Source: Pandoraea pneumonica (GTDB taxonomy: Bacteria > Pseudomonadota > Gammaproteobacteria > Burkholderiales > Burkholderiaceae). Taken from it: a stretch of 64,000 nt of DNA. The first letter of the stretch is position 1. Each line of letters begins with the position of its first letter. Below, one piece after another: positions 1-64,000 of the stretch. The stretch covers positions 179,478 through 243,477 of the forward strand of contig NZ_CABPSK010000006.1 in the NCBI RefSeq assembly GCF_902459645.1. Reading direction: 5' to 3'. The notes below the pieces were generated by a model that made no database searches, was not told where the DNA came from, and was given only the letters and a program-made list of their open reading frames with translations. A program made the translations under genes and the position numbers.

Positions 1-2
1 TG

Positions 3-1340
3 AAGATGCCGGTGTTCACGTGGACGGCGCTCATCACCAACATCCTGATCGTGGCCGTGTTCCCGGTGCTGACGGCCACGCTCGCGCTGCTCACCGCCGA
101 CCGCTATCTGGGCATGCACTTCTTCACGAACGAGCTGGGCGGCAACGCCATGATGTACGTGAACCTGATCTGGATTTGGGGCCACCCCGAGGTCTATATC
201 CTGATTCTGCCCGCGTTCGGTGCGTTCTCGGAGATCATCGCCACGTTCTCGCGCAAGCCGTTGTTCGGCTACAAGTCGATGGTGTACGCGACGTCGTCGA
301 TCGGCATTCTGTCGTTCTTCGTATGGCTGCACCACTTCTTCACGATGGGCTCGGGCGCGAACGTCAATGCCTTCTTCGGCATCATGACGACGATCATCTC
401 GATTCCCACCGGCGTGAAGCTGTTCAACTGGCTCTTCACGATGTATCAGGGCCGCATTCGCTACCACTCGTCTACGCTCTGGACGATCGGGTTCATGGTG
501 ACGTTTGCCATCGGCGGCATGACCGGCGTGCTGTTGGCCGTGCCGGGCGCGGACTTTGTGCTGCACAACTCGCTGTTCTTGGTCGCCCACTTCCACAACG
601 TGATCATCGGTGGCGTGGTGTTCGGATGCTTGGCAGGGATTACGTTCTGGTTCCCGAAGGTCTTCGGCTTCACGCTCAACGAGCGCTGGGGCAAGATTTC
701 GTTCTTCTGCTGGCTGGTGGGTTTCTATCTGGCCTTCATGCCGCTGTACGTGCTCGGCTTCAAGGGCATGACGCGCCGCATGAACCACTACGTGCAAGCC
801 GATTGGCAGCCGTATCTGATCGTGGCCGCCGTGGGCGCCGCCGTGATCGGGCTGGGCATTCTGGCGTTCATCGTGCAATTGGTGGTGAGCGTGCGCGACC
901 GGCATGCCAACCGCGACCTCACGGGCGACCCGTGGGATGCGCGCAGTCTGGAGTGGGCCACGTCGTCTCCCGCACCGTTCTACAACTTCGCACACGTGCC
1001 GCATATCGACTCGCTCGAACAGCACTGGGACGACAAGGTGCGCGGCCTCGCATGGCGTGAGCCGAAGCACTATGAAGAGATTCATATGCCGCGTAATACC
1101 GGCACGGGCTTCGTGGTGTCGGTGTTCAGCATGGTGATGTGCTTCGCCCTCATCTGGCATATCTGGTGGCTGGCAGGCGCAAGTCTTGTCGCGACCATTG
1201 CCACGTTCCTGTGGCGCACCTACGACCGCGATGTCGATTACTACGTGCCTGCGGCTGAAGTCGAGCGCATCGAGCGGGCACGTTACGCCGATCTGCGCGC
1301 CGCGCAGCCGCAGTCTCACTCCATTCCAAAGGCAGCCTGA
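3..1340 (+). CDS. cyoB: Cytochrome bo3 ubiquinol oxidase subunit I (C-terminal part)
   Basis: This is the catalytic haem-copper subunit of the proton-pumping quinol oxidase in the inner membrane. The frame is open to the window edge, so about 445 of roughly 660 residues are present. Visible ligands are HPEVY (CuB His with the cross-linked Tyr), LHHFF (the two other CuB His) and AHFHN (high- and low-spin haem His). Many hydrophobic segments follow in the order expected for the family. The stop overlaps the cyoC start by one base (TGATG), so the genes are translationally coupled. Subunit II (cyoA) should lie just upstream of the window. I am very confident of the family; the quinol rather than cytochrome c type follows from the cyoC and cyoD neighbours. 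Confidence 0.97.
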
Positions 1341-1972
1341 TGTCTGGCGCAACCCTCAACCCTACGCAAGGGCACGCCGGTGCCCGCCTCCACGACACCG
1401 CACACGGGCATCACGATGCGGGCGCGAACACCACGCTCGGCTTCTGGATCTACCTGATGAGCGACTGCCTCATCTTCTGTGTGCTGTTCGCCACATTTGG
1501 CGTGCTGGCGCAGAACACGGCAGGTGGCCCCATCGGGCGCGAATTGTTCGAGCTGCCGTTCGTGCTCGGCGAGACCATGCTGCTGTTGCTCTCGAGCTTC
1601 ACGTTCGGGCTGGCATCGCTCTCGATTCGCCCGGGCAACGAAGCCAATGTGAAACGGTGGCTTTGGCTCACCTTCGCGCTTGGCGCGGCGTTCGTCGCGA
1701 TGGAAGTGTACGAATTCTCGGCACTCATTCATGAAGGGGCCGGGCCGGGACGCAGTGCGTTCCTGTCGGCCTTCTTCACGCTCGTGGGCACGCACGGGCT
1801 GCACGTGACGTGCGGCTTGCTGTGGCTGGTGGTGATGATTGATCAGATTCGCCGCTTCGGCTTCGACGACGTGGTGCGCCGCCGCCTGCAATGCCTGAGC
1901 CTGTTCTGGCACTTTCTGGATCTGGTCTGGATCTGCGTTTTCACCTTCGTTTATCTGCGGGAGTTCGTATGA
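1340..1972 (+). CDS. cyoC: Cytochrome bo3 ubiquinol oxidase subunit III
   Basis: This is a 210-residue integral membrane subunit of the bo3 oxidase, close to the usual family length. After a His-rich soluble N-terminus (about 30 residues) there are five hydrophobic segments, beginning with a [12 protein letters not shown] stretch typical of subunit [14 protein letters not shown] near residue 155 is another family hallmark. It overlaps cyoB by one base and cyoD by four bases (ATGA), so the three are co-translated. The role is structural, stabilising subunit I, with no redox centre of its own. Confidence 0.96.
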
Positions 1973-2340
1973 CGAGCGCACACGCACAAACGCACGCCGC
2001 AGGGGCCTCGCATGGCGGCCTGCGCGATTATGTGATCGGCTTCTTCTTGTCGCTGGTGCTGACCTTCGCCTCGTTCGGTGCGGTCATGCTCGGCGTGGTG
2101 CCGCGCGGCATGGGTCTGGCCACCATCGTGGTGCTCTGCGTTGCGCAGTTGATCGTGCAACTGGTGTATTTCCTGCACATCGGCGCGAAGCGCGACCAGC
2201 GGCAGAATTCGGCCATTTTCCTGTGTACTGCCGGGCTGATCGCGATCATCGTGGCCGGTTCGCTGTGGGTGATGCATAACGCCAACACCAACATGATGCC
2301 CACGCACATGTCGATCGAACGGGCCAAGCTGCGCGACTGA
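1969..2340 (+). CDS. cyoD: Cytochrome bo3 ubiquinol oxidase subunit IV
   Basis: This is a 123-residue protein with three predicted membrane segments, as expected for CyoD, which helps assemble the CuB site in subunit I. The ATG at 1969 is chosen because it overlaps the cyoC stop (ATGA); the open frame extends further upstream but would intrude into cyoC. The segment [14 protein letters not shown] between the second and third helices is characteristic. No cyoE (haem O synthase) follows; a LysR gene starts two bases after the stop instead. Confidence 0.93.
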
Positions 2341-2342
2341 TC

Positions 2343-3293
2343 ATGGACCGCCTCAAATGCATGGAGGTGTTCGTTCAGGTGGTGCGCGCTGGCAGTCTTA
2401 GCGCCGGTGCGGCCGCCTGTGCGATGTCGCCGGTGACGGCGGCGCGTCATGTGCAGGCATTGGAGTCTCGGCTCGGGCAAGCGCTGCTGCACCGCAGTGG
2501 GCGGCGGCAGGTACCCACGGCGTTGGGGGCGCGCTATTTTGCCGAGTGCGCCGAAGTGCTGGCACGCGTAGAGAACGCCGACGCGCTGGGTGACGCCGGG
2601 GCGAGTGGCGCGTCTGCTGCTGCCTCGGCCATGCATGCGGCGCGCCGCCCGCTCGGGCAGCTTCGCGTGAGTGCACCGACGACGGTGGGCGCGCATCTGC
2701 TCATGCCACTGCTCGCGGAGTATTTGCGCACGCATCCGGATGTCGCGCTCGATCTTGATCTCAAGGACCGCGCTGTCGATCTCGAGGAAGAGGGGATTCA
2801 CGCGGCGTTTCAGGCCGGTGGTCTGCCGGAGCCGGGCCTTGTCGCGCATACGTTGCGGGGCGTGACGCGCGTGGCGTGCGCATCGCCCGCGTATTTGGCT
2901 CGTCGCGGTGTGCCGCGTCAGCCTGGCGATCTTGCCGGGCACGATTGCCTTGGATTTCGCTACGACGATGCCCACGGACGGTGGCAACTTGCCGACGGGC
3001 CTCGCGGCGCAACGCAGGCGCACACGACGCAACACGACGTTCGTCTGATTGCCGACAACCCATTCGCACAGTTGCAGGCGGCGGTGTGCGGCATGGGGAT
3101 CGCTTTGCTGCCCGAGTATTTGCTCGCCCCCGAAGTGGCGGCGGGGCGTCTCGTCCGTGTGCTGGAAGCCGACGCCACGGTGAGCGAACCCATGCATCTG
3201 GTGCATCTGGCGGGGCGTTACGTGTCGGCCAAGCTGGAAGACTTCGTCGGCTATATGGTCGCGCGGCTGGGGCCGGAGGCGTGCCCAGCCTAG
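2343..3293 (+). CDS. LysR-family transcriptional regulator
   Basis: This is a 316-residue protein with an N-terminal winged helix-turn-helix (about residues 1-60, containing AGSLSAGAAACAMSPVTAARH) and a C-terminal substrate-binding-like effector domain (about 95-300). It starts two bases after the cyoD stop, so it is probably read from the cyo promoter as well as any promoter of its own. LysR genes usually sit divergent from their target; this same-strand, tail-end position is less usual. An alanine/glycine-rich linker near residues 80-92 separates the domains. The target is unknown. Confidence 0.9.
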   Translation: MDRLKCMEVFVQVVRAGSLSAGAAACAMSPVTAARHVQALESRLGQALLHRSGRRQVPTALGARYFAECAEVLARVENADALGDAGASGASAAASAMHAARRPLGQLRVSAPTTVGAHLLMPLLAEYLRTHPDVALDLDLKDRAVDLEEEGIHAAFQAGGLPEPGLVAHTLRGVTRVACASPAYLARRGVPRQPGDLAGHDCLGFRYDDAHGRWQLADGPRGATQAHTTQHDVRLIADNPFAQLQAAVCGMGIALLPEYLLAPEVAAGRLVRVLEADATVSEPMHLVHLAGRYVSAKLEDFVGYMVARLGPEACPA

Positions 3294-3438
3294 GCTCGCG
3301 CGGGGCGTCGGTCAGCACCCGGACCGGCGTCGCGCCCGCGCGTCGCGACTTCGGCTAAGATGCCGATATCTCAATCGCGGCCGATGCGATATCTCCCAGA
3401 GCGTGGCACCTCAAGCACGCCTTCCTGACGATCCGGTA

Positions 3439-4104
3439 ATGACTCGACAACGCAAGTCGTGGCGTCGAGCATGCGCTTGCATGCTCGCGGGCGCGGCGCT
3501 GTTCGCACAGGCATCAACGGTGTGGGCGCAGCCGCCGCAATACAAGAGCGAAGCCGAACTCATGGGCGCCGCTATCGCTTCGCCCGAAGGGGTGGGGCAG
3601 GTGCTCGGGCAACTGGTGCAGAAGTGCGGTTTGTACGGCGAAGCGACGCGCTCGCACGGCAACGCGGCGTTGCGCGCCTGGGAATCGCGGCACCGCGACT
3701 ATCTGCTCGAAGGCCGCCGCGTGCGCGCCGAATTACAGGCGAGCTACACCGACCCGCAGGCGCGCGCGAGTTTCGATGAATTGCTGCGCACGCAATTGCC
3801 GATGCTCGTGGAACGGCAATTCACCGTCTACGCGCGAAGCATCGACGATCAACCGACCGAAAGCGGCAAAGCCGGTCTGTGCGATAGCTATTTCAACGCC
3901 GTCGATGACCGGCAATTCGACTTGACGGTGAACGACCCCGCGCTCGCCGCGTTCTTCGATAAGCGTATTGCTGCGCGTAATGCTGGCACCAGCGGCAACA
4001 ACGGTGGCTCTGGCGGTACTAACGCCGATCAGGCAGCGGCGACGACGGATGTCGCCTCGGCGGCATCGGCACCTTCGGCGGGCGACTCGCCGGTGAGCAA
4101 ATAG
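3439..4104 (+). CDS. Secreted or periplasmic protein of unknown function
   Basis: This is a 221-residue protein. The ATG at 3439 is preferred over the upstream one because it opens a clean signal peptide: a basic start (MTRQRKSWRR), a hydrophobic core and an Ala-X-Ala type cleavage site near residues 28-30 (VWA/Q). The mature part is charged and probably helical. The last 40 residues are Gly/Asn/Ala/Ser-rich low complexity. I do not recognise a domain. The final 76 bases overlap the 3' end of the opposite-strand nitronate monooxygenase gene. Confidence 0.7.
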   Translation: MTRQRKSWRRACACMLAGAALFAQASTVWAQPPQYKSEAELMGAAIASPEGVGQVLGQLVQKCGLYGEATRSHGNAALRAWESRHRDYLLEGRRVRAELQASYTDPQARASFDELLRTQLPMLVERQFTVYARSIDDQPTESGKAGLCDSYFNAVDDRQFDLTVNDPALAAFFDKRIAARNAGTSGNNGGSGGTNADQAAATTDVASAASAPSAGDSPVSK

Positions 4105-5216
4105 CGCATCAAATCGGCCACGGGCCGGATACGCTCGCCAAACGGCAACGGATCGCGTCCCCGGAAGAACAACCCGCGCGCCACGTCGCCGCGTACGGCC
4201 TGCGCCAGCTTCAGATCGATGCAAAACTGGCCGATTCGCGCGACACCATCGCGCAGGCCACACGCCTGAAGGCAGTCGAAGCCTTCCAGGCACTGACGCA
4301 CCTTGGCTTTCGCTTGCAATGCGGTTTCGCGTGAGAGATAGCGCTTGAGCCACGGCGTGAGCACGGCGCGCGCAGGCAAGCCCGCGACGCTCGTGAATTC
4401 CGCGATGTCTTCCGGGCGCGCCGTCGCGAGCACTTCCTTGAATGCCGGATGCGCGTCGGATTCTTCAGTGACGGCGAAGGCGGTGCCCAGTTGAACACCC
4501 GCCGCTCCTTGGGCCAGCCAGTGCTTCACTTGTTCGTGGGTATGGATGCCGCCCGCGACGATCAGCGGCACGCGCGCCCATTCGATACCCAGCGACGTGT
4601 AGATGTCGCGGCACTCCGTCAGCACGCGTTCGAACGAGAAGCGGGCGTCGCCCAGGTCTTCAATACGCGATGCGCCCAGATGACCGCCCGCGTGCGCCGG
4701 ATGCTCGATGACGATGGCATCGGGCAAACGGCCTTTCTTGAGCCATTTGCGCAGCACGAGACTCACGCCGCGAGAGTCCGACAGAATCGGGATCAGGGCC
4801 ACGTTCGGGTACGCGGCAGTGAGTTCAGGCAAGTCGAGCGGCAAGCCCGCGCCCATGACGATGGCATCGGCTCCGCTCTCGCAGGCTTGACGCACCAGCG
4901 ACGCATGGGCGCTCACGGCCTTCATCACGTTCACGGCGACGAGCCCATGGCCATCGGCCAACTGCTTAGCCGCGCGGACTTCACGATCGAGGGCGATCAG
5001 GTTGACCGCTTCGATCGCAGACTTGTCGCGCGTGCCTTCCACTTGCGCGAGCAAATCGGGATGGTGGTGCCGTAGATCGATGCTCGCAATCGTCCCCATA
5101 CCGTTGTTGCGCGCGACCGTGCCCGCCAGCCGGTGTGCGGAGATACCGATTCCCATGCCGCCTTGTACCACCGGCACCAGCCGGCGACCGGCCAGCGTTA
5201 GCCATTGCTCGTTCAT
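4029..5216 (-). CDS. Nitronate monooxygenase (2-nitropropane dioxygenase family)
   Basis: This is a 395-residue FMN-dependent TIM-barrel enzyme that oxidises alkyl nitronates to carbonyl compounds and nitrite, or a homologue acting on another substrate. FMN/phosphate motifs are seen: VVQGGMGIGIS at the N-terminus, GADAIVMGAG in the middle, then HAGGHLGAS and AGGI...GVQLGTAF near the C-terminal phosphate site. The ATG at 5216 (MNEQWLTL) is chosen because homologues start close to the VVQGGMG motif; the frame is open further upstream but adds Pro/Arg-rich sequence. The C-terminal tail is Ala/Glu-rich and lies antisense to the neighbouring secreted protein gene. Confidence 0.88.
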   Translation of the reverse strand: MNEQWLTLAGRRLVPVVQGGMGIGISAHRLAGTVARNNGMGTIASIDLRHHHPDLLAQVEGTRDKSAIEAVNLIALDREVRAAKQLADGHGLVAVNVMKAVSAHASLVRQACESGADAIVMGAGLPLDLPELTAAYPNVALIPILSDSRGVSLVLRKWLKKGRLPDAIVIEHPAHAGGHLGASRIEDLGDARFSFERVLTECRDIYTSLGIEWARVPLIVAGGIHTHEQVKHWLAQGAAGVQLGTAFAVTEESDAHPAFKEVLATARPEDIAEFTSVAGLPARAVLTPWLKRYLSRETALQAKAKVRQCLEGFDCLQACGLRDGVARIGQFCIDLKLAQAVRGDVARGLFFRGRDPLPFGERIRPVADLMRYLLTGESPAEGADAAEATSVVAAA

Positions 5217-5381
5217 GTCAGTTCCATTCGTCGGAGAGCGCCCGGCAACGCACAGCAGTGCTGCGACAGGCGGGCATGCGCGTGACGGCGACCGATGGGC
5301 CGGCGTCGGTGGTCGCATGCGTGAGGGCAGTCTGTCATGCCCCCGGCGAACGGCTTTTGCGATGGGTCAAGCGTGTGGGGA

Positions 5382-6464
5382 TCAGGCGGCGGTGTCGGTG
5401 CGGCATGACGTCGCAGCGGGTTTGGCCGGTGCGGGTTTCGACACAGTGCCCAGCGCGATGCCGCCGACGATGAGCGCAAGCGCGAGCCAGACATCGAGCC
5501 CGAGCGATTCGCGCAGGAGGAGCGCGGACGCGAGCGTGCCGACCACGGGCACGCCGAGCAGGCCAAGCGACGTGACGCCCGCGGGCAACTGGCGCGTCAC
5601 GACGCCAGCGAGCCAGTAAGCGATGCCGCCGCCGACGATGCCGCCGTAGGTCATCAGGCCAGCAAACCCCGCCAATCCGGCGATGCGTGGTGCGCCATCG
5701 AAAATGGCCGCCAGCGTGCACAAGATCACGCTGGCGAGCAGCAACTGCCACGGGCTCAGTTCGAATGGCCCGTTGACCCAGCGATGCGCCCGCATGTGCA
5801 CGATGGCGATGGCCCAGACGAAGGCGGAGGCGAGCACGAGTGCGTTGCCGAACACGGCGTTGCGGTCATGCCAGTTGAACGCCAGTGGGTTGAACATCAC
5901 CGCGATGCCGAGCAGGCCGAAGGCGATACCGACTAAACGGCGTGGGGTGAGGGCTTCACCCAGCCAGAGACGGGCGGCGGGCATGACCCAGAGCGGTGTG
6001 GTGTAGGCGAGTACGGCCGAGCGCCCGGCGCTCACGTATTGGAGGCTGATGGCGACCAGCAGCGAGAAGACGGTCATGTGCAGCAGACCGACGCTCAAGA
6101 TCACGGGCAGGTCGCCGCGTTTGGGCAAGACCAGCCGTCGTGTGGCCGCGCAGATGATGAAGAGCGTGATCATGCCGACCGTCGAGCGAAACGCGGTGCT
6201 CCACCACGGTGAGACATGAGCGAGCAGCGCTTTGCTGACCGGCCAGTTCACGCCCCACATGACGATCACGATGGCGAAGATCAGACCCGCGCGAGAGCGG
6301 GCAGGGGCGTCGTGTGTGCCGTGGGTACCTTGGATGCCTTGGGCGTTGCGCCGTGGCGATGCAAGTCGTTGTAAGGCGGCAGGCAGATTCACGGCGCGCG
6401 GCTCCGGGGCTCCAGATCGTGAGAGGGCGGCGCGCCGTGCCTCGGGCACGACGCGCGCTGACAT
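5382..6464 (-). CDS. EamA/DMT-family transporter
   Basis: This is a 360-residue inner-membrane protein with ten predicted helices in two EamA repeats. The first starts at about residue 60 (FAIVIVMWGVNWPVSK), the second in the C-terminal half (ASAFVWAIAIVHMRAH). The family exports metabolites, amino acids or drugs. ATG 6464 follows an alternative GTG at 6467; either leaves an unusually long hydrophilic N-terminus (about 58 residues, including a GTHGTH repeat), so a later start is possible. It stands alone between the monooxygenase and hpnC, and the substrate cannot be told from sequence. Confidence 0.85.
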   Translation of the reverse strand: MSARVVPEARRAALSRSGAPEPRAVNLPAALQRLASPRRNAQGIQGTHGTHDAPARSRAGLIFAIVIVMWGVNWPVSKALLAHVSPWWSTAFRSTVGMITLFIICAATRRLVLPKRGDLPVILSVGLLHMTVFSLLVAISLQYVSAGRSAVLAYTTPLWVMPAARLWLGEALTPRRLVGIAFGLLGIAVMFNPLAFNWHDRNAVFGNALVLASAFVWAIAIVHMRAHRWVNGPFELSPWQLLLASVILCTLAAIFDGAPRIAGLAGFAGLMTYGGIVGGGIAYWLAGVVTRQLPAGVTSLGLLGVPVVGTLASALLLRESLGLDVWLALALIVGGIALGTVSKPAPAKPAATSCRTDTAA

Positions 6465-6597
6465 CACGTTAGGGCAAGCGTGGCCGCAAGAGAAGCGCCA
6501 GCGACGCGTGTATCGATGGTGCCACTGGCTTCAAGGGGCCGGTTCCGCTGGGGTGGGGTGGGGGCTGGGTCGGATTTAGGGCCGGTTGTGAGCCGGG

Positions 6598-7464
6598 TTA
6601 GGCCGGAGCCAGCGCCTTCGGTGGCCGCCCGCTGAGCTTCATGCACAAGCCACGCATGAATACGCGTACGCCATCGCTTTTGCCCAACTGCGGACGGTGA
6701 TGGAAGACGTCATAGTTGGCGGCCTCGATCATCTCGAGAATGCGCAAGCCGCCATGCACCACGCAGCACAATTCCAGTCCGAAACGTCCGGGCACGCGGT
6801 TCGCCAGCGGTGCGCCGCGCAGCATCATCTGACGCGCGAAGTCGACCTCGTAGCGCATCAGCGCGCGCCAACGGTCGTCGAAGTGCTTCGCGCCGATGTC
6901 CGCGTCGCTCACGCCAAAGCGCGCCATGTCGTCTTGCGGCAGATACACGCGAGCCTTGCGCCAGTCGACTTCCACGTCCTGCCAGAAGTTGATGATTTGC
7001 AGGGCGGAGCAGATATCGTCGGAGCAGGCGATATTCTCGGGCGTGTCGAGCTTGAACAGGGCCAGCATGATGCGCCCGACCGGATCGGCCGAGCGGCGCG
7101 AGTAGTCGCGCAAGTCTGCGAACGTGGCGTAGCGTTTGACCTCGATATCCTGATCGAAGGCCGAGAGCAGATCGGAGAACGGCTGCACCGAGAGCTTGTG
7201 TTCGGCAATCACCTGCGCGAGCGCGGCGAACAGCGGCTTGTCGGGGGACGTGGGCACGCCTGCGGCAATCTTGTCGAGCTCGGCCTGATAGGCGGCCAGC
7301 CCGGCGTGGCGCTCGGCGTTCGTCGCGTCGCCCTCGTCGGCAATGTCGTCGGCCGTACGGGCAAAGTTGTAGATCACGCCCACCGGCGCGCGCATCTCGC
7401 GCGGCAGCAGGACGCTCGCGACCGGGAAGTTCTCGTAATGCTCGATCTTGGCGTCGGAAGTCAT
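6598..7464 (-). CDS. hpnC: Squalene biosynthesis protein HpnC (hydroxysqualene synthase)
   Basis: HpnC converts presqualene diphosphate to hydroxysqualene in the three-enzyme HpnCDE route to squalene. The 288-residue protein has the two Asp-rich trans-isoprenyl synthase motifs: ADDIADE at residues 38-44 and QDVEVD at 162-167, with YSRRSADPVGR in between. ATG 7464 is chosen because it puts the ENFPVAS block about ten residues in, as in homologues; a TTG at 7491 would add nine residues and has no ribosome site. Here it is transcribed away from hpnD and hpnE, whereas many genomes have hpnCDE in one operon. Confidence 0.93.
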   Translation of the reverse strand: MTSDAKIEHYENFPVASVLLPREMRAPVGVIYNFARTADDIADEGDATNAERHAGLAAYQAELDKIAAGVPTSPDKPLFAALAQVIAEHKLSVQPFSDLLSAFDQDIEVKRYATFADLRDYSRRSADPVGRIMLALFKLDTPENIACSDDICSALQIINFWQDVEVDWRKARVYLPQDDMARFGVSDADIGAKHFDDRWRALMRYEVDFARQMMLRGAPLANRVPGRFGLELCCVVHGGLRILEMIEAANYDVFHHRPQLGKSDGVRVFMRGLCMKLSGRPPKALAPA

Positions 7465-7804
7465 CGGGCTGGTGAGGCAAAAATAGGGCAAATCGGGAGA
7501 GGCACGCCTGCGGCATAAATCTCTCGCGATTATTGCGAAAACCGGGATAACGACGGCGGCGGGCCAGCGACCGTTCGACGGTGGCGGCGCGCGTAGCGGC
7601 GATTGTCAAAAAAACGTCGGGAAATCAAGGCTGCGGGCCGTTTTGCACCCGTCTGGCCTCCCCGTAACGCCCCGAGATTCTATGCTATCGTTCCGAATCC
7701 TGGCGGGAAAGTCACGCCAATCCCCGGTATACTTCCCCCCTTGCAAGAATCCCCTGAGTGTTTTCTGTGGTGTCACCCTGTTCCCCTGCACGACGAGGAG
7801 CCTC
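7465..7804. other. Divergent hpnC/hpnD intergenic region (340 bp)
   Basis: This gene-free stretch separates the two head-to-head halves of the squalene pathway and must carry both promoters. A TATACT at 7728-7733 is a plausible -10 for hpnD, but no good -35 is seen 16-18 bases upstream. A TATGCTAT at 7681-7688 is another weak candidate. An open frame runs through it in phase with hpnD, but the GAGGAG ribosome site before the GTG at 7805 argues that it is untranslated. No strong inverted repeat was seen. Confidence 0.6.
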
Positions 7805-8653
7805 GTGAGCGTCGCCGAACCGATCGAAATTTCGCCTGAGCAAAGCAGCGCACGTGTAGCGTCCGGCAGCAGCTTTTATGCCGCCATGCGCATTTTGCCG
7901 CCCGCCCAGCGCGAAGGCATGTTCGAGATTTATGCCTTTTGCCGCGCCGTGGACGACATTGCCGACGACGGCGAAGACACGTCTGCGAGCCGTATGGCGC
8001 GCCTGGCGGTCTGGCGCCGCGATCTGGCCGATCTTTATGAAGGTCGTCCGTCGCCGTCGCTCGCCAACTTGGCTCGTGTGGTCAAGCAATTCGGCCTGAA
8101 GCACGACGACTTCCTCGCTGTCATCGACGGCATGGAAATGGACGCCTGCGGTCCCATCGTCGCCCCCGATCTCCCCACGCTCGATCTCTATTGCGATCGC
8201 GTGGCGAGCGCCGTCGGCCGCTTGTCGGTCAAAGTGTTCGGCATGCCGGAGCAGGAGGGTATCGATCTGTCGTACCACCTCGGGCGCGCGCTGCAACTGA
8301 CCAATATCTTGCGCGATATCGACGAAGACGCCGCCATCGGGCGCGTCTATCTGCCGCGCGAGACGCTGGCCGACGCCGGTATCGTGAACGCGACGCCCGC
8401 GATGATGGCCAATGCGCAGCTCGACCGTGCCTGTGCGCCGCTCGTGGCGCAGGCGCATGAGCATTATGCGAAAGCGCGCGCCATCATGGCGCGTCATCCT
8501 CGCCGTGTGGTGATTGCGCCTGCGGTGATGGCCAAGGCTTACGGTGCGATTCTCGACAAACTGATTGCGCGCGGTTTTGCCGCGCCGCGTGAGCGCGTGC
8601 GTGTGCCGCGCTGGCGTCTGATCTTGATGCTGCTGCGGCAGATGGTTTTCTGA
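7805..8653 (+). CDS. hpnD: Presqualene diphosphate synthase HpnD
   Basis: HpnD condenses two farnesyl diphosphates to presqualene diphosphate, the first step of HpnCDE squalene synthesis. The 282-residue protein carries DDIADD at residues 50-55 and DIDED at 171-175, the two Mg-binding Asp clusters, plus the family block YAAMRILPPAQREGMFEIYA. The start is GTG at 7805, set by GAGGAG four bases upstream; the frame is open for another 160 bases but this extension looks unlike homologues. It overlaps hpnE by one base (TGATG) and heads the operon hpnD-hpnE-shc-hpnG. Confidence 0.94.
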   Translation: MSVAEPIEISPEQSSARVASGSSFYAAMRILPPAQREGMFEIYAFCRAVDDIADDGEDTSASRMARLAVWRRDLADLYEGRPSPSLANLARVVKQFGLKHDDFLAVIDGMEMDACGPIVAPDLPTLDLYCDRVASAVGRLSVKVFGMPEQEGIDLSYHLGRALQLTNILRDIDEDAAIGRVYLPRETLADAGIVNATPAMMANAQLDRACAPLVAQAHEHYAKARAIMARHPRRVVIAPAVMAKAYGAILDKLIARGFAAPRERVRVPRWRLILMLLRQMVF

Positions 8654-9906
8654 TGGTGGGCAAGGTTCATGTCATCGGCGCCGGCCTCGCAGGCCTGGCC
8701 GCCGCGGTAAGACTTGCCACGCGCGGCGTGCCTGTCGTGCTGCACGAAGCCGCGCCGCAGGCAGGCGGGCGTTGCCGTTCGTACTTCGACCGCACGCTGA
8801 ACGCCGTTATCGACAACGGTAACCATCTGGTGCTCTCGGGCAATACGACGATGCGCGAGTTCACGCGCACGATCGGCTCGGAACATACGCTGACAGGGCC
8901 GGGACGCGCCGAATTCGCGTTCGTCGATCTCGACAGCGACGAGCGCTGGACGGTGAAGTTGTCGGAAGGCCGCCTGCCGTGGTGGATTTTCGACAAGCAC
9001 GCTCGCGTGCCCGGCACGAAGTGGTCGGACTATCTGTCGCTCGCGCCGTTGCTGCGTGCTGGCCCCGACGCGACGATGACCGACGCGATGAACTGCCCGC
9101 CAGCACTCTACAAGCGACTGATTCATCCGCTGTTTTTGGCCGTACTCAACGCCGATCCGGCCGAAGGCTCGGCGCAGATGGCCGCTGCTGTGATCCGCGA
9201 GACGCTCGCGGCCGGTGGCCGCGCCTGTCATCCGCTGATTGCAAGCGATGGGCTCGACGTGTCGTTCGTCAACCCGGCGCTGGCGTATCTGGAAGCGAAG
9301 GGCGCGCAGGTCATGTTGCAGCACCGGGTGCGTGCCATGGCGTACTCGGCGGACGGCAGCCGTGTCGAGTCGATCGATTTCGGCGATGGCCCTGAGATGC
9401 TTGGTGCCGACGATTCGGTGGTACTTGCCGTGCCCCCGAATGTCGCCGCATCGCTCGTGCCCGACCTGACGACGCCGGACGAGTACCGCGCCATCGTCAA
9501 CGCGCACTTTCAGGTGCCGCCCCCGCCGGGCTGCCCGCCGATGATCGGTGTGGTGAATGGCGTGAGCGACTGGATTTTCGCGTTCGACGGCCGCTTATCG
9601 GTGACGATCAGCGGCGCCGACCATCTGCTCGACGAGTCGCGCGAATCGCTCGCGCAACGCATTTGGGAAGAGGTGGCGAAGGCCTGCCAGGTGCCGTCCA
9701 CGCCGATGCCCGTGTGGCAATTGGTGCGTGAGAAGCGCGCCACGTTTGCCGCCACGCCGGCGCAAGACAAACGCCGTCCCGCGGCGGCGACCCGCTGGCG
9801 CAATCTCGTGCTCGCCGGCGATTGGACCGCCACCGGCCTGCCCGCGACCATCGAAGGCGCGTTGCGAAGTGGCAACCGCGCCGCCGATTTACTGAGCCCG
9901 GCCTGA
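8653..9906 (+). CDS. hpnE: Hydroxysqualene dehydroxylase HpnE
   Basis: HpnE is an FAD-dependent enzyme that reductively removes the hydroxyl of hydroxysqualene to give squalene. The 417-residue protein begins with a dinucleotide-binding fold (GAGLAGLAAAVRLATRG, residues 8-24, then the acidic residue E32 and GGRCRS) and ends with the FAD-contacting LAGDWTATGLPATIEGA block. Both are typical of the phytoene desaturase/amine oxidase superfamily. The start codon overlaps the hpnD stop, and shc follows after 28 bases, so all four genes likely form one transcript. Confidence 0.93.
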   Translation: MVGKVHVIGAGLAGLAAAVRLATRGVPVVLHEAAPQAGGRCRSYFDRTLNAVIDNGNHLVLSGNTTMREFTRTIGSEHTLTGPGRAEFAFVDLDSDERWTVKLSEGRLPWWIFDKHARVPGTKWSDYLSLAPLLRAGPDATMTDAMNCPPALYKRLIHPLFLAVLNADPAEGSAQMAAAVIRETLAAGGRACHPLIASDGLDVSFVNPALAYLEAKGAQVMLQHRVRAMAYSADGSRVESIDFGDGPEMLGADDSVVLAVPPNVAASLVPDLTTPDEYRAIVNAHFQVPPPPGCPPMIGVVNGVSDWIFAFDGRLSVTISGADHLLDESRESLAQRIWEEVAKACQVPSTPMPVWQLVREKRATFAATPAQDKRRPAAATRWRNLVLAGDWTATGLPATIEGALRSGNRAADLLSPA

Positions 9907-9934
9907 TTTGGCTGGTTGAAAAGGCAAGACTGTC

Positions 9935-12016
9935 ATGGATACGATTCGCGATGCTTCCGAGAAGGAAGCGCGACGCACGGCCACTGCGACCGCAGTGGAC
10001 CTCAAACTGCATACCGAACTTGCCCAGAAGCTGAGCACGGCAATGGCGACGCAAACGCTTGAGACGGGCATCGATCGTTCGATCACGGCTTTGCTCGATC
10101 TGCAACAGGACAACGGTCACTGGCTGTTCGAGCTCGAAGCCGATGCGACGATTCCGGCCGAGTACGTGTTGCTGCGCCATCACCTCGGCGAGAAAGTCGA
10201 CGCGGACCTCGAAGCCAAGGTCGCCGCCTATCTGCGCCGTATTCAGGGCGAGCACGGCGGCTGGCCGCTGTTCCATAACGGCAAGTTCGACATGAGCGCG
10301 AGCGTGAAGGCGTACTTCGCGCTCAAGATGATCGGTGAGCCGATCGACGCGCCGCACATGGTGCGCGCACGCGAAGCCATCATTGCGCGCGGTGGTGCGC
10401 AGAATTCGAACGTGTTCACGCGCATCTTGCTGGCGCTCTACGGCGTGCTCGAATGGAAGGCAGTGCCGATGATGCCGGTCGAGATCATGCTGCTGCCGAA
10501 GTGGTTCCCGTTCCATCTCTCGAAGGTGTCGTACTGGGCGCGCACGGTGATCGTGCCGCTGCTCGTGTTGCAGGCGAAGCGCCCGCTCGCGCGCAACCCG
10601 AAGGGCGTGGGCATCGACGAACTGTTCATTGGCAGCCCGAAGGACGTGGGGCCGCCTAAGCGCGCACCGCACCAGAGCCGCTTCTGGTTCACCTTCTTCT
10701 CCGGTGTCGACCACGTTTTGCGTGCGCTCGATCCGTTCTTCCCGAAAAAGCTGCGCGAGAAGTCGATCAAGCGCGCGGTGGAGTTTGTCGAAGAGCGTTT
10801 GAACGGCGAAGACGGGCTGGGCGCGATTTATCCGGCCATGGCCAACTCGGTCATGATGTACGACGTGCTCGGTTACCCGGAAGATCACCCGAGCCGCGCG
10901 ATTGCGCGCAAGTCGGTCGAGAAGCTGGTGACGCCGGCCGATCACGAGACGTATGTGCAGCCGTGCTTGTCGCCGGTGTGGGATACGGCGCTCTCCGCTC
11001 ACGCATTGCTGGAAACGGGCGACAAGCGCGCCATCGAGCAAGCGGGGAAGGGGCTGGAGTGGCTGATTCCGCTGCAAATTCTCGATGTGCGCGGCGACTG
11101 GATTTCGCGTCGTCCGAACGTGCGTCCGGGTGGCTGGGCGTTTCAATTCGCGAATCCGCATTATCCGGACGTGGACGACACGGCCGTGGTCGCGATGGCG
11201 ATGGACCGCTACGAGAAACTGGCCGGGAAGTTTGACGACGTGAAGGTCGATCAAGCCGACCCGAAGGCGCACGCGATGCGCTACGCGATCGATCGCGGCA
11301 CGGAGTGGGTGATCGGCATGCAGAGCAGCAATGGCGGCTGGGGCGCATTCGAGCCCGAGAACACGCATCTGTATCTGAACAACATTCCGTTCTCCGATCA
11401 CGGCGCGCTGCTCGATCCGCCGACGGTCGACGTGTCGGCACGCTGCCTGTCGATGCTGGCACAGTTGCCGACGTCGCCGGAACGTAAGGCCTCGGCCGAT
11501 CTGGCGCTCAAGTACATCCTCGACGATCAGGAAGCCGACGGTAGCTGGTATGGCCGCTGGGGCATGAATTTCGTCTACGGCACGTGGTCGGCCATGTGCG
11601 GTTTGCAGGCCGCCGGTTTGCAGCCGGAACACCCGGCGATGGCGCGCGCAGCGCAATGGATGCTCTCGATCCAGAACGCCGATGGCGGCTGGGGCGAAGA
11701 CGGCGACAGCTACAAGCTCGAGTACAAGGGCTATGAGGCGGCGCCGAGTACGTCGTCGCAAACGGCTTGGGCATTGCTGGGCCTCATGGCAGCGGGTAAG
11801 GCCAACGATCCGGCCGTCAAGCGCGGCATCGACTACCTGCTGAACACGCAGAACGACGAAGGGCTGTGGGACGAGGAGTTGTACACCGCGACCGGTTTCC
11901 CGCGCGTGTTCTATCTGCGTTATCACGGCTATCGCAAGTTCTTCCCGCTGTGGGCGCTCGCACGTTATCGCAATCTGACTGTGCGCAACGACTGCCCAGT
12001 ACCCTGCGGGATGTGA
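9935..12016 (+). CDS. shc: Squalene-hopene cyclase
   Basis: Shc (HpnF) is a monotopic membrane enzyme that folds squalene into hopene and diplopterol in one proton-initiated cascade. The 693-residue protein has the catalytic DVDDT motif at residues 412-416, whose central Asp protonates the terminal double bond. Several QW-type repeats are seen (GEHGGWPLF near 106, SSNGGWGAFE, QEADGSWYGRWG and NADGGWGED). The first 40 residues are an extra, polar, Ala/Thr-rich extension before the first repeat. hpnG starts eight bases after the stop. Confidence 0.97.
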   Translation: MDTIRDASEKEARRTATATAVDLKLHTELAQKLSTAMATQTLETGIDRSITALLDLQQDNGHWLFELEADATIPAEYVLLRHHLGEKVDADLEAKVAAYLRRIQGEHGGWPLFHNGKFDMSASVKAYFALKMIGEPIDAPHMVRAREAIIARGGAQNSNVFTRILLALYGVLEWKAVPMMPVEIMLLPKWFPFHLSKVSYWARTVIVPLLVLQAKRPLARNPKGVGIDELFIGSPKDVGPPKRAPHQSRFWFTFFSGVDHVLRALDPFFPKKLREKSIKRAVEFVEERLNGEDGLGAIYPAMANSVMMYDVLGYPEDHPSRAIARKSVEKLVTPADHETYVQPCLSPVWDTALSAHALLETGDKRAIEQAGKGLEWLIPLQILDVRGDWISRRPNVRPGGWAFQFANPHYPDVDDTAVVAMAMDRYEKLAGKFDDVKVDQADPKAHAMRYAIDRGTEWVIGMQSSNGGWGAFEPENTHLYLNNIPFSDHGALLDPPTVDVSARCLSMLAQLPTSPERKASADLALKYILDDQEADGSWYGRWGMNFVYGTWSAMCGLQAAGLQPEHPAMARAAQWMLSIQNADGGWGEDGDSYKLEYKGYEAAPSTSSQTAWALLGLMAAGKANDPAVKRGIDYLLNTQNDEGLWDEELYTATGFPRVFYLRYHGYRKFFPLWALARYRNLTVRNDCPVPCGM

Positions 12017-12024
12017 ATTTGCCA

Positions 12025-12717
12025 ATGACTTCGCCCATCATCGTTGTGACCGGCATGCCCTTCGAAGCTCGCATTGCGCGCGGCGATGGTGTGCGTGTGG
12101 TTTGCGCACAGAACCATACGCTGGCGGGCGAACTGGAAGCAGCGATTGCGCAGGGCGCTCGCGGGCTAGTGAGTTTTGGCACGGCGGGTGGCCTGATTCC
12201 GGGGTTGAAGCCGGGGCAATGGGTCATCGCACACAAGGTGCTGGATATGCCGGACAACGCGCGCGAATACGTGTCCGCGATTGCGTGGGCCGATGCGTTA
12301 CGTCGCGCTATGCCGGGAGCGCTGCGCGCCGATCTGGCTGGTGTGACGGCGCCGGTGGTCACGGCCGACGATAAGGCCGCGCTGTGTCGCGATAGCGGGG
12401 CGGCAGCGGCCGACATGGAGTCGCATATCGTCGCGCGCGTGGCTGCGGCACACGGGTTGCCTTTCGTGGTGGCGCGGGTGGTGATCGATCCGGCAGAGCG
12501 GACGTTGCCACCGGCCGCGCTCGCTGGCATGCGGCCCGATGGGTCGGTCAATCTTTTCGGTGTGTTGGGTTCGCTCGTGAAAAACCCGCTGCAACTGCCC
12601 GCGCTACTGCGCGTCGGGAAAGACGCGGGACACGCCAAGCAGGCAATGCGCTTCGGACGCGAAGTCATCGCGTTGCGCCTCGGTGAGGGCTTCGGTGCTG
12701 CGGCTGGGGGAATCTGA
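12025..12717 (+). CDS. hpnG: Adenosylhopane nucleosidase HpnG
   Basis: HpnG removes adenine from adenosylhopane, the product of HpnH, to give ribosylhopane in bacteriohopanepolyol synthesis. The 230-residue protein resembles purine nucleoside phosphorylases: a GMPFEARIA start, GARGLVSFGTAGGLIPGLKPG in the middle and the substrate-contacting AADMESHIVA. The ATG at 12025 fits the family; the open frame that begins inside shc is not used. It ends the hpnDE-shc operon and is followed by a strong terminator. The partner gene hpnH lies in the convergent operon. Confidence 0.88.
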   Translation: MTSPIIVVTGMPFEARIARGDGVRVVCAQNHTLAGELEAAIAQGARGLVSFGTAGGLIPGLKPGQWVIAHKVLDMPDNAREYVSAIAWADALRRAMPGALRADLAGVTAPVVTADDKAALCRDSGAAAADMESHIVARVAAAHGLPFVVARVVIDPAERTLPPAALAGMRPDGSVNLFGVLGSLVKNPLQLPALLRVGKDAGHAKQAMRFGREVIALRLGEGFGAAAGGI

Positions 12718-12745
12718 CGGTCTGACGGTCATCTCACGGCCAACA

Positions 12746-12782
12746 AAAAAGCCAGTTTGCGTTATCGGCAAACTGGCTTTTT
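12746..12782. terminator. Bidirectional terminator between hpnG and hpnB
   Basis: This is a perfect inverted repeat with 15-base arms (AAAAAGCCAGTTTGC and its complement) around a seven-base loop. It has an A-run on one side and a T-run on the other, so it can end transcription from both hpnG (+) and hpnB (-). Confidence 0.93.
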
Positions 12783-12800
12783 CTTGGGTGTCATGCGGCG

Positions 12801-14003
12801 TTACACGTCTGACGATTGTTGTCCTCGTGCCTGCGCGCGCCCCTTCCACATGCCACCGCGGCCGCGCCAGTGTTGCAGCGCCGAGTCGAACGTAAAGACG
12901 GTGTAGAGCGCAGCCACCAGCGGCAACAGCGGGCCAAAGCTCGTCGGCTGACGGTAGAAGCGCAGCATCGGCACGTACGAGATGGTCATCGCGATCCACG
13001 CGAACAACCCAAGCCATTGCGCAATGCCCGACGCGAAAATTGTCATCGCAGGCGGCACGATAAACGTGAGCAGCAGCGACACGATCGTGCCTGCCAGCAG
13101 CACCGGCGAATACTGCAATTGCGCGTATGCGGTGCGTGAAACCATCTTGCGAATCTCGCCGAGGTTGTCGTACGGACGCACGCTCACGGCACGCTCGGTC
13201 AACCCCAGCCAGATCGCGCCTTGCTTCTTGAGCAGGCGCCCCATCGCGCAGTCGTCGATGATCTCGTCGCGAATGGCTTCGATGCCGCCACCGGCTTCGA
13301 GCGATTTGCGGTGAATCAGCATGCATCCACCAGCCGCTGCGGCCATGCGCTTCTTCGGATCGTTGACCCAAGCGAACGGGTAGAGCATCTGGAAGAACAG
13401 CACAAACGCCGGGATCAACGTGCGTTCGAACCACGCCGTGCAGCGCAGCTTCGCCATGAGCGACACGAGGACGCGGTTGTCGCCGGTCGCACGCGTGACC
13501 AGACGGCGCACGTTCTCGGGCGAGTGGGCGATGTCGGCATCGGTGTGCAGCAAGTAATCGGGCGCGATGCCGTCGTCGTTGGTCGCCTGGTCGCTCGCGA
13601 ACGCTACGCCCTGACGCACGGCCCACATCTTGCCGGTCCAGTCGCCGGGTAACGGTTGGCCGCTCAGCACATCCACGCGACGCGTAAGACCGTCGGATGC
13701 CGCACGGGCCGCCGCAGCACGCGCCAGATCGGCGGTGCCGTCGTTGCTCTGATCGTCGACGACGACGATGCGCAAACGCCCCGGATAGTCTTGGCGGCAC
13801 AGCGATTCCACGACCTGTCCGATCGACTCGGCTTCGTTGCGCGCCGGAATGACGACGGCCACCGCTGGCCACACGTCGGGCACCGATAACTGATCTTCGT
13901 CGAGATCATCGCGTTCGCGCGCGCGCCAGAAGCCGCCCTGCGAAATCAGCAGATAGATCCAGATGGCCAACGAAAGCGCGGCGATCCAGGCCAAAACAGT
14001 CAT
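12801..14003 (-). CDS. hpnB: Hopanoid-associated glycosyltransferase HpnB
   Basis: This is a 400-residue membrane-bound family-2 glycosyltransferase of the kind found in hopanoid loci, proposed to modify the polyol side chain or a related lipid. It has an N-terminal membrane anchor, then the GT-A fold: VVIPARNEAESI, the VVVDDQSNDGT acidic motif, LLHTDADIAHS as the metal-binding DxD, and DEIIDDCAMG as the catalytic-base region. Two or three hydrophobic helices follow near the C-terminus. Its ATG overlaps the hpnA stop by four bases. The exact donor and acceptor are unknown. Confidence 0.88.
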   Translation of the reverse strand: MTVLAWIAALSLAIWIYLLISQGGFWRARERDDLDEDQLSVPDVWPAVAVVIPARNEAESIGQVVESLCRQDYPGRLRIVVVDDQSNDGTADLARAAAARAASDGLTRRVDVLSGQPLPGDWTGKMWAVRQGVAFASDQATNDDGIAPDYLLHTDADIAHSPENVRRLVTRATGDNRVLVSLMAKLRCTAWFERTLIPAFVLFFQMLYPFAWVNDPKKRMAAAAGGCMLIHRKSLEAGGGIEAIRDEIIDDCAMGRLLKKQGAIWLGLTERAVSVRPYDNLGEIRKMVSRTAYAQLQYSPVLLAGTIVSLLLTFIVPPAMTIFASGIAQWLGLFAWIAMTISYVPMLRFYRQPTSFGPLLPLVAALYTVFTFDSALQHWRGRGGMWKGRAQARGQQSSDV

Positions 14004-14995
14004 GACAAATATCCGGCGGAGCGAAACCAGGCGAGCGCGTCACGCAAGCCATCGAGGTAGGGGCGGGCGGTGTAACCCAGTTCACGCTTGGCCTTCTCGG
14101 ACGAGAAGAACATGTGATAGCGCGACATCTTCAGGCCGTCGACGGTCACGAACGGTTCTTTGCCGGTGAAGCGTGCGACACCTTGCGCTGCCATCGCGAG
14201 CGGATACAGCGGCCAGCGCGGCAGTGCGACCGTCGGGGCTTTGCGGCCCACGAGGCCCGCAATCGCGGCCAGCATCTCGCGCAGCAATACGTCGTCGCCG
14301 CCCAGAATGTAGCGCTCGCCGATTCGGCCGCGCTCCAGCGCCAGCAGGTGACCTTCGGCGCAGTCGTCGACGTGCACGAGATTCAATCCCGTGTCGACAA
14401 AGGCCGGAATCTTGCCCTGTGCCGCTTCGACGATGATGCGTCCCGTTGGCGTGGGCTTGATGTCGCGCGGCCCGATGGGCGTGGACGGATTGACGATCAC
14501 GGCGGGCAGGCCGTCGTTGGCGATCATGCGCTCGACCAGACGCTCGGCCGCGACCTTGCTGCGCTTGTACACGCCAATGGTCGTGGCTTCATCGTTGGGA
14601 GAGGTTTCGTCGACCGGGCCGGTCGCGCCTTGCACGCGCAACGTGGCAACGCTGCTCGTGTACACCACGCGCTCGACGCCTGCACGCAGCGCGGCTTCCA
14701 TCACCGTGCGCGTGCCATCGATATTGGCCCGCATGATGTCGTTGGGATCTTTCGCCCAGAGGCGGTAGTCGGCCGCGACGTGGAGCAGGGCGTCCACGCC
14801 GGCGAGTGCACGCTGCATCGATGCCGCATCGCGCATATCGCCTTCGACGACTTCGACGGGCAGGTCGGCGAGGTTCGCGCGCGGGCTGGTGCCACGCACC
14901 AGCAGGCGAACCTCGTGACCGCGCGCGAGCGCCGTGCGTGCTACCGCAGAACCGACGAACCCGGAGGCGCCGGTGACCAGCACACGCGACGGCAT
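14000..14995 (-). CDS. hpnA: Hopanoid-associated sugar epimerase/dehydratase HpnA
   Basis: This is a 331-residue extended short-chain dehydrogenase. It has the NAD(P)-binding GASGFVGSAVA at residues 9-19, the catalytic Y143xxxK147 (VYKRSK) and a TSSVAT serine region before it. HpnA proteins are found with hopanoid genes and are thought to prepare or alter a sugar for the side chain; the substrate is not established. It overlaps hpnB downstream, and its ATG sits immediately next to the hpnH stop, giving a tight ispH-hpnH-hpnA-hpnB operon. Confidence 0.9.
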   Translation of the reverse strand: MPSRVLVTGASGFVGSAVARTALARGHEVRLLVRGTSPRANLADLPVEVVEGDMRDAASMQRALAGVDALLHVAADYRLWAKDPNDIMRANIDGTRTVMEAALRAGVERVVYTSSVATLRVQGATGPVDETSPNDEATTIGVYKRSKVAAERLVERMIANDGLPAVIVNPSTPIGPRDIKPTPTGRIIVEAAQGKIPAFVDTGLNLVHVDDCAEGHLLALERGRIGERYILGGDDVLLREMLAAIAGLVGRKAPTVALPRWPLYPLAMAAQGVARFTGKEPFVTVDGLKMSRYHMFFSSEKAKRELGYTARPYLDGLRDALAWFRSAGYLS

Positions 14996-16117
14996 TTACG
15001 CCTTAGCTCGCTTCAGTTCGTCGAGTTTGATCTCGACGTGCTTCGAGAACACATACTCGGCCGGACGTTGCTTGGCGAACGACACGTCGTCAGCCATCGG
15101 GCCGTCGGTACGCACGCCCTTGAGCGCGACACCGAGGGCACGCAGCGGACGCGACAGCGTATCGTTCACGGCGGTGGCTTCGAAGCCGCTGTGGACCATG
15201 CAGTCTGCGCACTTCTCGTAGTTGCCCACGCCGTACTTGTCCCAGTCGGTTGTTTCCATCAACTCGGTGTACGTCTTGGCATAGCCTTCGCCGAGCAGGT
15301 AGCACGGACGCTGCCAGCCGAACACGGTACGCGTCGGGTTGCCCCACGGCGTGCAGTGATACGTGCGGTTGCCGGCGAGGAAGTCGAGGAACAGGCTCGA
15401 TTGGCTGAACGTCCAGTCCTTGCCGCCGTTGCCGCGCTTCAGAATGTCGCGGAACAGTTGCTTGGTCTTCGAACGGTTCAGGAAGTGCTGCTGATCCGGG
15501 GCGCGTTCGTAGGCATAGCCCGGCGACACGGTGATACCGTCCAGGCCCATTTCCTTCGTGGTGTCGAAGAACTTGGCGACCTTTTCCGGATCGGCGTTGT
15601 TGAACAGCGTGCAGTTGATGTTCACGCGGAAGCCGCGCGATTTCGCCAGCTTGATGGCGGCGACGCAGCGGTCGTACACGCCGTCTTGGCACACCGACGC
15701 GTCGTGCATTTCACGGTCGCCGTCGAGGTGGATCGACCAGACGAAGAACGGGCTCGGCTCGTAGTCGTCGATCTTCTTTTCCAGCAGCAAGGCGTTGGTG
15801 CAGAGATAGACGAACTTCTTGCGCTCGATGATGCCCTTGACGATCTGCGGCATTTCTTTGTGCAGCAGCGGTTCGCCGCCGGCGATCGAGACCACCGGTG
15901 CGCCGCATTCGTCCACGGCATCGAGGGCGTCTTTGAGCGAGACGCGCTGATTCAGAATGGGATCCGGGTAGTCGATCTTGCCGCAGCCCGAGCAAGCCAG
16001 GTTGCAGCGGAAAAGCGGTTCAAGCATGAGCACCAGCGGGTAACGCTTGTTGCCCTTGAAGCGTTGCTTCATCAGGTAGGCGCCAACATACGCCTGTTGC
16101 AGGAAGGGGATGGCCAA
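14996..16117 (-). CDS. hpnH: Adenosylhopane synthase HpnH (radical SAM)
   Basis: HpnH attaches a 5'-deoxyadenosyl group to diploptene, the first step of bacteriohopanepolyol side-chain synthesis. The 373-residue protein has the radical SAM cluster motif CNLACSGC (Cys 38, 42, 45) and a SIAGGEPLLH SAM-binding block. The start is TTG at 16117, chosen because AGGAG lies six bases upstream and the protein then begins with AIPFLQQAY as homologues do; the open frame further upstream is Arg-rich and enters ispH. About 23 bases separate it from ispH. Confidence 0.94.
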   Translation of the reverse strand: MAIPFLQQAYVGAYLMKQRFKGNKRYPLVLMLEPLFRCNLACSGCGKIDYPDPILNQRVSLKDALDAVDECGAPVVSIAGGEPLLHKEMPQIVKGIIERKKFVYLCTNALLLEKKIDDYEPSPFFVWSIHLDGDREMHDASVCQDGVYDRCVAAIKLAKSRGFRVNINCTLFNNADPEKVAKFFDTTKEMGLDGITVSPGYAYERAPDQQHFLNRSKTKQLFRDILKRGNGGKDWTFSQSSLFLDFLAGNRTYHCTPWGNPTRTVFGWQRPCYLLGEGYAKTYTELMETTDWDKYGVGNYEKCADCMVHSGFEATAVNDTLSRPLRALGVALKGVRTDGPMADDVSFAKQRPAEYVFSKHVEIKLDELKRAKA

Positions 16118-16140
16118 GTTCGGCTCCTGTTCGTGTTGCG

Positions 16141-17100
16141 TTAGCCAGCGACCGCGTGGCGTGCGGCGACCGGCTCGTCTTTGGTCAATTCCGACGGCAA
16201 GCGGAATTGGATGGTTTCCTCGATGCCGTCCATGAGCGTCACTTCGACGGTGTCGATGCGGCGCAGCGCGTCGATCACGTCTTCGACCATGCGCTCGGGC
16301 GCGGACGCCCCGGCGGTAATACCGATGCGGGCTTGGCCGCGCACCCACTCGGGGTTCACTTCCGAGCCGTCGGCCACGAGGTAGCTAGGCAACCCCATTT
16401 CCGAGCCGATTTCGCGCAGGCGGTTCGAGTTCGAGCTATTCGTCGCGCCGACCACCAACAGCACATCCACGCGCTCGCACAGTTCGCGCACGGCGGTCTG
16501 GCGGTTTTGCGTGGCGTAGCAAATGTCTTTGGTGTTCGGTCCGACGATATTGGTGAAGCGTTGTTGCAGCGCGGCAATGATACCGCGAGTCTCGTCGACC
16601 GACAGGGTGGTCTGCGTGACGTACGACACCGGCGTGTTCACCGGCAAAGGCAGCAGATCGACATCGGCTTCGGTTTGCACCAGGTGCACCGGACCGTCGA
16701 TTTGGCCCATCGTGCCTTCCACTTCGGGGTGACCCGCGTGGCCGATCAGGATGACTTCGCGTCCAGCGGAAACGTAGTTCTTGCCCTGAATATGCACTTT
16801 GGTCACGAGCGGGCACGTGGCGTTCAAGACTTTCAGGCCGCGCGTCTGCGCTTCCTGTTCAACCACACGTGCAACACCATGGGCGCTGAAAATAGTGACA
16901 GCGCCCGCAGGGGCTTCGGAAAGCTCGTCGATAAAGCGCGCGCCTTTGGCCTTGAGGGAATCGACCACATGCTTGTTGTGGACGATCTCATGGCGTACGT
17001 AGACCGGCGCGCCGTATTTTTCCAGGGCACGCTCGACGATCTCGATGGCACGTATGACACCCGCACAAAACCCGCGGGGTTGGGCAAGGATGACTTGCAT
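16141..17100 (-). CDS. ispH: 4-hydroxy-3-methylbut-2-enyl diphosphate reductase
   Basis: IspH (LytB) makes IPP and DMAPP in the last step of the MEP pathway, feeding the farnesyl diphosphate that HpnD uses. The 319-residue protein has the three Fe-S cysteines at 12 (GFCAGV), 96 ([11 protein letters not shown]) and 194 (DICYATQNR), plus the SNSNRL diphosphate-binding loop. It heads the ispH-hpnH-hpnA-hpnB operon. Together with dxs at 21009-22925, two MEP-pathway genes lie inside the triterpenoid locus. Whether this is the only ispH copy cannot be seen here. Confidence 0.96.
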
Positions 17101-17434
17101 TCAGCTCTCCGGCTCAGGTCGGCCGGGATGGCGGTTTTATCGGGGAGTCCATGTCGAATACATTGGCCTCATGGAACGCCGCGTGCCGTTTTTTGTGGCG
17201 CGTCGAGCCTGCCCGCGGGGGGACCGCCGTCCGGTCGTTTGACAAGCGACGATTGTAACCGCCGCGGCCAAATATTGCTGACGACCCCCTGTGGGGGACC
17301 GTTAGCCGTTGTTACATAAATATTGACGAATTGGCACCGATCTGGGCCGAATCTGCGGCGATCGGGCGGCCAATGAGTACAACGTCCCTGCGAGGAGAGT
17401 GGCGGACCCGGCATCGTGTGCCGAGCCCTTGATT
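17101..17434. other. Intergenic region upstream of ispH (334 bp)
   Basis: No gene was found here. For the minus-strand ispH operon, TACAAT (complement of 17252-17257) is a fair -10, but no good -35 accompanies it. Other structure: a short hairpin with arms CCCCC and GGGGG around 17286-17298, and the direct repeat AAATATTG at 17270-17277 and 17318-17325. The hpnM stop lies at the far end, with no obvious T-rich terminator after it. Confidence 0.5.
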
Positions 17435-18082
17435 TTATTTGCCGAAACGGTCGTTCTTGTCGCGCAGATAAGCGATCAGGCCGTCGATGCCGCCCTGTGC
17501 AATGCGCGCCTTGAACTGCGGCTGATACAGCTGGATGAGCCAGGCGTCGGCGACGTTTTCGCCCATCATGTTGATGTCGTAGATTTTCCAGCCCTTGTCT
17601 GTCTTGCCCAGACGGTAGGCCACCGAGAGCGTGTCGCCGGTGCCGCTGACCGTGGCGCCGACGACAGCGTCGGTGCTGCCTGCCGACACTTTGGCCGGAT
17701 CGTACTTGAACGAGAGCTGCGAGCCGCGCACTTGCGAGAGTTGCAAGGCATAGGTGTTCACGAGCAACTGCTGGAATTGTTCGAAGACCTGCTGCTGCTG
17801 GGCGGGCGTCGCGCCGTCGAACGCCTTCGGGCCGACGGCGTAGCGCGTGGTGCGGCGGAAGTCGGTGTAAGGCAGGAAGTCGCGCTCGACCACTTTGGCG
17901 GTCGCGGCCACATCGCCGTCACGAGCCGCCGGATCGGCCTTGGCCGCCTTGACGACCGTCTCGACGGCGGTTTTCACCATATCGTTCGGATTGGCGTTGT
18001 TCGTCTGTGCCCAGACGCCCGACGAAGCGGTTGAAACGGCCAAGGTGGCCGCGGCCATCGCCGTCACCAGAAATTTCTTCAT
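17435..18082 (-). CDS. hpnM: MlaC/HpnM-family periplasmic lipid-binding protein
   Basis: This is a 215-residue protein with a clear signal peptide (MKKFLVTAMAAATLAVSTASS, cleavage after VWA near residue 25) and an MlaC/Ttg2D fold. The family block DFLPYTDFRRTTRYAVG lies near residue 70, and GWKIYDINMMGENVADAW near 165. MlaC proteins carry phospholipids across the periplasm; the HpnM subgroup occurs with hopanoid genes and may carry hopanoids. It is divergent from hpnN, an RND lipid transporter, which fits a shared trafficking role. Confidence 0.87.
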   Translation of the reverse strand: MKKFLVTAMAAATLAVSTASSGVWAQTNNANPNDMVKTAVETVVKAAKADPAARDGDVAATAKVVERDFLPYTDFRRTTRYAVGPKAFDGATPAQQQQVFEQFQQLLVNTYALQLSQVRGSQLSFKYDPAKVSAGSTDAVVGATVSGTGDTLSVAYRLGKTDKGWKIYDINMMGENVADAWLIQLYQPQFKARIAQGGIDGLIAYLRDKNDRFGK

Positions 18083-18139
18083 ACGTAGGAACCCAGCTTC
18101 TCTTCGTTGGTTTAAATCGGGTAGGGCGTAGTGTATTCC

Positions 18140-18167
18140 ACGCGGCCCGCACGCGGCCCGGTATACT
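18140..18167 (+). promoter_or_regulatory. Tandem repeat and -10 upstream of hpnN
   Basis: ACGCGGCCCG occurs twice in tandem (18140-18149 and 18151-18160) directly before a TATACT hexamer at 18162-18167. The latter is a plausible -10 for hpnN. The repeats occupy the -35 space, and no canonical -35 is present, so an activator or alternative sigma factor is possible. Confidence 0.4.
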
Positions 18168-18286
18168 GCTTCGATTTTGTAAATTCACCATTTCAATGGC
18201 CTGATCGACGGTCTTTTCCGCCGATTGGTTCCCGGTGCAGTTGCCTTTCCATCCGTTTTGCCCATTTTCTCTTCCGGAACCGCTAC

Positions 18287-20896
18287 ATGCTGACTTCGCT
18301 CGTCGTGCGCATCGTCCGTTTCTCGGCGAAGCACGCGTACCCAGTCATCTTCGCCTCGCTGCTGCTGACCGTGGCCAGTTGCGTGTATGTCGCCAAGCAT
18401 TTCGCGATCAACACCGATGTTTCGAGCCTGATCGACTCCAATACGCCCGCCGCCGAGCGTGGCCGGGAGATCGACCGCGCCTTCCCGCAAAAAGCCGACG
18501 TGACGCTGGCCGTCGTGCAGGCACCGGCCATTGAATTCGCCGACCGCGCCGCCGCCGAACTGGCGGAAAAGCTCGCCAAAGAAAAAGATGTATTCCGCGC
18601 CGTGAGTCGTCCGGGCGCGGGTGAGTTCTTTGCGCGCAATGCCTTGCTGTTCGCGTCGGTTGACGATGTGAAGAGCCTCACCGGCAAGCTGAACGACGCG
18701 AAGCCGCTGCTCAACCGTCTCGCGCAAGACCCGAGTCTGACGGGGCTGTCGAATCTGCTGTCGGTCACGCTGCAAACCCCATTGCTCACCGGGCAGGTGA
18801 AGCTGCCGGAGATGGCGCGCTTGCTGGGCAATGCGGCTGACACGACCGAAGCTGTGCTGGCGGGCAAACCGACCGCGATGTCGTGGCGCGCACTCGTCAC
18901 GCCCGATACCGTGGCACGCAGCTATGTCGAAGTGCAGCCCGTGCTCGACTATGCCGCGCTGGAAGCCGGGGCCAACGCGGCCTCGCGTATCCGGGCAGCC
19001 GTTGCCGATCTCAAGCTCGAAGAACGCTACGGCGCGACGGTACGCCTGACCGGCCCGCGCCCGCTCTCCGACGAAGAATTCGCTTCGGTGCGTGAAGATG
19101 CTGGTCCCAATGCCGTGATTACGTTGCTTGCCGTGCTGGTGGTGCTGTGGCTCGCCGTGCGCTCGGGCAAGATGATCGTCGCGGTGTTCATCACGCTGCT
19201 CGCCGGTCTGGCCATTACCTTCGCGCTCGGTCTGATGATGGTGGGCGCGCTGAACATGATTTCGGTCGCGTTTGCGGTGCTCTTCGTGGGCATCGGCGTC
19301 GATTTCGGCATTCAGTTCGGCGTGCGGTATCGCGAAGAGCGCCACCGCCTTGGCGACGACGATGGGGCGCTTCAGGGCGCGCTCGCAGGGGCTGGCAAGG
19401 CGATTGCCATGCCGTTGTCGCTGGCCGCCGCCGCGACCGCTGCCAGCTTCTTCTCGTTCTTGCCGACCGACTATCGTGGCGTGTCGGAACTGGGGTTGAT
19501 CGCGGGCGTGGGCATTCTGTGCGTGGCCTTCCCGTCGGCGATCACGTTGTTGCCTGCGCTGATCAGCGTGTTCAAGCCGCGTGGCGAAGCGAGCCCGCCG
19601 GGCTTTCGCAGTCTGGGCCGGGTTGATGATTTCACCGAAAAGTATCGCAACCCGCTGCTCTACGGCACGCTCACGCTCGTGGTCGCCGGGTTGCCGTTGC
19701 TCGCCCATTTGCACTTCGACTTCAATCCGCTGCATTTGAAAGATCCGCATACGGAGTCGATGGCGACGCTGCTCGATCTGGCCAATTCGCCCGAAGCCGG
19801 GGTGAACGACGTGCAACTGCTCGCCGCGAATTTAGATGCCGCAGATGCCGATGCCGCCAAGTTGCGTGCAGTGCCGGAAATCGGGCGTGTGGTGACGTTG
19901 ACGACGTTCATGCCCGCCGAGCAGCCGGAGAAGCTCGCACTGATTGGTACGGCGGCGACGTCGCTGCTGCCTGTGCTGTCGCAAACGCCGCTGCCGCCGG
20001 TGGCGGACGCCGCACGCGTGTCGTCGCTCAAGACGGCGGCAGGGCAGTTGGAAGACGCGGCAATCGATCATCCGGGCGAAGGGGCGAAAGAGGCCCAGCG
20101 GCTCGCTGCCGCACTGCGCAAGCTCGCCGCAGGCGACGCTGCCACGCGAGACCGTGCGGAACGTGCGATTGCCGGGCCGCTCAAGCTGGCGTTGGGTCAG
20201 TTGCGCGACGCGCTGCAACCGCAGGCAGTGACGCGCGAATCGTTGCCCAAGGACATCGTTTCGCAATGGGTCGCCGCCGATGGCCGCGCGCTCGTGAACA
20301 TTTCGCCGCGCGTAGCGAAGGGCGCTGACCCGAGCGACGACGCGATGCTGCGCAAGTTCAGTGCCGCGGTGCTGGCGACGACGCCCGATGCGGTGGGCGG
20401 GCCCATCTCGATCCTGCGCTCGGCGGACACGATCATCCGTTCGTTCATCGAAGCGGGTATCTGGGCGCTGCTGTCGATCACAGTGCTGTTGTGGCTGGCG
20501 TTGCGCAACTTCGGCGACGTGCTGCGCACGCTCGTGCCGCTGCTGGTCTCGGCGGCGGTGACGCTCGAAATCACGGTCATCATCGGCTTGCCGCTGAATT
20601 TTGCGAACATCATCGCGTTGCCGCTGCTGTTGGGCGTGGGCGTGGCATTCAAGATCTACTACGTGATTGCCTGGCGTCACGGGCAGACACGCTTGCTCGC
20701 CTCGAGCCTCACGCAAGCTGTCGTGCTGTCGGCCGCGACCACGGGCATTGCTTTCGGCAGTCTCTGGCTGTCGCATCACCCGGGCACGTCGAGCATGGGC
20801 AAGCTGCTGGCGCTCTCGCTGGTGTGCACGCTGATCGGCGCGGTGTTCTTCCAGCCGGTACTGATGGGCAAGCCACGGGACAAGACGGCGAAATAA
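18287..20896 (+). CDS. hpnN: Hopanoid-associated RND transporter HpnN
   Basis: HpnN is a large inner-membrane RND/MMPL-type transporter that moves hopanoids toward the outer membrane. The 869-residue protein has the expected plan: one N-terminal helix (residues 15-35), a periplasmic domain, five or six helices around 275-435 (with [19 protein letters not shown] in the middle), a second periplasmic domain and a second helix block near 720-860. ATG 18287 is preferred because the upstream open frame is not protein-like. It is divergent from hpnM and ends before a terminator shared with dxs. Confidence 0.93.
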
Positions 20897-20910
20897 CGCT
20901 GTCCCCACAA

Positions 20911-20942
20911 AGCAAAACGGCACCGAAAGGTGCCGTTTTGCT
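20911..20942. terminator. Bidirectional terminator between hpnN and dxs
   Basis: A perfect 14-base stem (AGCAAAACGGCACC and its complement) encloses a GAAA tetraloop. The arms end in A-rich and T-rich sequence, so it serves both the plus-strand hpnN and the minus-strand phosphonate-dxs operon. Confidence 0.92.
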
Positions 20943-21008
20943 TTTCTGCCCAGCGAAGCACACGAAGCGCAGCGCGATGCGGCGAGACTTATTGCGACTT
21001 ATCGCGAA

Positions 21009-22925
21009 TTACTGCGATGAAGGGACCGCTTCGACCTTGCCGCCAAGCCGTTCCGCGAGCGCGCGGCGAATCGAAGCGGCAATACCCGTGGCATCGAGCC
21101 CGACCGACGCCAGTTGCTGCGCGGGCGTTCCTTGATCGATGTACTTATCGGGCAAACCGAGTTGCAGCACGGGCACCAGCACGCCGTGCGCGTTGAGCGC
21201 TTCGACGCATGCCGTACCGGCACCGCCCATGATCGCGCCTTCTTCCAACGTCACGACGAGGTCATGCGAGCGGGCCATTTCGAGCACCGTGGCTTCGTCG
21301 AGCGGCTTCACGAAGCGCATGTTGACTACACTGGCGTCGAACTCGTTGGCCACTTGCTCAGCGAGCGCGACCATCGGACCAAAGGCCAATACCGCCACGC
21401 GACGTCCTGCCGGGGCGGCGCTCTGGCGGCGTACCTGAGCGCGCCCGACGGGCAGCGTGGACAAGCCCGCTTCCGTTTTCACGCCCGGCCCCGTGCCGCG
21501 CGGATATCGCACAGCCGACGGCCCATCGATACCGAGCGCCGTCTGCAACAACTGGCGGCATTCGTTCTCGTCGGCCGGCGTCATCACCACCATGTTCGGA
21601 ATACACCGCAGGTAGGCGATATCGTAGGCACCGGCGTGCGTCGCACCGTCCGCCCCGACCAAACCGCCACGGTCGATCGCAAAAACGACCGGCAGGTTTT
21701 GCAGCGCGACGTCGTGAATCACCTGGTCGTAGCCGCGTTGCAGGAACGTGGAATAGATCGCGACAACGGGCTTGAGGCCTTCCGTGGCGATCCCGCCCGC
21801 GAACGTCACCGCGTGCTGCTCGGCGATGCCCACGTCGTAGTACCTCTCCGGAAAGCGTTTCTCGAATTCCACCAGCCCCGAGCCTTCGCGCATGGCGGGC
21901 GTGATGCCGACCACGCGTGCGTCGGCTGCGGCGGCGTCGCAGAGCCACTCGCCAAACACTTGCGTGTAGGTCTTCGGCGTGACGGTCCCCGGCGCTGCCG
22001 GACGAATGCCTTCGCTCGGATTGAACTTGCCCGGGCCGTGATACAGCACCGGATCGGCTTCGGCGAGCTTGTAGCCGCGACCCTTGCGTGTGACCACGTG
22101 CAGGAATTGCGGCCCCTTGAGCGCCTTGATGTTCTCGAGCGCCGGAATTAGGGCATCGAGATCATGACCGTCGATCGGGCCGAGGTAGTTGAAGCCAAAC
22201 TCTTCGAACATCGTGCCGGTGGGCGACACGATCGCCTTGGCGTGTTCTTCGAGCTTGTGTGCGAATTCGCGCATCGGCGCCGGGGCGTTGCGCAACAGAT
22301 TGCGCACGCTCTCTTTACCGGCGGAATAGAACTGGCCCGACATCAGTCGCGTGAGGTACTGGTTGAGCGCACCCACGGGCGGTGAGATCGACATGTCGTT
22401 GTCGTTGAGCACGACGAGGAACGGCAGATCGTCGTACACGCCCGCGTTGTTCAGCGCCTCGAACGCTTCGCCTGCAGTCAGGGCGCCGTCACCGATCACG
22501 GCAATCGCATGACGCTTCTCGCCCTTCACCTTGCTGGCGAGCGCCATGCCGAGCGCGGCGGAAATCGACGTGCTCGAATGGGCCGTGCCAAAGGTGTCGT
22601 AGGGCGATTCGTCGCGCTTCGGAAAGCCAGACAAGCCTTGCCATTGGCGCAGCGTCGGCATGGCTTCACGGCGACCAGTGAGGATCTTGTGCGGGTATGT
22701 CTGATGACCCACGTCCCACACGATGCGATCGTTGGGCGTGTCGAACACGTAATGCAGCGCAATCGTCAGTTCGACCGTGCCGAGGTTCGACGACAGATGC
22801 CCGCCGGTGCGCGACACGTTGTCGAGCACGCAGGCGCGCAGTTCGTCGGCCAAACGGCGCAGGTCGGCGCGCGAGAGGGCGCGCAAGTCGGCGGGGGAGC
22901 GGAGGTTGGCTAGGAGTTCTGCCAT
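21009..22925 (-). CDS. dxs: 1-deoxy-D-xylulose-5-phosphate synthase
   Basis: Dxs condenses pyruvate and glyceraldehyde 3-phosphate, the entry step of the MEP isoprenoid pathway. The 638-residue length is normal. It shows the ThDP motif region [20 protein letters not shown] (near residue 150), [10 protein letters not shown] at the N-terminus and the transketolase-like [11 protein letters not shown] in the second half. It is the last gene of the seven-gene operon that makes aminoethylphosphonate, 20 bases after phnW. This puts isoprenoid supply under the same promoter as phosphonate synthesis. Confidence 0.97.
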
Positions 22926-22945
22926 GGCTGAGCGTCCGGTCCCGC

Positions 22946-24019
22946 TTACTTCACCAACCTGGCGAACGACGCCAGCAGGCGATCGATGTCGGCAGCCGTC
23001 AGGTTACCCATCGTCGAGATGCGGAACAGTTCCTTCGACAAGCCGCCTTGACCGGCATAAATCACAAAGCCATCGGCCTTGAGCCAGTCGTGCAGGCGGG
23101 GGTAATCCACACCGGCGGGCAGTTTGTACGCGCGCAGTACGACCGACGATTCGTTCGACGGCAGCACGCTGTCCATGCCCAGTGCGGCAAGGCCAGCGCG
23201 TGCCTGCTCGGCTAGCGCACCGTAATGGGCGTGACGTTGTTGCCAGCCACCGGCGTCTTCGAGCTCACGCAGGGCTTCGACCAGCGCGTAATACGCATGG
23301 ACGGACGGCGTGAACGGCGTATTGCGCTCGGCTTGCAGCTTCGCCAGTCGTGCGATGTCGAGGTAATACGTGCGGCTAAACGCCTTGGCAAGCGCGTCCT
23401 TGCGCACCATCACGAACGACACGCCCGGCACACCGTGCACGCACTTGTTCGCGGTAGCGGCCACGGCCACGATGCCCGAATCGTTGAAATCGATGGCTTC
23501 GGCGGCGAAGCTGCTCACGCCGTCGACCAGCAAGTCGATGCCGCGCTCGCGGCAGGCGCGCGCGATGCCGCCCAGTTCGTTCAGGCGGCCCGTGGTCGTT
23601 TCGTGATGAATGATCGCCACATTGGTGTACGGACGCTCGCCAGCGGCGTCGAGCTTCGCGACGATCTGCGCCAAATCCGGAGCCTGCATCCATTCGAAAT
23701 GAATGACGTCGTGATCGATGCGGTACTGCTTGGCGATTTGCGAGATGCGTTCGCCGTACACACCGTTCTCGACGATCAGCAGACGGCCGTTTTCGGGCAC
23801 GAGACCCGCCGTCATGCTCTCGACCGCAGCGGTGCCCGAACCGGTCATCAGCACCGGCGTCCACACGGCCGGGTCGAGGCCGTAGACGGCCGTCAGACGC
23901 GCACGGGCTTCGTCTTGCAAGTCGAAGAACTCGGGCTCACGGTGGCACAGATCGGGTTGCAGCAGGCTCTTGCGGACACGCTCGGTCAGGGTAACGGGGC
24001 CCGGATTCAGTAACAGCAT
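22946..24019 (-). CDS. phnW: 2-aminoethylphosphonate transaminase (PhnW family)
   Basis: This is a 357-residue fold-type I PLP enzyme that interconverts AEP and phosphonoacetaldehyde. It has the PhnW start [21 protein letters not shown] at 60-68 for PLP phosphate, the Asp of DGVSSF near 167 and the Schiff-base Lys at 192 (ATANKCVHG). PhnW is usually catabolic with phnX, but phnX is absent here. The neighbours PEP mutase and phosphonopyruvate decarboxylase argue that it runs toward AEP. A GAGGAAG ribosome site precedes the ATG. Confidence 0.91.
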
Positions 24020-24060
24020 GGCGAAGCTTCCTCGGCGGATATTGTTGTAAGGGGGGAGGC

Positions 24061-25239
24061 TCAGGCGTGAGCCTTAGCAATGTGATCCATCAGACGCGAT
24101 TTCACGGCTTCGGGCGTGACCTTCGGGCGCGGCAAGCCGTCGGGCGTGCCGGGGCGCGTGGTCAGGCAGGCAAAGCGCGGGCCGTCGCTCAGGCTCGTGC
24201 TACGGCCGTCGAACAACTGTTCGATGACATCGAGCGTATCGCCTTCGAGCGCGAGCGCATAGCCGCTGGCCGCCGCCACACCCGCGAACGAGATTGTCGG
24301 TGACACCGTGGCTTGTGCTCCGGTCGAGTCGTGCGATGCGTTATCGAGCAGCAGATGCACGAGGTTCGACGGGCCATACGCGCCCAGTGTGGCGAATGCG
24401 CCCATGCGCATCAAGGCCGCACCGTCGCCGTCGAGGGCCACCACGCGCAGGTCGGGGCGTGCGAGCGCCAGACCGAGCGCCAGCGTGGTGACGCAGCCCA
24501 TCGAGCCGACCATATACAACTGGTTGGCGCGGTCGTCGAGCGCGTAGAGTTCGCGTCCGCAGAAGCCGGTCGAGGCCAGCACCACGGTGCCTTCAAGGGG
24601 GGTGTGCGCGATAACGCGCTCAAGCGCATCGCGGCGCGTCGGCAGATCGGCCGGGCCCACGCCGCGCATCAGCGACGCCGGGGCAGGCTGCGCCGGGCGC
24701 GCGGGACGCTCCGCCGGTTGCAGCGGGAACGGCGCGACGCTGCCTTTTTGCATCACGAGTGCGTAGGGGCGGCCCGTCTCGTCCATATGACGCACAGCGC
24801 GCTCCAGGGCGGGGGCAATGGCGTCCGGCTCGGTCGGGAACAACTCCCACGGCACTTCCATCAGGTCGAGCATCGCGGGGGTGATCGGGCCCATGAGCGC
24901 GTGCTGCGGCTCATCGGTGATCCCCGGCTGGCCGCGCCACGTCACGATCAGCAACTGCGGCAGACGGAACGTCCACGTGAGCGACGTGAGCGGGCTCACG
25001 GCATTGCCGAGGCCCGAGTTCTGCATCATCGTGACGGCGCGTGCACCCCGGCCTTCGCCCAGCGTCGCACCCGCCGCGATGGCGACCGCGTCGCCCTCGT
25101 TGGCGGCCGACAGGTAGTGCAGCGTCGGGTCTTGCAGTACGTAATTGATAAACGGCGTGAGAAACGAGCACGGCACGCCCGTGTACCACGTGAAGCCGTG
25201 CGTACGCGCGGCTTCGACGAACTGACCGGCTTCAATCAC
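24061..25239 (-). CDS. Phosphonopyruvate decarboxylase
   Basis: Ppd (AepY) is a ThDP enzyme that decarboxylates phosphonopyruvate to phosphonoacetaldehyde, pulling the unfavourable PEP mutase reaction forward. In the 392-residue protein, Glu48 (AANEGDA) is the cofactor-activating acid. [12 protein letters not shown] near 106-117 is characteristic of the family, and GDG at 271-273 with LLLDN at 296-300 forms the ThDP/Mg motif. GTG 25239 is chosen because GGAGG lies six bases upstream; a longer frame would add about 20 Arg-rich residues. It overlaps the PEP mutase stop by eight bases. Confidence 0.93.
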
Positions 25240-26938
25240 CTTGCGCCTCCGCGTCGGCACCGCTAAACGGCGTCTGACCATGGGCGAAGTCCGCGGCACG
25301 GCGGAATTCTTCCATGTCGTTCACGCCGCGCCAGTGGCCGTGCACGTACTGCACTTCGATTTTTGCGCCGTCTTCGACCAACGCGTTGATCAGTTCCGGC
25401 ATGCCGAGCTGATCGAAGTCGGGACGGGCTTGCAGGGCAGTGAACACGCGCTGGAGGTGAGCGCGGCCTTCACCGCGTACGCCCAGCAGGCCGATCCAGC
25501 GGCCATTCGGCGTGCGGCCGTCGTCGGTGGCGTCGCCGCTGATCTTCTCGAGCAGCACTTGCTGGCCGAACAGGCCGCGATCGTCACCGGCCGAGCAGTA
25601 CGCAAAATCGCGCACGCTGGCGTTGGCCGCATTCGCGGTGGTGGCAGCGGTGGAATCGACCACCACGGTGATGTCGGCATCGCTCTCGACCAAATCGCGC
25701 ACGATGTAGCTGCGGAACAGCAGGTCGCCGTACGAGATGACGGTGTCGTGGGCGAACGCGTCGCTCACGCGAGCGAGCGAGGCGAGCTCACCGGTTTCGG
25801 CGAAGCGCTCGTTGATGGCGAGCGTGATACCGGCCGTGTCGATCGCGTCGGCACGATAGCCGCCCACCACCGTAATGTCGTTCACGTTCTGCTTTTTGAA
25901 GCCGTCGACCAGCCAGCGCAGCAGCGGCTTGCCAGCGACCGGCAGCATCACTTTCGGGCGGTCCGTCGTCACGCTCTCGAGGTTCTTGCCACGGCTTGCG
26001 GCAAGCACGATGGCCGAGCGCGGCGCGTTGGCGGCAGACAGGTAGCGGTCTTCGGCTTCGGTGTACTCGTCGGCGTCTTGCAAGCGGAAGATTTCGTCCA
26101 CCGTCGCAATACGGTCTTCAACGTTGATGAGCGTTTCGCTGCGGTGAATCTCTGCCGCGACCGCTTGCATTGCCGACGTGGCCGAGCGAATCAGATGGTT
26201 CGCCCAGATCACGACGCTGATACCGGCTTCGCGGAACACGTCGGTCGGCGTGCTGTAGTACTTGGTCGGCACGATCACCAGCGGGCAGCGGTTGTCCCAC
26301 TCACGCGCGAACTGCACGATCTCGTCGGCGCGCTTGAGCTTGCTGTGAATCAGGATGGCATCGGCACCGGCCAGGCGATACGCCTCGGCGCGGCGCAGGG
26401 CTTCTTCCATGCCCCAGCCTGCGATGAGGGCTTCGACGCGCGCGACGATCGAGAAATCGTCGTCGGCCTGCGAGTCTTTACCGGCCTTGATCTTGCCGCA
26501 GAATTCGTCGATGTCGGCGAGCGGCTGGCGTTCGCCGCCGATGAAGCTGTTGGTCTTCGGGAAGACCTTGTCTTCGATACAGACGCCTGCAACACCACGC
26601 TGCTCAAGCTTGCGCACGAGACGGCGCATGTTGTTGAAGTTGCCGTAGCCGGTGTCGCCGTCGAGCAGAATCGGCAGATCGCTGGCGTCGGCCATGAATT
26701 CGAGGTTGTCGACTACCTGCGTCCAACTGGCTTCGTTGTTGTCACGCACGCCGAACTGGGCGGAAATCGCGAGGCCCGATGCCCAGATGCCCTTGAAGCC
26801 TGCCTCGCGCACGATGCGCGCCGACAGGCCGTTGTGGGCTTCCATCAGGAATTCGAGCTGATTGCTGCGCAGCATGGCGCGCAACTGTGCCGCGCGCGTG
26901 GCGGTCGGCGGCAGGGTGAATGCGTCGGGAGCGTTCAT
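25232..26938 (-). CDS. pepM: PEP mutase fused to a nucleotidyltransferase domain
   Basis: PEP mutase makes the C-P bond by rearranging phosphoenolpyruvate to phosphonopyruvate, the committed step of nearly all phosphonate synthesis. The 568-residue protein has an N-terminal TIM barrel (about 15-290) with [10 protein letters not shown] at 91-100 and the diagnostic EDK(x5)NS at 122-131. This motif separates mutases from isocitrate lyase-like hydrolases. Residues 305-560 form a nucleotidyltransferase-like domain with PKVMLP (328-333), but its glycine loop reads LAASRGKNL, a degraded form of LAAGxGxRL. The ATG overlaps the upstream gene by four bases (ATGA). Confidence 0.95.
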
Positions 26939-27699
26939 TCGGACACCATCGTGAGCGGTTCGAGTTGCGGCAGCACCTGATCGGCGGCGCGCTTCACATC
27001 TTCGGGGTAGTCGATCTCGATCCACGGGAAGCCCGTGACATCAGCGGTCTCGAATTGCGCGCCGCGCTCGAGCAGCAGATCGCGTACGGCTTCTTCGTGC
27101 GGCATCTTGGCGCGGCCCGATTCGACGTAATCGCGCGTGATTTCTGCCAGACGCGTGGCCGTCGCTTCGTTGAAACGGAAGAAGCCGACCGACTCGCCCA
27201 CGGTGTCGTATTCGAGGCCGACCATCACTTGCTTACGCAGTTCGACCGGCACGCCATCGCGCAGGCACAGCTTCACGGGCTCGTCGCCCACTTCGAAGTC
27301 GCGGTCGATGAGCAGACGGTTGGCCGTCTTGCCCACCACCAGCGCGTTAAAGATGCGCTGATCGTAGAGCACGTCGGCATCCATCACGAGCACATCGCCG
27401 CCAGCGGTCATCGCTTCGGCGGCCGTGTGCAGCGTGAGCACGCTGCCCAGATGGAATTCGGGGTTCAGGTAAATCTTCGGACGCGGGGTCCAGTTCAGGC
27501 GTTCGAGTTCTTCGCTCACCTGTTCGTGATGAAAGCCGAGCGCGAGCACCACGTCGGTGATGCCGGCCGCTGCGAGCATGCGCAGATGGCGCTCGAGCAG
27601 CGACATGCCGTCGAACTTGAGCAGGCACTTGGGCGCCTGCTTGTCTTCGGGCTGGAGCAAACGCAGGCCCATGCCTGCTGCGAGAATGATGGCCCGCAT
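26935..27699 (-). CDS. NTP transferase, probable CTP:aminoethylphosphonate cytidylyltransferase
   Basis: This is a 254-residue stand-alone sugar-phosphate/phosphocholine-type nucleotidyltransferase with an intact signature LAAGMGLRL (6-14) followed by PKCLL (23-27). The metal-binding acid lies in [11 protein letters not shown]. Its place between PEP mutase and a CDP-alcohol phosphotransferase suggests that it activates AEP to CMP-AEP, as LicC and PntC do for phosphocholine and AEP. AAGGA lies upstream of the ATG. The nucleotide (CTP) and substrate (AEP) are inferred from context only. Confidence 0.82.
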
Positions 27700-27714
27700 G
27701 GTCGGTATCCTTCT

Positions 27715-28737
27715 TTAGAGCGGTGCAGTATCCGTGGCTGCGGGCATCGACGCGCTTTGTTGCGAGGCGAGTCGGCGGCGCCAGCCACGTTCGGAGAAAT
27801 GCAGATAGACGAGGCCCGGCACGCCGAGCAGCAGCTCGCGCGTACGTTTGGCCAGGGAGAGGGCCAGCGCGGCATCGGCCGGCAGACCCACGAGCGGGGC
27901 GAGCAGCAGGTAACCGCCTTCCTGTACGCCGAGCGAGCCCGGCACGAAGAACGCAGCACCGCGAATCGCTTGGCCGAGGCTTTCGAGCAACATGGCGTCG
28001 ACCCAGCTGACCGGGTGGCCGATGAATTGCAGAATCAGCCAGACTTCGGCCGTACCCACGATCCAACCCACCAGACTGAGGGCGAAACTCGCGAGCACCT
28101 GACGGCGCTGGCCGTACATGCGCTGCACGATTTCGTCGACGGCGTCGGCCCTGTCGAGCAGCGACGACCAGTCGCGCTTGGACGACATTTTCGAGAGCGT
28201 ACGAAACGCCCAGCCGAAGATGCCGCGCCGCTGCGCAATGTAGAACGCGTAGAGCAGGGCGGAGATGAGTGCGGTAGCGAGCAGCATCGGCACCCAGAGG
28301 CCGCCGTCGCTGTCATGCGTGGCACTGATGCCGAAGACGGCCAGGCCGAGCAGCGCGAAGACGATTTGCGCGACGGCTTGCAACGTGGTGCTCACGGTGA
28401 TGGCCGCGGCGGCTTCGCGCCCGGGCATCCCGCTTTGCTTCATTTGACGCACCATCGCAATCGGGCCACCGATCTGACCGGCCGGTAGCAGGCTGTTCAC
28501 CGACTCGCCGGTCCAGCGCGTGAGTACCGCGCGGCGCAGCGAGCACGATTTCGCGACCAGTACCTGAATGGCGGCGGCGTCGAGCACCAGCGGCACCACG
28601 TGGAACGCGGCGATAGGCAACAGCCCCCAGCCGGCCATGGCCAGTGTCGACATCACCGAGCCCGCACCCTGCCAGATGAGCAGGGCGACGAAAAGGGCGA
28701 TACCGAGGGTCAGAGATACGATGGCAGTCCGGTTCAT
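27715..28737 (-). CDS. hpnL: HpnL-like integral membrane protein (LPG synthase TM-type)
   Basis: This is a 340-residue protein with about eight hydrophobic segments, the plan of the lysylphosphatidylglycerol-synthase transmembrane family that includes HpnL. Family-like blocks are RWTGESVNSLLPAGQIGG near residue 74 and the C-terminal GAAFFVPGSLGVQEGGYL. No soluble aminoacyl-transferase domain is present. Members are often suspected of moving or modifying lipids. It starts immediately after the stop of the CDP-alcohol phosphotransferase fusion (TAAATG), so it is probably linked to that lipid product. A flippase role is a guess. Confidence 0.78.
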   Translation of the reverse strand: MNRTAIVSLTLGIALFVALLIWQGAGSVMSTLAMAGWGLLPIAAFHVVPLVLDAAAIQVLVAKSCSLRRAVLTRWTGESVNSLLPAGQIGGPIAMVRQMKQSGMPGREAAAAITVSTTLQAVAQIVFALLGLAVFGISATHDSDGGLWVPMLLATALISALLYAFYIAQRRGIFGWAFRTLSKMSSKRDWSSLLDRADAVDEIVQRMYGQRRQVLASFALSLVGWIVGTAEVWLILQFIGHPVSWVDAMLLESLGQAIRGAAFFVPGSLGVQEGGYLLLAPLVGLPADAALALSLAKRTRELLLGVPGLVYLHFSERGWRRRLASQQSASMPAATDTAPL

Positions 28738-30252
28738 TTAGCGTTTCGTCCGTTGCAATACCTGACGAAACACTTGCCGGAAACCGAAGTAAGCGATGGC
28801 GTCCTTCATATTCGAAATGAAGCGCTGCCAAGTGCCCATGCGCGGGTCGGTCACGTACTCGAACGTGAGCGAGATTCGCTCCTCGTTGTCGCCGAGCGGC
28901 GTGATCCGGTGATGCAGTTTGTCCCCGTCGAAGAACACCAGCGCACCGGGCGGATAGGCCACGGCGCCATCGACTTGCGGCACGCCCGGATTGCGCGTGT
29001 GAAGTCGGTACTCGAGCTTGCAGCTCGATTGGTCCACCACGCCAAGCAGCAGCGTATAACGGCGGCCCTTGTAGTAGGAGGTGTCGTAGTGCCAGCCGAT
29101 GTGATCGCCCGGACGCGTGTAGTAATACAGCGCGTACGCGTGCGGATCGTCCACCGGCGACGGCAGCAGTTTTTCGCCAGCCAGACGCTCAAGAAAGCGC
29201 ATCAGGGCAGGCGAGCGATACAAATCGGCTACGAAGGGAGCAAGCTCGTCGAGCGTGTGACGGCTCACGCTGCCGCCCTGCTTGTGGCCGGGAAGATAGT
29301 TACGGTTCACGTTCGGCGTGACCGCGCGCGCGGCGGCGATCAACTGATCGGTCACCGTTTGCGGCAGAAACTTCTCGAGATAGATGAACGCGTCTTGCGA
29401 CTTGAATTCAGACGTCACTGCGTCGAAGTCGATGGCATCCATCGCGCGCTCGATTTCAGCGTCGGCAGCGAAGGCGGCCGGGGCGAGCGGTGCGGTCGGG
29501 GTGGCCTGCGATGCTTCGCCAGCGGCAGCGCTGGCGGCTTTCGCGCTCGTCGCATCTGCGGGCACCGGCAACGGGCGGCGCATCACTCGTACGTAGTCGG
29601 CAACAACCAGCAGCGCAAACAGCGGCGCGCCGATGGCGGCAGCGATCAGAAAGCCGCGCGTGCCATCGAACAGCGTGACGAGCGGCATCAGATACAGCAC
29701 GTCTTCCGTTTCGAAGCCGCCTACCGATGCTTGCTTGGTACCCGCTTTGCCCACGCGATCTTCAATGCGCATGCGCAGGAAGAAGATCAAGGCGACCGCG
29801 ACACCGGCCATCCAGCCGAGCAGCGAGGCGGACACCGGCAAGCTGCCCGGCGCCACCGCTTCCACGCCCATACCGATGCCGCCGAAGAGCAGCACCGTCA
29901 CGAAGGCGTCGGACGCGAGATCGTAAAGATGGCCGAAGCGGCTCGTCTTGCCGCTAATGCGCGCCAGTTCGCCATCGGTGTGATCGATGAAGTTCGACAA
30001 CACGAGCAGCACCGCGCCAAGGTTGGCCATGGCATAGCCGCCCTTTGCGAACGCCCACGCGCACACCAGCCCGACGATTAACCGCAGGGTCGTCAGGTGG
30101 TTCGGGCTCACGCGGGTATTGATGAGCGGCGTGACCATCCAACGCGCAAGTCGCGCGTCGTATTGGCGCGGGCGCGGCGGTACTGGGCGTGCAGTTTTGC
30201 TAGCGGCGGGCGCAGCAGCAGCCGCCGAAATGAGTTTCGGTATCGTTTCCAT
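28738..30252 (-). CDS. CDP-alcohol phosphotransferase fused to a 2-oxoglutarate/Fe(II) dioxygenase
   Basis: This is a 504-residue two-domain protein. Residues 30-225 form a membrane CDP-alcohol phosphotransferase domain with the complete metal motif: D90, D93 and G94 (DHTDGELAR), then G107, D111 and D115. Residues 226-265 are an Ala/Pro/Thr linker. Residues 266-504 form a cupin-type Fe(II)/2-oxoglutarate oxygenase with H388-Y-D390, a distal His at 447/448 and Arg459. In this operon the first domain would move phosphono-AEP from CMP-AEP to a lipid alcohol, and the second could hydroxylate the head group or an acyl chain. ATG 30252 is chosen; alternatives lie at 30273 and 30297. No ribosome site is seen, consistent with a leaderless start. 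Confidence 0.85.
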   Translation of the reverse strand: METIPKLISAAAAAPAASKTARPVPPRPRQYDARLARWMVTPLINTRVSPNHLTTLRLIVGLVCAWAFAKGGYAMANLGAVLLVLSNFIDHTDGELARISGKTSRFGHLYDLASDAFVTVLLFGGIGMGVEAVAPGSLPVSASLLGWMAGVAVALIFFLRMRIEDRVGKAGTKQASVGGFETEDVLYLMPLVTLFDGTRGFLIAAAIGAPLFALLVVADYVRVMRRPLPVPADATSAKAASAAAGEASQATPTAPLAPAAFAADAEIERAMDAIDFDAVTSEFKSQDAFIYLEKFLPQTVTDQLIAAARAVTPNVNRNYLPGHKQGGSVSRHTLDELAPFVADLYRSPALMRFLERLAGEKLLPSPVDDPHAYALYYYTRPGDHIGWHYDTSYYKGRRYTLLLGVVDQSSCKLEYRLHTRNPGVPQVDGAVAYPPGALVFFDGDKLHHRITPLGDNEERISLTFEYVTDPRMGTWQRFISNMKDAIAYFGFRQVFRQVLQRTKR

Positions 30253-30260
30253 GAGGGGGG

Positions 30261-30289
30261 AATATATACCCATAAGGCGGACATGTGCA
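30261..30289 (-). promoter_or_regulatory. Candidate promoter of the phosphonate-dxs operon
   Basis: Read on the minus strand, TGCACA (30289-30284) and TATATT (30266-30261) are separated by exactly 17 bases. The -10 is a five-of-six match and the -35 is weak. The expected start site, near 30254, lies only about two bases before the ATG at 30252. Confidence 0.5.
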
Positions 30290-30298
30290 GTGCACATG
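30282..30298. promoter_or_regulatory. 17-bp palindromic operator candidate
   Basis: CATGTGCA-G-TGCACATG is a perfect inverted repeat with eight-base arms. It covers the candidate -35 of the phosphonate operon, the usual place for a repressor or an activator of a weak -35. The regulator is unknown. Confidence 0.55.
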
Positions 30299-30664
30299 AA
30301 ACGCCTGTATTAACCGCGACAACGTTGACGCTCACGAGCATTGACGCGCGTGAAATGAGACCTATTGACGCGTGCGAATGGTTCTAAGAGCCCTGCTTAA
30401 CACCATAGGTTATAAGCGCAGCGAATTCGCGATTATATTCCGCAATACTGTGTTTCGCTTTCGCACACAGTGGACGCGTCGTTTTGACGCATAGCACGAC
30501 GAAATGCAGTGAGCGCAGATGGAATAACGCCAGAAAAAGCCGCAATTCGCCGCTTTTTGCGAGATGAATCGACTGTGAATCGGGATAGCGGTGTATTCGC
30601 GATGCGCGGATAATGGCGGTCCCGTTGGTCATTTATGCGGCGTTATCCGACCCGCCTTCCCCTC

Positions 30665-31420
30665 ATGTCCCAAACGATTGCCATTCTTACCGGCGCCTCG
30701 CGTGGCCTTGGTGCCTCGCTCGCTCGCGGCCTGCTGGCTCCCGGCACGCATCTCGTCACGCTCGCGCGTCGCACGGACGATGACCTTGCGTCGCTCGCAC
30801 GCGATCAGGGCGTCACCCTCGAGCAGGTGCCCGTCGACCTGTCGGATGCCGAGGCGGCTGCCAGCGTGGCGGAGCGCATCTTCGCCAAGCTGCCGCGTGA
30901 CGCGTCGCGTTACCTGTTGATCAACAACGCCGGTACGGTCAATCCGGTGGCGAATACCGCCGCGCTGACCGACGTCGCTGCCATTGGCGCAGCGTTCACG
31001 CTCAACGTGACGGCCGTCATGGTGCTGACCGCGCGTTTTCTCGCCGCCACTCAGGGCCTGAGCGCTCGCCGCCAGATCGTGAACATCTCGTCCGGTGCCG
31101 GGCGCAATCCGAATGCCGGTTGGGGCGTGTATTGCGCAACGAAGGCTGCACTGGATATGTATACGCGCGTGGTCAACGCGGAACATCGGGAGCATGGCGT
31201 GCAAGCCGTCTCGATGGCGCCGGGCGTGGTCGACACGGGCATGCAAGAGACGATTCGTAGCAGCAGCGTCGAAAGCTTCCCGGCATTGGCACGTTTTCAG
31301 GAAATGAAGGCCACCGGCAAACTGTCGACGCCCGAAGACGTGGCGCGCCGCATCCTGGCTTATACCGAGCGCGATGACTTCGGTCAGACCGAGATCGACG
31401 ACATCCGCAATTACAGCTGA
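30665..31420 (+). CDS. Short-chain dehydrogenase/reductase
   Basis: This is a 251-residue classical SDR. It has the NADP-binding TGASRGLGASLA at about 9-20 with an RR pair at 35-36 that favours NADP, then INNAG, the catalytic Ser in NISSGAGR and YCATK. The C-terminal part (MAPGVVDTGMQETIR) resembles benzil reductase/sepiapterin reductase-like members, so a diketone or similar carbonyl is a possible substrate. ATG 30665 is chosen because the Rossmann motif then starts at the usual distance. It is divergent from the phosphonate operon, with no evidence of a shared function. Confidence 0.87.
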   Translation: MSQTIAILTGASRGLGASLARGLLAPGTHLVTLARRTDDDLASLARDQGVTLEQVPVDLSDAEAAASVAERIFAKLPRDASRYLLINNAGTVNPVANTAALTDVAAIGAAFTLNVTAVMVLTARFLAATQGLSARRQIVNISSGAGRNPNAGWGVYCATKAALDMYTRVVNAEHREHGVQAVSMAPGVVDTGMQETIRSSSVESFPALARFQEMKATGKLSTPEDVARRILAYTERDDFGQTEIDDIRNYS

Positions 31421-31440
31421 GCGGACGCAAGTCTCGGCTT

Positions 31441-31502
31441 CGTTCAACTGAGCGTTGAACGTTAAAAGGCACCGACCGGCGATTGCCGGACCGGTGCCTT
31501 TT
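31441..31502. terminator. Double hairpin terminator after the dehydrogenase gene
   Basis: Two hairpins follow each other: CGTTCAAC/GTTGAACG (31441-31461), then a longer one with AAAAGGCACCG and CGGTGCCTTTT arms (31464-31502) that also holds an inner CCGGC/GCCGG stem. The T-rich and A-rich flanks suit both this gene and the convergent small gene. Confidence 0.85.
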
Positions 31503-31531
31503 CGTTTGAGGCGCGAATGCTCTCGCTGGCG

Positions 31532-31879
31532 CTACTGCTCTGTGCTGGTGATGAAAACCCCGCCGTTGCGCTCCGGTGCAAACAGAATGAGCGTTGGCGC
31601 GTGAATGTCGAAGGCTCGTTCGCAGGCCTCGTTGTACGAGTCGAACTGCACCGCCCAAGCCCCGTTTCGGACGTAACAGTGCGTGATGGTGTCGGTGCGA
31701 CGGTCGAACTCCTGCCCAAGAAATACACCCTGCGTGTAACACCAGACGACGAACCCGTGGAAATCTGCCTGCTCCGGCGCACGGAACACTCGCCATCGCG
31801 CATCGTCCCGCCCCAATTGACGCGCCGTCGCGCCCGCCGCCCAACGCTCGAACCCGTCATGCCGTTTGTGTGGCTCCAA
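31532..31879 (-). CDS. Small protein of unknown function
   Basis: This is a 115-residue soluble protein with no signal peptide and no domain that I recognise. It contains paired aromatic and acidic residues (GFVVWCYTQGVFLGQ, HCYVRNGAWAVQFDSYNEA) and ends GGVFITSTEQ. The ATG at 31879 is preceded by AAGGGGGA at a suitable distance, which supports this frame over the longer overlapping frame in the same region. It is convergent with the dehydrogenase gene and shares its terminator. Confidence 0.55.
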   Translation of the reverse strand: MEPHKRHDGFERWAAGATARQLGRDDARWRVFRAPEQADFHGFVVWCYTQGVFLGQEFDRRTDTITHCYVRNGAWAVQFDSYNEACERAFDIHAPTLILFAPERNGGVFITSTEQ

Positions 31880-31913
31880 TGTTGTATTCCCCCTTTATGA
31901 TGAAACGCCTTCT

Positions 31914-31947
31914 GGGTGTCGAAAACCGACACCCCCGAGCGTTTTTT
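31914..31947. terminator. Hairpin with downstream T-run upstream of the 115-residue gene
   Basis: Perfect eight-base arms (GGGTGTCG and CGACACCC) surround a five-base loop. Six T residues follow on the plus strand after a short gap. No plus-strand gene ends here, so it may instead end the cupin transcript on the minus strand inefficiently, or act as an attenuator. Confidence 0.4.
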
Positions 31948-32041
31948 CATAGTCGGAAGTTGTTCCCGGTATTTCTATCAGGCAATTCCGAAAAGCCGCG
32001 GGGAATTTCTCCAAAGAGCCTTCGCTGGCAGGTTGCCTCCG

Positions 32042-32413
32042 TCAGTCGTAATGGATGGCCAGCCAGACCGTCGTCTCGCCTTGCGCTGTCCATTCGACGC
32101 GGTGACGGCGGTGCGCGACGATCGTGACGGCGTCGCCGGGCCCGAGCGTCAGCGTTTCACCGGGGCTATCGGCGAAGGCCAAACCCGCCGAGCCGCTGAG
32201 CACGACCACCCATTCGTGCTGTGGCTGGTCGTACCAGAACCCCGCTGGCGACGCCTGCCCGGTCGACACGATGCGCTCGACGCGCATCCCCGGCCGAGCG
32301 ATCAACGTATCGAACTGCTCCGCCGCCGCAGGGTCGGGGTGGGCGGGCAGTCCAGCGAAAAGACAGGTGTCGGGCAGGAGGGGCGGCGCCATACGTTCTA
32401 TGCGTTCACTCAT
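32042..32413 (-). CDS. Cupin-domain protein
   Basis: This is a 123-residue single-domain cupin. It shows the expected small beta-barrel blocks: QPQHEWVVVLSGSAGLAFAD for motif 1 and GPGDAVTIVAHRRHRVEWT for motif 2. The metal site has fewer His in motif 1 than classical cupins, so metal binding is uncertain. ATG 32413 is chosen because the frame upstream overlaps the next gene and is Arg-rich. It lies 107 bases downstream of the siderophore reductase gene on the same strand and may be part of that operon. Confidence 0.75.
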   Translation of the reverse strand: MSERIERMAPPLLPDTCLFAGLPAHPDPAAAEQFDTLIARPGMRVERIVSTGQASPAGFWYDQPQHEWVVVLSGSAGLAFADSPGETLTLGPGDAVTIVAHRRHRVEWTAQGETTVWLAIHYD

Positions 32414-32520
32414 CGGGCGGGGATAGAAAGCATACACGTCGCGGTCTCGGCGGCAGGAGGCAAGAGTCGGGTGACGAAGGTCAGTGGCAGCGCGTGAGTG
32501 GCAAATGGCTGGCGCAAACG

Positions 32521-33360
32521 TCAGTCGTCGAGGTTCTCGTGCACGGCGGCATCGCCGCGACGCCAGTACGCCGCTGCCTTGACCCATTTGGGATTGAGGC
32601 CGCGCTCGCCTACCAAGTGCGCTCGCACCGCTTTCGCAACGCTGGCTTCGGCGGCCACCCAGGCGTGCAGATCGCCTGCGGGCAAGGTGGCGACTTGCAG
32701 CGCATCGAGCAACGCCGTGCTCTCGCCAGCCGCCGTGCCTTCCCGGTAAATCCACTCGACCACGACATCCGCTTCGCTCGTGAACCGCAGGCGGTCTTGC
32801 GCGCTGTCGACTTCGGCAAACACGAAGACGAGCGCGCCCGCCGGCAATTCGGCGAGTCGGCGCGAGATGGCGGGCAGTGCCGTGTCGTCGCCGATGAGCA
32901 CGTAACCATCGAAATTCATCGGAATGACGAACGAGCCACGCGGGCCGCCGACACCCAGGCGGTCGCCGGGTTTGGCTGAGCGTGCCCACTGCGTTGCAGG
33001 GCCGGATTCATGCATGGCGAAATCGATGACCAGCGTTTTCGAGGCGGCATCGAAGCTGCGCGGCGTGTAGTCGCGCATGAGGCGCGGTGCGTCGCCGGGG
33101 GCAGGCTTCGCGACGCCTTCGGGGCCGAGCTGCGGCACCGACACTTCGCCGGTTTCGGGGTTCGGGAAGAAGAGCTTCACGTGATCGTCGAAGCCCGGGC
33201 TAGTAAAGCCTTCGAGATCGTCGCCGCCCAAGGTCACGCGCAGCATATGCGGCGTGATCGGCGCGACGCTGCGCACTTCCAGCAGGCGCATGCGCAATTC
33301 GTGGCGTACACGGCGCGGCGTGCGATCGGGGTTGGTGTTGAGTGCAGCGTTGTCTTGCAT
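32521..33360 (-). CDS. Siderophore-interacting protein (NADPH-dependent ferric siderophore reductase)
   Basis: This is a 279-residue protein of the ViuB/YqjH family, which releases iron from ferric siderophores by reduction in the cytoplasm. An FAD-binding barrel covers about residues 20-135 with RDYTPRSFD, and the NAD(P)-binding half includes VLIGDDTALPAI and AAEASVAKAVRAHLV. Its ATG overlaps the PadR stop by one base, so the two are co-expressed. The same pairing is known in Escherichia coli as yqjI-yqjH, where the regulator responds to nickel and iron. Confidence 0.88.
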   Translation of the reverse strand: MQDNAALNTNPDRTPRRVRHELRMRLLEVRSVAPITPHMLRVTLGGDDLEGFTSPGFDDHVKLFFPNPETGEVSVPQLGPEGVAKPAPGDAPRLMRDYTPRSFDAASKTLVIDFAMHESGPATQWARSAKPGDRLGVGGPRGSFVIPMNFDGYVLIGDDTALPAISRRLAELPAGALVFVFAEVDSAQDRLRFTSEADVVVEWIYREGTAAGESTALLDALQVATLPAGDLHAWVAAEASVAKAVRAHLVGERGLNPKWVKAAAYWRRGDAAVHENLDD

Positions 33361-34013
33361 CAGAGTCGCTCCAGTTGTTGTGCGGCCGCGTCGAGAATCG
33401 CGGCGAATGCGTTGGCTTGCTCGGTCGAGAGCGGTTCGCCGCCCAGACGCAAGTGCACCGCATATTTGAAGTTGTGCAGCGCGCGCATGACTTGTGGTGG
33501 CATGTCTTCGGAACGCTCGCGGCGCGATGCCAGCCGGGCGAGTAGCTCGGTGACGGCTGCTTCGTTTTCCGCCAGATATTCGCGTCCCGTGTCGGTGACT
33601 TCGTACGATTTGCGCTGGGTTTCGCCCGCGTTTTCCTGCACGCGGATATAGCCCATTTCTTCTAGCAGCGTGAGCGTCGGGTACACGACACCGGCGCTCG
33701 GGCTGTAAGTCCCGTTCACGCTTTCTTCAATCGCTTTGATGAGTTCGTAGCCGTGACGCGGTTGTTGCGCGATCAGGTGCAGAAGCACCATGCGTAGCCC
33801 GCCATGGCTGAAGAGTCGGCCGCCTCCGCGTCCACCGCGGCCTTCGCCACGCCCCTCGCCGTGCCCACGGCCCCGGCGGCCATCGCCGAAACCGTCGCCC
33901 ATTCCTTCGCCGCCCGCGCGGCGCCCATGACGCTCGCCGCGGCGCTCGTCGAAATCCATGCCATCCAGGCCCAGCGGGCCTCGGCCCATGAAATCGCCTC
34001 GAGATCCTCGCAT
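33360..34013 (-). CDS. PadR-family regulator with a Gly/Arg-rich N-terminus (YqjI-like)
   Basis: This is a 217-residue protein. The first 68 residues are low complexity, rich in Gly and Arg with scattered His (RRGERHGRR, RGHGEGRGEG). Residues 70-150 hold the PadR winged helix (MVLLHLIAQQPRHGYELIKAIEE, then PSAGVVYPTLTLLEEMGYI). A helical C-terminal dimerisation part follows. The fused metal-loving N-terminus plus the downstream siderophore reductase matches E. coli YqjI, so a nickel- or iron-responsive repressor is likely. AAGGGG precedes the ATG. A GATATATC palindrome at 34051-34058 is a candidate operator. Confidence 0.83.
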   Translation of the reverse strand: MRGSRGDFMGRGPLGLDGMDFDERRGERHGRRAGGEGMGDGFGDGRRGRGHGEGRGEGRGGRGGGRLFSHGGLRMVLLHLIAQQPRHGYELIKAIEESVNGTYSPSAGVVYPTLTLLEEMGYIRVQENAGETQRKSYEVTDTGREYLAENEAAVTELLARLASRRERSEDMPPQVMRALHNFKYAVHLRLGGEPLSTEQANAFAAILDAAAQQLERL

Positions 34014-34141
34014 GATGTGACCCCTTCAGATGTAGTTAAGACGTGTTTACGATATATCTAAATTGCATCGATAGCCAAGTTTTTTCTGGAATGACCCTGT
34101 GGTCTTTAGGGGAAAGCCGAGGAGCGGGAAGCGGAGAGAGA

Positions 34142-34172
34142 GGGGGCGAGGGAGGGGGCGAGGGATGGGGGG
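34142..34172 (+). repeat. G-run cluster (possible G-quadruplex)
   Basis: Five runs of three to six G (34142-34146, 34150-34152, 34154-34158, 34162-34164, 34167-34172) are separated by one to three bases. This fits the canonical G-quadruplex pattern on the plus strand. It lies between the ABC transporter operon and padR. Confidence 0.6.
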
Positions 34173-34191
34173 CGCGGCGGCATCCGCCGCG
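34173..34191. terminator. GC-rich hairpin after the ABC transporter operon
   Basis: CGCGGCGG and CCGCCGCG form a perfect eight-base stem with a CAT loop just beyond the ATPase stop. There is no T-run, so this is at best a weak or factor-assisted terminator. Confidence 0.4.
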
Positions 34192-34196
34192 TCGAT

Positions 34197-34997
34197 TTAC
34201 TGCCCGGGATGGCTCAACAACTGCCCGAGGAAGCTGCGCGTCTTCTCGTGCTGGGGGTGTTCGAAGAACTGAGCGGGAGGTGCCTGTTCCACGATTTTGC
34301 CGTCGGCCATGAAGATCACGCGATCGGCCACGCGCCGCGCGAAACCCATTTCGTGCGTCACGCACAGCATCGTCATGCCGTCTTCGGCTAGACCGATCAT
34401 CGTGTCGAGCACTTCCTTGACCATTTCCGGGTCGAGCGCCGACGTCGGTTCGTCGAACAGCATGATGCGCGGCGTCATGCACAACGCGCGTGCAATGGCC
34501 ACGCGTTGCTGTTGTCCGCCCGACAACTGGCTCGGATACTTGTGCGCCTGCTCGGGAATGCGCACTCGTGTGAGGAATTTCATGGCGAGCGCTTCGGCAT
34601 CGGCGCGCGAGAGCTTTCGGGAGCGTATCGGGGCGAGCGTGCAGTTCTCCAGAATCGTCAGGTGCGGAAATAGATTGAACTGCTGAAACACCATGCCGAC
34701 TTCCTGCCGCACCGACGCGACATTTGCACCCCCGGCCGTGAGCTCGATGCCATCGACTACAATGCGCCCGCGTTGCACGGGCTCAAGCCGGTTGATGCAG
34801 CGAATGAGCGTCGATTTGCCGGAGCCCGACGGGCCGCAAATGACAATGCGCTCACCCGCCGCAACGCGAAGATCGATATCCGTGAGCACCTGAAACTGCC
34901 CGAACCATTTGCTCACGCCATCGAGTTCGATGATCGGTGCGCGAGATTCGCAGCCAGGGTGCTGCACGGTTTCGCCCAGTGGGTGCGGATCGCTCAT
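34197..34997 (-). CDS. Polar amino acid ABC transporter ATP-binding protein
   Basis: This is a 266-residue ATPase of the GlnQ/HisP type. Motifs are Walker [11 protein letters not shown]-loop FQQFNLFPH, signature LSGGQQQR, Walker [15 protein letters not shown] and the switch His in VTHEMGFA. It would power uptake through the two upstream permeases. ATG 34997 overlaps the stop of the binding-protein gene by four bases (ATGA); a longer frame is available but less likely. It is the last gene of the operon permease-permease-binding protein-ATPase. Confidence 0.93.
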
Positions 34998-35923
34998 TGC
35001 AGTTTCGGCAGATCGGTGTCGAGCCACTTTCGATATAGCTTATTCAGTTCGCCGTTGGCCGTATTGCGCGTGACGAAGTCGTTGACGGCTGCGAGCAGTT
35101 CCGGCTGATTGGGACGCAAGGCGATGCCCATCGACTGCTGCAACAGATTGAACTTCGGCTCGTACTGGCCCGGTGCGCGCTGACGAATGGCGCTGGCGAC
35201 GGTCACCGAGCAGCCAATGGCATCGACCTGACCCGAGAGCAGCGCCTGCATGGCAGACGCATCGTCGTCGAAGCGGCGAATCTCGGTGCCTTCCGGTGCG
35301 GTTTTGGTCACGGCAACATCTTGCGTGCTGGCGCGCGCGACACCGATGCGCAGCCCTTTCAGGTCGGCCGCAGACTTGATCGGCGCGCCGGTCTTGCCGA
35401 GCAGCACGATGGTAGCGGCCGCATACGGCTTGGAAAATTGCACTTGTTTGGCGCGTTCCGGCGTGATGGCGAGCGAGGCGACTAGCACGTCGACCTTGCC
35501 CGTGAGCAGGAACGGGATGCGATTCGGCCCAGTGACCGGCACGATATTGACCTTCACGCCGAGATCTTTCGCGAGCAGTTTGGCAACGTCGGCGTCGTAA
35601 CCGTCCGGCTGATTCTGCGCATTCGTCGTGCCGTACGGCGGAAAGTCGACCAGCATGCCAACATTGATCGTTCCCTTTTTCTTGATGTCGGCTACGGTTT
35701 GCGCATGCGCGGGCGTCGTGAACAGCGACAGCGTGCCGGTCAGCAAGCTGCCGAGCGTGCCGCCCAGCGAACCGGCGAACCCCGCGGGCATCGCGGCCAC
35801 CCCGAGCGTCGTCAGGAAGTCGCGGCGCGAGTTCACCGTGGGCGTGGCAACGTTGCGGCGGCTTGCCGGATGCTCGCGTCGCGGTGGCGTTTGCGCGGGT
35901 GTGGGAGGTGTTTTTCGCGTCAT
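34994..35923 (-). CDS. Amino acid ABC transporter substrate-binding protein (Tat signal)
   Basis: This is a 309-residue family-3 solute-binding protein. The N-terminus has a twin-arginine motif ([10 protein letters not shown] near residues 32-41) followed by a long weakly hydrophobic stretch and AHA/Q cleavage near 74, so export is probably by Tat. This is uncommon for this family. The mature part shows [29 protein letters not shown] and the usual two-lobed pattern to RKWLDTDLP. The Pro/Thr/Arg-rich leader before the twin-arginine is unusually long. The amino acid bound is unknown. Confidence 0.9.
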
Positions 35924-35959
35924 GTTGGTTCTCCTTGTCGGGTGTCGTGAGCGATGGCG

Positions 35960-36613
35960 TTATGTCGCATTCGCTGACTTGTGATGCCGTTCGAGTCGCG
36001 AGGCCAGCCTTGAGAGCGGCCAGCACAGCACGAAATAAAGCGCGGCGACCACCGAAAACACCACGAGCGGCTGGAACGTGGCGTTATTGATGATCTGTCC
36101 GGCGCGGGTAATTTCGGTGAAGCCGATGATCGCGGCGAGCGAGGTGCCTTTGACGATCTGCACCAAATAGCCGACCGTCGGCGCGACGGCGATGCGTGCC
36201 GCCTGCGGCAGGATCACATCGCGCATGCGGTTGAACCACGATAACGAGAGCGCTTGCGCCGCTTCCACCTGTCCGTGCGGCACGGCTTCGATGCATCCGC
36301 GCCAAATTTCGCCGAGAAAGGCGGCGCTGTTCAAAATGAGCGCGACGCCTGCGGCGATCCACGGATCGATTTCCAGACCGATCACCGGTGCGCCGAAGAA
36401 AATCAGAAACAACTGGAGCAGCAGCGGCGTGCCTTGAAACAGCTTGATGAAGGCGAGCGCCAGGTTGCGCAGCCAGCCAATGTTCGATGTCCGGGCGAGG
36501 GCGATGCCCAGACCGAGCGCGGCACCCCCGACGAACGCGATGGCGGAGAGGGCGAGCGTCCAGCGCGCCGCTTCGACGATGAACCAGAACTCCGGCCAGC
36601 CGAAAGTTCGCAT
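35960..36613 (-). CDS. Amino acid ABC transporter permease (second)
   Basis: This is a 217-residue inner-membrane permease of the HisM/GlnP type with about five helices. It carries the EAA-like coupling loop EAAQALSLSWFNRMRDVILPQA, which contacts the ATPase. GTPLLLQLFLIFFGAP is a typical helix block of the family. It lies between the first permease and the binding-protein gene, with short gaps, all on the minus strand. The two permeases would form a heterodimer. Confidence 0.92.
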   Translation of the reverse strand: MRTFGWPEFWFIVEAARWTLALSAIAFVGGAALGLGIALARTSNIGWLRNLALAFIKLFQGTPLLLQLFLIFFGAPVIGLEIDPWIAAGVALILNSAAFLGEIWRGCIEAVPHGQVEAAQALSLSWFNRMRDVILPQAARIAVAPTVGYLVQIVKGTSLAAIIGFTEITRAGQIINNATFQPLVVFSVVAALYFVLCWPLSRLASRLERHHKSANAT

Positions 36614-36628
36614 CGTGTGCGTCCCGTA

Positions 36629-37306
36629 TCAGGTTTGGCGGCGCTCGGGAAAATCGAGCGTGCGGCGATAGATCACACGGAACAGCGCGGAAAACGCCAG
36701 CGAGAGCAGCAGGTAGATCGCGGCGACCACAATATAGATCTCGAAGCTACGGAACGTCTGCGACTGCAAATTGGCCGCCACCGAGGTGAGATCGTCTGCC
36801 GAAATGACCGAGACGACTGCCGAGCTAAGCATCAGCAAGATGAACTGACTGGTGAGCGCCGGGTAAATCGCCTTGAGTGCGGGCTTGAGAATAACGAAGC
36901 GAAAGATTTCCCAGGGCTTGAGATTGAGCGCCAGGCCAGCCTCGATCTGTCCGCGCGGAATCGCATCGATACCCGCGCGAATAATCTCCGTGGCGTAGGC
37001 GCCGAGATTGACGACCATCGCCGTGAGCGCAGCGGTATGCGGACTCCAGCGCAGCCCGACGGCCGGCAGTGCGAAGAAAAAGAAGAAGAGCTGGACGAGA
37101 AAGGGCGTGTTGCGAATCAGCTCGATATAGGCGTTCACGAGCCATCGCACAGGGGCGGGGCCGGCGGTTTTTCCCCACGCGCAGACAACGGCGAGCGTCA
37201 GCCCGAGCGCCATGGCGCTGGCCGACAGTTCGATGGTGATCCAGGTGCCCTTGAGTAGCAGCGGCCACGCCGCGAAGACGTCGCCGAACGCAAACGTGTA
37301 TTGCAA
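36629..37306 (-). CDS. Amino acid ABC transporter permease (first)
   Basis: This is a 225-residue permease of the same family as its neighbour, with NTPFLVQLFFFFFALP and the coupling loop EAGLALNLKPWEIFRFVILKPA. The start is TTG at 37306, chosen because GGGGGA stands five bases upstream and QYTFAFGDVF then opens a normal N-terminus. The longer frame adds 68 Cys/Arg-rich residues and runs through the HU terminator. It heads the four-gene transporter operon. Confidence 0.9.
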   Translation of the reverse strand: MQYTFAFGDVFAAWPLLLKGTWITIELSASAMALGLTLAVVCAWGKTAGPAPVRWLVNAYIELIRNTPFLVQLFFFFFALPAVGLRWSPHTAALTAMVVNLGAYATEIIRAGIDAIPRGQIEAGLALNLKPWEIFRFVILKPALKAIYPALTSQFILLMLSSAVVSVISADDLTSVAANLQSQTFRSFEIYIVVAAIYLLLSLAFSALFRVIYRRTLDFPERRQT

Positions 37307-37418
37307 GGATGTCCCCCGCGAGCGCTGACGGATGCCCCGAGCGATGGTAGCGGGCGGCGCGCAAAGCGTCCACTCAGCACAAACCCCAGCGAAAACCCGT
37401 AGTTGCGGATTCGACGGA

Positions 37419-37452
37419 CGAAAAAAAACGGTGCCGAATTTCGGCACCGTTT
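37419..37452 (-). terminator. Terminator downstream of the HU-like gene
   Basis: AAACGGTGCCGA and its complement form a perfect 12-base stem with a three-base loop. On the minus strand it is followed by a run of T, so it ends the HU-like gene and insulates the transporter operon. Confidence 0.9.
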
Positions 37453-37520
37453 GACTGCACATCTGGCAAGTTTTGCGATATTCGCTGCTGCCGGTGAGGC
37501 GGCAGCGCATCGCGCAAGAC

Positions 37521-37985
37521 TTACTGTGCAGCGTCCTTCACCTTCTTCAACGAGCGAACCTTCACGCGCGTCGAAGCCGGCTTGGCAGCGAACTCACGTT
37601 CTTGCTTCGTGAACGGGTCGATGCCGCGACGCTTCGGCTTGGCGGCGATCTTCTGCGTGGTGACCTTGAACAGGCCATGCAGCGTGAATTCGCCAGCGCC
37701 CTTCTTGTGCAGCGAGCCGAGAATGGTGTTCTCGAGCGCGGCCAGCACAGCCTTGACGGTCTTCACTTCGACCGCAGCACGCTCGGCGAGGTGCGCGGCG
37801 AGTTGCGTCTTGTTGAGCGAGTCCTTGAGCGGCGTGACCTTGTCGGTCGCGGCTGCCTTCGGAGCTGCCTTCGGTGCGACTGCCTTCTTCACCGAAACTT
37901 TTTTAGCGGCCGGAGCCTTCTTAGCTGCCGGAGCTTTTTTCGCCACAGGGGCCTTCTTAGCTGCTGCTTTCTTTGCCGTTGCCAT
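37521..37985 (-). CDS. HU-family DNA-binding protein with a lysine/alanine-rich N-terminal tail
   Basis: This is a 154-residue nucleoid protein. The first 45 residues are a histone H1-like tail of KKAPxAKKAP repeats. Residues 50-140 form an HU/IHF fold, beginning KDSLNKTQLAAHLAERA and ending FTKQEREFAAKPASTRVKV; the exposed arm block GRGx3PxxG of classical HU is modified to KRRGIDPFTKQ. ATG 37985 opens the repeat tail; the open frame further upstream is not conserved-looking. Such tailed HU proteins occur in Burkholderiales. It likely compacts DNA; targets are unknown. Confidence 0.88.
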   Translation of the reverse strand: MATAKKAAAKKAPVAKKAPAAKKAPAAKKVSVKKAVAPKAAPKAAATDKVTPLKDSLNKTQLAAHLAERAAVEVKTVKAVLAALENTILGSLHKKGAGEFTLHGLFKVTTQKIAAKPKRRGIDPFTKQEREFAAKPASTRVKVRSLKKVKDAAQ

Positions 37986-38179
37986 ATCGATCCAATCGAT
38001 GAGAATAAGAAAGTGCCGTCGTAGAACGGCCACCCGAATGATACGTCTTGCTGCGCCGACGATTCTACCTAAGAAATCGCTTTCTGCGAGTAGTGCGCAA
38101 ATTATGTTGCGTGCTTGCCGCACAAGGGTTCGCGCCGAGAGAGCCTTATTTCGAAGTGTTTTACGAGTGTTTCGTTCGA

Positions 38180-38206
38180 GACGTGACACGGCGTCTTTGT
38201 CACGTC
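38180..38206. promoter_or_regulatory. Inverted repeat about 200 bp upstream of the HU-like gene
   Basis: GACGTGACA (38180-38188) and TGTCACGTC (38198-38206) are perfect complements with a nine-base spacer. The spacing fits a dimeric regulator site; no regulator is suggested by context. Confidence 0.4.
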
Positions 38207-38257
38207 GTGTCGCTCGCAGGTTCCGCGACGCTGTTTTTCTTTGTCTTACCGAGGCGG

Positions 38258-38281
38258 AAAACGGGCCCGCTGCCGGGCCCG
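38258..38281 (-). terminator. Terminator of the cysteine-rich secreted protein gene
   Basis: Two copies of the self-complementary octamer CGGGCCCG form a stem with a CTGC loop. On the minus strand this is followed by four T residues, just after the stop at 38289. Confidence 0.75.
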
Positions 38282-38288
38282 AATGTCG

Positions 38289-39356
38289 TCAAAACCGCTG
38301 CATTTGGCAGGTTTCGCAGCGGCCGTCGCTGTTGCACCAGGCGTCGGTCAGCGTGGTTCCATCGCCGCCGAACGTGATGTCGTGCTTCGCGCCGTAGCTG
38401 CCGGCAAGCTGCAATCGGTCGCCCGCGAGCGTGCCTTGAACGGTGGTGTGAATGTTCGGCTCGACGTCGTCGACACTGCCGGTGACCTGCGCGCCATTGA
38501 GCGCGAGTGCCATGAGGCGGGTCATCGGCGAGCTCCAAATTCCCCACCACGGCGGTGCGTTCTTGCACAGCCCGCGCCAGCGACCCGACGGATTCACGAC
38601 GAGCAAAGGCGATGGCGCACCCGTTTGCGCAGCGGCCGTTGGCGGGATAGGGGGCGTGACGATCGTGGTGCCGGCCGGTGCCGGTGCATTGATTGCCGCC
38701 ACGTCGCGCGCCACTTCAGGCGACTCAGATGTCGACGCATTGACGGCCTTCAGACCCGCGGTGTCGCCAATGGAACTGGGGACCGGCGTGGCCGTCGCGC
38801 TCGGCGCAGCGCTTGCGGGTGCCGACGGCATGGCGGATGCGGGAACGTACGTGGTGGCGTTGTTGGCCGGTGCGGCCGGTGTCGTCGGTGCAGGTGCCAG
38901 CGGCGCTGCGCTGAACGTGCCCGGGGCACCGTTCAGGCGTGCCATATCCGGCGGCAGGCCATCGTTCGGTACTGGGGAACTGGCCGCGGCGCACACATGA
39001 CATGACAGGCTCGACAGGCTGTTGCGCGTGAGCGGGCGTGTGCCGAACATGCGTTGCCCGCCTTGCGAGCCGTCACGCAGGATGGTGACGTAGGGCGTGT
39101 CGTCCAGGCGGTAATCGACCTTGGCGCACGAGGGGGCGTTCGTTTGCAGCGTGACGTCGGCCGAGTAGGCGCCGTTGCTTGCCAGCACCGGCAGCACCGC
39201 CACGGATGCCGAACAATCGGCCACGATGCGGGCGCAGTTGCATCCTCCGACCGGCTCAGGCGCGCCGCCCGCTTGCGCATGGCTCTGGCTGGCAATGCCA
39301 AATAAACCCGCAACGAGCCATCCCGCCGCAATACCAAATGACTTGAATCCCCGCAT
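38289..39356 (-). CDS. Cysteine-rich secreted protein of unknown function
   Basis: This is a 355-residue protein with a signal peptide (hydrophobic core IAAGWLVAGLFGIA, AHA-type cleavage near residue 28). The mature N-terminal part has GGCNCARIVADC and LSCHVC; the C-terminal 120 residues have RGLCKN and WCNSDGRCETCQ. The cysteine pairs suggest disulfides in the periplasm or outside the cell. A long Ala/Pro/Thr-rich linker (about 140-230) joins the two halves. The C-terminal part looks like a small beta-rich domain (GSVDDVEPNIHTTVQGTLAGDRLQL). I recognise no family. Confidence 0.68.
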   Translation of the reverse strand: MRGFKSFGIAAGWLVAGLFGIASQSHAQAGGAPEPVGGCNCARIVADCSASVAVLPVLASNGAYSADVTLQTNAPSCAKVDYRLDDTPYVTILRDGSQGGQRMFGTRPLTRNSLSSLSCHVCAAASSPVPNDGLPPDMARLNGAPGTFSAAPLAPAPTTPAAPANNATTYVPASAMPSAPASAAPSATATPVPSSIGDTAGLKAVNASTSESPEVARDVAAINAPAPAGTTIVTPPIPPTAAAQTGAPSPLLVVNPSGRWRGLCKNAPPWWGIWSSPMTRLMALALNGAQVTGSVDDVEPNIHTTVQGTLAGDRLQLAGSYGAKHDITFGGDGTTLTDAWCNSDGRCETCQMQRF

Positions 39357-39622
39357 GACGTTTCCCCGAAATATAGCGGCGTGACCTATGGTGCGGATAG
39401 TCGATCAAAAGGCGTCCGCTGACAAGAGTCGAACCGGTGGAAAACGCGGTAAACAAAGGGAAAATAAACGCGGAACAGAGGGCGGAAATTACTCGTCGTC
39501 GACGGATCGGATGCCATTTGGGCGTCATCCGAATGTGACGCTTACCGCGTGTTCGTCGCCGATCGAGCGGTCTACACTGGCGGTTCTTGTCCTTGCAGTG
39601 CCCCTATCCACTGGAGACATGC

Positions 39623-40954
39623 ATGTCCGTCAATCGCCCGTCCCACGTGCCCCCGCCCTCAGAAAGCGCTCCCGCTCGCGCTGCCGAAATGCCGGAATTC
39701 TCCGGCGCGCCCCACGTTCCGCCCTCCGCAAAACGCGTGCTCGCAATGCTCGCGGCGTTGTTCTTTGCGATGGGATTGATTACTTCGCTTAACGACATTC
39801 TCGTGCCGCACTTCAAGGCGGCGTTCGATTTGACGTATCGCGACGCGGCGCTGATCCAGTCGAGTTTCTTCGCGGCGTATTTCGTTGTGTCGTATCCGGC
39901 GGGTCAGTACACCGCGCGCGTCGGCTACCGGCGCGCGCTGGCGAGCTCGCTTTGGCTGGCCGGACTGGGCTGCGCGCTGTTTTTTCCTGCGGCGGCGCTC
40001 GTGTCGTATCCGTGCTTTCTCGCGGCGCTCTTCGTACTCGCGAGCGGCATCACGCTGCTGCAAGTGGCGGTGAACGCCTACGTCGAGACGCTGGGTTCGC
40101 GCGGCGAAGCGGCGAGCCGCCTCACGCTGGTGCAGGCTTTCAACTCGTTGGGGACGACGGTCGGGCCGCCGCTGGCTGCGCTGTGGATTCTGGCGCCCCA
40201 AGCCGAGAGCGCCACCGGACACGCCGTGGATAGCGTGCGCGGCCCTTACGGCATGTTGGCGGCGGTGCTCATCGTGGGCGGCGTCGTGCTCTGGCGTCTG
40301 ACGTTGCCTGAGCAGCGCGCAAACGAGACCTCGCCGCCCGGACTGGTCGGCAACGTCCGCAGCCTGCTGGCCCATCGCCCGTTGCGCTACGGCATCGTGG
40401 CGCTCTTTCTTTATGTCGGTGCGGAAGTGAGCATCGGCAGTTTTCTCATCGTCTATTTGACGCATACCGATACGGGCATTACGGATCACGCACATGCCAG
40501 CCGCTATCTCGCGTTTTATTGGGGTGGGGCGATGGTTGGCCGGTTCGCCGGTGCGTGGCTGCTGCGCCAGATATCGCCCGGCAAGTTGCTGAGCCTGTGC
40601 GCGCTGTACAACCTGTTGCTGATTCTCGTGTCGTTCACGTTGCCGGCGGCGTTCGCGATGTGGCTGCTCATCGCGTGCGGGTTGGGTAACGCGATCATGT
40701 TCCCCACGATCTTTTCGCTCTCGGTCGGTGGGCTTGGCTCACGGGTGAGCGAAGGTGGCGGGCTGATCTGTATGGCGATCGTCGGCGGCGCAGTGTTGCC
40801 GTACACGCAGGGGGCGCTTGCCGACGGCATCGGCGTCGTCATGTCGTTCCTCGTCCCGGCGCTGGCCTATTGCTACATCGCCGGGTTTGGCGCGTGGTGT
40901 GCGCGAAGCGGGCAGGACATGCCAGCGGATCAGCCGGCCTTGCCGAACGTGTAA
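39623..40954 (+). CDS. MFS transporter, FucP/GluP-like sugar permease
   Basis: This is a 443-residue 12-helix transporter. The first helix and loop (FFAMGLITSLNDILVPHFK, then QSSFFAAYFVVSYPAG) are the hallmark of the fucose/glucose-galactose:H+ symporter group. A conserved VNAYVETLG lies near residue 145. ATG 39623 is chosen for the GGAG upstream; the frame is open 12 codons further. No sugar catabolic genes are nearby. Its last 25 bases overlap the 3' end of pagP on the other strand. Confidence 0.85.
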   Translation: MSVNRPSHVPPPSESAPARAAEMPEFSGAPHVPPSAKRVLAMLAALFFAMGLITSLNDILVPHFKAAFDLTYRDAALIQSSFFAAYFVVSYPAGQYTARVGYRRALASSLWLAGLGCALFFPAAALVSYPCFLAALFVLASGITLLQVAVNAYVETLGSRGEAASRLTLVQAFNSLGTTVGPPLAALWILAPQAESATGHAVDSVRGPYGMLAAVLIVGGVVLWRLTLPEQRANETSPPGLVGNVRSLLAHRPLRYGIVALFLYVGAEVSIGSFLIVYLTHTDTGITDHAHASRYLAFYWGGAMVGRFAGAWLLRQISPGKLLSLCALYNLLLILVSFTLPAAFAMWLLIACGLGNAIMFPTIFSLSVGGLGSRVSEGGGLICMAIVGGAVLPYTQGALADGIGVVMSFLVPALAYCYIAGFGAWCARSGQDMPADQPALPNV

Positions 40955-41613
40955 CGGCCGAAGATAAACAGCACGTTGCCGTTGCCTTTGCCGCCGGGAA
41001 CGTAAGCCGTTGCCACCGACGCGCGCCCTACGCCAATCTCGGCAAGGGGCAGCGCGGCGGGGAACGGAATGCCGCCGAGCGTATCGGTGCGCGACATCAG
41101 AAACACGGTATAGCCGAGACCAAAACGCACCGGTCCGGCTTTCGCCACATTCCAAATTCGCCCGTAGCCCGCCATTGGCGACCAATCGTTATGGGAATCT
41201 TTGAACACCATCGCATACAACATGCGCGAGCCGTCTTTGCCGTCCGACAACACGCGACCGTAGCCGATGCCCCATGGGTTCTCGTTGAACTGGGAGATCT
41301 TCTCGCTCGTGTAGGCGAAGCGCAGGTGATGCGTGTGCAGCGGCACATAAAGATCGCTCGCGCCTTGCGTGGCAACGTCGCGGAACTCATCCACGATGGC
41401 GCCCGGCCATGAGGCAATGCCGCTGCGCTCACCTTCGTCAGCCTTCGCTTTCATGGGCCATGCGAAAACCATTGCCGCCGTCAGCGCTGCAAACGAGGGC
41501 AGAGCAAAGCGTGAGGTCAGGGGGAAAGGAAAGCGCGAAACGCGTGAAGGGGGCGGTACGACACAAATCGATTGCGCGAGCCGCCCGGTGTTCTGGGGGT
41601 TCGGAGACGTCAT
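40930..41613 (-). CDS. pagP: Lipid A palmitoyltransferase PagP
   Basis: PagP is an outer-membrane beta-barrel enzyme that moves a palmitate from phospholipid to lipid A, lowering permeability and immune detection. The 227-residue frame carries the catalytic His96 (HHLRFAYTSEK) and Asp139-Ser140 (MVFKDSHNDW), and the block FNENPWGIGYGR, all as in E. coli PagP. The start is uncertain: the signal peptide seems to be FALPSFAALTAAMVFAWP around residues 36-53, so a later start than the first ATG is likely. It ends with a terminal aromatic strand (FIFGRYTFGKAG). Confidence 0.87.
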   Translation of the reverse strand: MTSPNPQNTGRLAQSICVVPPPSRVSRFPFPLTSRFALPSFAALTAAMVFAWPMKAKADEGERSGIASWPGAIVDEFRDVATQGASDLYVPLHTHHLRFAYTSEKISQFNENPWGIGYGRVLSDGKDGSRMLYAMVFKDSHNDWSPMAGYGRIWNVAKAGPVRFGLGYTVFLMSRTDTLGGIPFPAALPLAEIGVGRASVATAYVPGGKGNGNVLFIFGRYTFGKAG

Positions 41614-41788
41614 GGAATGCAGTGCAGGGGGCGGTAGAAAGTCGAAATGGCTAGACCCCCCCTTCGCTGCGAAAGTTCGTCCTACGGTTCATTTGGGAAA
41701 ATGCCCATTCAAATGGCGGCCGGTGATCGAACCTGCTGCGCCGCGTAGAAGTCCTTACGTATCAACCAGATACGTCAGATATCGGCGG

Positions 41789-42144
41789 GTTATGCACTGG
41801 GTTGTGAACATTTTCTGTGGATAACCATCGGTCACCGAAAGACGGTGGCGTTGCCTCGATATCGTCGCGCGACCTACGGCGACCTGCTGCTTTCTTGGCG
41901 CATCAATTGCGCGCCGACCTTTTTCCTCATCGCATCAAGCACTTGAGATAGCTATCCGCAAGTTGTCCACTGGCTTGCAAACAGAATCTGTGGATAACGT
42001 CACTCGGCCAAAACCTGCGCCATGCCTCGATTTGCAGCGCATGGCTCAACTTTCATGCGCCGCCTTTCTTCCCTATTGAATCAGTCACTTGGGATGCTTT
42101 TCCGCAAGTTATCAACGGGCTTGTGAACAAAAAGTGTGGATAAC
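41789..42144. repeat. Three 37-bp repeats, each with a perfect DnaA box
   Basis: Units lie at 41789-41825, 41962-41998 and 42108-42144, all exactly 37 bases. Each ends in TGTGGATAAC, the complement of the consensus DnaA box TTATCCACA (41816-41824, 41989-41997, 42135-42143). Each starts with a degenerate facing box (TTATGCAC, TTGTCCAC, TTATCAAC). The centre is TTGTGAACA or TTGCAAACA. The paired inverted boxes resemble replication-origin or DnaA-titration sites, but no dnaA or dnaN is near. Confidence 0.7.
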
Positions 42145-42170
42145 CGAGGGAGAAATCGCCCAATTCAATA

Positions 42171-42187
42171 ATCTCAATATATGAGAT
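42171..42187. promoter_or_regulatory. AT-rich palindrome upstream of the mhpF promoter
   Basis: ATCTCA-ATATA-TGAGAT is a perfect six-base inverted repeat placed 14 bases before the -35. It is a likely operator, possibly for the IclR regulator at 44455-45312. Confidence 0.5.
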
Positions 42188-42200
42188 CAATGTTTACATA

Positions 42201-42230
42201 TTGACATTATGGCGATGGCGGAATTACGAT
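42201..42230 (+). promoter_or_regulatory. Candidate mhpF promoter
   Basis: A perfect TTGACA (42201-42206) is followed after 18 bases by TACGAT (42225-42230), four of six in the -10 consensus. Confidence 0.55.
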
Positions 42231-42239
42231 GCGCCTCAT

Positions 42240-42252
42240 ACCGGTAACCGGT
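42240..42252. promoter_or_regulatory. Double ACCGGT element before mhpF
   Basis: ACCGGT occurs twice with one base between (42240-42245, 42247-42252), giving a symmetrical 13-bp site just after the expected transcription start. It could be an operator. Confidence 0.4.
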
Positions 42253-42277
42253 GGACGGACACGTTCAGGAGACGACA

Positions 42278-43222
42278 GTGACAGAACGACGCAAACAGAA
42301 AGTGGCGATCATTGGCTCGGGCAACATCGGCACCGACCTGATGATCAAGGTGATGCGCAATAGCGAGCATCTGGAGATGGGCGCAATGGTCGGTATCGAT
42401 CCGGCGTCCGACGGGCTGGCGCGTGCGCAGCGTCTCGGTGTGCCGGTGACCTCGGGCGGCATTGAAGGCCTGCTGGCCATGCCGGGCTTCGAAGACATTC
42501 GTATTGCGTTCGACGCCACGTCGGCCAAAGCGCATGCGCACCACAACGAACTGCTGCAAGCGCGTGGCGTGCAGGTCATCGATCTGACGCCTGCGGCTAT
42601 CGGGCCGTACGTGATTCCGTCGATCAACCTCGACGCGCATCTCGACGCCACCAATATCAACATGGTCACGTGCGGTGGTCAGGCCACCATCCCGATGGTG
42701 GCTGCCATCTCGCAAGTGGCGAAGGTGCATTACGCCGAAATCGTCGCGTCGATTTCGAGCAAGTCGGCTGGCCCGGGCACGCGCGCCAATATCGACGAGT
42801 TCACCGAAACCACGTCGAAGGCCATCGAAGTGCTGGGTGGCGCATCGCGCGGTAAGGCGATCATCGTGCTGAACCCGGCCGAGCCGCCGCTCATCATGCG
42901 CGACACCGTGTTCGTGTTGTCCGAACCGGGCGATCAGGCGGCTATCGAGGCGAGCATTGCGGCAATGGTCGAGAAGGTGCACGCCTACGTGCCGGGCTAT
43001 CGACTCAAGCAGAAAGTGCAATTCGAGCTGTTCGACGCGTCGCGCCCGCTCAATGTGCCGGGGCTGGGCAAGCTTACGGGCCTGAAGACCTCTGTCTTCC
43101 TCGAAGTGGAAGGGGCCGCGCATTATCTGCCGGCCTATGCAGGCAACCTCGACATCATGACCAGCGCCGCGCTGGCTTGTGCCGATCGTATTGCCGCCAC
43201 TCGTCTGGCCCTCGCGGCCTGA
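42278..43222 (+). CDS. mhpF: Acetaldehyde dehydrogenase (acylating)
   Basis: The enzyme converts acetaldehyde, NAD and CoA to acetyl-CoA, the last step of meta-cleavage catabolism of aromatics, taking acetaldehyde through a tunnel from its partner aldolase. The 314-residue length matches the MhpF/BphJ/DmpF family. It shows the NAD-binding GSGNIGTDL at 12-20, the catalytic Cys in [10 protein letters not shown] and the end block [14 protein letters not shown]. The start is GTG 42278, with AGGAG eight bases upstream. The partner mhpE follows after 32 bases. Confidence 0.95.
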
Positions 43223-43254
43223 ACGCCGCACGCTCTTCGGGAAGACACTTCACC

Positions 43255-44274
43255 ATGACGCAGAAAAAACTCTATATCTCCGACGTGACGCTGCGCGACG
43301 GCAGCCACGCCATCCGCCACCAGTACAGCATTGCCAATGTGAAGGCGATTGCGGCGGCGCTTGACGCGGCCCGCGTCGATTCGATCGAAGTCGCGCACGG
43401 CGACGGCCTGTCGGGTTCGAGCTTCAATTACGGCTTTGGCGCGCATACCGATCTCGAATGGATTGCCGCCGTCGCGGAAACCGTCAAGCACGCCAAGGTC
43501 GCGACGCTGCTGCTGCCCGGCGTGGGCACCGTGCACGACCTGCGCGAAGCCTATGACGCGGGTGCCCGCGTGGTGCGTATTGCCACGCATTGCACCGAAG
43601 CGGACGTGTCGCGCCAGCACATCGAGTACGCCCGCGAGCTGGGGATGGACACGGTCGGCTTTCTGATGATGAGCCACATGACCACGCCGCAGCATCTGGC
43701 CGAGCAGGCCAAGCTGATGGAGTCATACGGCGCTACGTGTATCTACGTGGTGGATTCGGGCGGCGCGCTGGGCATGAGCGATGTGCGCGATCGATTCCGT
43801 GCGTTCAAGGATGTACTCAAGGCCGAAACGCTGACCGGCATGCACGCGCACCACAACCTGAGTCTGGGCGTGGCGAACTCGATCGTTGCCGTGGAAGAGG
43901 GCTGCGACCGTATCGACGCGAGTCTTGCCGGGATGGGCGCTGGTGCGGGCAATGCGCCGCTCGAAGTGTTCATTGCCGCAGCATCGCGTCTGGGCTGGAA
44001 CCACGGCTGCGATCTGTACACGCTGATGGATGCCGCCGACGACATCGTGCGCCCGCTGCAAGATCGTGCGGTTCGCGTTGACCGCGAGACGCTGGCGCTG
44101 GGTTATGCGGGCGTGTATTCGAGCTTCTTGCGTCACGCGGAAGCGGCTGCTGCTCGCTATGACCTGAAGACGGTCGACATCCTCGTGGAACTGGGCCAGC
44201 GCCGCATGGTGGGTGGTCAGGAAGACATGATCGTGGACGTCGCGCTCGACCTGCTCAAGCGCCGCGCCGCCTAA
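43255..44274 (+). CDS. mhpE: 4-hydroxy-2-oxovalerate aldolase
   Basis: This is a class II, metal-dependent HMGL-like aldolase that splits 4-hydroxy-2-oxovalerate into pyruvate and acetaldehyde, which MhpF consumes. The 339-residue protein has [16 protein letters not shown] at 9-24 (metal Asp and catalytic His) and [13 protein letters not shown] for the other metal His pair. [12 protein letters not shown] and the communicating C-terminal domain follow. ATG 43255 is chosen by family length. The 2-hydroxypentadienoate hydratase (mhpD) and ring-cleavage genes are not in the window. Confidence 0.95.
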
Positions 44275-44390
44275 TGCACTGACGCACGACGCGCCGGTGC
44301 ACGACGTACCGGCGCATTGGCGCGCGGACGTTACGACGCATCAACGTAAGGCATCACCCAAGCAGTGGGTAGCATCTCCGCAAGTGTTCA

Positions 44391-44424
44391 CGCCGGCCCT
44401 TCGTCAGAATGGCCGGCGTTTTTT
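44391..44424. terminator. Terminator after mhpE
   Basis: CGCCGGCC and GGCCGGCG form an eight-base stem followed by six T on the plus strand. An extra hairpin without a T-run (GCGCCGGT/ACCGGCGC, 44291-44315) lies before it. The convergent IclR gene ends 30 bases beyond. Confidence 0.88.
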
Positions 44425-44454
44425 ATGGGCAGATGAGAAGGCGGGGTATTTGTG

Positions 44455-45312
44455 TCAGCGAGCGTTGCCCGACCAGCCGAGTTGTTGGCTGATGCGTGCG
44501 GCCGCGTCTTTGACGCGCGGCACGAGCTCTTGCATGCGCTCGCGGCTCATGTACTTGGTGGTGCTCGACACGCTAATCGCCGCCACGATGCGCTGGCTGG
44601 CATCGTAAATGGGCGCGGCAACGCAGCGAATTTGTGGCGTGTCGTCTTCCAGATCGAAGGCATACCCCTGACGCGCATAGTCCCGCATGCGCGTGAGCCA
44701 TGCCGCGGCATCTATCACGTGCGACGGCACTTTCGTCTGATAGTGCGCAAGTTGCGCCCGCCATTCAGTTTCGTCCTGATCGAGCAGCAGCGCCTTGCCC
44801 ACGCCGGTGACGCAAATCGGCTTGCGTCCGCCAATGCGTGAACTGATTTCCACCGCCCGCTGCCCCGGCAACTTATCGAGATACATCACTTCCCAGCCAT
44901 CGGCCACGGCGAGATGCACCGTGTCTTGCGTTTCGCTGGCGAGTGCTTCGAGGGTCGGGCGCGCGACGCGCGGCAGGTCGATCTGCCGATAAGCGAGAAA
45001 GCCGAGCTCGATCAGCTTATTGCCGAGACGGTAGCCGCGTCGTGGTTCGAAGCGCAGGTACCCCGCCTGCACGAGCGCCGAGGCGATGCGATGCGTGGTC
45101 GAGGACGTAATGCCCGTATGCGCCGAGAGGGCGGCCACCGTATCGATACCGGCAGCGACCGCTTCGACGATATCGAGGCCACGAAACAACGTTTGGCTCG
45201 CCAGTGTGCGTGGGCGCTCACCGTCGGCCGAGGCCTCCGCCGTCGCGGCTTTTGTCGCTTTCGTGGCTTTGGTGACTTTGGCCGTCTTTGTCGCTGTCGT
45301 CGCTTTCGTCAT
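44455..45312 (-). CDS. IclR-family transcriptional regulator
   Basis: This is a 285-residue protein. Residues 1-35 are a low-complexity Lys/Ala/Thr tail (KATKATKAAT repeats). Residues 40-105 are the IclR winged helix (LFRGLDIVEAV, SSTTHRIASALVQAGYLRF). The remaining 180 residues are the effector-binding domain, with CVTGVGKALL and CVAAPIYDASQRIVAAISVS. IclR members such as MhpR control aromatic catabolism, so mhpFE, convergent and next door, is the obvious target. Its ATG overlaps the stop of the upstream PilZ gene by one base. Confidence 0.9.
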   Translation of the reverse strand: MTKATTATKTAKVTKATKATKAATAEASADGERPRTLASQTLFRGLDIVEAVAAGIDTVAALSAHTGITSSTTHRIASALVQAGYLRFEPRRGYRLGNKLIELGFLAYRQIDLPRVARPTLEALASETQDTVHLAVADGWEVMYLDKLPGQRAVEISSRIGGRKPICVTGVGKALLLDQDETEWRAQLAHYQTKVPSHVIDAAAWLTRMRDYARQGYAFDLEDDTPQIRCVAAPIYDASQRIVAAISVSSTTKYMSRERMQELVPRVKDAAARISQQLGWSGNAR

Positions 45313-46286
45313 CAAGCGCCCCCGAGCGCGAGCAACCGCTCGTACACGTAGCACTTGAGGGCGACGTAATGCGCGGGTTCGAGCGACGGCAATTCGATGC
45401 CATGCAAGTGCGCTCCATCGTCGTTTTGCTGAATCCCGCGAATCGTGCCCGTGGCTTCCACCGGCATATCGATGTCGCCGACCCGCACGCGAAACGCCAA
45501 CTGCATCGTGTCGCCGGGCGCACCGAGCGGGGCATCGGTCAGCAGCGACACGCCTTCGGCGCTCACGTCCTGCAACAGGGCGAGATGCTGGGCGTCGCCG
45601 AGCGTGATCGACGCGACCAAACGCGCCGGTACCCGTTGCGAGCGGCGCAGTACCTTGCGGCGAATTTGCGCGGGCGCCGACAGCACCACGTATTCGAACG
45701 GCAGCCGCTCGACGCGCTCCACCGTGCAGACGAAGTGATAAATGTCTTCCCCCGAGAACGTCCACAGTTCGAGCCGCTCGCTGGGTTGCAGCGTCGGCGG
45801 TGCCGAACGCCCGGTCGGCGCGGTGATGAACAGCATCTGATTCGGCGCATGGCCGATCACGCGCGTGCGAATGCGCTGCGAACCCGCGCCCGGCGGCAAC
45901 TGAATCTGAAGCCAGTCACCTGCCCGCAAGTTGAGGTCGGTGAGTCCGTACTGCGCTGTGGATGCGTCGGCAGCGGCGGAGACAGAAGCGGCGACTGAAG
46001 CGGAAGCGGCCGCTTGAACAGGCGGCGTGTCAGTGCTCGCTTCGGTGTTGGCCGAGGCATTCTCGCCGTCCGCTTCTGCGGTATCTGCACCGAGCGTGGC
46101 GGCGCGATGCGGGGCGAATGACGTGAACAGCCAATCGAGGCCAGCTTGCGTGGGGACGAGGTCCCCTTCGGCGAGCAGCGGCTCGCCGTTACGGTCGACG
46201 ATGGCCCAGGGCAACGGTTCGCCGAGCGTGATGTCGGCGGGCGTAAGGGCGACGAGTGGCAGCGACGATGACGGGGCAGAAGACAT
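45312..46286 (-). CDS. PilZ-domain cyclic di-GMP-binding protein
   Basis: This is a 324-residue cytoplasmic protein of the YcgR-like plan: an N-terminal flagellar-brake-type domain interrupted by an Ala/Ser/Thr-rich insert (about 67-110), then a PilZ domain from about 209. The c-di-GMP motifs are both present: R214xxxR218 (RRSQR) and D240xSxxG245 (DVSAEG). In E. coli YcgR slows the flagellar motor; no motility genes are nearby to support the same role. ATG 46286 is chosen over a TTG at 46301. It shares a transcript with the IclR gene. Confidence 0.86.
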   Translation of the reverse strand: MSSAPSSSLPLVALTPADITLGEPLPWAIVDRNGEPLLAEGDLVPTQAGLDWLFTSFAPHRAATLGADTAEADGENASANTEASTDTPPVQAAASASVAASVSAAADASTAQYGLTDLNLRAGDWLQIQLPPGAGSQRIRTRVIGHAPNQMLFITAPTGRSAPPTLQPSERLELWTFSGEDIYHFVCTVERVERLPFEYVVLSAPAQIRRKVLRRSQRVPARLVASITLGDAQHLALLQDVSAEGVSLLTDAPLGAPGDTMQLAFRVRVGDIDMPVEATGTIRGIQQNDDGAHLHGIELPSLEPAHYVALKCYVYERLLALGGA

Positions 46287-46656
46287 GGCGATACGAGGCA
46301 ATGGGCAATTGGCAGGTGAGCAGGGCGCGCATCGTGCGCGCAGCTAGGGCCGTGCGGGGACATCAGTGGTCCGAAGTCTACCGCGCCGCATTGGCACTTG
46401 GCGAGAGGGGACGCGTCGCGTCGACGCGCGCAGGCCGTGCACAACTTGCGTAAGTGGGTACTCGCTGGGGTGCGTAATTTGCGGTGGTGCGCGCTGATTC
46501 CTCCGATTTCTCTGGGCAGCGCTCTCGGGCCCGTTCGGTGTTCGGCGCGTCGCCGCTCAGTGGGCTGTCGCATGCGGCCCGTTGTCCCCCTATGGTCGAC
46601 GGTTTGCCAGCGGAAATCGAACGACGCTGGGGGACACATTCCGAAGGGGGAGCGTC
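46287..46656. other. Intergenic region upstream of the PilZ and orphan genes (370 bp)
   Basis: This is a divergent promoter region. No strong promoter, repeat or small gene was found. The only clear element is the ribosome site AAGGGGGAG (46644-46652) that sets the start of the 541-residue orphan. Confidence 0.5.
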
Positions 46657-48282
46657 ATGCGGCTGCACGGAGATATTCAACGACAAGGGGCTGACTACAA
46701 CAGGGGATGTTGCTCGTGGAGTCGCGCAAGCGGGGCGAGTGCTTCGCGCACGGATGCCGAAGATGAACGGCGCCATTCGCGGCATGCCACTATTGCGGAC
46801 AGTTTGGCAAGCGCCTCCAACGGCACGCACAGCGTTGGTCTCGACGTGTTAGCGTCCTGCGGCGCCATGCGTCGAGACGTGAGCGATGCCTTCACACGTG
46901 CGTGGGTTGGGCTTTGGGTGACCACCGGGCCATGCCAGCATTTCTATCGCAAGGAATTCGATCTGGCGCATGCGCGTGATGCGCGGCTTGCAAGCCATCT
47001 TGAACACGCGAAGGCGACGCTGACGGGCCCAATGTCCGTAGAGTCGAACAACAATGCGACGTCGGCGCAGGCGAGCGTACCGGCGACGTTCGACGACGTG
47101 AGTCGCGACATTGCTGTTTGGTTGCAAGGTATGCGCTTGACGGGCGATCGGGGGTGGTACTTTCGCGTGGCGCGGGATCTGATGTCGTTGGTGGGCAACG
47201 CGTCGCTGCTCGCCATCATTGGCGCGCGTTTCTATCGCGACGCCACGCAGCCCGAGACCTCGCCGCTTACAGCCACTGGCATGTGGCCGGGGGCGGCTGC
47301 GGCGAACACGCCGTTCGGTATCCCGTGGGCCGATTGGACGCTGTTGAGCTTCGAAGGGTTGAAGGGTTTGCTCACACAGTCGCTGGGGTCGCCGACATTG
47401 ATTCGGCATCACGCGGTCGATGAAGTCCTCAAGCGCATGGATGCCGGGTGTCGATTGCTGTCGGCATGTTTGCCAGACGACCTGCCACGAGCGACGGGGC
47501 CGTCGCCATCCGCCTGGCGCGACGTGCTGGGTACGCTCACCCAGTTGCGCGACGTGGCGACCCTTTTCACGTTGACGAATACCGCCGTGCCTCCGGCGCG
47601 GTTAATCCTTTGGGTGTCGTCATGGCTGGAGCCCGACCCTCGCGGGCTCAACAGTGACCGTGGCATGCTGCGCGTTGCGGGTCTGATACTCGACAGTTGC
47701 CGCGCGGTGACAAGTCTTGCGGGCACATGGGCGCGTAACGTCGCTTTTTCCCACGATGCCAACGGTTTGCAAAAACGTTGGCAGGCACTTGGGGAAGCCG
47801 CAAGCCGTGTGCCGGAAGCCGAGTTAGCGAACGTCATGCGGCGTGTGGGCCATGTGATGAAGCTCTCGATTCATTGCGACACGCTGCTGCTCGCCAAAAT
47901 TGCCTCGCATGACAACTTGTGCCGCGATCTTCTCGATGCGCCTGAGCCATTTGATCCAAGGACGATTGAGCTGGTGTGCAAGAGTTTAGGCGTGTCGGTC
48001 CATTCGTCGGGCTTTGGACATATGGCGCTCCTGAGTCTGCAACCGGCTGAGAATTCGTGGGGCAAACGCTGGCACGACAAGTCGTGGCAGTGGAGCGCGA
48101 CGACGTCCGTTCGCGCGGCCTACCGACTGCTGCTCGCCTATCAGCATTGGGGGTCGATGTTGCCGGAGTGGTTGATGTCTCGTGCTGACGCGGCACACGA
48201 GACTGTCCCAACTTCCCACCCCGAGCCGGACGTACGCATTGCCATTGGCGACAATCCCGCTTACGACGAAACCGGCTGTTGA
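46657..48282 (+). CDS. Large protein of unknown function
   Basis: This is a 541-residue protein that I do not recognise. ATG 46657 is chosen because AAGGGGGAG stands four bases before it; the open frame also has an earlier start at 46582. The first 80 residues are polar, Ser/Arg/His-rich and probably disordered; residues 90-520 look helical and tryptophan-rich with a hydrophobic stretch around 178-188 (SLVGNASLLAII). There is no signal peptide. It is a single gene with no apparent partner. The disordered Ser-rich N-terminus followed by a helical body would suit a secreted effector, but that is speculation. Confidence 0.6.
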   Translation: MRLHGDIQRQGADYNRGCCSWSRASGASASRTDAEDERRHSRHATIADSLASASNGTHSVGLDVLASCGAMRRDVSDAFTRAWVGLWVTTGPCQHFYRKEFDLAHARDARLASHLEHAKATLTGPMSVESNNNATSAQASVPATFDDVSRDIAVWLQGMRLTGDRGWYFRVARDLMSLVGNASLLAIIGARFYRDATQPETSPLTATGMWPGAAAANTPFGIPWADWTLLSFEGLKGLLTQSLGSPTLIRHHAVDEVLKRMDAGCRLLSACLPDDLPRATGPSPSAWRDVLGTLTQLRDVATLFTLTNTAVPPARLILWVSSWLEPDPRGLNSDRGMLRVAGLILDSCRAVTSLAGTWARNVAFSHDANGLQKRWQALGEAASRVPEAELANVMRRVGHVMKLSIHCDTLLLAKIASHDNLCRDLLDAPEPFDPRTIELVCKSLGVSVHSSGFGHMALLSLQPAENSWGKRWHDKSWQWSATTSVRAAYRLLLAYQHWGSMLPEWLMSRADAAHETVPTSHPEPDVRIAIGDNPAYDETGC

Positions 48283-48315
48283 GCCGGTTTGGCGTGCATT
48301 CGTTAGCGCGGGTGC

Positions 48316-49224
48316 TTACACAGGGTTTTCGAAGCCAGCCACGAGCGCATCGAGCAGATGCCGAACCGCGGGCACCATGCCGCGACGCGTTGGAAAGATC
48401 GCGTGGACCAGCCCCGGTGCCGTCGACAGCGTCGGCAACAGACGGCGCAGGTGCCCGGCATGCAGGTCGTCTTTCACGAATTCAGCGGGCAACAGCGCGA
48501 CGCCTACCCCCTGCATGGCTGCGATGCGCAGGCTCGCAAGGTCGTCGGTCGCGAGGCGAGGGCGATGCGTGAGCGATGCGGCTTGCCCGTGCGCGTCGAC
48601 CAGATGCCACGTGTGGCGCTCGCTTTGGCTCGCCATCGCGAGCGTCGGCCAGTCTTGCAGCGATTCGAGCGACTTGGGCGCGGGATGTTGCTTCACCAAC
48701 GCCGGACTGGCGACCAGCACGAGCGCAGAAAAGCCCAGTTGCCGCACGGCGAGTTCGGTGTCGTCCAATGGCGGAAGCCTTACGCGAAGCGCGAAATCCA
48801 GCCCTTCTTCAATCACGTCCACGCGGCGGTTGGTGGCGTCGAGCAGCACCTGCACTTGCGGATTCTCCTGCACGTAGCGCGCGATGATCGCGGCGATACA
48901 CGAACTCAATAAGCCCAGCGGACAACTGATACGCACGGTGCCTTGCGGCTGGCTGCGGGTCTGATCGATGAGGTCCTTGGCCGCACGTGACTCGGCCACG
49001 AGCGCCAGACAGTGCTGATGGAACTGTCGCCCGGTCTCGGTGAGCGAGAGACTGCGGCTGGTGCGGTTGAGCAGGCGCACCCCGAGTTCTTCTTCCAGCG
49101 CACGCACGCGCCGACTCAGCTTCGACGTTTGCAGCCCAAGGCTGCGCGCGGCTGCGGTAAAGCTGCCGTGTTCGACCACTTCGGCAAAGAGCCGGAGGTC
49201 ATTCAAATCGGAAATCGCTTCCAT
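48316..49224 (-). CDS. LysR-family regulator divergent from the pirin gene
   Basis: This is a 302-residue protein with an N-terminal winged helix (residues 1-62, GSFTAAARSLGLQTSKLSRRV) and an effector domain that starts near 92 (GTVRISCPLGLLSS). The DGLDFALRVRLPPLDDTELAVRQLG type block marks the CrgA-like group, which often responds to electrophiles or quinones. It is transcribed away from the pirin-DoxX-WrbA-NTF2 genes, with a symmetrical site in between. This makes it the likely regulator of that set. Confidence 0.92.
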   Translation of the reverse strand: MEAISDLNDLRLFAEVVEHGSFTAAARSLGLQTSKLSRRVRALEEELGVRLLNRTSRSLSLTETGRQFHQHCLALVAESRAAKDLIDQTRSQPQGTVRISCPLGLLSSCIAAIIARYVQENPQVQVLLDATNRRVDVIEEGLDFALRVRLPPLDDTELAVRQLGFSALVLVASPALVKQHPAPKSLESLQDWPTLAMASQSERHTWHLVDAHGQAASLTHRPRLATDDLASLRIAAMQGVGVALLPAEFVKDDLHAGHLRRLLPTLSTAPGLVHAIFPTRRGMVPAVRHLLDALVAGFENPV

Positions 49225-49279
49225 CGGGGCTAGGGCTCCATCGCCGTCCGCAGAGGGCGCGCTTGTGCGTTGATCGTTC

Positions 49280-49306
49280 TATTGGTGGCAATGATGCTTT
49301 CCAATA
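49280..49306. promoter_or_regulatory. LysR-type inverted repeat upstream of the pirin gene
   Basis: TATTGG (49280-49285) and CCAATA (49301-49306) are complementary with a 15-base spacer, in the divergent LysR/pirin region. This fits a LysR recognition and activation site. Confidence 0.5.
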
Positions 49307-49405
49307 TAGGACATATGCAAGAGATCATTGCGTGAATAGCATGCACTCCATTGCCAGAGGTCACGCACATGCGATGACCCGGGCGCACGAATCAAGGAGA
49401 TGGCG

Positions 49406-50110
49406 ATGCTAGCTCACCGGCGTTGGGAATCGCTCGATAAGGCCGACAACGGCTGGTTGCGAGCGAAGTATCACTTTCAGGTTGGCCCCACGGGGAATCC
49501 AGAACACGCGGCACTCGGTCCGCTGATGGTTTGGAACGACGACGAAATCGCGGTGGACGGCGGCTTTCCGTTTCACGGCCATCGTGACGTCGAGATCATT
49601 ACTTACGTCCGGCAGGGCGTGCTTGGGCACCGCGACACGCTGGGCTCGGAGGGCACGATCCGCGCTGGCGACGTGCAGGTGATGAGCGCCGGGACCGGCA
49701 TTCGTCACGCTGAATTCAACAAGGGCGACGTACCGCTCAAGTTGTTCCAGATCTGGCTGCGGCCTCGCGCCATGGGTGGCAAACCGCACTGGGATACGAA
49801 GGCGTTTCCCAAGGCGGCGAGCCGCGACGGCCGTTTCGCAGTGCTGGCGAGTGGCTACTACGCTAGCGACGAGGGCGCACTGCCGATTGGCGCTGACGCA
49901 CGTTTGCTGGGCGCGACGCTCAAGTCGGGCGACACCTTGCGTCACACGCTCGGGCCGTCGCGCAGCGCGTATCTCGTGGTCGCGTCGGGGCAAATCGCCA
50001 TCAATGGCGAGCCCATGCGGCCGCTCGACGGCGTTGCGATGACGGACGTCGCGACCGCTGAAATCACCGCTTTTCAAGACGCTGAACTGGTCATGGTGGA
50101 GACCGGTTGA
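49406..50110 (+). CDS. Pirin-family bicupin (possible quercetin 2,3-dioxygenase)
   Basis: This is a 234-residue bicupin like E. coli YhhW, a metal enzyme with quercetinase activity in vitro. The N-terminal cupin has the four metal ligands H57 and H59 (PFHGHRD), H101 and E103 (RHAEFN). ATG 49406 is preferred to 49400, because AAGGAG abuts the first ATG but stands six bases from the second. It is the first gene of the set controlled by the divergent LysR; DoxX, WrbA and NTF2-like genes follow. Confidence 0.9.
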   Translation: MLAHRRWESLDKADNGWLRAKYHFQVGPTGNPEHAALGPLMVWNDDEIAVDGGFPFHGHRDVEIITYVRQGVLGHRDTLGSEGTIRAGDVQVMSAGTGIRHAEFNKGDVPLKLFQIWLRPRAMGGKPHWDTKAFPKAASRDGRFAVLASGYYASDEGALPIGADARLLGATLKSGDTLRHTLGPSRSAYLVVASGQIAINGEPMRPLDGVAMTDVATAEITAFQDAELVMVETG

Positions 50111-50184
50111 GCCTTCTTTTCCGAATCCACCCCCTTGGGTTTTCTCTTTTCTTAATTGCTTATTTGATTGCTTAGGACATTGCG

Positions 50185-50607
50185 ATGAACAACTACAAAT
50201 TTCTTCCTTTACTTGGCCGCATTCTGCTCGGCGCACCGTTTCTCATGAGTGGTTTGAGCAAGCTCGGCGCGCACGCCGCCACGGTTGGCTACATCAGCGC
50301 GGTTGGTTTGCCCGCGCCGTCGCTGGCTTACCTCATGGCGGTGATTGTCGAAGTCGGCGGCGGCTTGCTGTTGATTTCGGGCTTCCGTGCGCGTCCCGTG
50401 TCACTGGTGTTGGCGCTCTTTTCGGTCGCCACGGCCGTGTTTTTCCATCACAACTTCGCCGATCAGAACCAAATGATTCACTTCTTGAAGAACGTGATGA
50501 TGGCGGGCGGCCTGCTTCAGATCACTTACTTCGGTGCTGGGGCTTACAGCCTGGATGCCCGCGCTAAGGCGTCGACGTTGCGCGGCTCGGTGCCGAACGC
50601 ATCGTAA
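50185..50607 (+). CDS. DoxX-family membrane protein
   Basis: This is a 140-residue inner-membrane protein with four hydrophobic helices. It has the family pattern GRILLGAPFLMSGLSKL, LMAVIVEVGGGLLLISGF and FHHNFADQNQMIHFLKNVMMAGG. DoxX-like proteins are linked to thiol or quinone redox stress responses, though the reaction is unknown. It sits between pirin and WrbA genes, which supports an oxidative or electrophile stress role. Confidence 0.9.
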   Translation: MNNYKFLPLLGRILLGAPFLMSGLSKLGAHAATVGYISAVGLPAPSLAYLMAVIVEVGGGLLLISGFRARPVSLVLALFSVATAVFFHHNFADQNQMIHFLKNVMMAGGLLQITYFGAGAYSLDARAKASTLRGSVPNAS

Positions 50608-50646
50608 GCGCGACCGCGAATTCGACCTTCATCAGGAGTCGTTCAA

Positions 50647-51246
50647 ATGGCTAAGGTTCTCGTTCTGTATTACTCGTCGTATGGGCATATCGAAGCGCTC
50701 GCGGATGCGATTGCGCAAGGGGCTCGTTCGACGGGGGCCGTCGTCGATATCAAGCGTGTGCCGGAGACGGTGCCGGAGGAAGCGGCCAAAGCGGCTTACT
50801 TCAAGCTCGATCAACAGGCCCCGGTTGCTACCGTCGCGGAGCTTGCCGACTACGACGCCATCGTGGTCGGCACGCCGACCCGATTCGGGCGCATGTCGTC
50901 GCAGATGGCGGCGTTTCTCGATCAGGCCGGTGGCCTGTGGATGCGCGGCGCGCTCAACGGCAAGGTCGGCGGCGCTTTCACGTCGAGCGCGACCCAGCAC
51001 GGCGGACAGGAAACGACGCTGTTCTCGATCATCACCAACCTGCTGCATTTCGGCATGACCATCGTTGGCCTGCCGTATAGCCATCAGGGACAAATGACGA
51101 TCGACGAAGTGGTGGGCGGTGCCCCGTACGGCGCGACGACGATTGCTGGCGGACAAGGGCAGCGTCAGCCGAGCGAGATCGAACTGGCGGGCGCGCGCCA
51201 TCAGGGCGAGCTGATCGCCCGAACCGCGAACAAGTTGTTCGATTAA
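50647..51246 (+). CDS. wrbA: NAD(P)H:quinone oxidoreductase
   Basis: This is a 199-residue flavodoxin-like FMN enzyme that reduces quinones by two electrons, avoiding semiquinone radicals. FMN-binding loops are seen at residues 8-13 (YSSYGH), 78-88 ([11 protein letters not shown]) and 113-119 (TSSATQHGG). The C-terminal block [19 protein letters not shown] is specific to WrbA. AGGAG precedes the ATG. The context of pirin, DoxX and a LysR gene fits quinone detoxification. Confidence 0.95.
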
Positions 51247-51284
51247 CGCGGATTAATGCTGATTAATGGCTCGAGGCTCTGATC

Positions 51285-51647
51285 ATGTCCCACGATATTC
51301 CGACCCTGCTGCAACGTAATCTCGACATGTTTGGTGAGAACGACCCGGTGCGCAGACGCGCGCTCATCGACGAGTTCTATACCGACGATTGCGTGTTTTA
51401 CGACCCGAACATGGGCGTCTATCGTGGGCGTGATCAACTCGACCGGATTGCAGGTGCAATCAAGGCCACACATCCCGACTTCAAATATCAGCCGATTGCG
51501 TTGCCCGACGTGGCGGGCGATGGCGGGCGAATCCGGTGGGTGTCCGGGCGGCCGGGGTATGCGCCCGAGCACGCGGGTACAGATGTGATCATCACGCGTG
51601 ATGGCCGTATCGCCGCCGTTTATCTCTTTTTCGATCCGCTGCCGTAG
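51285..51647 (+). CDS. NTF2-like/SnoaL-type protein
   Basis: This is a 120-residue single-domain alpha+beta cone-fold protein. It shows the usual layout: an N-terminal helix, DEFYTDDCVFYDPN, a second helix (RIAGAIKATHPDFKYQP) and closing strands (GTDVIITRDGRIAAVYLFFD). Members include ketosteroid isomerase-like enzymes and small-molecule binding proteins; the catalytic pattern is not clear. It follows wrbA after 38 bases and is probably the last gene of the operon. Confidence 0.83.
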   Translation: MSHDIPTLLQRNLDMFGENDPVRRRALIDEFYTDDCVFYDPNMGVYRGRDQLDRIAGAIKATHPDFKYQPIALPDVAGDGGRIRWVSGRPGYAPEHAGTDVIITRDGRIAAVYLFFDPLP

Positions 51648-51658
51648 TCATCACTGCC

Positions 51659-52531
51659 TCACCCCTGCGCCATCACCTGCTGAGCGATGGCCTTCGTGAT
51701 GGCGACCTTGTCGTGGCGCGTGCGCTCCAACAGGCCGATGCAGCGTTGTTCGGACGCGCCGGGCATCGGAATGATGCGCAACGTTTCTTCGTGCGCCCAT
51801 GTGGCGCTGCGCAGCATGGGCACCACAGCGACGCCCAATCCCTGACGCACCAGCGCCACGATGCCTTCGATAGAACTCAACTCCAGATATTCGTTGACCT
51901 TGACGTGCTGACGCCGGATCGCGCGGTCGATCAGAGCGCCGGTGCGCTGCGTTCGGTCAAAGCGTAGAAAACGCTCCGTCGAGAGCAGCCGCGCGGCTGG
52001 CGCCGGTTTCATATCCGCAGGCGTGAGCAACACCAGCGACTCCCGATACAGCGGCGTCCAACGCACACCGGCGGGTCGGCGTCCGGTCGGCTCGACGAGT
52101 ACCGCGCAGTCGATATCACCCGAATCGAGTTGTGCGGTGAGCTCGTTCGATCGCGCGGTCTGAATCAGCACATCCAGGTGCGGTTGTGCTTCCTTGATCT
52201 GCGAAACGGCGGCGGCCAATGCGCTCACGGCCGATTCGACCGTGCCGATGCTCACCGGGCCTGCGGGCGTCTCGATACCGGAAGCCAGCATGCGCATGGT
52301 CTGATACTGCGCGAGCAACTGCTTAGCGTGCGGCAGCAGCGCGCGGCCCATGGCGTTCAGCGCCACCGAGCGGCCCACGCGATCGAACAGCGCGTGATCG
52401 AATTCTTCTTCCAGTGCCCGCATCTGCATGCTCACTGCCGACTGCGTCATCGCCAGATGCTCGGCCGCCGACGCGAACGAGCCGTAATGTGCGACCGCAG
52501 CAAAGGTGCGCATGAATCGTAGGTTGCTCAC
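51659..52531 (-). CDS. LysR-family regulator divergent from an MFS gene
   Basis: This is a 290-residue protein with a helix-turn-helix at residues 1-60 (GSFASAAEHLAMTQSAVSMQM) and a two-lobed effector domain from about 88 (GPVSIGTVESAVSALAAAVSQI). It is divergent from the MFS gene at 52721, which with the M20 and DUF2817 genes downstream is the likely regulon. The facing 3' end belongs to the NTF2-like gene, only 11 bases away. Confidence 0.92.
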   Translation of the reverse strand: MSNLRFMRTFAAVAHYGSFASAAEHLAMTQSAVSMQMRALEEEFDHALFDRVGRSVALNAMGRALLPHAKQLLAQYQTMRMLASGIETPAGPVSIGTVESAVSALAAAVSQIKEAQPHLDVLIQTARSNELTAQLDSGDIDCAVLVEPTGRRPAGVRWTPLYRESLVLLTPADMKPAPAARLLSTERFLRFDRTQRTGALIDRAIRRQHVKVNEYLELSSIEGIVALVRQGLGVAVVPMLRSATWAHEETLRIIPMPGASEQRCIGLLERTRHDKVAITKAIAQQVMAQG

Positions 52532-52582
52532 GGGGGTGCCTCGCCGAAATGGCTTGATTTTGCTGGGGTGTGGGGGCCGTCG

Positions 52583-52613
52583 ATCGCTTTTTATTCATCA
52601 AAAAAGTTGCGAT
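52583..52613. promoter_or_regulatory. Inverted repeat in the LysR/MFS divergent region
   Basis: ATCGC (52583-52587) and GCGAT (52609-52613) are complementary around a T-rich then A-rich spacer, which is itself nearly symmetrical. It is a plausible LysR-type site. Confidence 0.35.
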
Positions 52614-52720
52614 GACGGATCACAAATTCTAGCTTTTATTGATTTTTTTGCACAAGCAGAATGGTTCGATGCGAGTGCAGTCGGCTTGCCACGGTAAAAC
52701 TTCGAGACAGGAGCATCACC

Positions 52721-54055
52721 ATGGAAGTGTCGGTTGGGCGCGACAGCGCCACGAATTCTGCTAACCCAGCAGTTCCCGAGCGTTCGGGAAAACGTATCGA
52801 TGTCCGTATCATCGCGGTATCTACCGTGGGCAATGCGCTTGAATGGTTCGACTTCACTGTCTTCACATTCTTCGCGGCCAACATCGCTCGCCAGTTCTTT
52901 CCCAGCGAAGACCCGACTGCCGCGTTGCTCGCAGCATGGGCCACCTTCGGTGTGGGCTTTCTCACGCGTCCATTAGGCGGCATTGTGCTCGGCAATTACG
53001 CCGACAAACATGGCCGTAAAGCTGCGTTGCTGCTGACGATCACCGTCATGGCGCTGGGGGTGGCCGTCATCGCGTTTGCGCCGACATATGCGCAAATCGG
53101 CATAGCCGCGCCAATCCTGATGCTGATCGGCCGCTTCCTGCAAGGCTTCTCGGCGGGCGGCGAAGTGGGCAGTGCCACGGCCTTCTTGGTCGAGCACGCC
53201 CCGGTCGAACGCCGTGGCGTGTACGGCAGCTTCCAGATGATTGCGCAGGCATGCAGCATGCTGCTCGGCGCCATCGTTTCGGTGGGCATTACGCAAGCCC
53301 TGACGCCGGAGCAGATCGATGCCTTCGGCTGGCGCATTCCGTTTGTGATCGGCCTGCTGATCGTGCCGGTTGGCCTGTATGTGCGCTCGCGTCTCGACGA
53401 ATCGCCGGTGTTCAAAGATGCCGCGAAGCGCGAGGCACCGAAGCGCTCGCCGTTCATCGAATCGATCACGCAGCACTGGCGTCAGGTGCTGGCCGGTTTT
53501 GGCCTCACCGTCTACGGCACCATCGGCACGTACATCTTCTATTACTACATGCCGAGCTATGCCACGAAGTCGCTGGGCATTCCGTTCAAGAGCAGTGTGA
53601 TCGCGTCGCTGTGCGCTGCCGTCGCGTACATCATCGGCACGTTTGCGTCGGGTCGCATCTCGGACTCGATTGGCCGCAAGAAGCCGATGGTGGCCTCGGC
53701 CGTCATTAGTCTGATCATTGCGTATCCGCTGTTCTTGGCTGTCAGCCATGTGCCGACGCTGCCGATGCTGATTCTCGTGCAGTGCTGCCTGATGCTCTCG
53801 CTGGGGTTGTTCCAAGGGTCGTACTGCGCTTTCGTGTGCGAACTGTTCCCGTCGCGGGTGCGCGCCACGTCGATGGCCATCGGCTACAACTTCGCGGTGA
53901 TGATCTTCGGCGGCTTTGCCGGGGCGATTGCCACGTTGCTGATCGGCTGGACGGGCGACAAGCTCGCCGTCGTCTACTACGGCTTGTTCGGTGCGGCGGT
54001 TGGCCTCATCACCATCCTGATGCTCAAAGACCGGTCGCGTCAGCCGCTCGCGTAA
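52721..54055 (+). CDS. MFS transporter, metabolite:H+ symporter family
   Basis: This is a 444-residue 12-helix transporter of the ProP/ShiA/KgtP type. Marks are NALEWFDFTVFTFFA in helix 1, YADKHGRKAALL in loop 2-3, RFLQGFSAGGEVGSATAFLVEHAP in helix 4 and the second-half repeat SDSIGRKKPM. ATG 52721 has AGGAG at the right distance; the frame is open 20 codons further upstream. With the amidohydrolase and peptidase genes behind it, it may import an N-acyl amino acid or peptide-like compound. Confidence 0.9.
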   Translation: MEVSVGRDSATNSANPAVPERSGKRIDVRIIAVSTVGNALEWFDFTVFTFFAANIARQFFPSEDPTAALLAAWATFGVGFLTRPLGGIVLGNYADKHGRKAALLLTITVMALGVAVIAFAPTYAQIGIAAPILMLIGRFLQGFSAGGEVGSATAFLVEHAPVERRGVYGSFQMIAQACSMLLGAIVSVGITQALTPEQIDAFGWRIPFVIGLLIVPVGLYVRSRLDESPVFKDAAKREAPKRSPFIESITQHWRQVLAGFGLTVYGTIGTYIFYYYMPSYATKSLGIPFKSSVIASLCAAVAYIIGTFASGRISDSIGRKKPMVASAVISLIIAYPLFLAVSHVPTLPMLILVQCCLMLSLGLFQGSYCAFVCELFPSRVRATSMAIGYNFAVMIFGGFAGAIATLLIGWTGDKLAVVYYGLFGAAVGLITILMLKDRSRQPLA

Positions 54056-54230
54056 TCCCTCAATCACCATCGCGCGGGGGCCTTGCTCTCGCGCGCGTCT
54101 CGCTCAACGTTTTTCCGCAACCGGCCCCTCACCCCACGATGCATGACGTGCTTCGCTGCCCGCAACAGGGTAGTCGCCGCTGCATTGGGGCCATTCAATA
54201 AAGCCCATACCCATTCAAGAGCCAACTCCC

Positions 54231-55421
54231 ATGTCCATCATTCCTGAAATTGCCGAACGAAAGGCCGAACTCCAAGCGATTCGCCGCGACATCCATGCTC
54301 ACCCCGAACTGCGTTACGAAGAGGAGCGCACGGCTGACGTCGTGGCGCGCTTGCTCGAATCGTGGGGCATCGAGGTCACGCGCGGCCTTGGCAAAACTGG
54401 CGTTGTCGGCGTGCTGCGTAATGGCACCGGCAAGAAAACCATTGGCCTGCGCGCCGATATGGACGCGTTGCCGATTCAAGAACTGAACACCTTCGAGCAC
54501 GCCTCGCAGTACGCGGGCAAGATGCACGCTTGCGGTCACGACGGTCACACCGCGATGCTGCTCGGCGCGGCACAGCATCTCGCGGCGCACCGCACGTTCG
54601 ACGGCACTATCGTGTTCATCTTCCAGCCAGCGGAGGAGGGCGGCGGTGGTGCGAAGGCCATGCTCGACGACGGCTTGTTCGAGAAATTCCCGGTCGACGC
54701 GGTGTTCGGGCTGCATAACTGGCCGGGGCTGGAGGCAGGGCGCTTCGGGGCACGCGTGGGCGCGACGCAGGCGTCGAGCAACGAGTTCCGCATTGTCGTG
54801 AAGGGTACGGGCGCGCACGCTGCGTTGCCGCACGACGGTATCGATCCGGTGCTCACCGCCATGCAGATCGGCACGGGGCTGCAAAGCATCATTACGCGTA
54901 ACAAGCGCCCTATCGACGCCGCTGTGCTGTCCATCACGCAGATGCAAGCGGGCGAGGCGATCAACGTGATTCCGAATACCGCGACGCTGGCCGGGACGGT
55001 GCGCACGTTCTCGCTGGAGGTGCTCGATTTGGTGGAGTCGCGCATGCGCGAGTTTTGCGAAGCTACGGCGGCGGCTTATGGCTGCACGGTCGATTTCTCG
55101 TTCATTCGCAACTATCCGCCGACGGTCAACACGGCGGCCGAGACGCAGTTTGCCGTGAACGTGATGCAGGAGATCGTGGGGCGCGACCATGTCGTGAGCC
55201 CGATCGATCCGACGATGGGCGCGGAAGATTTTTCGTTCTTCCTGTTGGAGCGTCCGGGTTGCTATGCGTATATCGGCAACGGGGTGGGCGATCACCGCGC
55301 GCATGGTCACGGGCTGGGGCCGTGCATGCTGCACAACACGAGTTATGACTTCAACGACGAGGTGCTGACGCTGGGTTCCACCTATTGGGTGCGGCTGGCC
55401 GAAGCTTTTTTGGTGGCGTGA
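54231..55421 (+). CDS. M20-family amidohydrolase (hippurate hydrolase-like)
   Basis: This is a 396-residue zinc amidohydrolase of the HipO/IAA-amino acid hydrolase group, which cleaves N-acyl amino acids. Ligands visible are Cys101 and His103 (HACGHDGH), the acid pair E135-E136 (PAEEGGGG), a His in GLHNWPG and the C-terminal His in LHNTSYDFND. A dimerisation lid domain lies in the middle (GAHAALPHDGIDPV). There are six bases between its stop and the DUF2817 gene, so they form an operon. Confidence 0.92.
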   Translation: MSIIPEIAERKAELQAIRRDIHAHPELRYEEERTADVVARLLESWGIEVTRGLGKTGVVGVLRNGTGKKTIGLRADMDALPIQELNTFEHASQYAGKMHACGHDGHTAMLLGAAQHLAAHRTFDGTIVFIFQPAEEGGGGAKAMLDDGLFEKFPVDAVFGLHNWPGLEAGRFGARVGATQASSNEFRIVVKGTGAHAALPHDGIDPVLTAMQIGTGLQSIITRNKRPIDAAVLSITQMQAGEAINVIPNTATLAGTVRTFSLEVLDLVESRMREFCEATAAAYGCTVDFSFIRNYPPTVNTAAETQFAVNVMQEIVGRDHVVSPIDPTMGAEDFSFFLLERPGCYAYIGNGVGDHRAHGHGLGPCMLHNTSYDFNDEVLTLGSTYWVRLAEAFLVA

Positions 55422-55427
55422 CGCGAC

Positions 55428-56522
55428 ATGACGACCGGTCTTTTTTCCGTGTCTTACGCGCAGGCGCGCAAGCGGTTCGCCGCTGCCGCCCGCGCGGCGA
55501 ATGTCGACGTGCAGAGCCATGTCATCGAGGGCGTCATCGGACGCGAGGGCGAGACGCTGGCGACCGACGTGGTGCGGCTTGGCTCGGCTAACGCCCGCCG
55601 TCTGCTGATTCTCACGTCGGGTACGCATGGGGTGGAAGGCTTCTGCGGCAGCGCGGCGCAGATTGCCTTACTGGGCGATACCGGACTACAGGCACGTTTG
55701 GCGGCTGCCGATGTGGCGATTCTGGTGGTGCATGCGATCAATCCTTACGGTTTCTCGTGGTTGTCGCGCACGAATGAAGACAACGTCGATTTGAATCGCA
55801 ACAGCATCGACTTCGCGCAGCCGGTGCCGGTCAACGTTGCTTACGCCGATCTGCATGCGTTGCTTGTGCCGCCGACCTGGCCGCCGTCTGATGCCAATGC
55901 GGCTGCGATTGCCGATTACATCGCCACGCACGGCGAACCGGCGTATCAGCGCGCCCTGACCGTCGGGCAGTATGGCTATGCCGATGGGCTGTTCTACGGC
56001 GGACGTGAGCCGGTGTGGAGCACTCGCCTGATGCGTTCGTTGATCGATGAGCACGCGCAGAGCTGCGACGCGATAGGCTGGATCGACTTTCATACCGGGC
56101 TGGGGCCGCCGGGGCATGGAGAGAAGATTAGCGTGGGGCAGTTGGATGACGAGGAGTTGCAGCGCGCGCGCCGCTGGTGGGGCGCCGATGTGGCAAGCCC
56201 GTTGGACGGCACGACGGTGGCGTCCAACGTGGGCGGCCCGCTGCTGGACACGTTGCGCTTCGCCCGCCCCGATGCGCAGGTGACCGCGATGGCGATCGAG
56301 TACGGCACGGTACCGCTGATCGACATGTTGCACATGCTGCGCGCCGACGCGTGGCTGCGCCGAAACCCCGAAACGCCGTCAGCGCAGGCCGCCGAGATTC
56401 GCGACGCAGTCCGTGCGGCGTTTTGCTTCGACAATCTGGCGTGGCAAGGCCAGATTCTCGGGCAGGCACGCGTGGCGATTCTTCAGGCGGTGTTGGGGTT
56501 GGGGAGGACCGAGGGCGTGTAA
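55428..56522 (+). CDS. DUF2817 protein (M14 carboxypeptidase-like)
   Basis: This is a 364-residue protein of the DUF2817 family, distantly related to M14 zinc carboxypeptidases. The expected zinc ligands are H67 and E70 (SGTHGVEGFCGS) and a later His in WIDFHTGLGP; NPYGFSWLSRTNEDNVDLNRN is the family's central block. The last part (AMAIEYGTVPL) supplies the probable catalytic Glu. There is no signal peptide. Next to an M20 amidohydrolase, it likely degrades a small peptide or amide in the cytoplasm. Confidence 0.88.
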   Translation: MTTGLFSVSYAQARKRFAAAARAANVDVQSHVIEGVIGREGETLATDVVRLGSANARRLLILTSGTHGVEGFCGSAAQIALLGDTGLQARLAAADVAILVVHAINPYGFSWLSRTNEDNVDLNRNSIDFAQPVPVNVAYADLHALLVPPTWPPSDANAAAIADYIATHGEPAYQRALTVGQYGYADGLFYGGREPVWSTRLMRSLIDEHAQSCDAIGWIDFHTGLGPPGHGEKISVGQLDDEELQRARRWWGADVASPLDGTTVASNVGGPLLDTLRFARPDAQVTAMAIEYGTVPLIDMLHMLRADAWLRRNPETPSAQAAEIRDAVRAAFCFDNLAWQGQILGQARVAILQAVLGLGRTEGV

Positions 56523-56599
56523 GATCGCGAGTGACATTGGGCCGAGCGCCGATTTCGTCAGCATCTCAATTTTTCGAAAATTAAAAAACGAGGTGAACG

Positions 56600-57205
56600 T
56601 TGACAAAGAAATTTGCAAACAAGCAGCGTCGTGCGCGCGGCCCAATCTGGGCGCTCGTGGCCTTAGCGGCAATGCATTGTGGTCACGCGTTCGGTGACTA
56701 CAAATTGTCGCTTACCGATGAAAAAGAACACCGGCGCGTCCAGTTCTGCGTTCCAAGTGAATTCGAACCAACCGTCGGTGAGTCCTTCTTCGGCGTCTCA
56801 GTGATCTTTCCGTCAATTCAAGCTGCGCCTGCTCAAGGCGTCATTGGAAAGGACAGAATTCATTTGAATTTCATGGGGCGTTTCGATCGTGGGCACGGGC
56901 TGGAGCTCGCTCTAATTAACGATCCAAATGTGAAACCAGTCGAGGGAAAGCACGCCGACGGAATTCGAGAGTTCGAGATTGCCGAGAAAGGTGGGGGGGT
57001 GACGCGATACCTTGCGTTCAAATCCCGCGACGGTCGAAATGTTCTCTTTGTCGATGGCGTTGCAAATCCGGCGGCGTTCGCTTATTTTTCGACGTTCGAG
57101 TCAGGCGTTTATATCCGAGGGTCTGTGAGTAAAGGGATTAAAGCCAGTCTTGTGGAAATAGACGATTTCATAAACAACTTTGTCGCCCGGATGATTTGCA
57201 AGTAG
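56600..57205 (+). CDS. Small secreted protein of unknown function, low-GC
   Basis: This is a 201-residue protein that I do not recognise. The start is TTG at 56600 with GAGGTG just upstream. A signal peptide is likely (basic MTKKFANKQRRARG, then WALVALAAMHCGHAFG; a Cys within it could instead make it a lipoprotein-like signal). The mature part is beta-rich (YKLSLTDEKEHRRVQFCVPSE). Base use is clearly more AT-rich than the flanking genes, which suggests recent acquisition. It is a single gene between a peptidase and the ammonium transporter. Confidence 0.6.
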   Translation: MTKKFANKQRRARGPIWALVALAAMHCGHAFGDYKLSLTDEKEHRRVQFCVPSEFEPTVGESFFGVSVIFPSIQAAPAQGVIGKDRIHLNFMGRFDRGHGLELALINDPNVKPVEGKHADGIREFEIAEKGGGVTRYLAFKSRDGRNVLFVDGVANPAAFAYFSTFESGVYIRGSVSKGIKASLVEIDDFINNFVARMICK

Positions 57206-57228
57206 CCCCCACCCAATGAGGGCTACTT
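57200..57228. terminator. Hairpin between the low-GC orphan and amt
   Basis: AAGTAGCCC and GGGCTACTT form a perfect nine-base stem with an 11-base loop; the orphan's stop codon lies in the left arm. The T-run is poor (GGGTTTC), so efficiency is doubtful in either direction. Confidence 0.5.
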
Positions 57229-57245
57229 GAGGGTTTCACCCGTGC

Positions 57246-58448
57246 TTACCAATTCGTCTCCCGCTCTGGCGTCGCCGTGATCTTATGGATCGAGAGGTCG
57301 GCGCCGTAGTATTCCTGCTCGTCGTCGAGTCGTAGCCCCACGGTGCGTTTCAGCACGCCGTAGACGATGTAGCCGCCAGCGAACGCAATCGCCACGCCGA
57401 ACACGGTGCCGACGATCTGCGCAATGAAGCTCACGCCGCCCAAGCCGCCGAGCGCCGTCTGGCCGAAGATGCCCGCAGCCAGCCCGCCCCAGATGCCGCA
57501 AACGCCGTGCAACGGCCACACGCCAAGCACGTCGTCGATACGCAGGCGGTTCTGCGTCACAGTGAACAACCACACGAACAACCCGCCCGCGATAGCACCC
57601 ACCACCAGTGCGCCCAGCGGATGCATCACATCCGAGCCCGCACAAACGGCCACAAGACCCGCGAGCGGGCCGTTATGGATAAAGCCCGGGTCGTCCTTGC
57701 CGACCCACATCGCCACCAGCGTGCCGCCGACCATCGCCATCAGCGAATTGACGGCCACCAGCCCCGAGATGCCGCCCACGCGCTGCGCGCTCATCACGTT
57801 GAAACCGAACCAGCCGACGATCAGAATCCACGCGCCCAACGCCAAAAACGGAATCGACGACGGCGGGTGTGCCGCCACCTGACCCTGTCCGTTGTACCGC
57901 CCGCGCCGCGCGCCCAGATGCAACACGGCAGCCAGCCCAATCCAGCCGCCGACGGCATGCACGACCACCGACCCGGCGAAGTCATGGAACGGCGCGCCCA
58001 ACGTGCGCGTCAGCCAGTCCTGAATGCCCAGATGCCCATTCCACGCGATGCCCTCGAAGAACGGATAGATCAGCCCCACGAGGAAGAACGTCGCAACCGA
58101 TTGCGGATGAAACTTCGCGCGCTCCGCAATTCCACCCGACACGATGGCGGGAATCGCCGCCGCGAACGTCAGCAGGAAGAAGAACTTGATCAGCGCATAA
58201 CCGTTGTGCTCGGAGAGCACCGTGGCGCTCGACCAGAAGTCCACGCCATACGCGAGCGGATAGCCGATGAAGAAATAGGCCAGCCCCGAGACAGCAAAGT
58301 CGGTCAGGATCTTGACCAGCGCATTGACCTGATTCTTTTTGCGAACCGTGCCGAGCTCGAGAAAGGCAAAACCGGCGTGCATGGCAAGCACCAGGATCGC
58401 GCCGAGCAGCAGGAACAGCACGTCGCCGGGTGTATTGGTATTGGGCAT
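57246..58448 (-). CDS. amt: Ammonium transporter
   Basis: This is a 400-residue membrane channel of the Amt/Mep/Rh family that conducts ammonium across the inner membrane. There are eleven predicted helices. The twin pore histidines are seen in VVVHAVGGWIGL and WPLHGVCGIWGG. ATG 58448 is chosen; the open frame upstream adds 78 Arg-rich residues. No glnK lies beside it, unlike the common glnK-amtB pair, so nitrogen control is not visible here. The C-terminus (LDDEQEYYGADLSIH) is the usual cytoplasmic tail. Confidence 0.93.
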   Translation of the reverse strand: MPNTNTPGDVLFLLLGAILVLAMHAGFAFLELGTVRKKNQVNALVKILTDFAVSGLAYFFIGYPLAYGVDFWSSATVLSEHNGYALIKFFFLLTFAAAIPAIVSGGIAERAKFHPQSVATFFLVGLIYPFFEGIAWNGHLGIQDWLTRTLGAPFHDFAGSVVVHAVGGWIGLAAVLHLGARRGRYNGQGQVAAHPPSSIPFLALGAWILIVGWFGFNVMSAQRVGGISGLVAVNSLMAMVGGTLVAMWVGKDDPGFIHNGPLAGLVAVCAGSDVMHPLGALVVGAIAGGLFVWLFTVTQNRLRIDDVLGVWPLHGVCGIWGGLAAGIFGQTALGGLGGVSFIAQIVGTVFGVAIAFAGGYIVYGVLKRTVGLRLDDEQEYYGADLSIHKITATPERETNW

Positions 58449-58822
58449 GAATGTGCTCTTTTGGTGCAAACGGGAAGAAGAACGAAGATGAGCAAGACCG
58501 ATGCCAGAAAATTCAGGTGACTGATTTATATGGATGTTTTGCCAGATGGAAATGCAGAAGAGCGGAATGGCAGCACGTTCGTGGTGCGGTGAGGGGCGTT
58601 GTGTGCGACGCCGGTGCATCGGCAGGCCAGCAAGGCGTCGATAAAATTCTGTAAGCCGCCCGCGATGGCGCGCGCAGTACATCGTCGCGAGGGGCGGTAT
58701 AGAATCGGGCGTTCTCGCGGCGGCGCGTATCCCGTTATTCCGATGCCGCGCCGCTAGCGCTGCAACCGCGTGACCACATCAAAACATCCAGTCACACACG
58801 AGCTAACCACTGAGGAAACCCC
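58449..58822. other. Divergent region between amt and the ABM gene (374 bp)
   Basis: No gene was found. TATAGAAT at 58698-58705 is a plausible -10 for the plus-strand gene, but its -35 is not clear. A GAGGAAA ribosome site lies right before the ABM ATG. No inverted repeat or NtrC-type sigma-54 element was recognised near amt. Confidence 0.5.
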
Positions 58823-59122
58823 ATGATCTTTGAAATCGCCCAGATCCAAGTCAAACCCGGCACGGAAGCGGCATTCGAGCAAGGCGTCGCCAAGGCCGCA
58901 CCGTTGTTCCAGGGTTCGAAAGGCTGCCACGGCATGCGCCTGCTCAAGCAGATCGAGAACCCGACGCATTACAGCCTCGTCGTCACTTGGGAAACGCTGG
59001 AGAACCACACCGTCGACTTCCGCAACTCGGAAGCCTTCACGCAATGGCGCGCGCTGGTGAGCGACTGCTTCGCCGCACCGCCGAACGTGAGCCACGTGAC
59101 CGAAGCGCTGATCGGCTTCTAA
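58823..59122 (+). CDS. ABM-domain (antibiotic biosynthesis monooxygenase-like) protein
   Basis: This is a 99-residue single ABM domain with a ferredoxin-like fold: IFEIAQIQVKPG, a helix (EAAFEQGVAKAAPLFQ), GCHGMRLLKQIENPTHYSLVVTWETLE and a closing helix. Members act as small cofactor-free monooxygenases, quinol oxygenases or haem-related proteins. No partner gene tells which. GAGGAAA precedes the ATG and a strong terminator follows, so it is probably a single-gene unit. Confidence 0.87.
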   Translation: MIFEIAQIQVKPGTEAAFEQGVAKAAPLFQGSKGCHGMRLLKQIENPTHYSLVVTWETLENHTVDFRNSEAFTQWRALVSDCFAAPPNVSHVTEALIGF

Positions 59123-59150
59123 GCAGGCTTCAAGCAGTCGGCAGAATCAA

Positions 59151-59193
59151 GGGCGGTGCCCGGTAAGCGTTACCGGCACCGCCCAAGTTTTTT
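59151..59193 (+). terminator. Terminator after the ABM gene
   Basis: Arms of about 15 bases (GGGCGGTGCCCGGTAA and TTACCGGCACCGCCC, with one bulged C) enclose a GCG loop. Six T residues follow on the plus strand. Confidence 0.93.
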
Positions 59194-59278
59194 CATGCGA
59201 TGAGATAGCGACGCCAACCAAGGGTTAACGCGATGTAATCCCTCAAAAGTTTTCATATAACATGCAAACCAGAAAAGC

Positions 59279-60031
59279 ATGAGACGACACGAGAGGATGA
59301 CAACCAAGCCCAAAACCCTGACCGAACAGGTCGCGCAGCAACTGCACGATGCGATCCGGCAGGGCACCTATCCCGTCGGCACCAAGTTGCCGACCGGCAA
59401 GCAACTCTCCGAAACCTATGGCGTGAGTCAGGCGGTGATTCGTGAAGTTACCGAGCGCTTGCGTGCTCAGGGGCTGATCGACAGCCGTCAGGGCGCGGGC
59501 GTCACCGTGCGGGCGCGTACGCCGTCGAGCGGTTTTCAGGTGCCGGTGGGGCAAGACGCCGCCGACCTCGCGAGCGTGTACGAACTGCGTCTTGATCTGG
59601 AGAGCACGGCGGCGGCGCTGGCGGCAGTGCGTCACACCGACGAAGACATCCGCCGACTGGGCGAGATTCTCGAAAAGCTCGAAACCAATCTCTATCACGC
59701 GGAAAACGGCGTCGAGTACGACACGGCGTTCCATGCCGCCATCGCGCGTGCGACGCACAACCGCTACTACGCCGATCTCTTGCAGTACCTGAATCTTCAG
59801 ATTCGCCAAGTGGTGCAGGCCGCGCGCACGAACACATTGCGCCACGAAGGGCTCGCCGCTCAGGTGCATCAGGAACACGTGGCCGTGTTCAACGCGATCA
59901 AGGCGCGCGATCCGCTGCTCGCCCGAGCCGCATCGCTCTCGCACTTGCTGCGCGCTTCGGCCCGGCTTGGCCTGACGCTCCCCGGGCGCGACATCATCAC
60001 CGGGGCCATCGCCCCGACACACGTGTCGTAA
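59279..60031 (+). CDS. GntR/FadR-family regulator
   Basis: This is a 250-residue protein with an N-terminal GntR winged helix (about 10-80, LPTGKQLSETYGVSQAVIREV) and an FCD helical effector domain. The metal-binding His pattern is seen in DTAFHAAIARATHN and HQEHVAVF. The ATG at 59279 is taken; 59297 is an equally possible start, and neither has a good ribosome site. It precedes the FAD oxidase, amidohydrolase and MFS genes on the same strand and likely controls them in response to their substrate acid. Confidence 0.9.
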   Translation: MRRHERMTTKPKTLTEQVAQQLHDAIRQGTYPVGTKLPTGKQLSETYGVSQAVIREVTERLRAQGLIDSRQGAGVTVRARTPSSGFQVPVGQDAADLASVYELRLDLESTAAALAAVRHTDEDIRRLGEILEKLETNLYHAENGVEYDTAFHAAIARATHNRYYADLLQYLNLQIRQVVQAARTNTLRHEGLAAQVHQEHVAVFNAIKARDPLLARAASLSHLLRASARLGLTLPGRDIITGAIAPTHVS

Positions 60032-60112
60032 CGCGTCGCGTCATTCGTTCCCGTGTTCCCCATCGAATCACTCCCCCAACTTCTCGCCGCCTAACCCCCG
60101 ACGCGTGATCCC

Positions 60113-61534
60113 ATGACCATCACTGCTTTCGCTCAACGACTCATCGACGCTATCGGTGCCGACAGCGTGCTCACCTCCGCTGACGACATCGCCCCTTGGC
60201 TCGCCGATTGGCGCGGCATGTACCGTGGCAATGCGCAGGCGGTGGTGCGTCCGCGCTCGGCAGAAGACGTCTCGAAAGTGCTCGCCCTGTGCCAGCAGAC
60301 GGCCACGCCCGTCGTGCCGCGCGGCGGGAATACGGGCTTGTGCGGGGGCGCGACGCCCGATGGCGCGGCGCAAAACGTGGTGCTGAGCCTCGATCGCATG
60401 AACGCCGTGCGCAGCCTCGACACCATTGCCAACACGATGGTGGCCGAAGCCGGTTGCATCTTGCAGGACTTGCAGCGCACCGCTAGCGACGTGAACCGTC
60501 TGTTCCCGCTGAGTCTCGCGGCCGAAGGCTCGTGCCAACTGGGCGGCAACCTCGCAACGAATGCCGGTGGCGTGAACGTGGTGCGCTACGGCATGACGCG
60601 AGAGCTCGTGCTGGGAATCGAAGCCGTGTTGCCCAATGGCGAGATCCTGCACGGCCTGCGCACCCTGCGAAAAGACAACACGGGGTACGACCTCAAGCAA
60701 TTGCTGATCGGCTCGGAAGGCACACTCGGCATCATCACCGCAGCGGCCTTGCGACTGTTTGCGCCCACGCCCGTGCGTCAGGTGGTGATCGCGGCCGTCA
60801 CGTCGCCGCGTCAGGCGCTCGAACTGTATGAACTGCTGTTCACCGAGTGCGGCTCGCGCATGCAGGCGTTCGAATTCTTCACCGGCGAATGCGTCGACCT
60901 CGTCATGGCCCACGTGCCCGGCGTGCGCGCACCGTTCGGCGAGCGTCATCCGGGGTATGTGCTGGTGGAACTGGCCGACACGGCTGACGAGCAAGCACTC
61001 GCTGCGCTGCTGGAACGCGTGATTGAGACCGCCATCGAGCGCGATCTTTGCGCCGACGCAGTGGTGTCGTCCACGCTCGGTCAGGTCGAGGAAATGTGGA
61101 AGCTGCGCGAAGAAATTTCCGAAGCGCAGCGCGCCGACGGCCCGCATCTGAAGCACGACGTATCGCTGCCTATCGAGGCAATCCCCGAATTTTTGACGAG
61201 TGCCGAAGCCCGTGTGCGCCGCGTGTGCCCGCAGGTGCGGCCGTTTATCTTCGGCCACTTCGGCGACGGCAATCTGCACTACAACCTGTCGCGCCCGGCG
61301 GGCGAGGCCGCCGACTTCATGGCGAAGCACGGCGAGGCGATTACCGCCGAAGTGCTCGATGAAGTCGCCCGTTACGGCGGCAGCATCAGCGCCGAGCATG
61401 GCATCGGCCAACTCAAGCGCGATTACTTCGCGAAGTACAAGTCGCCGCTGGAACTGCGCCTGATGCGCGAAATCAAGGCGGTGTTCGATCCGGCCGGCAT
61501 CATGAATCCGGGCAAGTTGTTGAAAGTGCAGTAA
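60113..61534 (+). CDS. FAD-linked 2-hydroxy acid dehydrogenase
   Basis: This is a 473-residue enzyme of the PCMH/VAO flavoprotein family, closest in layout to D-2-hydroxyglutarate and D-lactate dehydrogenases. FAD motifs are PRGGNTGLCGGA near 69-80, GNLATNAGG and GSEGTLGIIT. The C-terminal part holds the metal-binding pattern FGHFGDGNLHYN and SAEHGIGQLKR, found in D-2-hydroxy acid members. Such enzymes often pass electrons to ETF, and etfB begins at the end of the window. The substrate in this cluster is unknown. Confidence 0.9.
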   Translation: MTITAFAQRLIDAIGADSVLTSADDIAPWLADWRGMYRGNAQAVVRPRSAEDVSKVLALCQQTATPVVPRGGNTGLCGGATPDGAAQNVVLSLDRMNAVRSLDTIANTMVAEAGCILQDLQRTASDVNRLFPLSLAAEGSCQLGGNLATNAGGVNVVRYGMTRELVLGIEAVLPNGEILHGLRTLRKDNTGYDLKQLLIGSEGTLGIITAAALRLFAPTPVRQVVIAAVTSPRQALELYELLFTECGSRMQAFEFFTGECVDLVMAHVPGVRAPFGERHPGYVLVELADTADEQALAALLERVIETAIERDLCADAVVSSTLGQVEEMWKLREEISEAQRADGPHLKHDVSLPIEAIPEFLTSAEARVRRVCPQVRPFIFGHFGDGNLHYNLSRPAGEAADFMAKHGEAITAEVLDEVARYGGSISAEHGIGQLKRDYFAKYKSPLELRLMREIKAVFDPAGIMNPGKLLKVQ

Positions 61535-61658
61535 AGCATCGCTCGATGGACATCGGCGTCGCCGGTGTCTGCCACGTTTTTCTGCGGCATTCGTTCGCAT
61601 TTTTTCCGGCGTGAGCCCGACGTCCTGCCTGACGCCTCGCGCCTTTTGAGGAGTCGCC

Positions 61659-62549
61659 ATGTCTGTAACTTCCGCTGCCGAGGCGCCGCTGTGCCTTGGC
61701 CCGCTGCCGGAGATCGATCCGCCGACGTTCGACGTGCCGTTCGGCGCCGTGGACACCCATGCTCACGTGGTCGCGCCAAGCGATGCGTATCCGATGGTGC
61801 CGGAGCGTAGCTATACGCCGCCGCCCGCGCCTGAAGACAAATACCTCGCGATGCTCGACGCCACGGGGATGACCTACGGCGTGCTGGTGCAGATCAGCGT
61901 CTACGGTACCGACAACCGTTACATGCTCGAGACGCTCAAGCGTAACCCGAGTCGCCTGCGCGGTATCGCCGTGGTGTCGCCTGACGTGACCGATGCCGAA
62001 CTCGAAGCGATGCACGCGGCAGGCGTTCGCGGTCTGCGCATCAACGTGCTGTTCGGTGGCGGCATCGGCTTCACGGCGATGGAAACGCTCGCGCATCGCA
62101 TCAAGGATCTGGGCTGGCACATGCAGTTCCTGATGGATGTGAAGACACTGCCGGAACTCATGCCGCGCATGACGAAGTTGCCCGTGCCGGGCATCGTCGA
62201 TCACATGGGGCACACGCCGGTCGCGCAAGGGCTCGATTCGCCGGGCTTCACGGCATTGCGCTCGCTCGTGCGCGATCACGGCTATTGGGTCAAGTTGTCT
62301 GGCGCGTATCGGATCAGCGAGCGTTTCCCGACGTTCGACGACGTGACGCTGTTCGCACAAACGCTCATCGACGACGCCCCGGATCGCATGGTGTGGGGCA
62401 GCGACTGGCCGCACGTGTCGCTCACGCGCATGCCGAATACCGGCGCGCTGCGCAACTTGCTGCCGCAGTGGGCGCCCGATGCCGACACGCGCCGCCGCAT
62501 TCTCGTCGACAACCCGGCGCGTTTGTATGGCTTTCCGGCAAAAGACTGA
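61659..62549 (+). CDS. Amidohydrolase-family metal hydrolase (PDC hydrolase-like)
   Basis: This is a 296-residue TIM-barrel hydrolase of the amidohydrolase_2 type, resembling 2-pyrone-4,6-dicarboxylate lactonase. It has D32THAH36 at the first strand, GLRINVLFGGG and the catalytic Asp in VWGSDWPH near the C-terminus. These enzymes open lactones or decarboxylate aromatic-derived acids. GAGGAG precedes the ATG. It lies between the FAD dehydrogenase and an MFS transporter, suggesting a pathway for a lactone or hydroxy acid. Confidence 0.87.
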   Translation: MSVTSAAEAPLCLGPLPEIDPPTFDVPFGAVDTHAHVVAPSDAYPMVPERSYTPPPAPEDKYLAMLDATGMTYGVLVQISVYGTDNRYMLETLKRNPSRLRGIAVVSPDVTDAELEAMHAAGVRGLRINVLFGGGIGFTAMETLAHRIKDLGWHMQFLMDVKTLPELMPRMTKLPVPGIVDHMGHTPVAQGLDSPGFTALRSLVRDHGYWVKLSGAYRISERFPTFDDVTLFAQTLIDDAPDRMVWGSDWPHVSLTRMPNTGALRNLLPQWAPDADTRRRILVDNPARLYGFPAKD

Positions 62550-62619
62550 GATCGCTACGTTGTAATCACCGGGCGCATTGCGCGCCCTTGCATCACCTAG
62601 AAGGAAAGGGGAGACAGAG

Positions 62620-63849
62620 ATGGATTGGTATCGTCAGATGAACAAGACCGAGCGGCGCACGTTTATCGCCGCGTTCGGCGGTTGGGCGCTCGACGCGCTC
62701 GACTTCATGGTGTTCACGTTCGTGATCACGACATTGATTACCGTGTTCAACATCGACAAGGGACAGGCCGGCATGCTGGCGACCGTGACGCTGTTGTTCT
62801 CGGCGATCGGCGGCTGGCTCGCGGGGGTGCTCGCCGACCGCTTCGGCCGTGTGCGCATCTTGCAGGCCACGATTCTGTGGTTCTCGGTGTGTACGGTCTT
62901 GATCGGTTTCGCGCAGAACTTCGAGCAGATTTTCGTGTTGCGCGCGCTGCAAGGGCTGGGCTTCGGCGGTGAGTGGGCCGTCGGCTCGGTGCTAATGGGC
63001 GAAATTGTGCGCACGGAGTATCGTGGCCGCGCCGTGGGTACGGTGCAAAGCGGCTGGGCGATTGGTTGGGCGGTGGCGGCGCTGTGCTACACGGCATCGT
63101 TCTCGCTGCTGCCGGAAGACTACGCGTGGCGCGCGCTGTTCTGGATTGGCGTGATCCCGGCGCTGTTCGTGCTGTTCATCCGTAAGAATGTTCCCGAGCC
63201 GGAACTGTTCGAGCGCACGCGCAAGCAAGAGGAAGCCTCGGCCAAGCGCACGTCGGCGTGGGCCATCTTCTCGCCCGCGTTGATCAAGACGACGCTGCTC
63301 TCGGCGCTGCTGTGCACGGGCGTGCAAGGCGGTTACTACGCCGTGACGACGTGGCTGCCGACGTTCCTGAAGACCGAGCGTCATCTGTCGGTCATCGGCA
63401 CGGGCGGATACTTGCTGGTGATTATTCTGGGGTCGTTCATCGGCTACCTGACCGGTGCGTACCTGACCGACCGGCTCGGCCGCCGTGCAAACCTGCTGAT
63501 CTTCGCGGTACTCTCTGGGGCGAGCATCTACGCTTATACGCAGTTCCAGCTGTCGAACGATCAGATGCTGATTCTGGGCTTCCCGCTGGGCTTCGCCGCT
63601 TCGGGTATTTTCAGCGGCATGGGCGCCTATCTGACGGAGTTGTTCCCGTCGGCCGTGCGTGCCAATGGGCAAGGCTTTGCGTATAACTTTGGGCGCGGCA
63701 TCGGTGCGCTGTTCCCGAGTCTGGTCGGCTATCTGGCCAAGACGAGCGGGCTGGGTACGGCGATCGGCATGTTTGCCGGCGGTGCTTATTTCGTGGTGTT
63801 GATCACGGCCTTCTTGTTGCCCGAGACGAAAGGGCGCGAGATCGAGTAA
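62620..63849 (+). CDS. MFS transporter, aromatic acid:H+ symporter-like
   Basis: This is a 409-residue 12-helix transporter. Helix 1 carries GGWALDALDFMVF with the paired Asp typical of aromatic acid symporters (AAHS group), followed by GVLADRFGRVRI in loop 2-3 and LQGLGFGGEWAVGSVLMGE in helix 4. ATG 62620 is chosen with AAGGAAAGGGGAG upstream. It is the last gene of the GntR-controlled cluster and probably imports its substrate. A terminator follows before etfB. Confidence 0.9.
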   Translation: MDWYRQMNKTERRTFIAAFGGWALDALDFMVFTFVITTLITVFNIDKGQAGMLATVTLLFSAIGGWLAGVLADRFGRVRILQATILWFSVCTVLIGFAQNFEQIFVLRALQGLGFGGEWAVGSVLMGEIVRTEYRGRAVGTVQSGWAIGWAVAALCYTASFSLLPEDYAWRALFWIGVIPALFVLFIRKNVPEPELFERTRKQEEASAKRTSAWAIFSPALIKTTLLSALLCTGVQGGYYAVTTWLPTFLKTERHLSVIGTGGYLLVIILGSFIGYLTGAYLTDRLGRRANLLIFAVLSGASIYAYTQFQLSNDQMLILGFPLGFAASGIFSGMGAYLTELFPSAVRANGQGFAYNFGRGIGALFPSLVGYLAKTSGLGTAIGMFAGGAYFVVLITAFLLPETKGREIE

Positions 63850-63863
63850 GTTCGTATTCTTCG

Positions 63864-63905
63864 CGGGCGGCACGGGCTGCGTGAGCAGCGTGCCGCCCGG
63901 TTTTT
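63864..63905 (+). terminator. Terminator before etfB
   Basis: CGGGCGGCAC (63864-63873) and GTGCCGCCCG (63890-63899) form a ten-base stem, followed by five T on the plus strand. Confidence 0.9.
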
Positions 63906-63924
63906 CTGATTCAAGGGAGTTCGC

Positions 63925-64000
63925 ATGAAGATCCTGGTACCGGTCAAACGGGTAGTGGATTACAACGTAAAGGTTCGCGTGAAGAGCGACGGCAGTGGCG
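63925..64000 (+). CDS. etfB: Electron transfer flavoprotein beta subunit (first 25 codons)
   Basis: Only the N-terminus is in the window: [18 protein letters not shown], the standard opening of bacterial EtfB. GGGAG stands just before the ATG. EtfB with EtfA takes electrons from flavin dehydrogenases and passes them to the quinone pool. It is separated from the catabolic cluster by a terminator, so it is likely expressed on its own. Confidence 0.92.

What the first reader, a model, noticed from the sequence alone, without database searches (positions are those of the whole stretch)
21009..30252. A complete aminoethylphosphonate-lipid operon joined to a hopanoid locus
Seven same-strand genes with tiny gaps or overlaps encode PEP mutase, phosphonopyruvate decarboxylase, AEP transaminase, a nucleotidyltransferase, a CDP-alcohol phosphotransferase, HpnL and Dxs. 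Read with established pathway knowledge, this is a full route from PEP to a phosphonolipid with an AEP head group. It lies directly against hpnCDE-shc-hpnGAHB-hpnMN. The acceptor could be diacylglycerol or, more excitingly, the polyol of a hopanoid, which would give a phosphonohopanoid. The co-location suggests that the two lipids act together in membrane stability. No phosphonate breakdown gene is present.
Basis: partly seen in the sequence, partly recalled or inferred. Interest (0 to 1): 0.87.

Follow-up and report, generated by a model that had tools for sequence, protein, structure and literature searches.

The report
Phosphonate head-group cassette beside hopanoid genes
A Pandoraea bacterium carries, beside its genes for cholesterol-like hopanoid lipids, a gene set that should make a carbon-phosphorus head group and attach it to a membrane lipid; comparison with related genomes suggests that this lipid may be the hopanoid itself, which would be an unusual kind of membrane lipid.

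Summary
Seven minus-strand genes (30252-21009) encode a CDP-alcohol phosphotransferase fused to a 2OG-Fe(II) oxygenase, HpnL, a PntC-like cytidylyltransferase, a PEP mutase/NTP-transferase fusion, phosphonopyruvate decarboxylase, AEP transaminase and Dxs. They run convergent to hpnN. The genus is Pandoraea. (1) All 144 unit-bearing genomes in a 249-genome Burkholderiaceae sample carry squalene-hopene cyclase (one as a partial match); so do 9 of 9 genomes with the PepM fusion in a Burkholderiales sample, against 26 of 300 overall. (2) Of 76 Burkholderiaceae with the cyclase that were tested, 72 have the phosphonate unit, hpnJ (BHT cyclitol ether), or both; the four with neither lack HpnL. In Pandoraea the two alternate (with unit: 0 of 26 have HpnJ; without: 3 of 3); other genera can have both. 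(3) An HpnL follows the oxygenase in 79 of 80 loci; 27 such HpnLs form one group in a tree. (4) In two other families a PhnY*-like hydroxylase stands in for the oxygenase. Best reading: an alternative hopanoid head-group cassette making an (hydroxy)aminoethylphosphonyl-hopanoid. The acceptor is inferred; no chemistry was possible.

The parts
28738..30252 (-). CDP-alcohol phosphotransferase (about residues 45-250 of the longest frame, which starts at 30297) fused to a 2OG-Fe(II) oxygenase of the HalD/BesD fold (about residues 281-519)
27715..28737 (-). HpnL (flippase-like membrane protein) of the phosphonate-unit group
   Evidence: TIGR03476 354.5 bits, cut-off 195.65; 27 phosphonate-unit HpnL rows lie on one side of a branch, support 100/100
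26935..27699 (-). PntC-like cytidylyltransferase (NTP2), predicted to make CMP-AEP
   Evidence: best PDB match 6pd1 (Tde-PntC) E 4e-9 over residues 2-246; by that alignment Glu104 and Glu196 of Tde-PntC face Asp107 and Glu202
25232..26938 (-). PEP mutase fused to a second, sequence-divergent NTP-transferase domain (ATG at 26938 overlaps the NTP2 stop)
   Evidence: TIGR02320 408.5 bits; PDB PEP mutase 1m1b E 2.7e-129; NTP domain matches LicC 1jyk E 3.6e-12 over its residues 7-118 only
24061..25299 (-). phosphonopyruvate decarboxylase (start uncertain; overlaps pepM)
   Evidence: TIGR03297 438 bits, cut-off 312.5
22946..24019 (-). 2-aminoethylphosphonate transaminase
   Evidence: TIGR03301 367.5 bits, cut-off 360.8
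21009..22925 (-). Dxs, 1-deoxy-D-xylulose-5-phosphate synthase (isoprenoid supply)
   Evidence: TIGR00204 845.7 bits
18131..20896 (+). hpnN, hopanoid transporter, convergent with the block
   Evidence: NF052374 1253 bits, cut-off 1100
17435..18082 (-). hpnM (MlaC family)
   Evidence: PF05494 126.7 bits; name hpnM by position
16141..17100 (-). ispH
   Evidence: NF002188 492.6 bits
14996..16117 (-). hpnH (frame open from 16348; family match begins at residue 78)
   Evidence: TIGR03470 557.8 bits
14000..14995 (-). hpnA
   Evidence: TIGR03466 502.3 bits
12801..14003 (-). hpnB
   Evidence: TIGR03469 532.5 bits
11866..12717 (+). hpnG (start uncertain)
   Evidence: TIGR03468 202.8 bits
9935..12016 (+). 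shc, squalene-hopene cyclase
   Evidence: TIGR01507 742.1 bits
8653..9906 (+). hpnE
   Evidence: TIGR03467 415.5 bits
7643..8653 (+). hpnD
   Evidence: TIGR03465 316.2 bits
6598..7491 (-). squalene/phytoene synthase family protein, hpnC by position
   Evidence: PF00494 226.8 bits

Best explanation
The block is a hopanoid head-group cassette of phosphonate type. PepM turns PEP into phosphonopyruvate, Ppd gives phosphonoacetaldehyde, the transaminase gives 2-aminoethylphosphonate (AEP), and the PntC-like enzyme gives CMP-AEP (shown at family level, with biochemical precedent elsewhere). The membrane CDP-alcohol phosphotransferase then moves the AEP group from CMP-AEP onto a lipid hydroxyl (inferred from family). 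The fused 2OG-Fe(II) oxygenase hydroxylates the AEP, most likely at C1, giving a 1-hydroxy-2-aminoethylphosphonyl head group (inferred). The acceptor is most likely the terminal hydroxyl of a bacteriohopanepolyol made with HpnH/HpnG next door, the lipid that HpnIJK decorates with a cyclitol ether elsewhere (inferred from alternation and co-occurrence). HpnL moves the head-grouped hopanoid across the inner membrane (inferred) and HpnN carries it to the outer membrane (role of HpnN as given in PMC12583986, passage).
For: Enzymes, motifs, folds. Dependence on hopanoids: the oxygenase is in 144 of 249 Burkholderiaceae genomes; 143 of these have SHC at E<=1e-100, and the last, G502, has a partial SHC match. 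In 300 Burkholderiales the PepM-NTP fusion (over 300 bits) is in 9 and SHC in 26; all 9 have SHC. Outside the family it is 4 of 4, from three families (SHC in 21 of 291; Fisher 2e-5). Alternation: of 76 SHC-bearing Burkholderiaceae tested, 72 have the unit, HpnJ or both, and the four with neither have no HpnL; Pandoraea with the unit 0 of 26 HpnJ, without it 3 of 3. HpnL follows the oxygenase in 79 of 80 loci, 2-26 bases between the matches; of the 30 best HpnL loci 20 lie beside OG/NTP2 and 10 beside HpnK/HpnJ; the phosphonate-unit HpnLs group apart. Linkage to hpn genes in four lineages. The oxygenase is replaced by a PhnY*-like enzyme in two other families. PepM half and transferase half lie apart in many Paraburkholderia, yet 39 of 40 such genomes checked have the PepM fusion.
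Confidence: 0.56

Rival explanations
1. The acceptor is diacylglycerol: the block makes a phosphono-analogue of phosphatidylethanolamine, and the neighbourhood to hpn genes reflects joint work in the outer-membrane barrier. Loss of hpnIJK would be tolerated when the phosphonolipid is present.
For: The transferase profile and fold reach CEPT1 and CPT1, which use CDP-choline/ethanolamine and diacylglycerol; lipids with the hydroxy-AEP head group have been reported (Bdellovibrio stolpii, mentioned in PMC8154272, passage). Genera with both cassettes fit this as well as the hopanoid reading.
Confidence: 0.28
2. The AEP group goes to a glycan, lipid A or another surface polymer, as proposed for known Pnt pathways, and HpnL moves an undecaprenyl- or glycolipid-linked intermediate.
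For: Most bacterial phosphonate capacity is thought to serve cell surfaces, and a separate PntC plus a PepM-NTP fusion is the layout of such clusters (PMC6697681, abstract and sections 6, 7, 10).
Against: No LicD-type transferase or glycosyltransferase among the seven genes; the transferase is a CDP-alcohol phosphotransferase fused to the oxygenase; the SHC link would be unexplained.
Confidence: 0.1
3. A separate question from the acceptor: the oxygenase acts on the lipid acceptor (for example an extra side-chain hydroxyl on the hopanoid) and the head group is plain AEP.
For: The oxygenase is fused to the membrane transferase only in Pandoraea; its closest folds act on amine-bearing amino acids, not on phosphonates.
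Against: In G117, G159 and G128 the corresponding place is taken by an unrelated PhyH-fold enzyme whose best NCBIfam match is a phosphonate hydroxylase (192-199 bits in G117 and G128, under its 500 cut-off), which points to the phosphonate as common substrate.
Confidence: 0.3

Closest known systems
Pnt (phosphonyl tailoring) clusters with PntC and PepM-NTP fusion, e.g. Treponema denticola (PMC6697681)
   Same: PepM fused to an NTP-transferase, a separate PntC, Ppd and AEP transaminase; CMP-AEP as activated donor
   Different: Here the likely user of the donor is a CDP-alcohol phosphotransferase joined to a 2OG oxygenase and an HpnL, not LicD or glycan machinery, and the block tracks hopanoid genes in Burkholderiales
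hpnI-hpnJ-hpnK(-hpnL) cassette for BHT cyclitol ether
   Same: A movable head-group cassette with its own HpnL in the loci read; alternates with the phosphonate unit in Pandoraea
   Different: Adds and rearranges a sugar, no phosphorus (PMC12583986, passage); HpnL group distinct. HpnJ was sought only in genomes with SHC
Roseomonas hopene cyclase-PepM hybrid cluster (PMC8776678)
   Same: PepM gene linked to hopene cyclase; authors suggest an unknown terpene-phosphonate
   Different: The sections read name no transferase, oxygenase or HpnL and no acceptor; its genes were not compared here
1-hydroxy-2-AEP lipids of Bdellovibrio (Bacteriovorax) stolpii
   Same: Predicted head group
   Different: Sphingolipid backbone (recalled); genes of that organism were not examined here

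Membership tests
AEP biosynthesis (PepM-Ppd-AEP transaminase) | PEP mutase with EDK(X5)NS motif | tested here: met
   [10 protein letters not shown] at residues 151-160 of the longest frame; TIGR02320 above cut-off
AEP biosynthesis (PepM-Ppd-AEP transaminase) | Ppd and AEP transaminase in the same cluster | tested here: met
   TIGR03297 and TIGR03301 above cut-off
PntC (AEP cytidylyltransferase) | Full-length similarity to characterised PntC and its acidic residues near the AEP amine | tested here: inconclusive
   6pd1 over residues 2-246, E 4e-9; Glu196 kept as Glu202, Glu104 is Asp107 as in LicC (residues from PMC6697681 section 8)
CDP-alcohol phosphotransferase | D(X2)DG(X2)AR(X8)G(X3)D(X3)D motif and fold | tested here: met
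2OG-Fe(II) oxygenase, hydroxylase rather than halogenase | HxD...H facial triad with Asp present | tested here: met
   HYD 403-405; H463 conserved; HalD/BesD fold; activity not tested
HpnL (TIGR03476) | Score above curated cut-off | tested here: met
   354.5 against 195.65 bits
Hopanoid head-group cassette | Occurs only in genomes with hopanoid genes | tested here: met
   144 of 144 unit-bearing genomes of a 249-genome family sample have SHC, one partial; confounded by ancestry
Hopanoid head-group cassette | Product is a modified hopanoid | not testable with these tools
   needs lipid chemistry
PhnY*-type phosphonate hydroxylase | Homology of the window's oxygenase to the PhyH-fold PhnY* family | tested here: inconclusive
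   The window oxygenase gives HalD and 2OG-FeII_Oxy_3, no PhyH match, in Pfam; PhnY*-like tblastn hits were confined to L071, L073, L074 and L229 among the loci searched. Absence of a match is not proof.

The most novel reading that the evidence does not exclude
Phosphonohopanoids exist: many Burkholderiaceae put a (1-hydroxy-)2-aminoethylphosphonyl group on bacteriohopanetetrol, in some lineages instead of the cyclitol ether, and HpnL, whose function is not established, is the cassette-specific translocase for head-grouped hopanoids, at least one per cassette.
Probability: 0.48. Interest if true: 0.88.

Novelty: new variant of a known kind. Interest (0 to 1): 0.73.

Why it matters
Hopanoids are a bacterial counterpart of sterols and are used as molecular fossils. 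A zwitterionic phosphonate head group on them would, as far as I know (recalled), be absent from present hopanoid surveys; it would add a phosphonate sink in these bacteria and give HpnL, whose function is not established (PMC12583986, passage), a testable role. Because the cassette and hpnIJK alternate between close relatives in Pandoraea, a few strains, 31P NMR and LC-MS could settle the question.

Tried and rejected
Rejected: that the oxygenase is a halogenase (it has HxD; that halogenases lack this Asp is recalled). Rejected: that HpnL marks only the phosphonate unit; 28 of the 32 SHC-positive unit-negative genomes also have HpnL. In every HpnL locus away from the unit that I read, it belongs to an hpnI/J/K run or, once (L274), follows an HpnI-type glycosyltransferase; in L292 (G117) hpnN stands between hpnK and hpnL. 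Rejected: that any PepM cluster tracks hopanoids; in the phylum sample 21 of 378 genomes have PepM at E<=1e-80, and of the 20 others than this one 8 have SHC. The SHC rate of that sample as a whole was not measured. Of the 16 PepM stretches read from it, only L224 shows a CDP-alcohol phosphotransferase by tblastn.

Led nowhere or not done: whether the PepM-fused NTP domain is active (its nucleotide loop reads LAASRGKNL, against LAAGMGLRL in NTP2); genome searches for phosphonate breakdown genes; Roseomonas loci; a species tree to count independent cassette swaps.

Selection to bear in mind: the 80 genomes were 29 SHC-positive Pandoraea, all 29 other SHC-positive unit-negative genomes of the family sample, 18 hand-chosen of 118 other unit-positive ones, and 4 from outside the family. 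They were chosen before the HpnJ result, though I had already seen likely hpnJ/hpnK neighbours of HpnL in G319, G389, G439 and G562. One unit-positive Pandoraea (G016) was not in the family sample and not tested. In one search, 40 of 64 non-Pandoraea loci were checked; the one miss, G340, is a draft. Match lists were cut off; genome tables of positives were complete and were used for counts. In the relatives, the query labelled hpnM and hpnC was a wrong-strand frame; those labels entered no count.

Odds: on checking, G557, G472 and G405 (unit plus HpnJ) were added as evidence against, and confidence was lowered from 0.58 to 0.56 (novel case from 0.50 to 0.48).

In print: searches (open-access library; listings, of which 70 showed 30 of 38 and 98 showed 15 of 343) gave no title or abstract start that joins phosphonate synthesis to hpnIJK or HpnL; subscription papers are not covered. 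Read: PMC6697681 sections 6, 7, 8, 10; PMC8776678 passages and sections 14, 20; PMC12583986, PMC12696581, PMC8154272, PMC7474880 passages only. Schmerk et al. 2015 was not read, only seen as cited in PMC12583986.


Full report
What is there. On the minus strand of window 21009-30252 lie seven tightly packed genes (junctions 0, +15, -4, about -68, +41, +20 bases). In order of transcription they are a CDP-alcohol phosphotransferase fused to a 2OG-Fe(II) oxygenase, HpnL, an NTP transferase (NTP2), PEP mutase fused to a second NTP transferase, phosphonopyruvate decarboxylase, AEP transaminase and Dxs. The block ends 112 bases from the end of hpnN, which runs the other way. So the hopanoid locus (hpnC-, hpnD+, hpnE+, shc+, hpnG+, hpnB-, hpnA-, hpnH-, ispH-, hpnM-, hpnN+; hpnC and hpnM named by family and position) is a neighbour, not part of one operon. 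The nearest named records are Pandoraea (97% over the oxygenase domain).

Conservation. Of 365 stretches found for the oxygenase in genome contigs, 356 encode a relative; the best 80 were kept. By title, 77 of these 80 are Burkholderiaceae; the others are three MAGs labelled otherwise. HpnL follows the oxygenase in 79 of 80 (the exception is a contig end) and NTP2 is present in 77 of 80. Transferase and oxygenase are fused in 16 of 16 Pandoraea and 0 of 64 others, where they are neighbours. In the genus sample, 27 of 32 genomes including this one have the fused gene. PepM lies in the same stretch in 38 of 80, each time with its NTP domain. In many Paraburkholderia it sits elsewhere, yet 39 of 40 non-Pandoraea genomes checked carry the PepM fusion. 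So the transferase unit and the PepM unit belong together even when apart.

Hopanoid linkage. hpnN lies within the stretch in 13 of 16 Pandoraea loci (one of the other three is cut by a contig end) and in both Pararobbsia loci; in Pararobbsia shc is 13-14 kb from pepM. In Mycetohabitans rhizoxinica the annotated run goes from CDP-alcohol phosphotransferase through 2OG oxygenase, the HpnL-like gene, aepX, aepY, AEP transaminase, dxs, MMPL transporter, ispH, hpnH and hpnA to shc. In G128, of another Burkholderiales family, dxs, ispH, hpnH, hpnB, shc, hpnG, hpnA, hpnN, hpnL, AEP transaminase, ppd, pepM, NTP2, a PhyH-type oxygenase and the transferase form one run. A link of PepM to hopene cyclase is in print for Roseomonas (PMC8776678, sections 14 and 20), and terpene/phosphonate clusters for Mycetohabitans (PMC12696581, passage).

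Dependence on hopanoids. In 249 Burkholderiaceae genomes, 144 have the oxygenase and 175 have SHC at E<=1e-100. One oxygenase genome, G502, lacked SHC at that limit but has a partial match. In 300 Burkholderiales genomes, 9 have the PepM fusion (over 300 bits; G128 in two pieces) and 26 have SHC (25 over the cut-off, G128 in two pieces); all 9 have both. Outside the family it is 4 of 4, from three families, against 21 of 291 (Fisher 2e-5). Against this: ancestry is shared; G272 has a lower-scoring PepM-like gene (162 bits) in a phosphonate-like setting and no SHC; and PepM in general does not track SHC (8 of 20 in the phylum sample).

The alternation. HpnJ, the radical SAM enzyme of the BHT cyclitol ether route (as described in PMC12583986, passage), was sought in 80 chosen genomes, 76 of them SHC-bearing Burkholderiaceae. 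Unit-positive: 8 of 44 have HpnJ. Unit-negative: 28 of 32. In Pandoraea it is 0 of 26 against 3 of 3. In genus g3 the test gave 0 of 4 against 16 of 17, but a fifth unit-positive g3 genome, G557, has an hpnJ homolog in the locus read, so g3 is not clean; G472 and G405 likewise have both. Of the four genomes outside the family, G117 and G159 have HpnJ, G062 and G128 do not. Seventy-two of the 76 have at least one of the two cassettes; the four with neither (G391, G419, G453, G553) are exactly the four without HpnL. HpnL copies equal the number of cassettes in 63 of 76 and exceed it in 13; they are never fewer. One surplus copy that was read follows an HpnI-type glycosyltransferase. The 30 best-scoring HpnL loci lie beside the oxygenase and NTP2 (20) or beside HpnK/HpnJ (10). 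In a tree of 49 HpnL rows the 27 phosphonate-unit rows lie on one side of a branch with support 100/100; the HpnL of G128 falls in neither main group. Since HpnIJK work on bacteriohopanetetrol, the simplest reading is that the phosphonate unit works on it too.

The oxygenase. In G117 and G128 the place between NTP2 and the transferase holds a PhyH-fold enzyme whose best NCBIfam match is a methylphosphonate hydroxylase (199.5 and 191.9 bits, cut-off 500), and G159 has the same gene. A homolog with 44-50% identity lies beside PepM and NTP2 in L229, where no transferase was found. PhnY* turns AEP into (R)-1-hydroxy-2-AEP (PMC8154272, passage). Two unrelated oxygenases in the same place suggest a common reaction on the phosphonate, so the head group is probably 1-hydroxy-2-AEP, which has been reported in membrane lipids of Bdellovibrio stolpii (same passage). 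This step is inference.

Mechanism and standing. Shown at sequence level: the route to AEP and an activating enzyme. Inferred from family: transfer to a lipid hydroxyl. Inferred from comparison: hopanoid polyol as acceptor, HpnL as partner of each head-group cassette, hydroxylation of AEP. I put the hopanoid acceptor at 0.56, diacylglycerol at 0.28 and other surface acceptors at 0.1. The oxygenase rival (0.3) is a separate question and does not share that total. Burkholderia cenocepacia also carries the whole unit in one run. I recall no report of a phosphonohopanoid from it, but I did not read its lipid papers.

Verdict. The finding is real and goes further than stated. The gene neighbourhood is partly foreshadowed in print. 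The cassette alternation, the HpnL of its own group and the oxygenase were not met in the searches made, which cover open-access papers only.

Noticed in passing
L071 13818-14897 and 14894-15796 (G117); L073 13548-14621 (G159): Beside the phosphonate unit of another Burkholderiales family lies a Rieske oxygenase whose best NCBIfam match is a 4beta-methylsterol monooxygenase (178 bits, cut-off 600), and in G117 a second CDP-alcohol phosphotransferase. A triterpenoid-acting family here would fit a hopanoid acceptor.
   Followed up: partly
L274 5835-8445 (G439): A third HpnL copy directly follows an HpnI-type glycosyltransferase (TIGR03472, 543.7 bits) with no HpnJ or HpnK match in the 16 kb read: perhaps a third hopanoid head-group cassette.
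   Followed up: partly
window 25232-26035: The NTP-transferase domain fused to PepM is present in all 38 PepM-bearing loci although a separate PntC-like gene exists; its nucleotide loop is altered. Its role is unexplained.
   Followed up: partly
G391, G419, G453, G553: Hopanoid-cyclase genomes without HpnL, HpnJ or the phosphonate unit; G391 and G419 are only 1.2 Mb.
   Followed up: no
L153: A contig filed as a Klebsiella pneumoniae MAG carries a Burkholderiaceae-type phosphonate unit, probably a binning or labelling error.
   Followed up: no
L299 10842-11558 (Mycetohabitans rhizoxinica pBRH01): PLSDB lists a predicted AAC(3) resistance gene at 100% identity exactly over a gene annotated as an ABC transporter permease; likely an annotation clash.
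   Followed up: no
window 30635-34013: Upstream neighbours found in all 16 Pandoraea loci: an SDR oxidoreductase (+), an unassigned 162-aa frame, a siderophore-interacting protein and a PadR regulator.
   Followed up: no
G014 (6.2 Mb, same genus): A full-size same-genus genome with no match for SHC, HpnL or the phosphonate unit: a natural control.
   Followed up: no
G023 and G025 (same genus): Two of the three unit-negative Pandoraea with SHC keep the hpn locus around hpnN but show no dxs or phosphonate genes in the stretches read beside it; their hpnIJKL lies elsewhere.
   Followed up: partly
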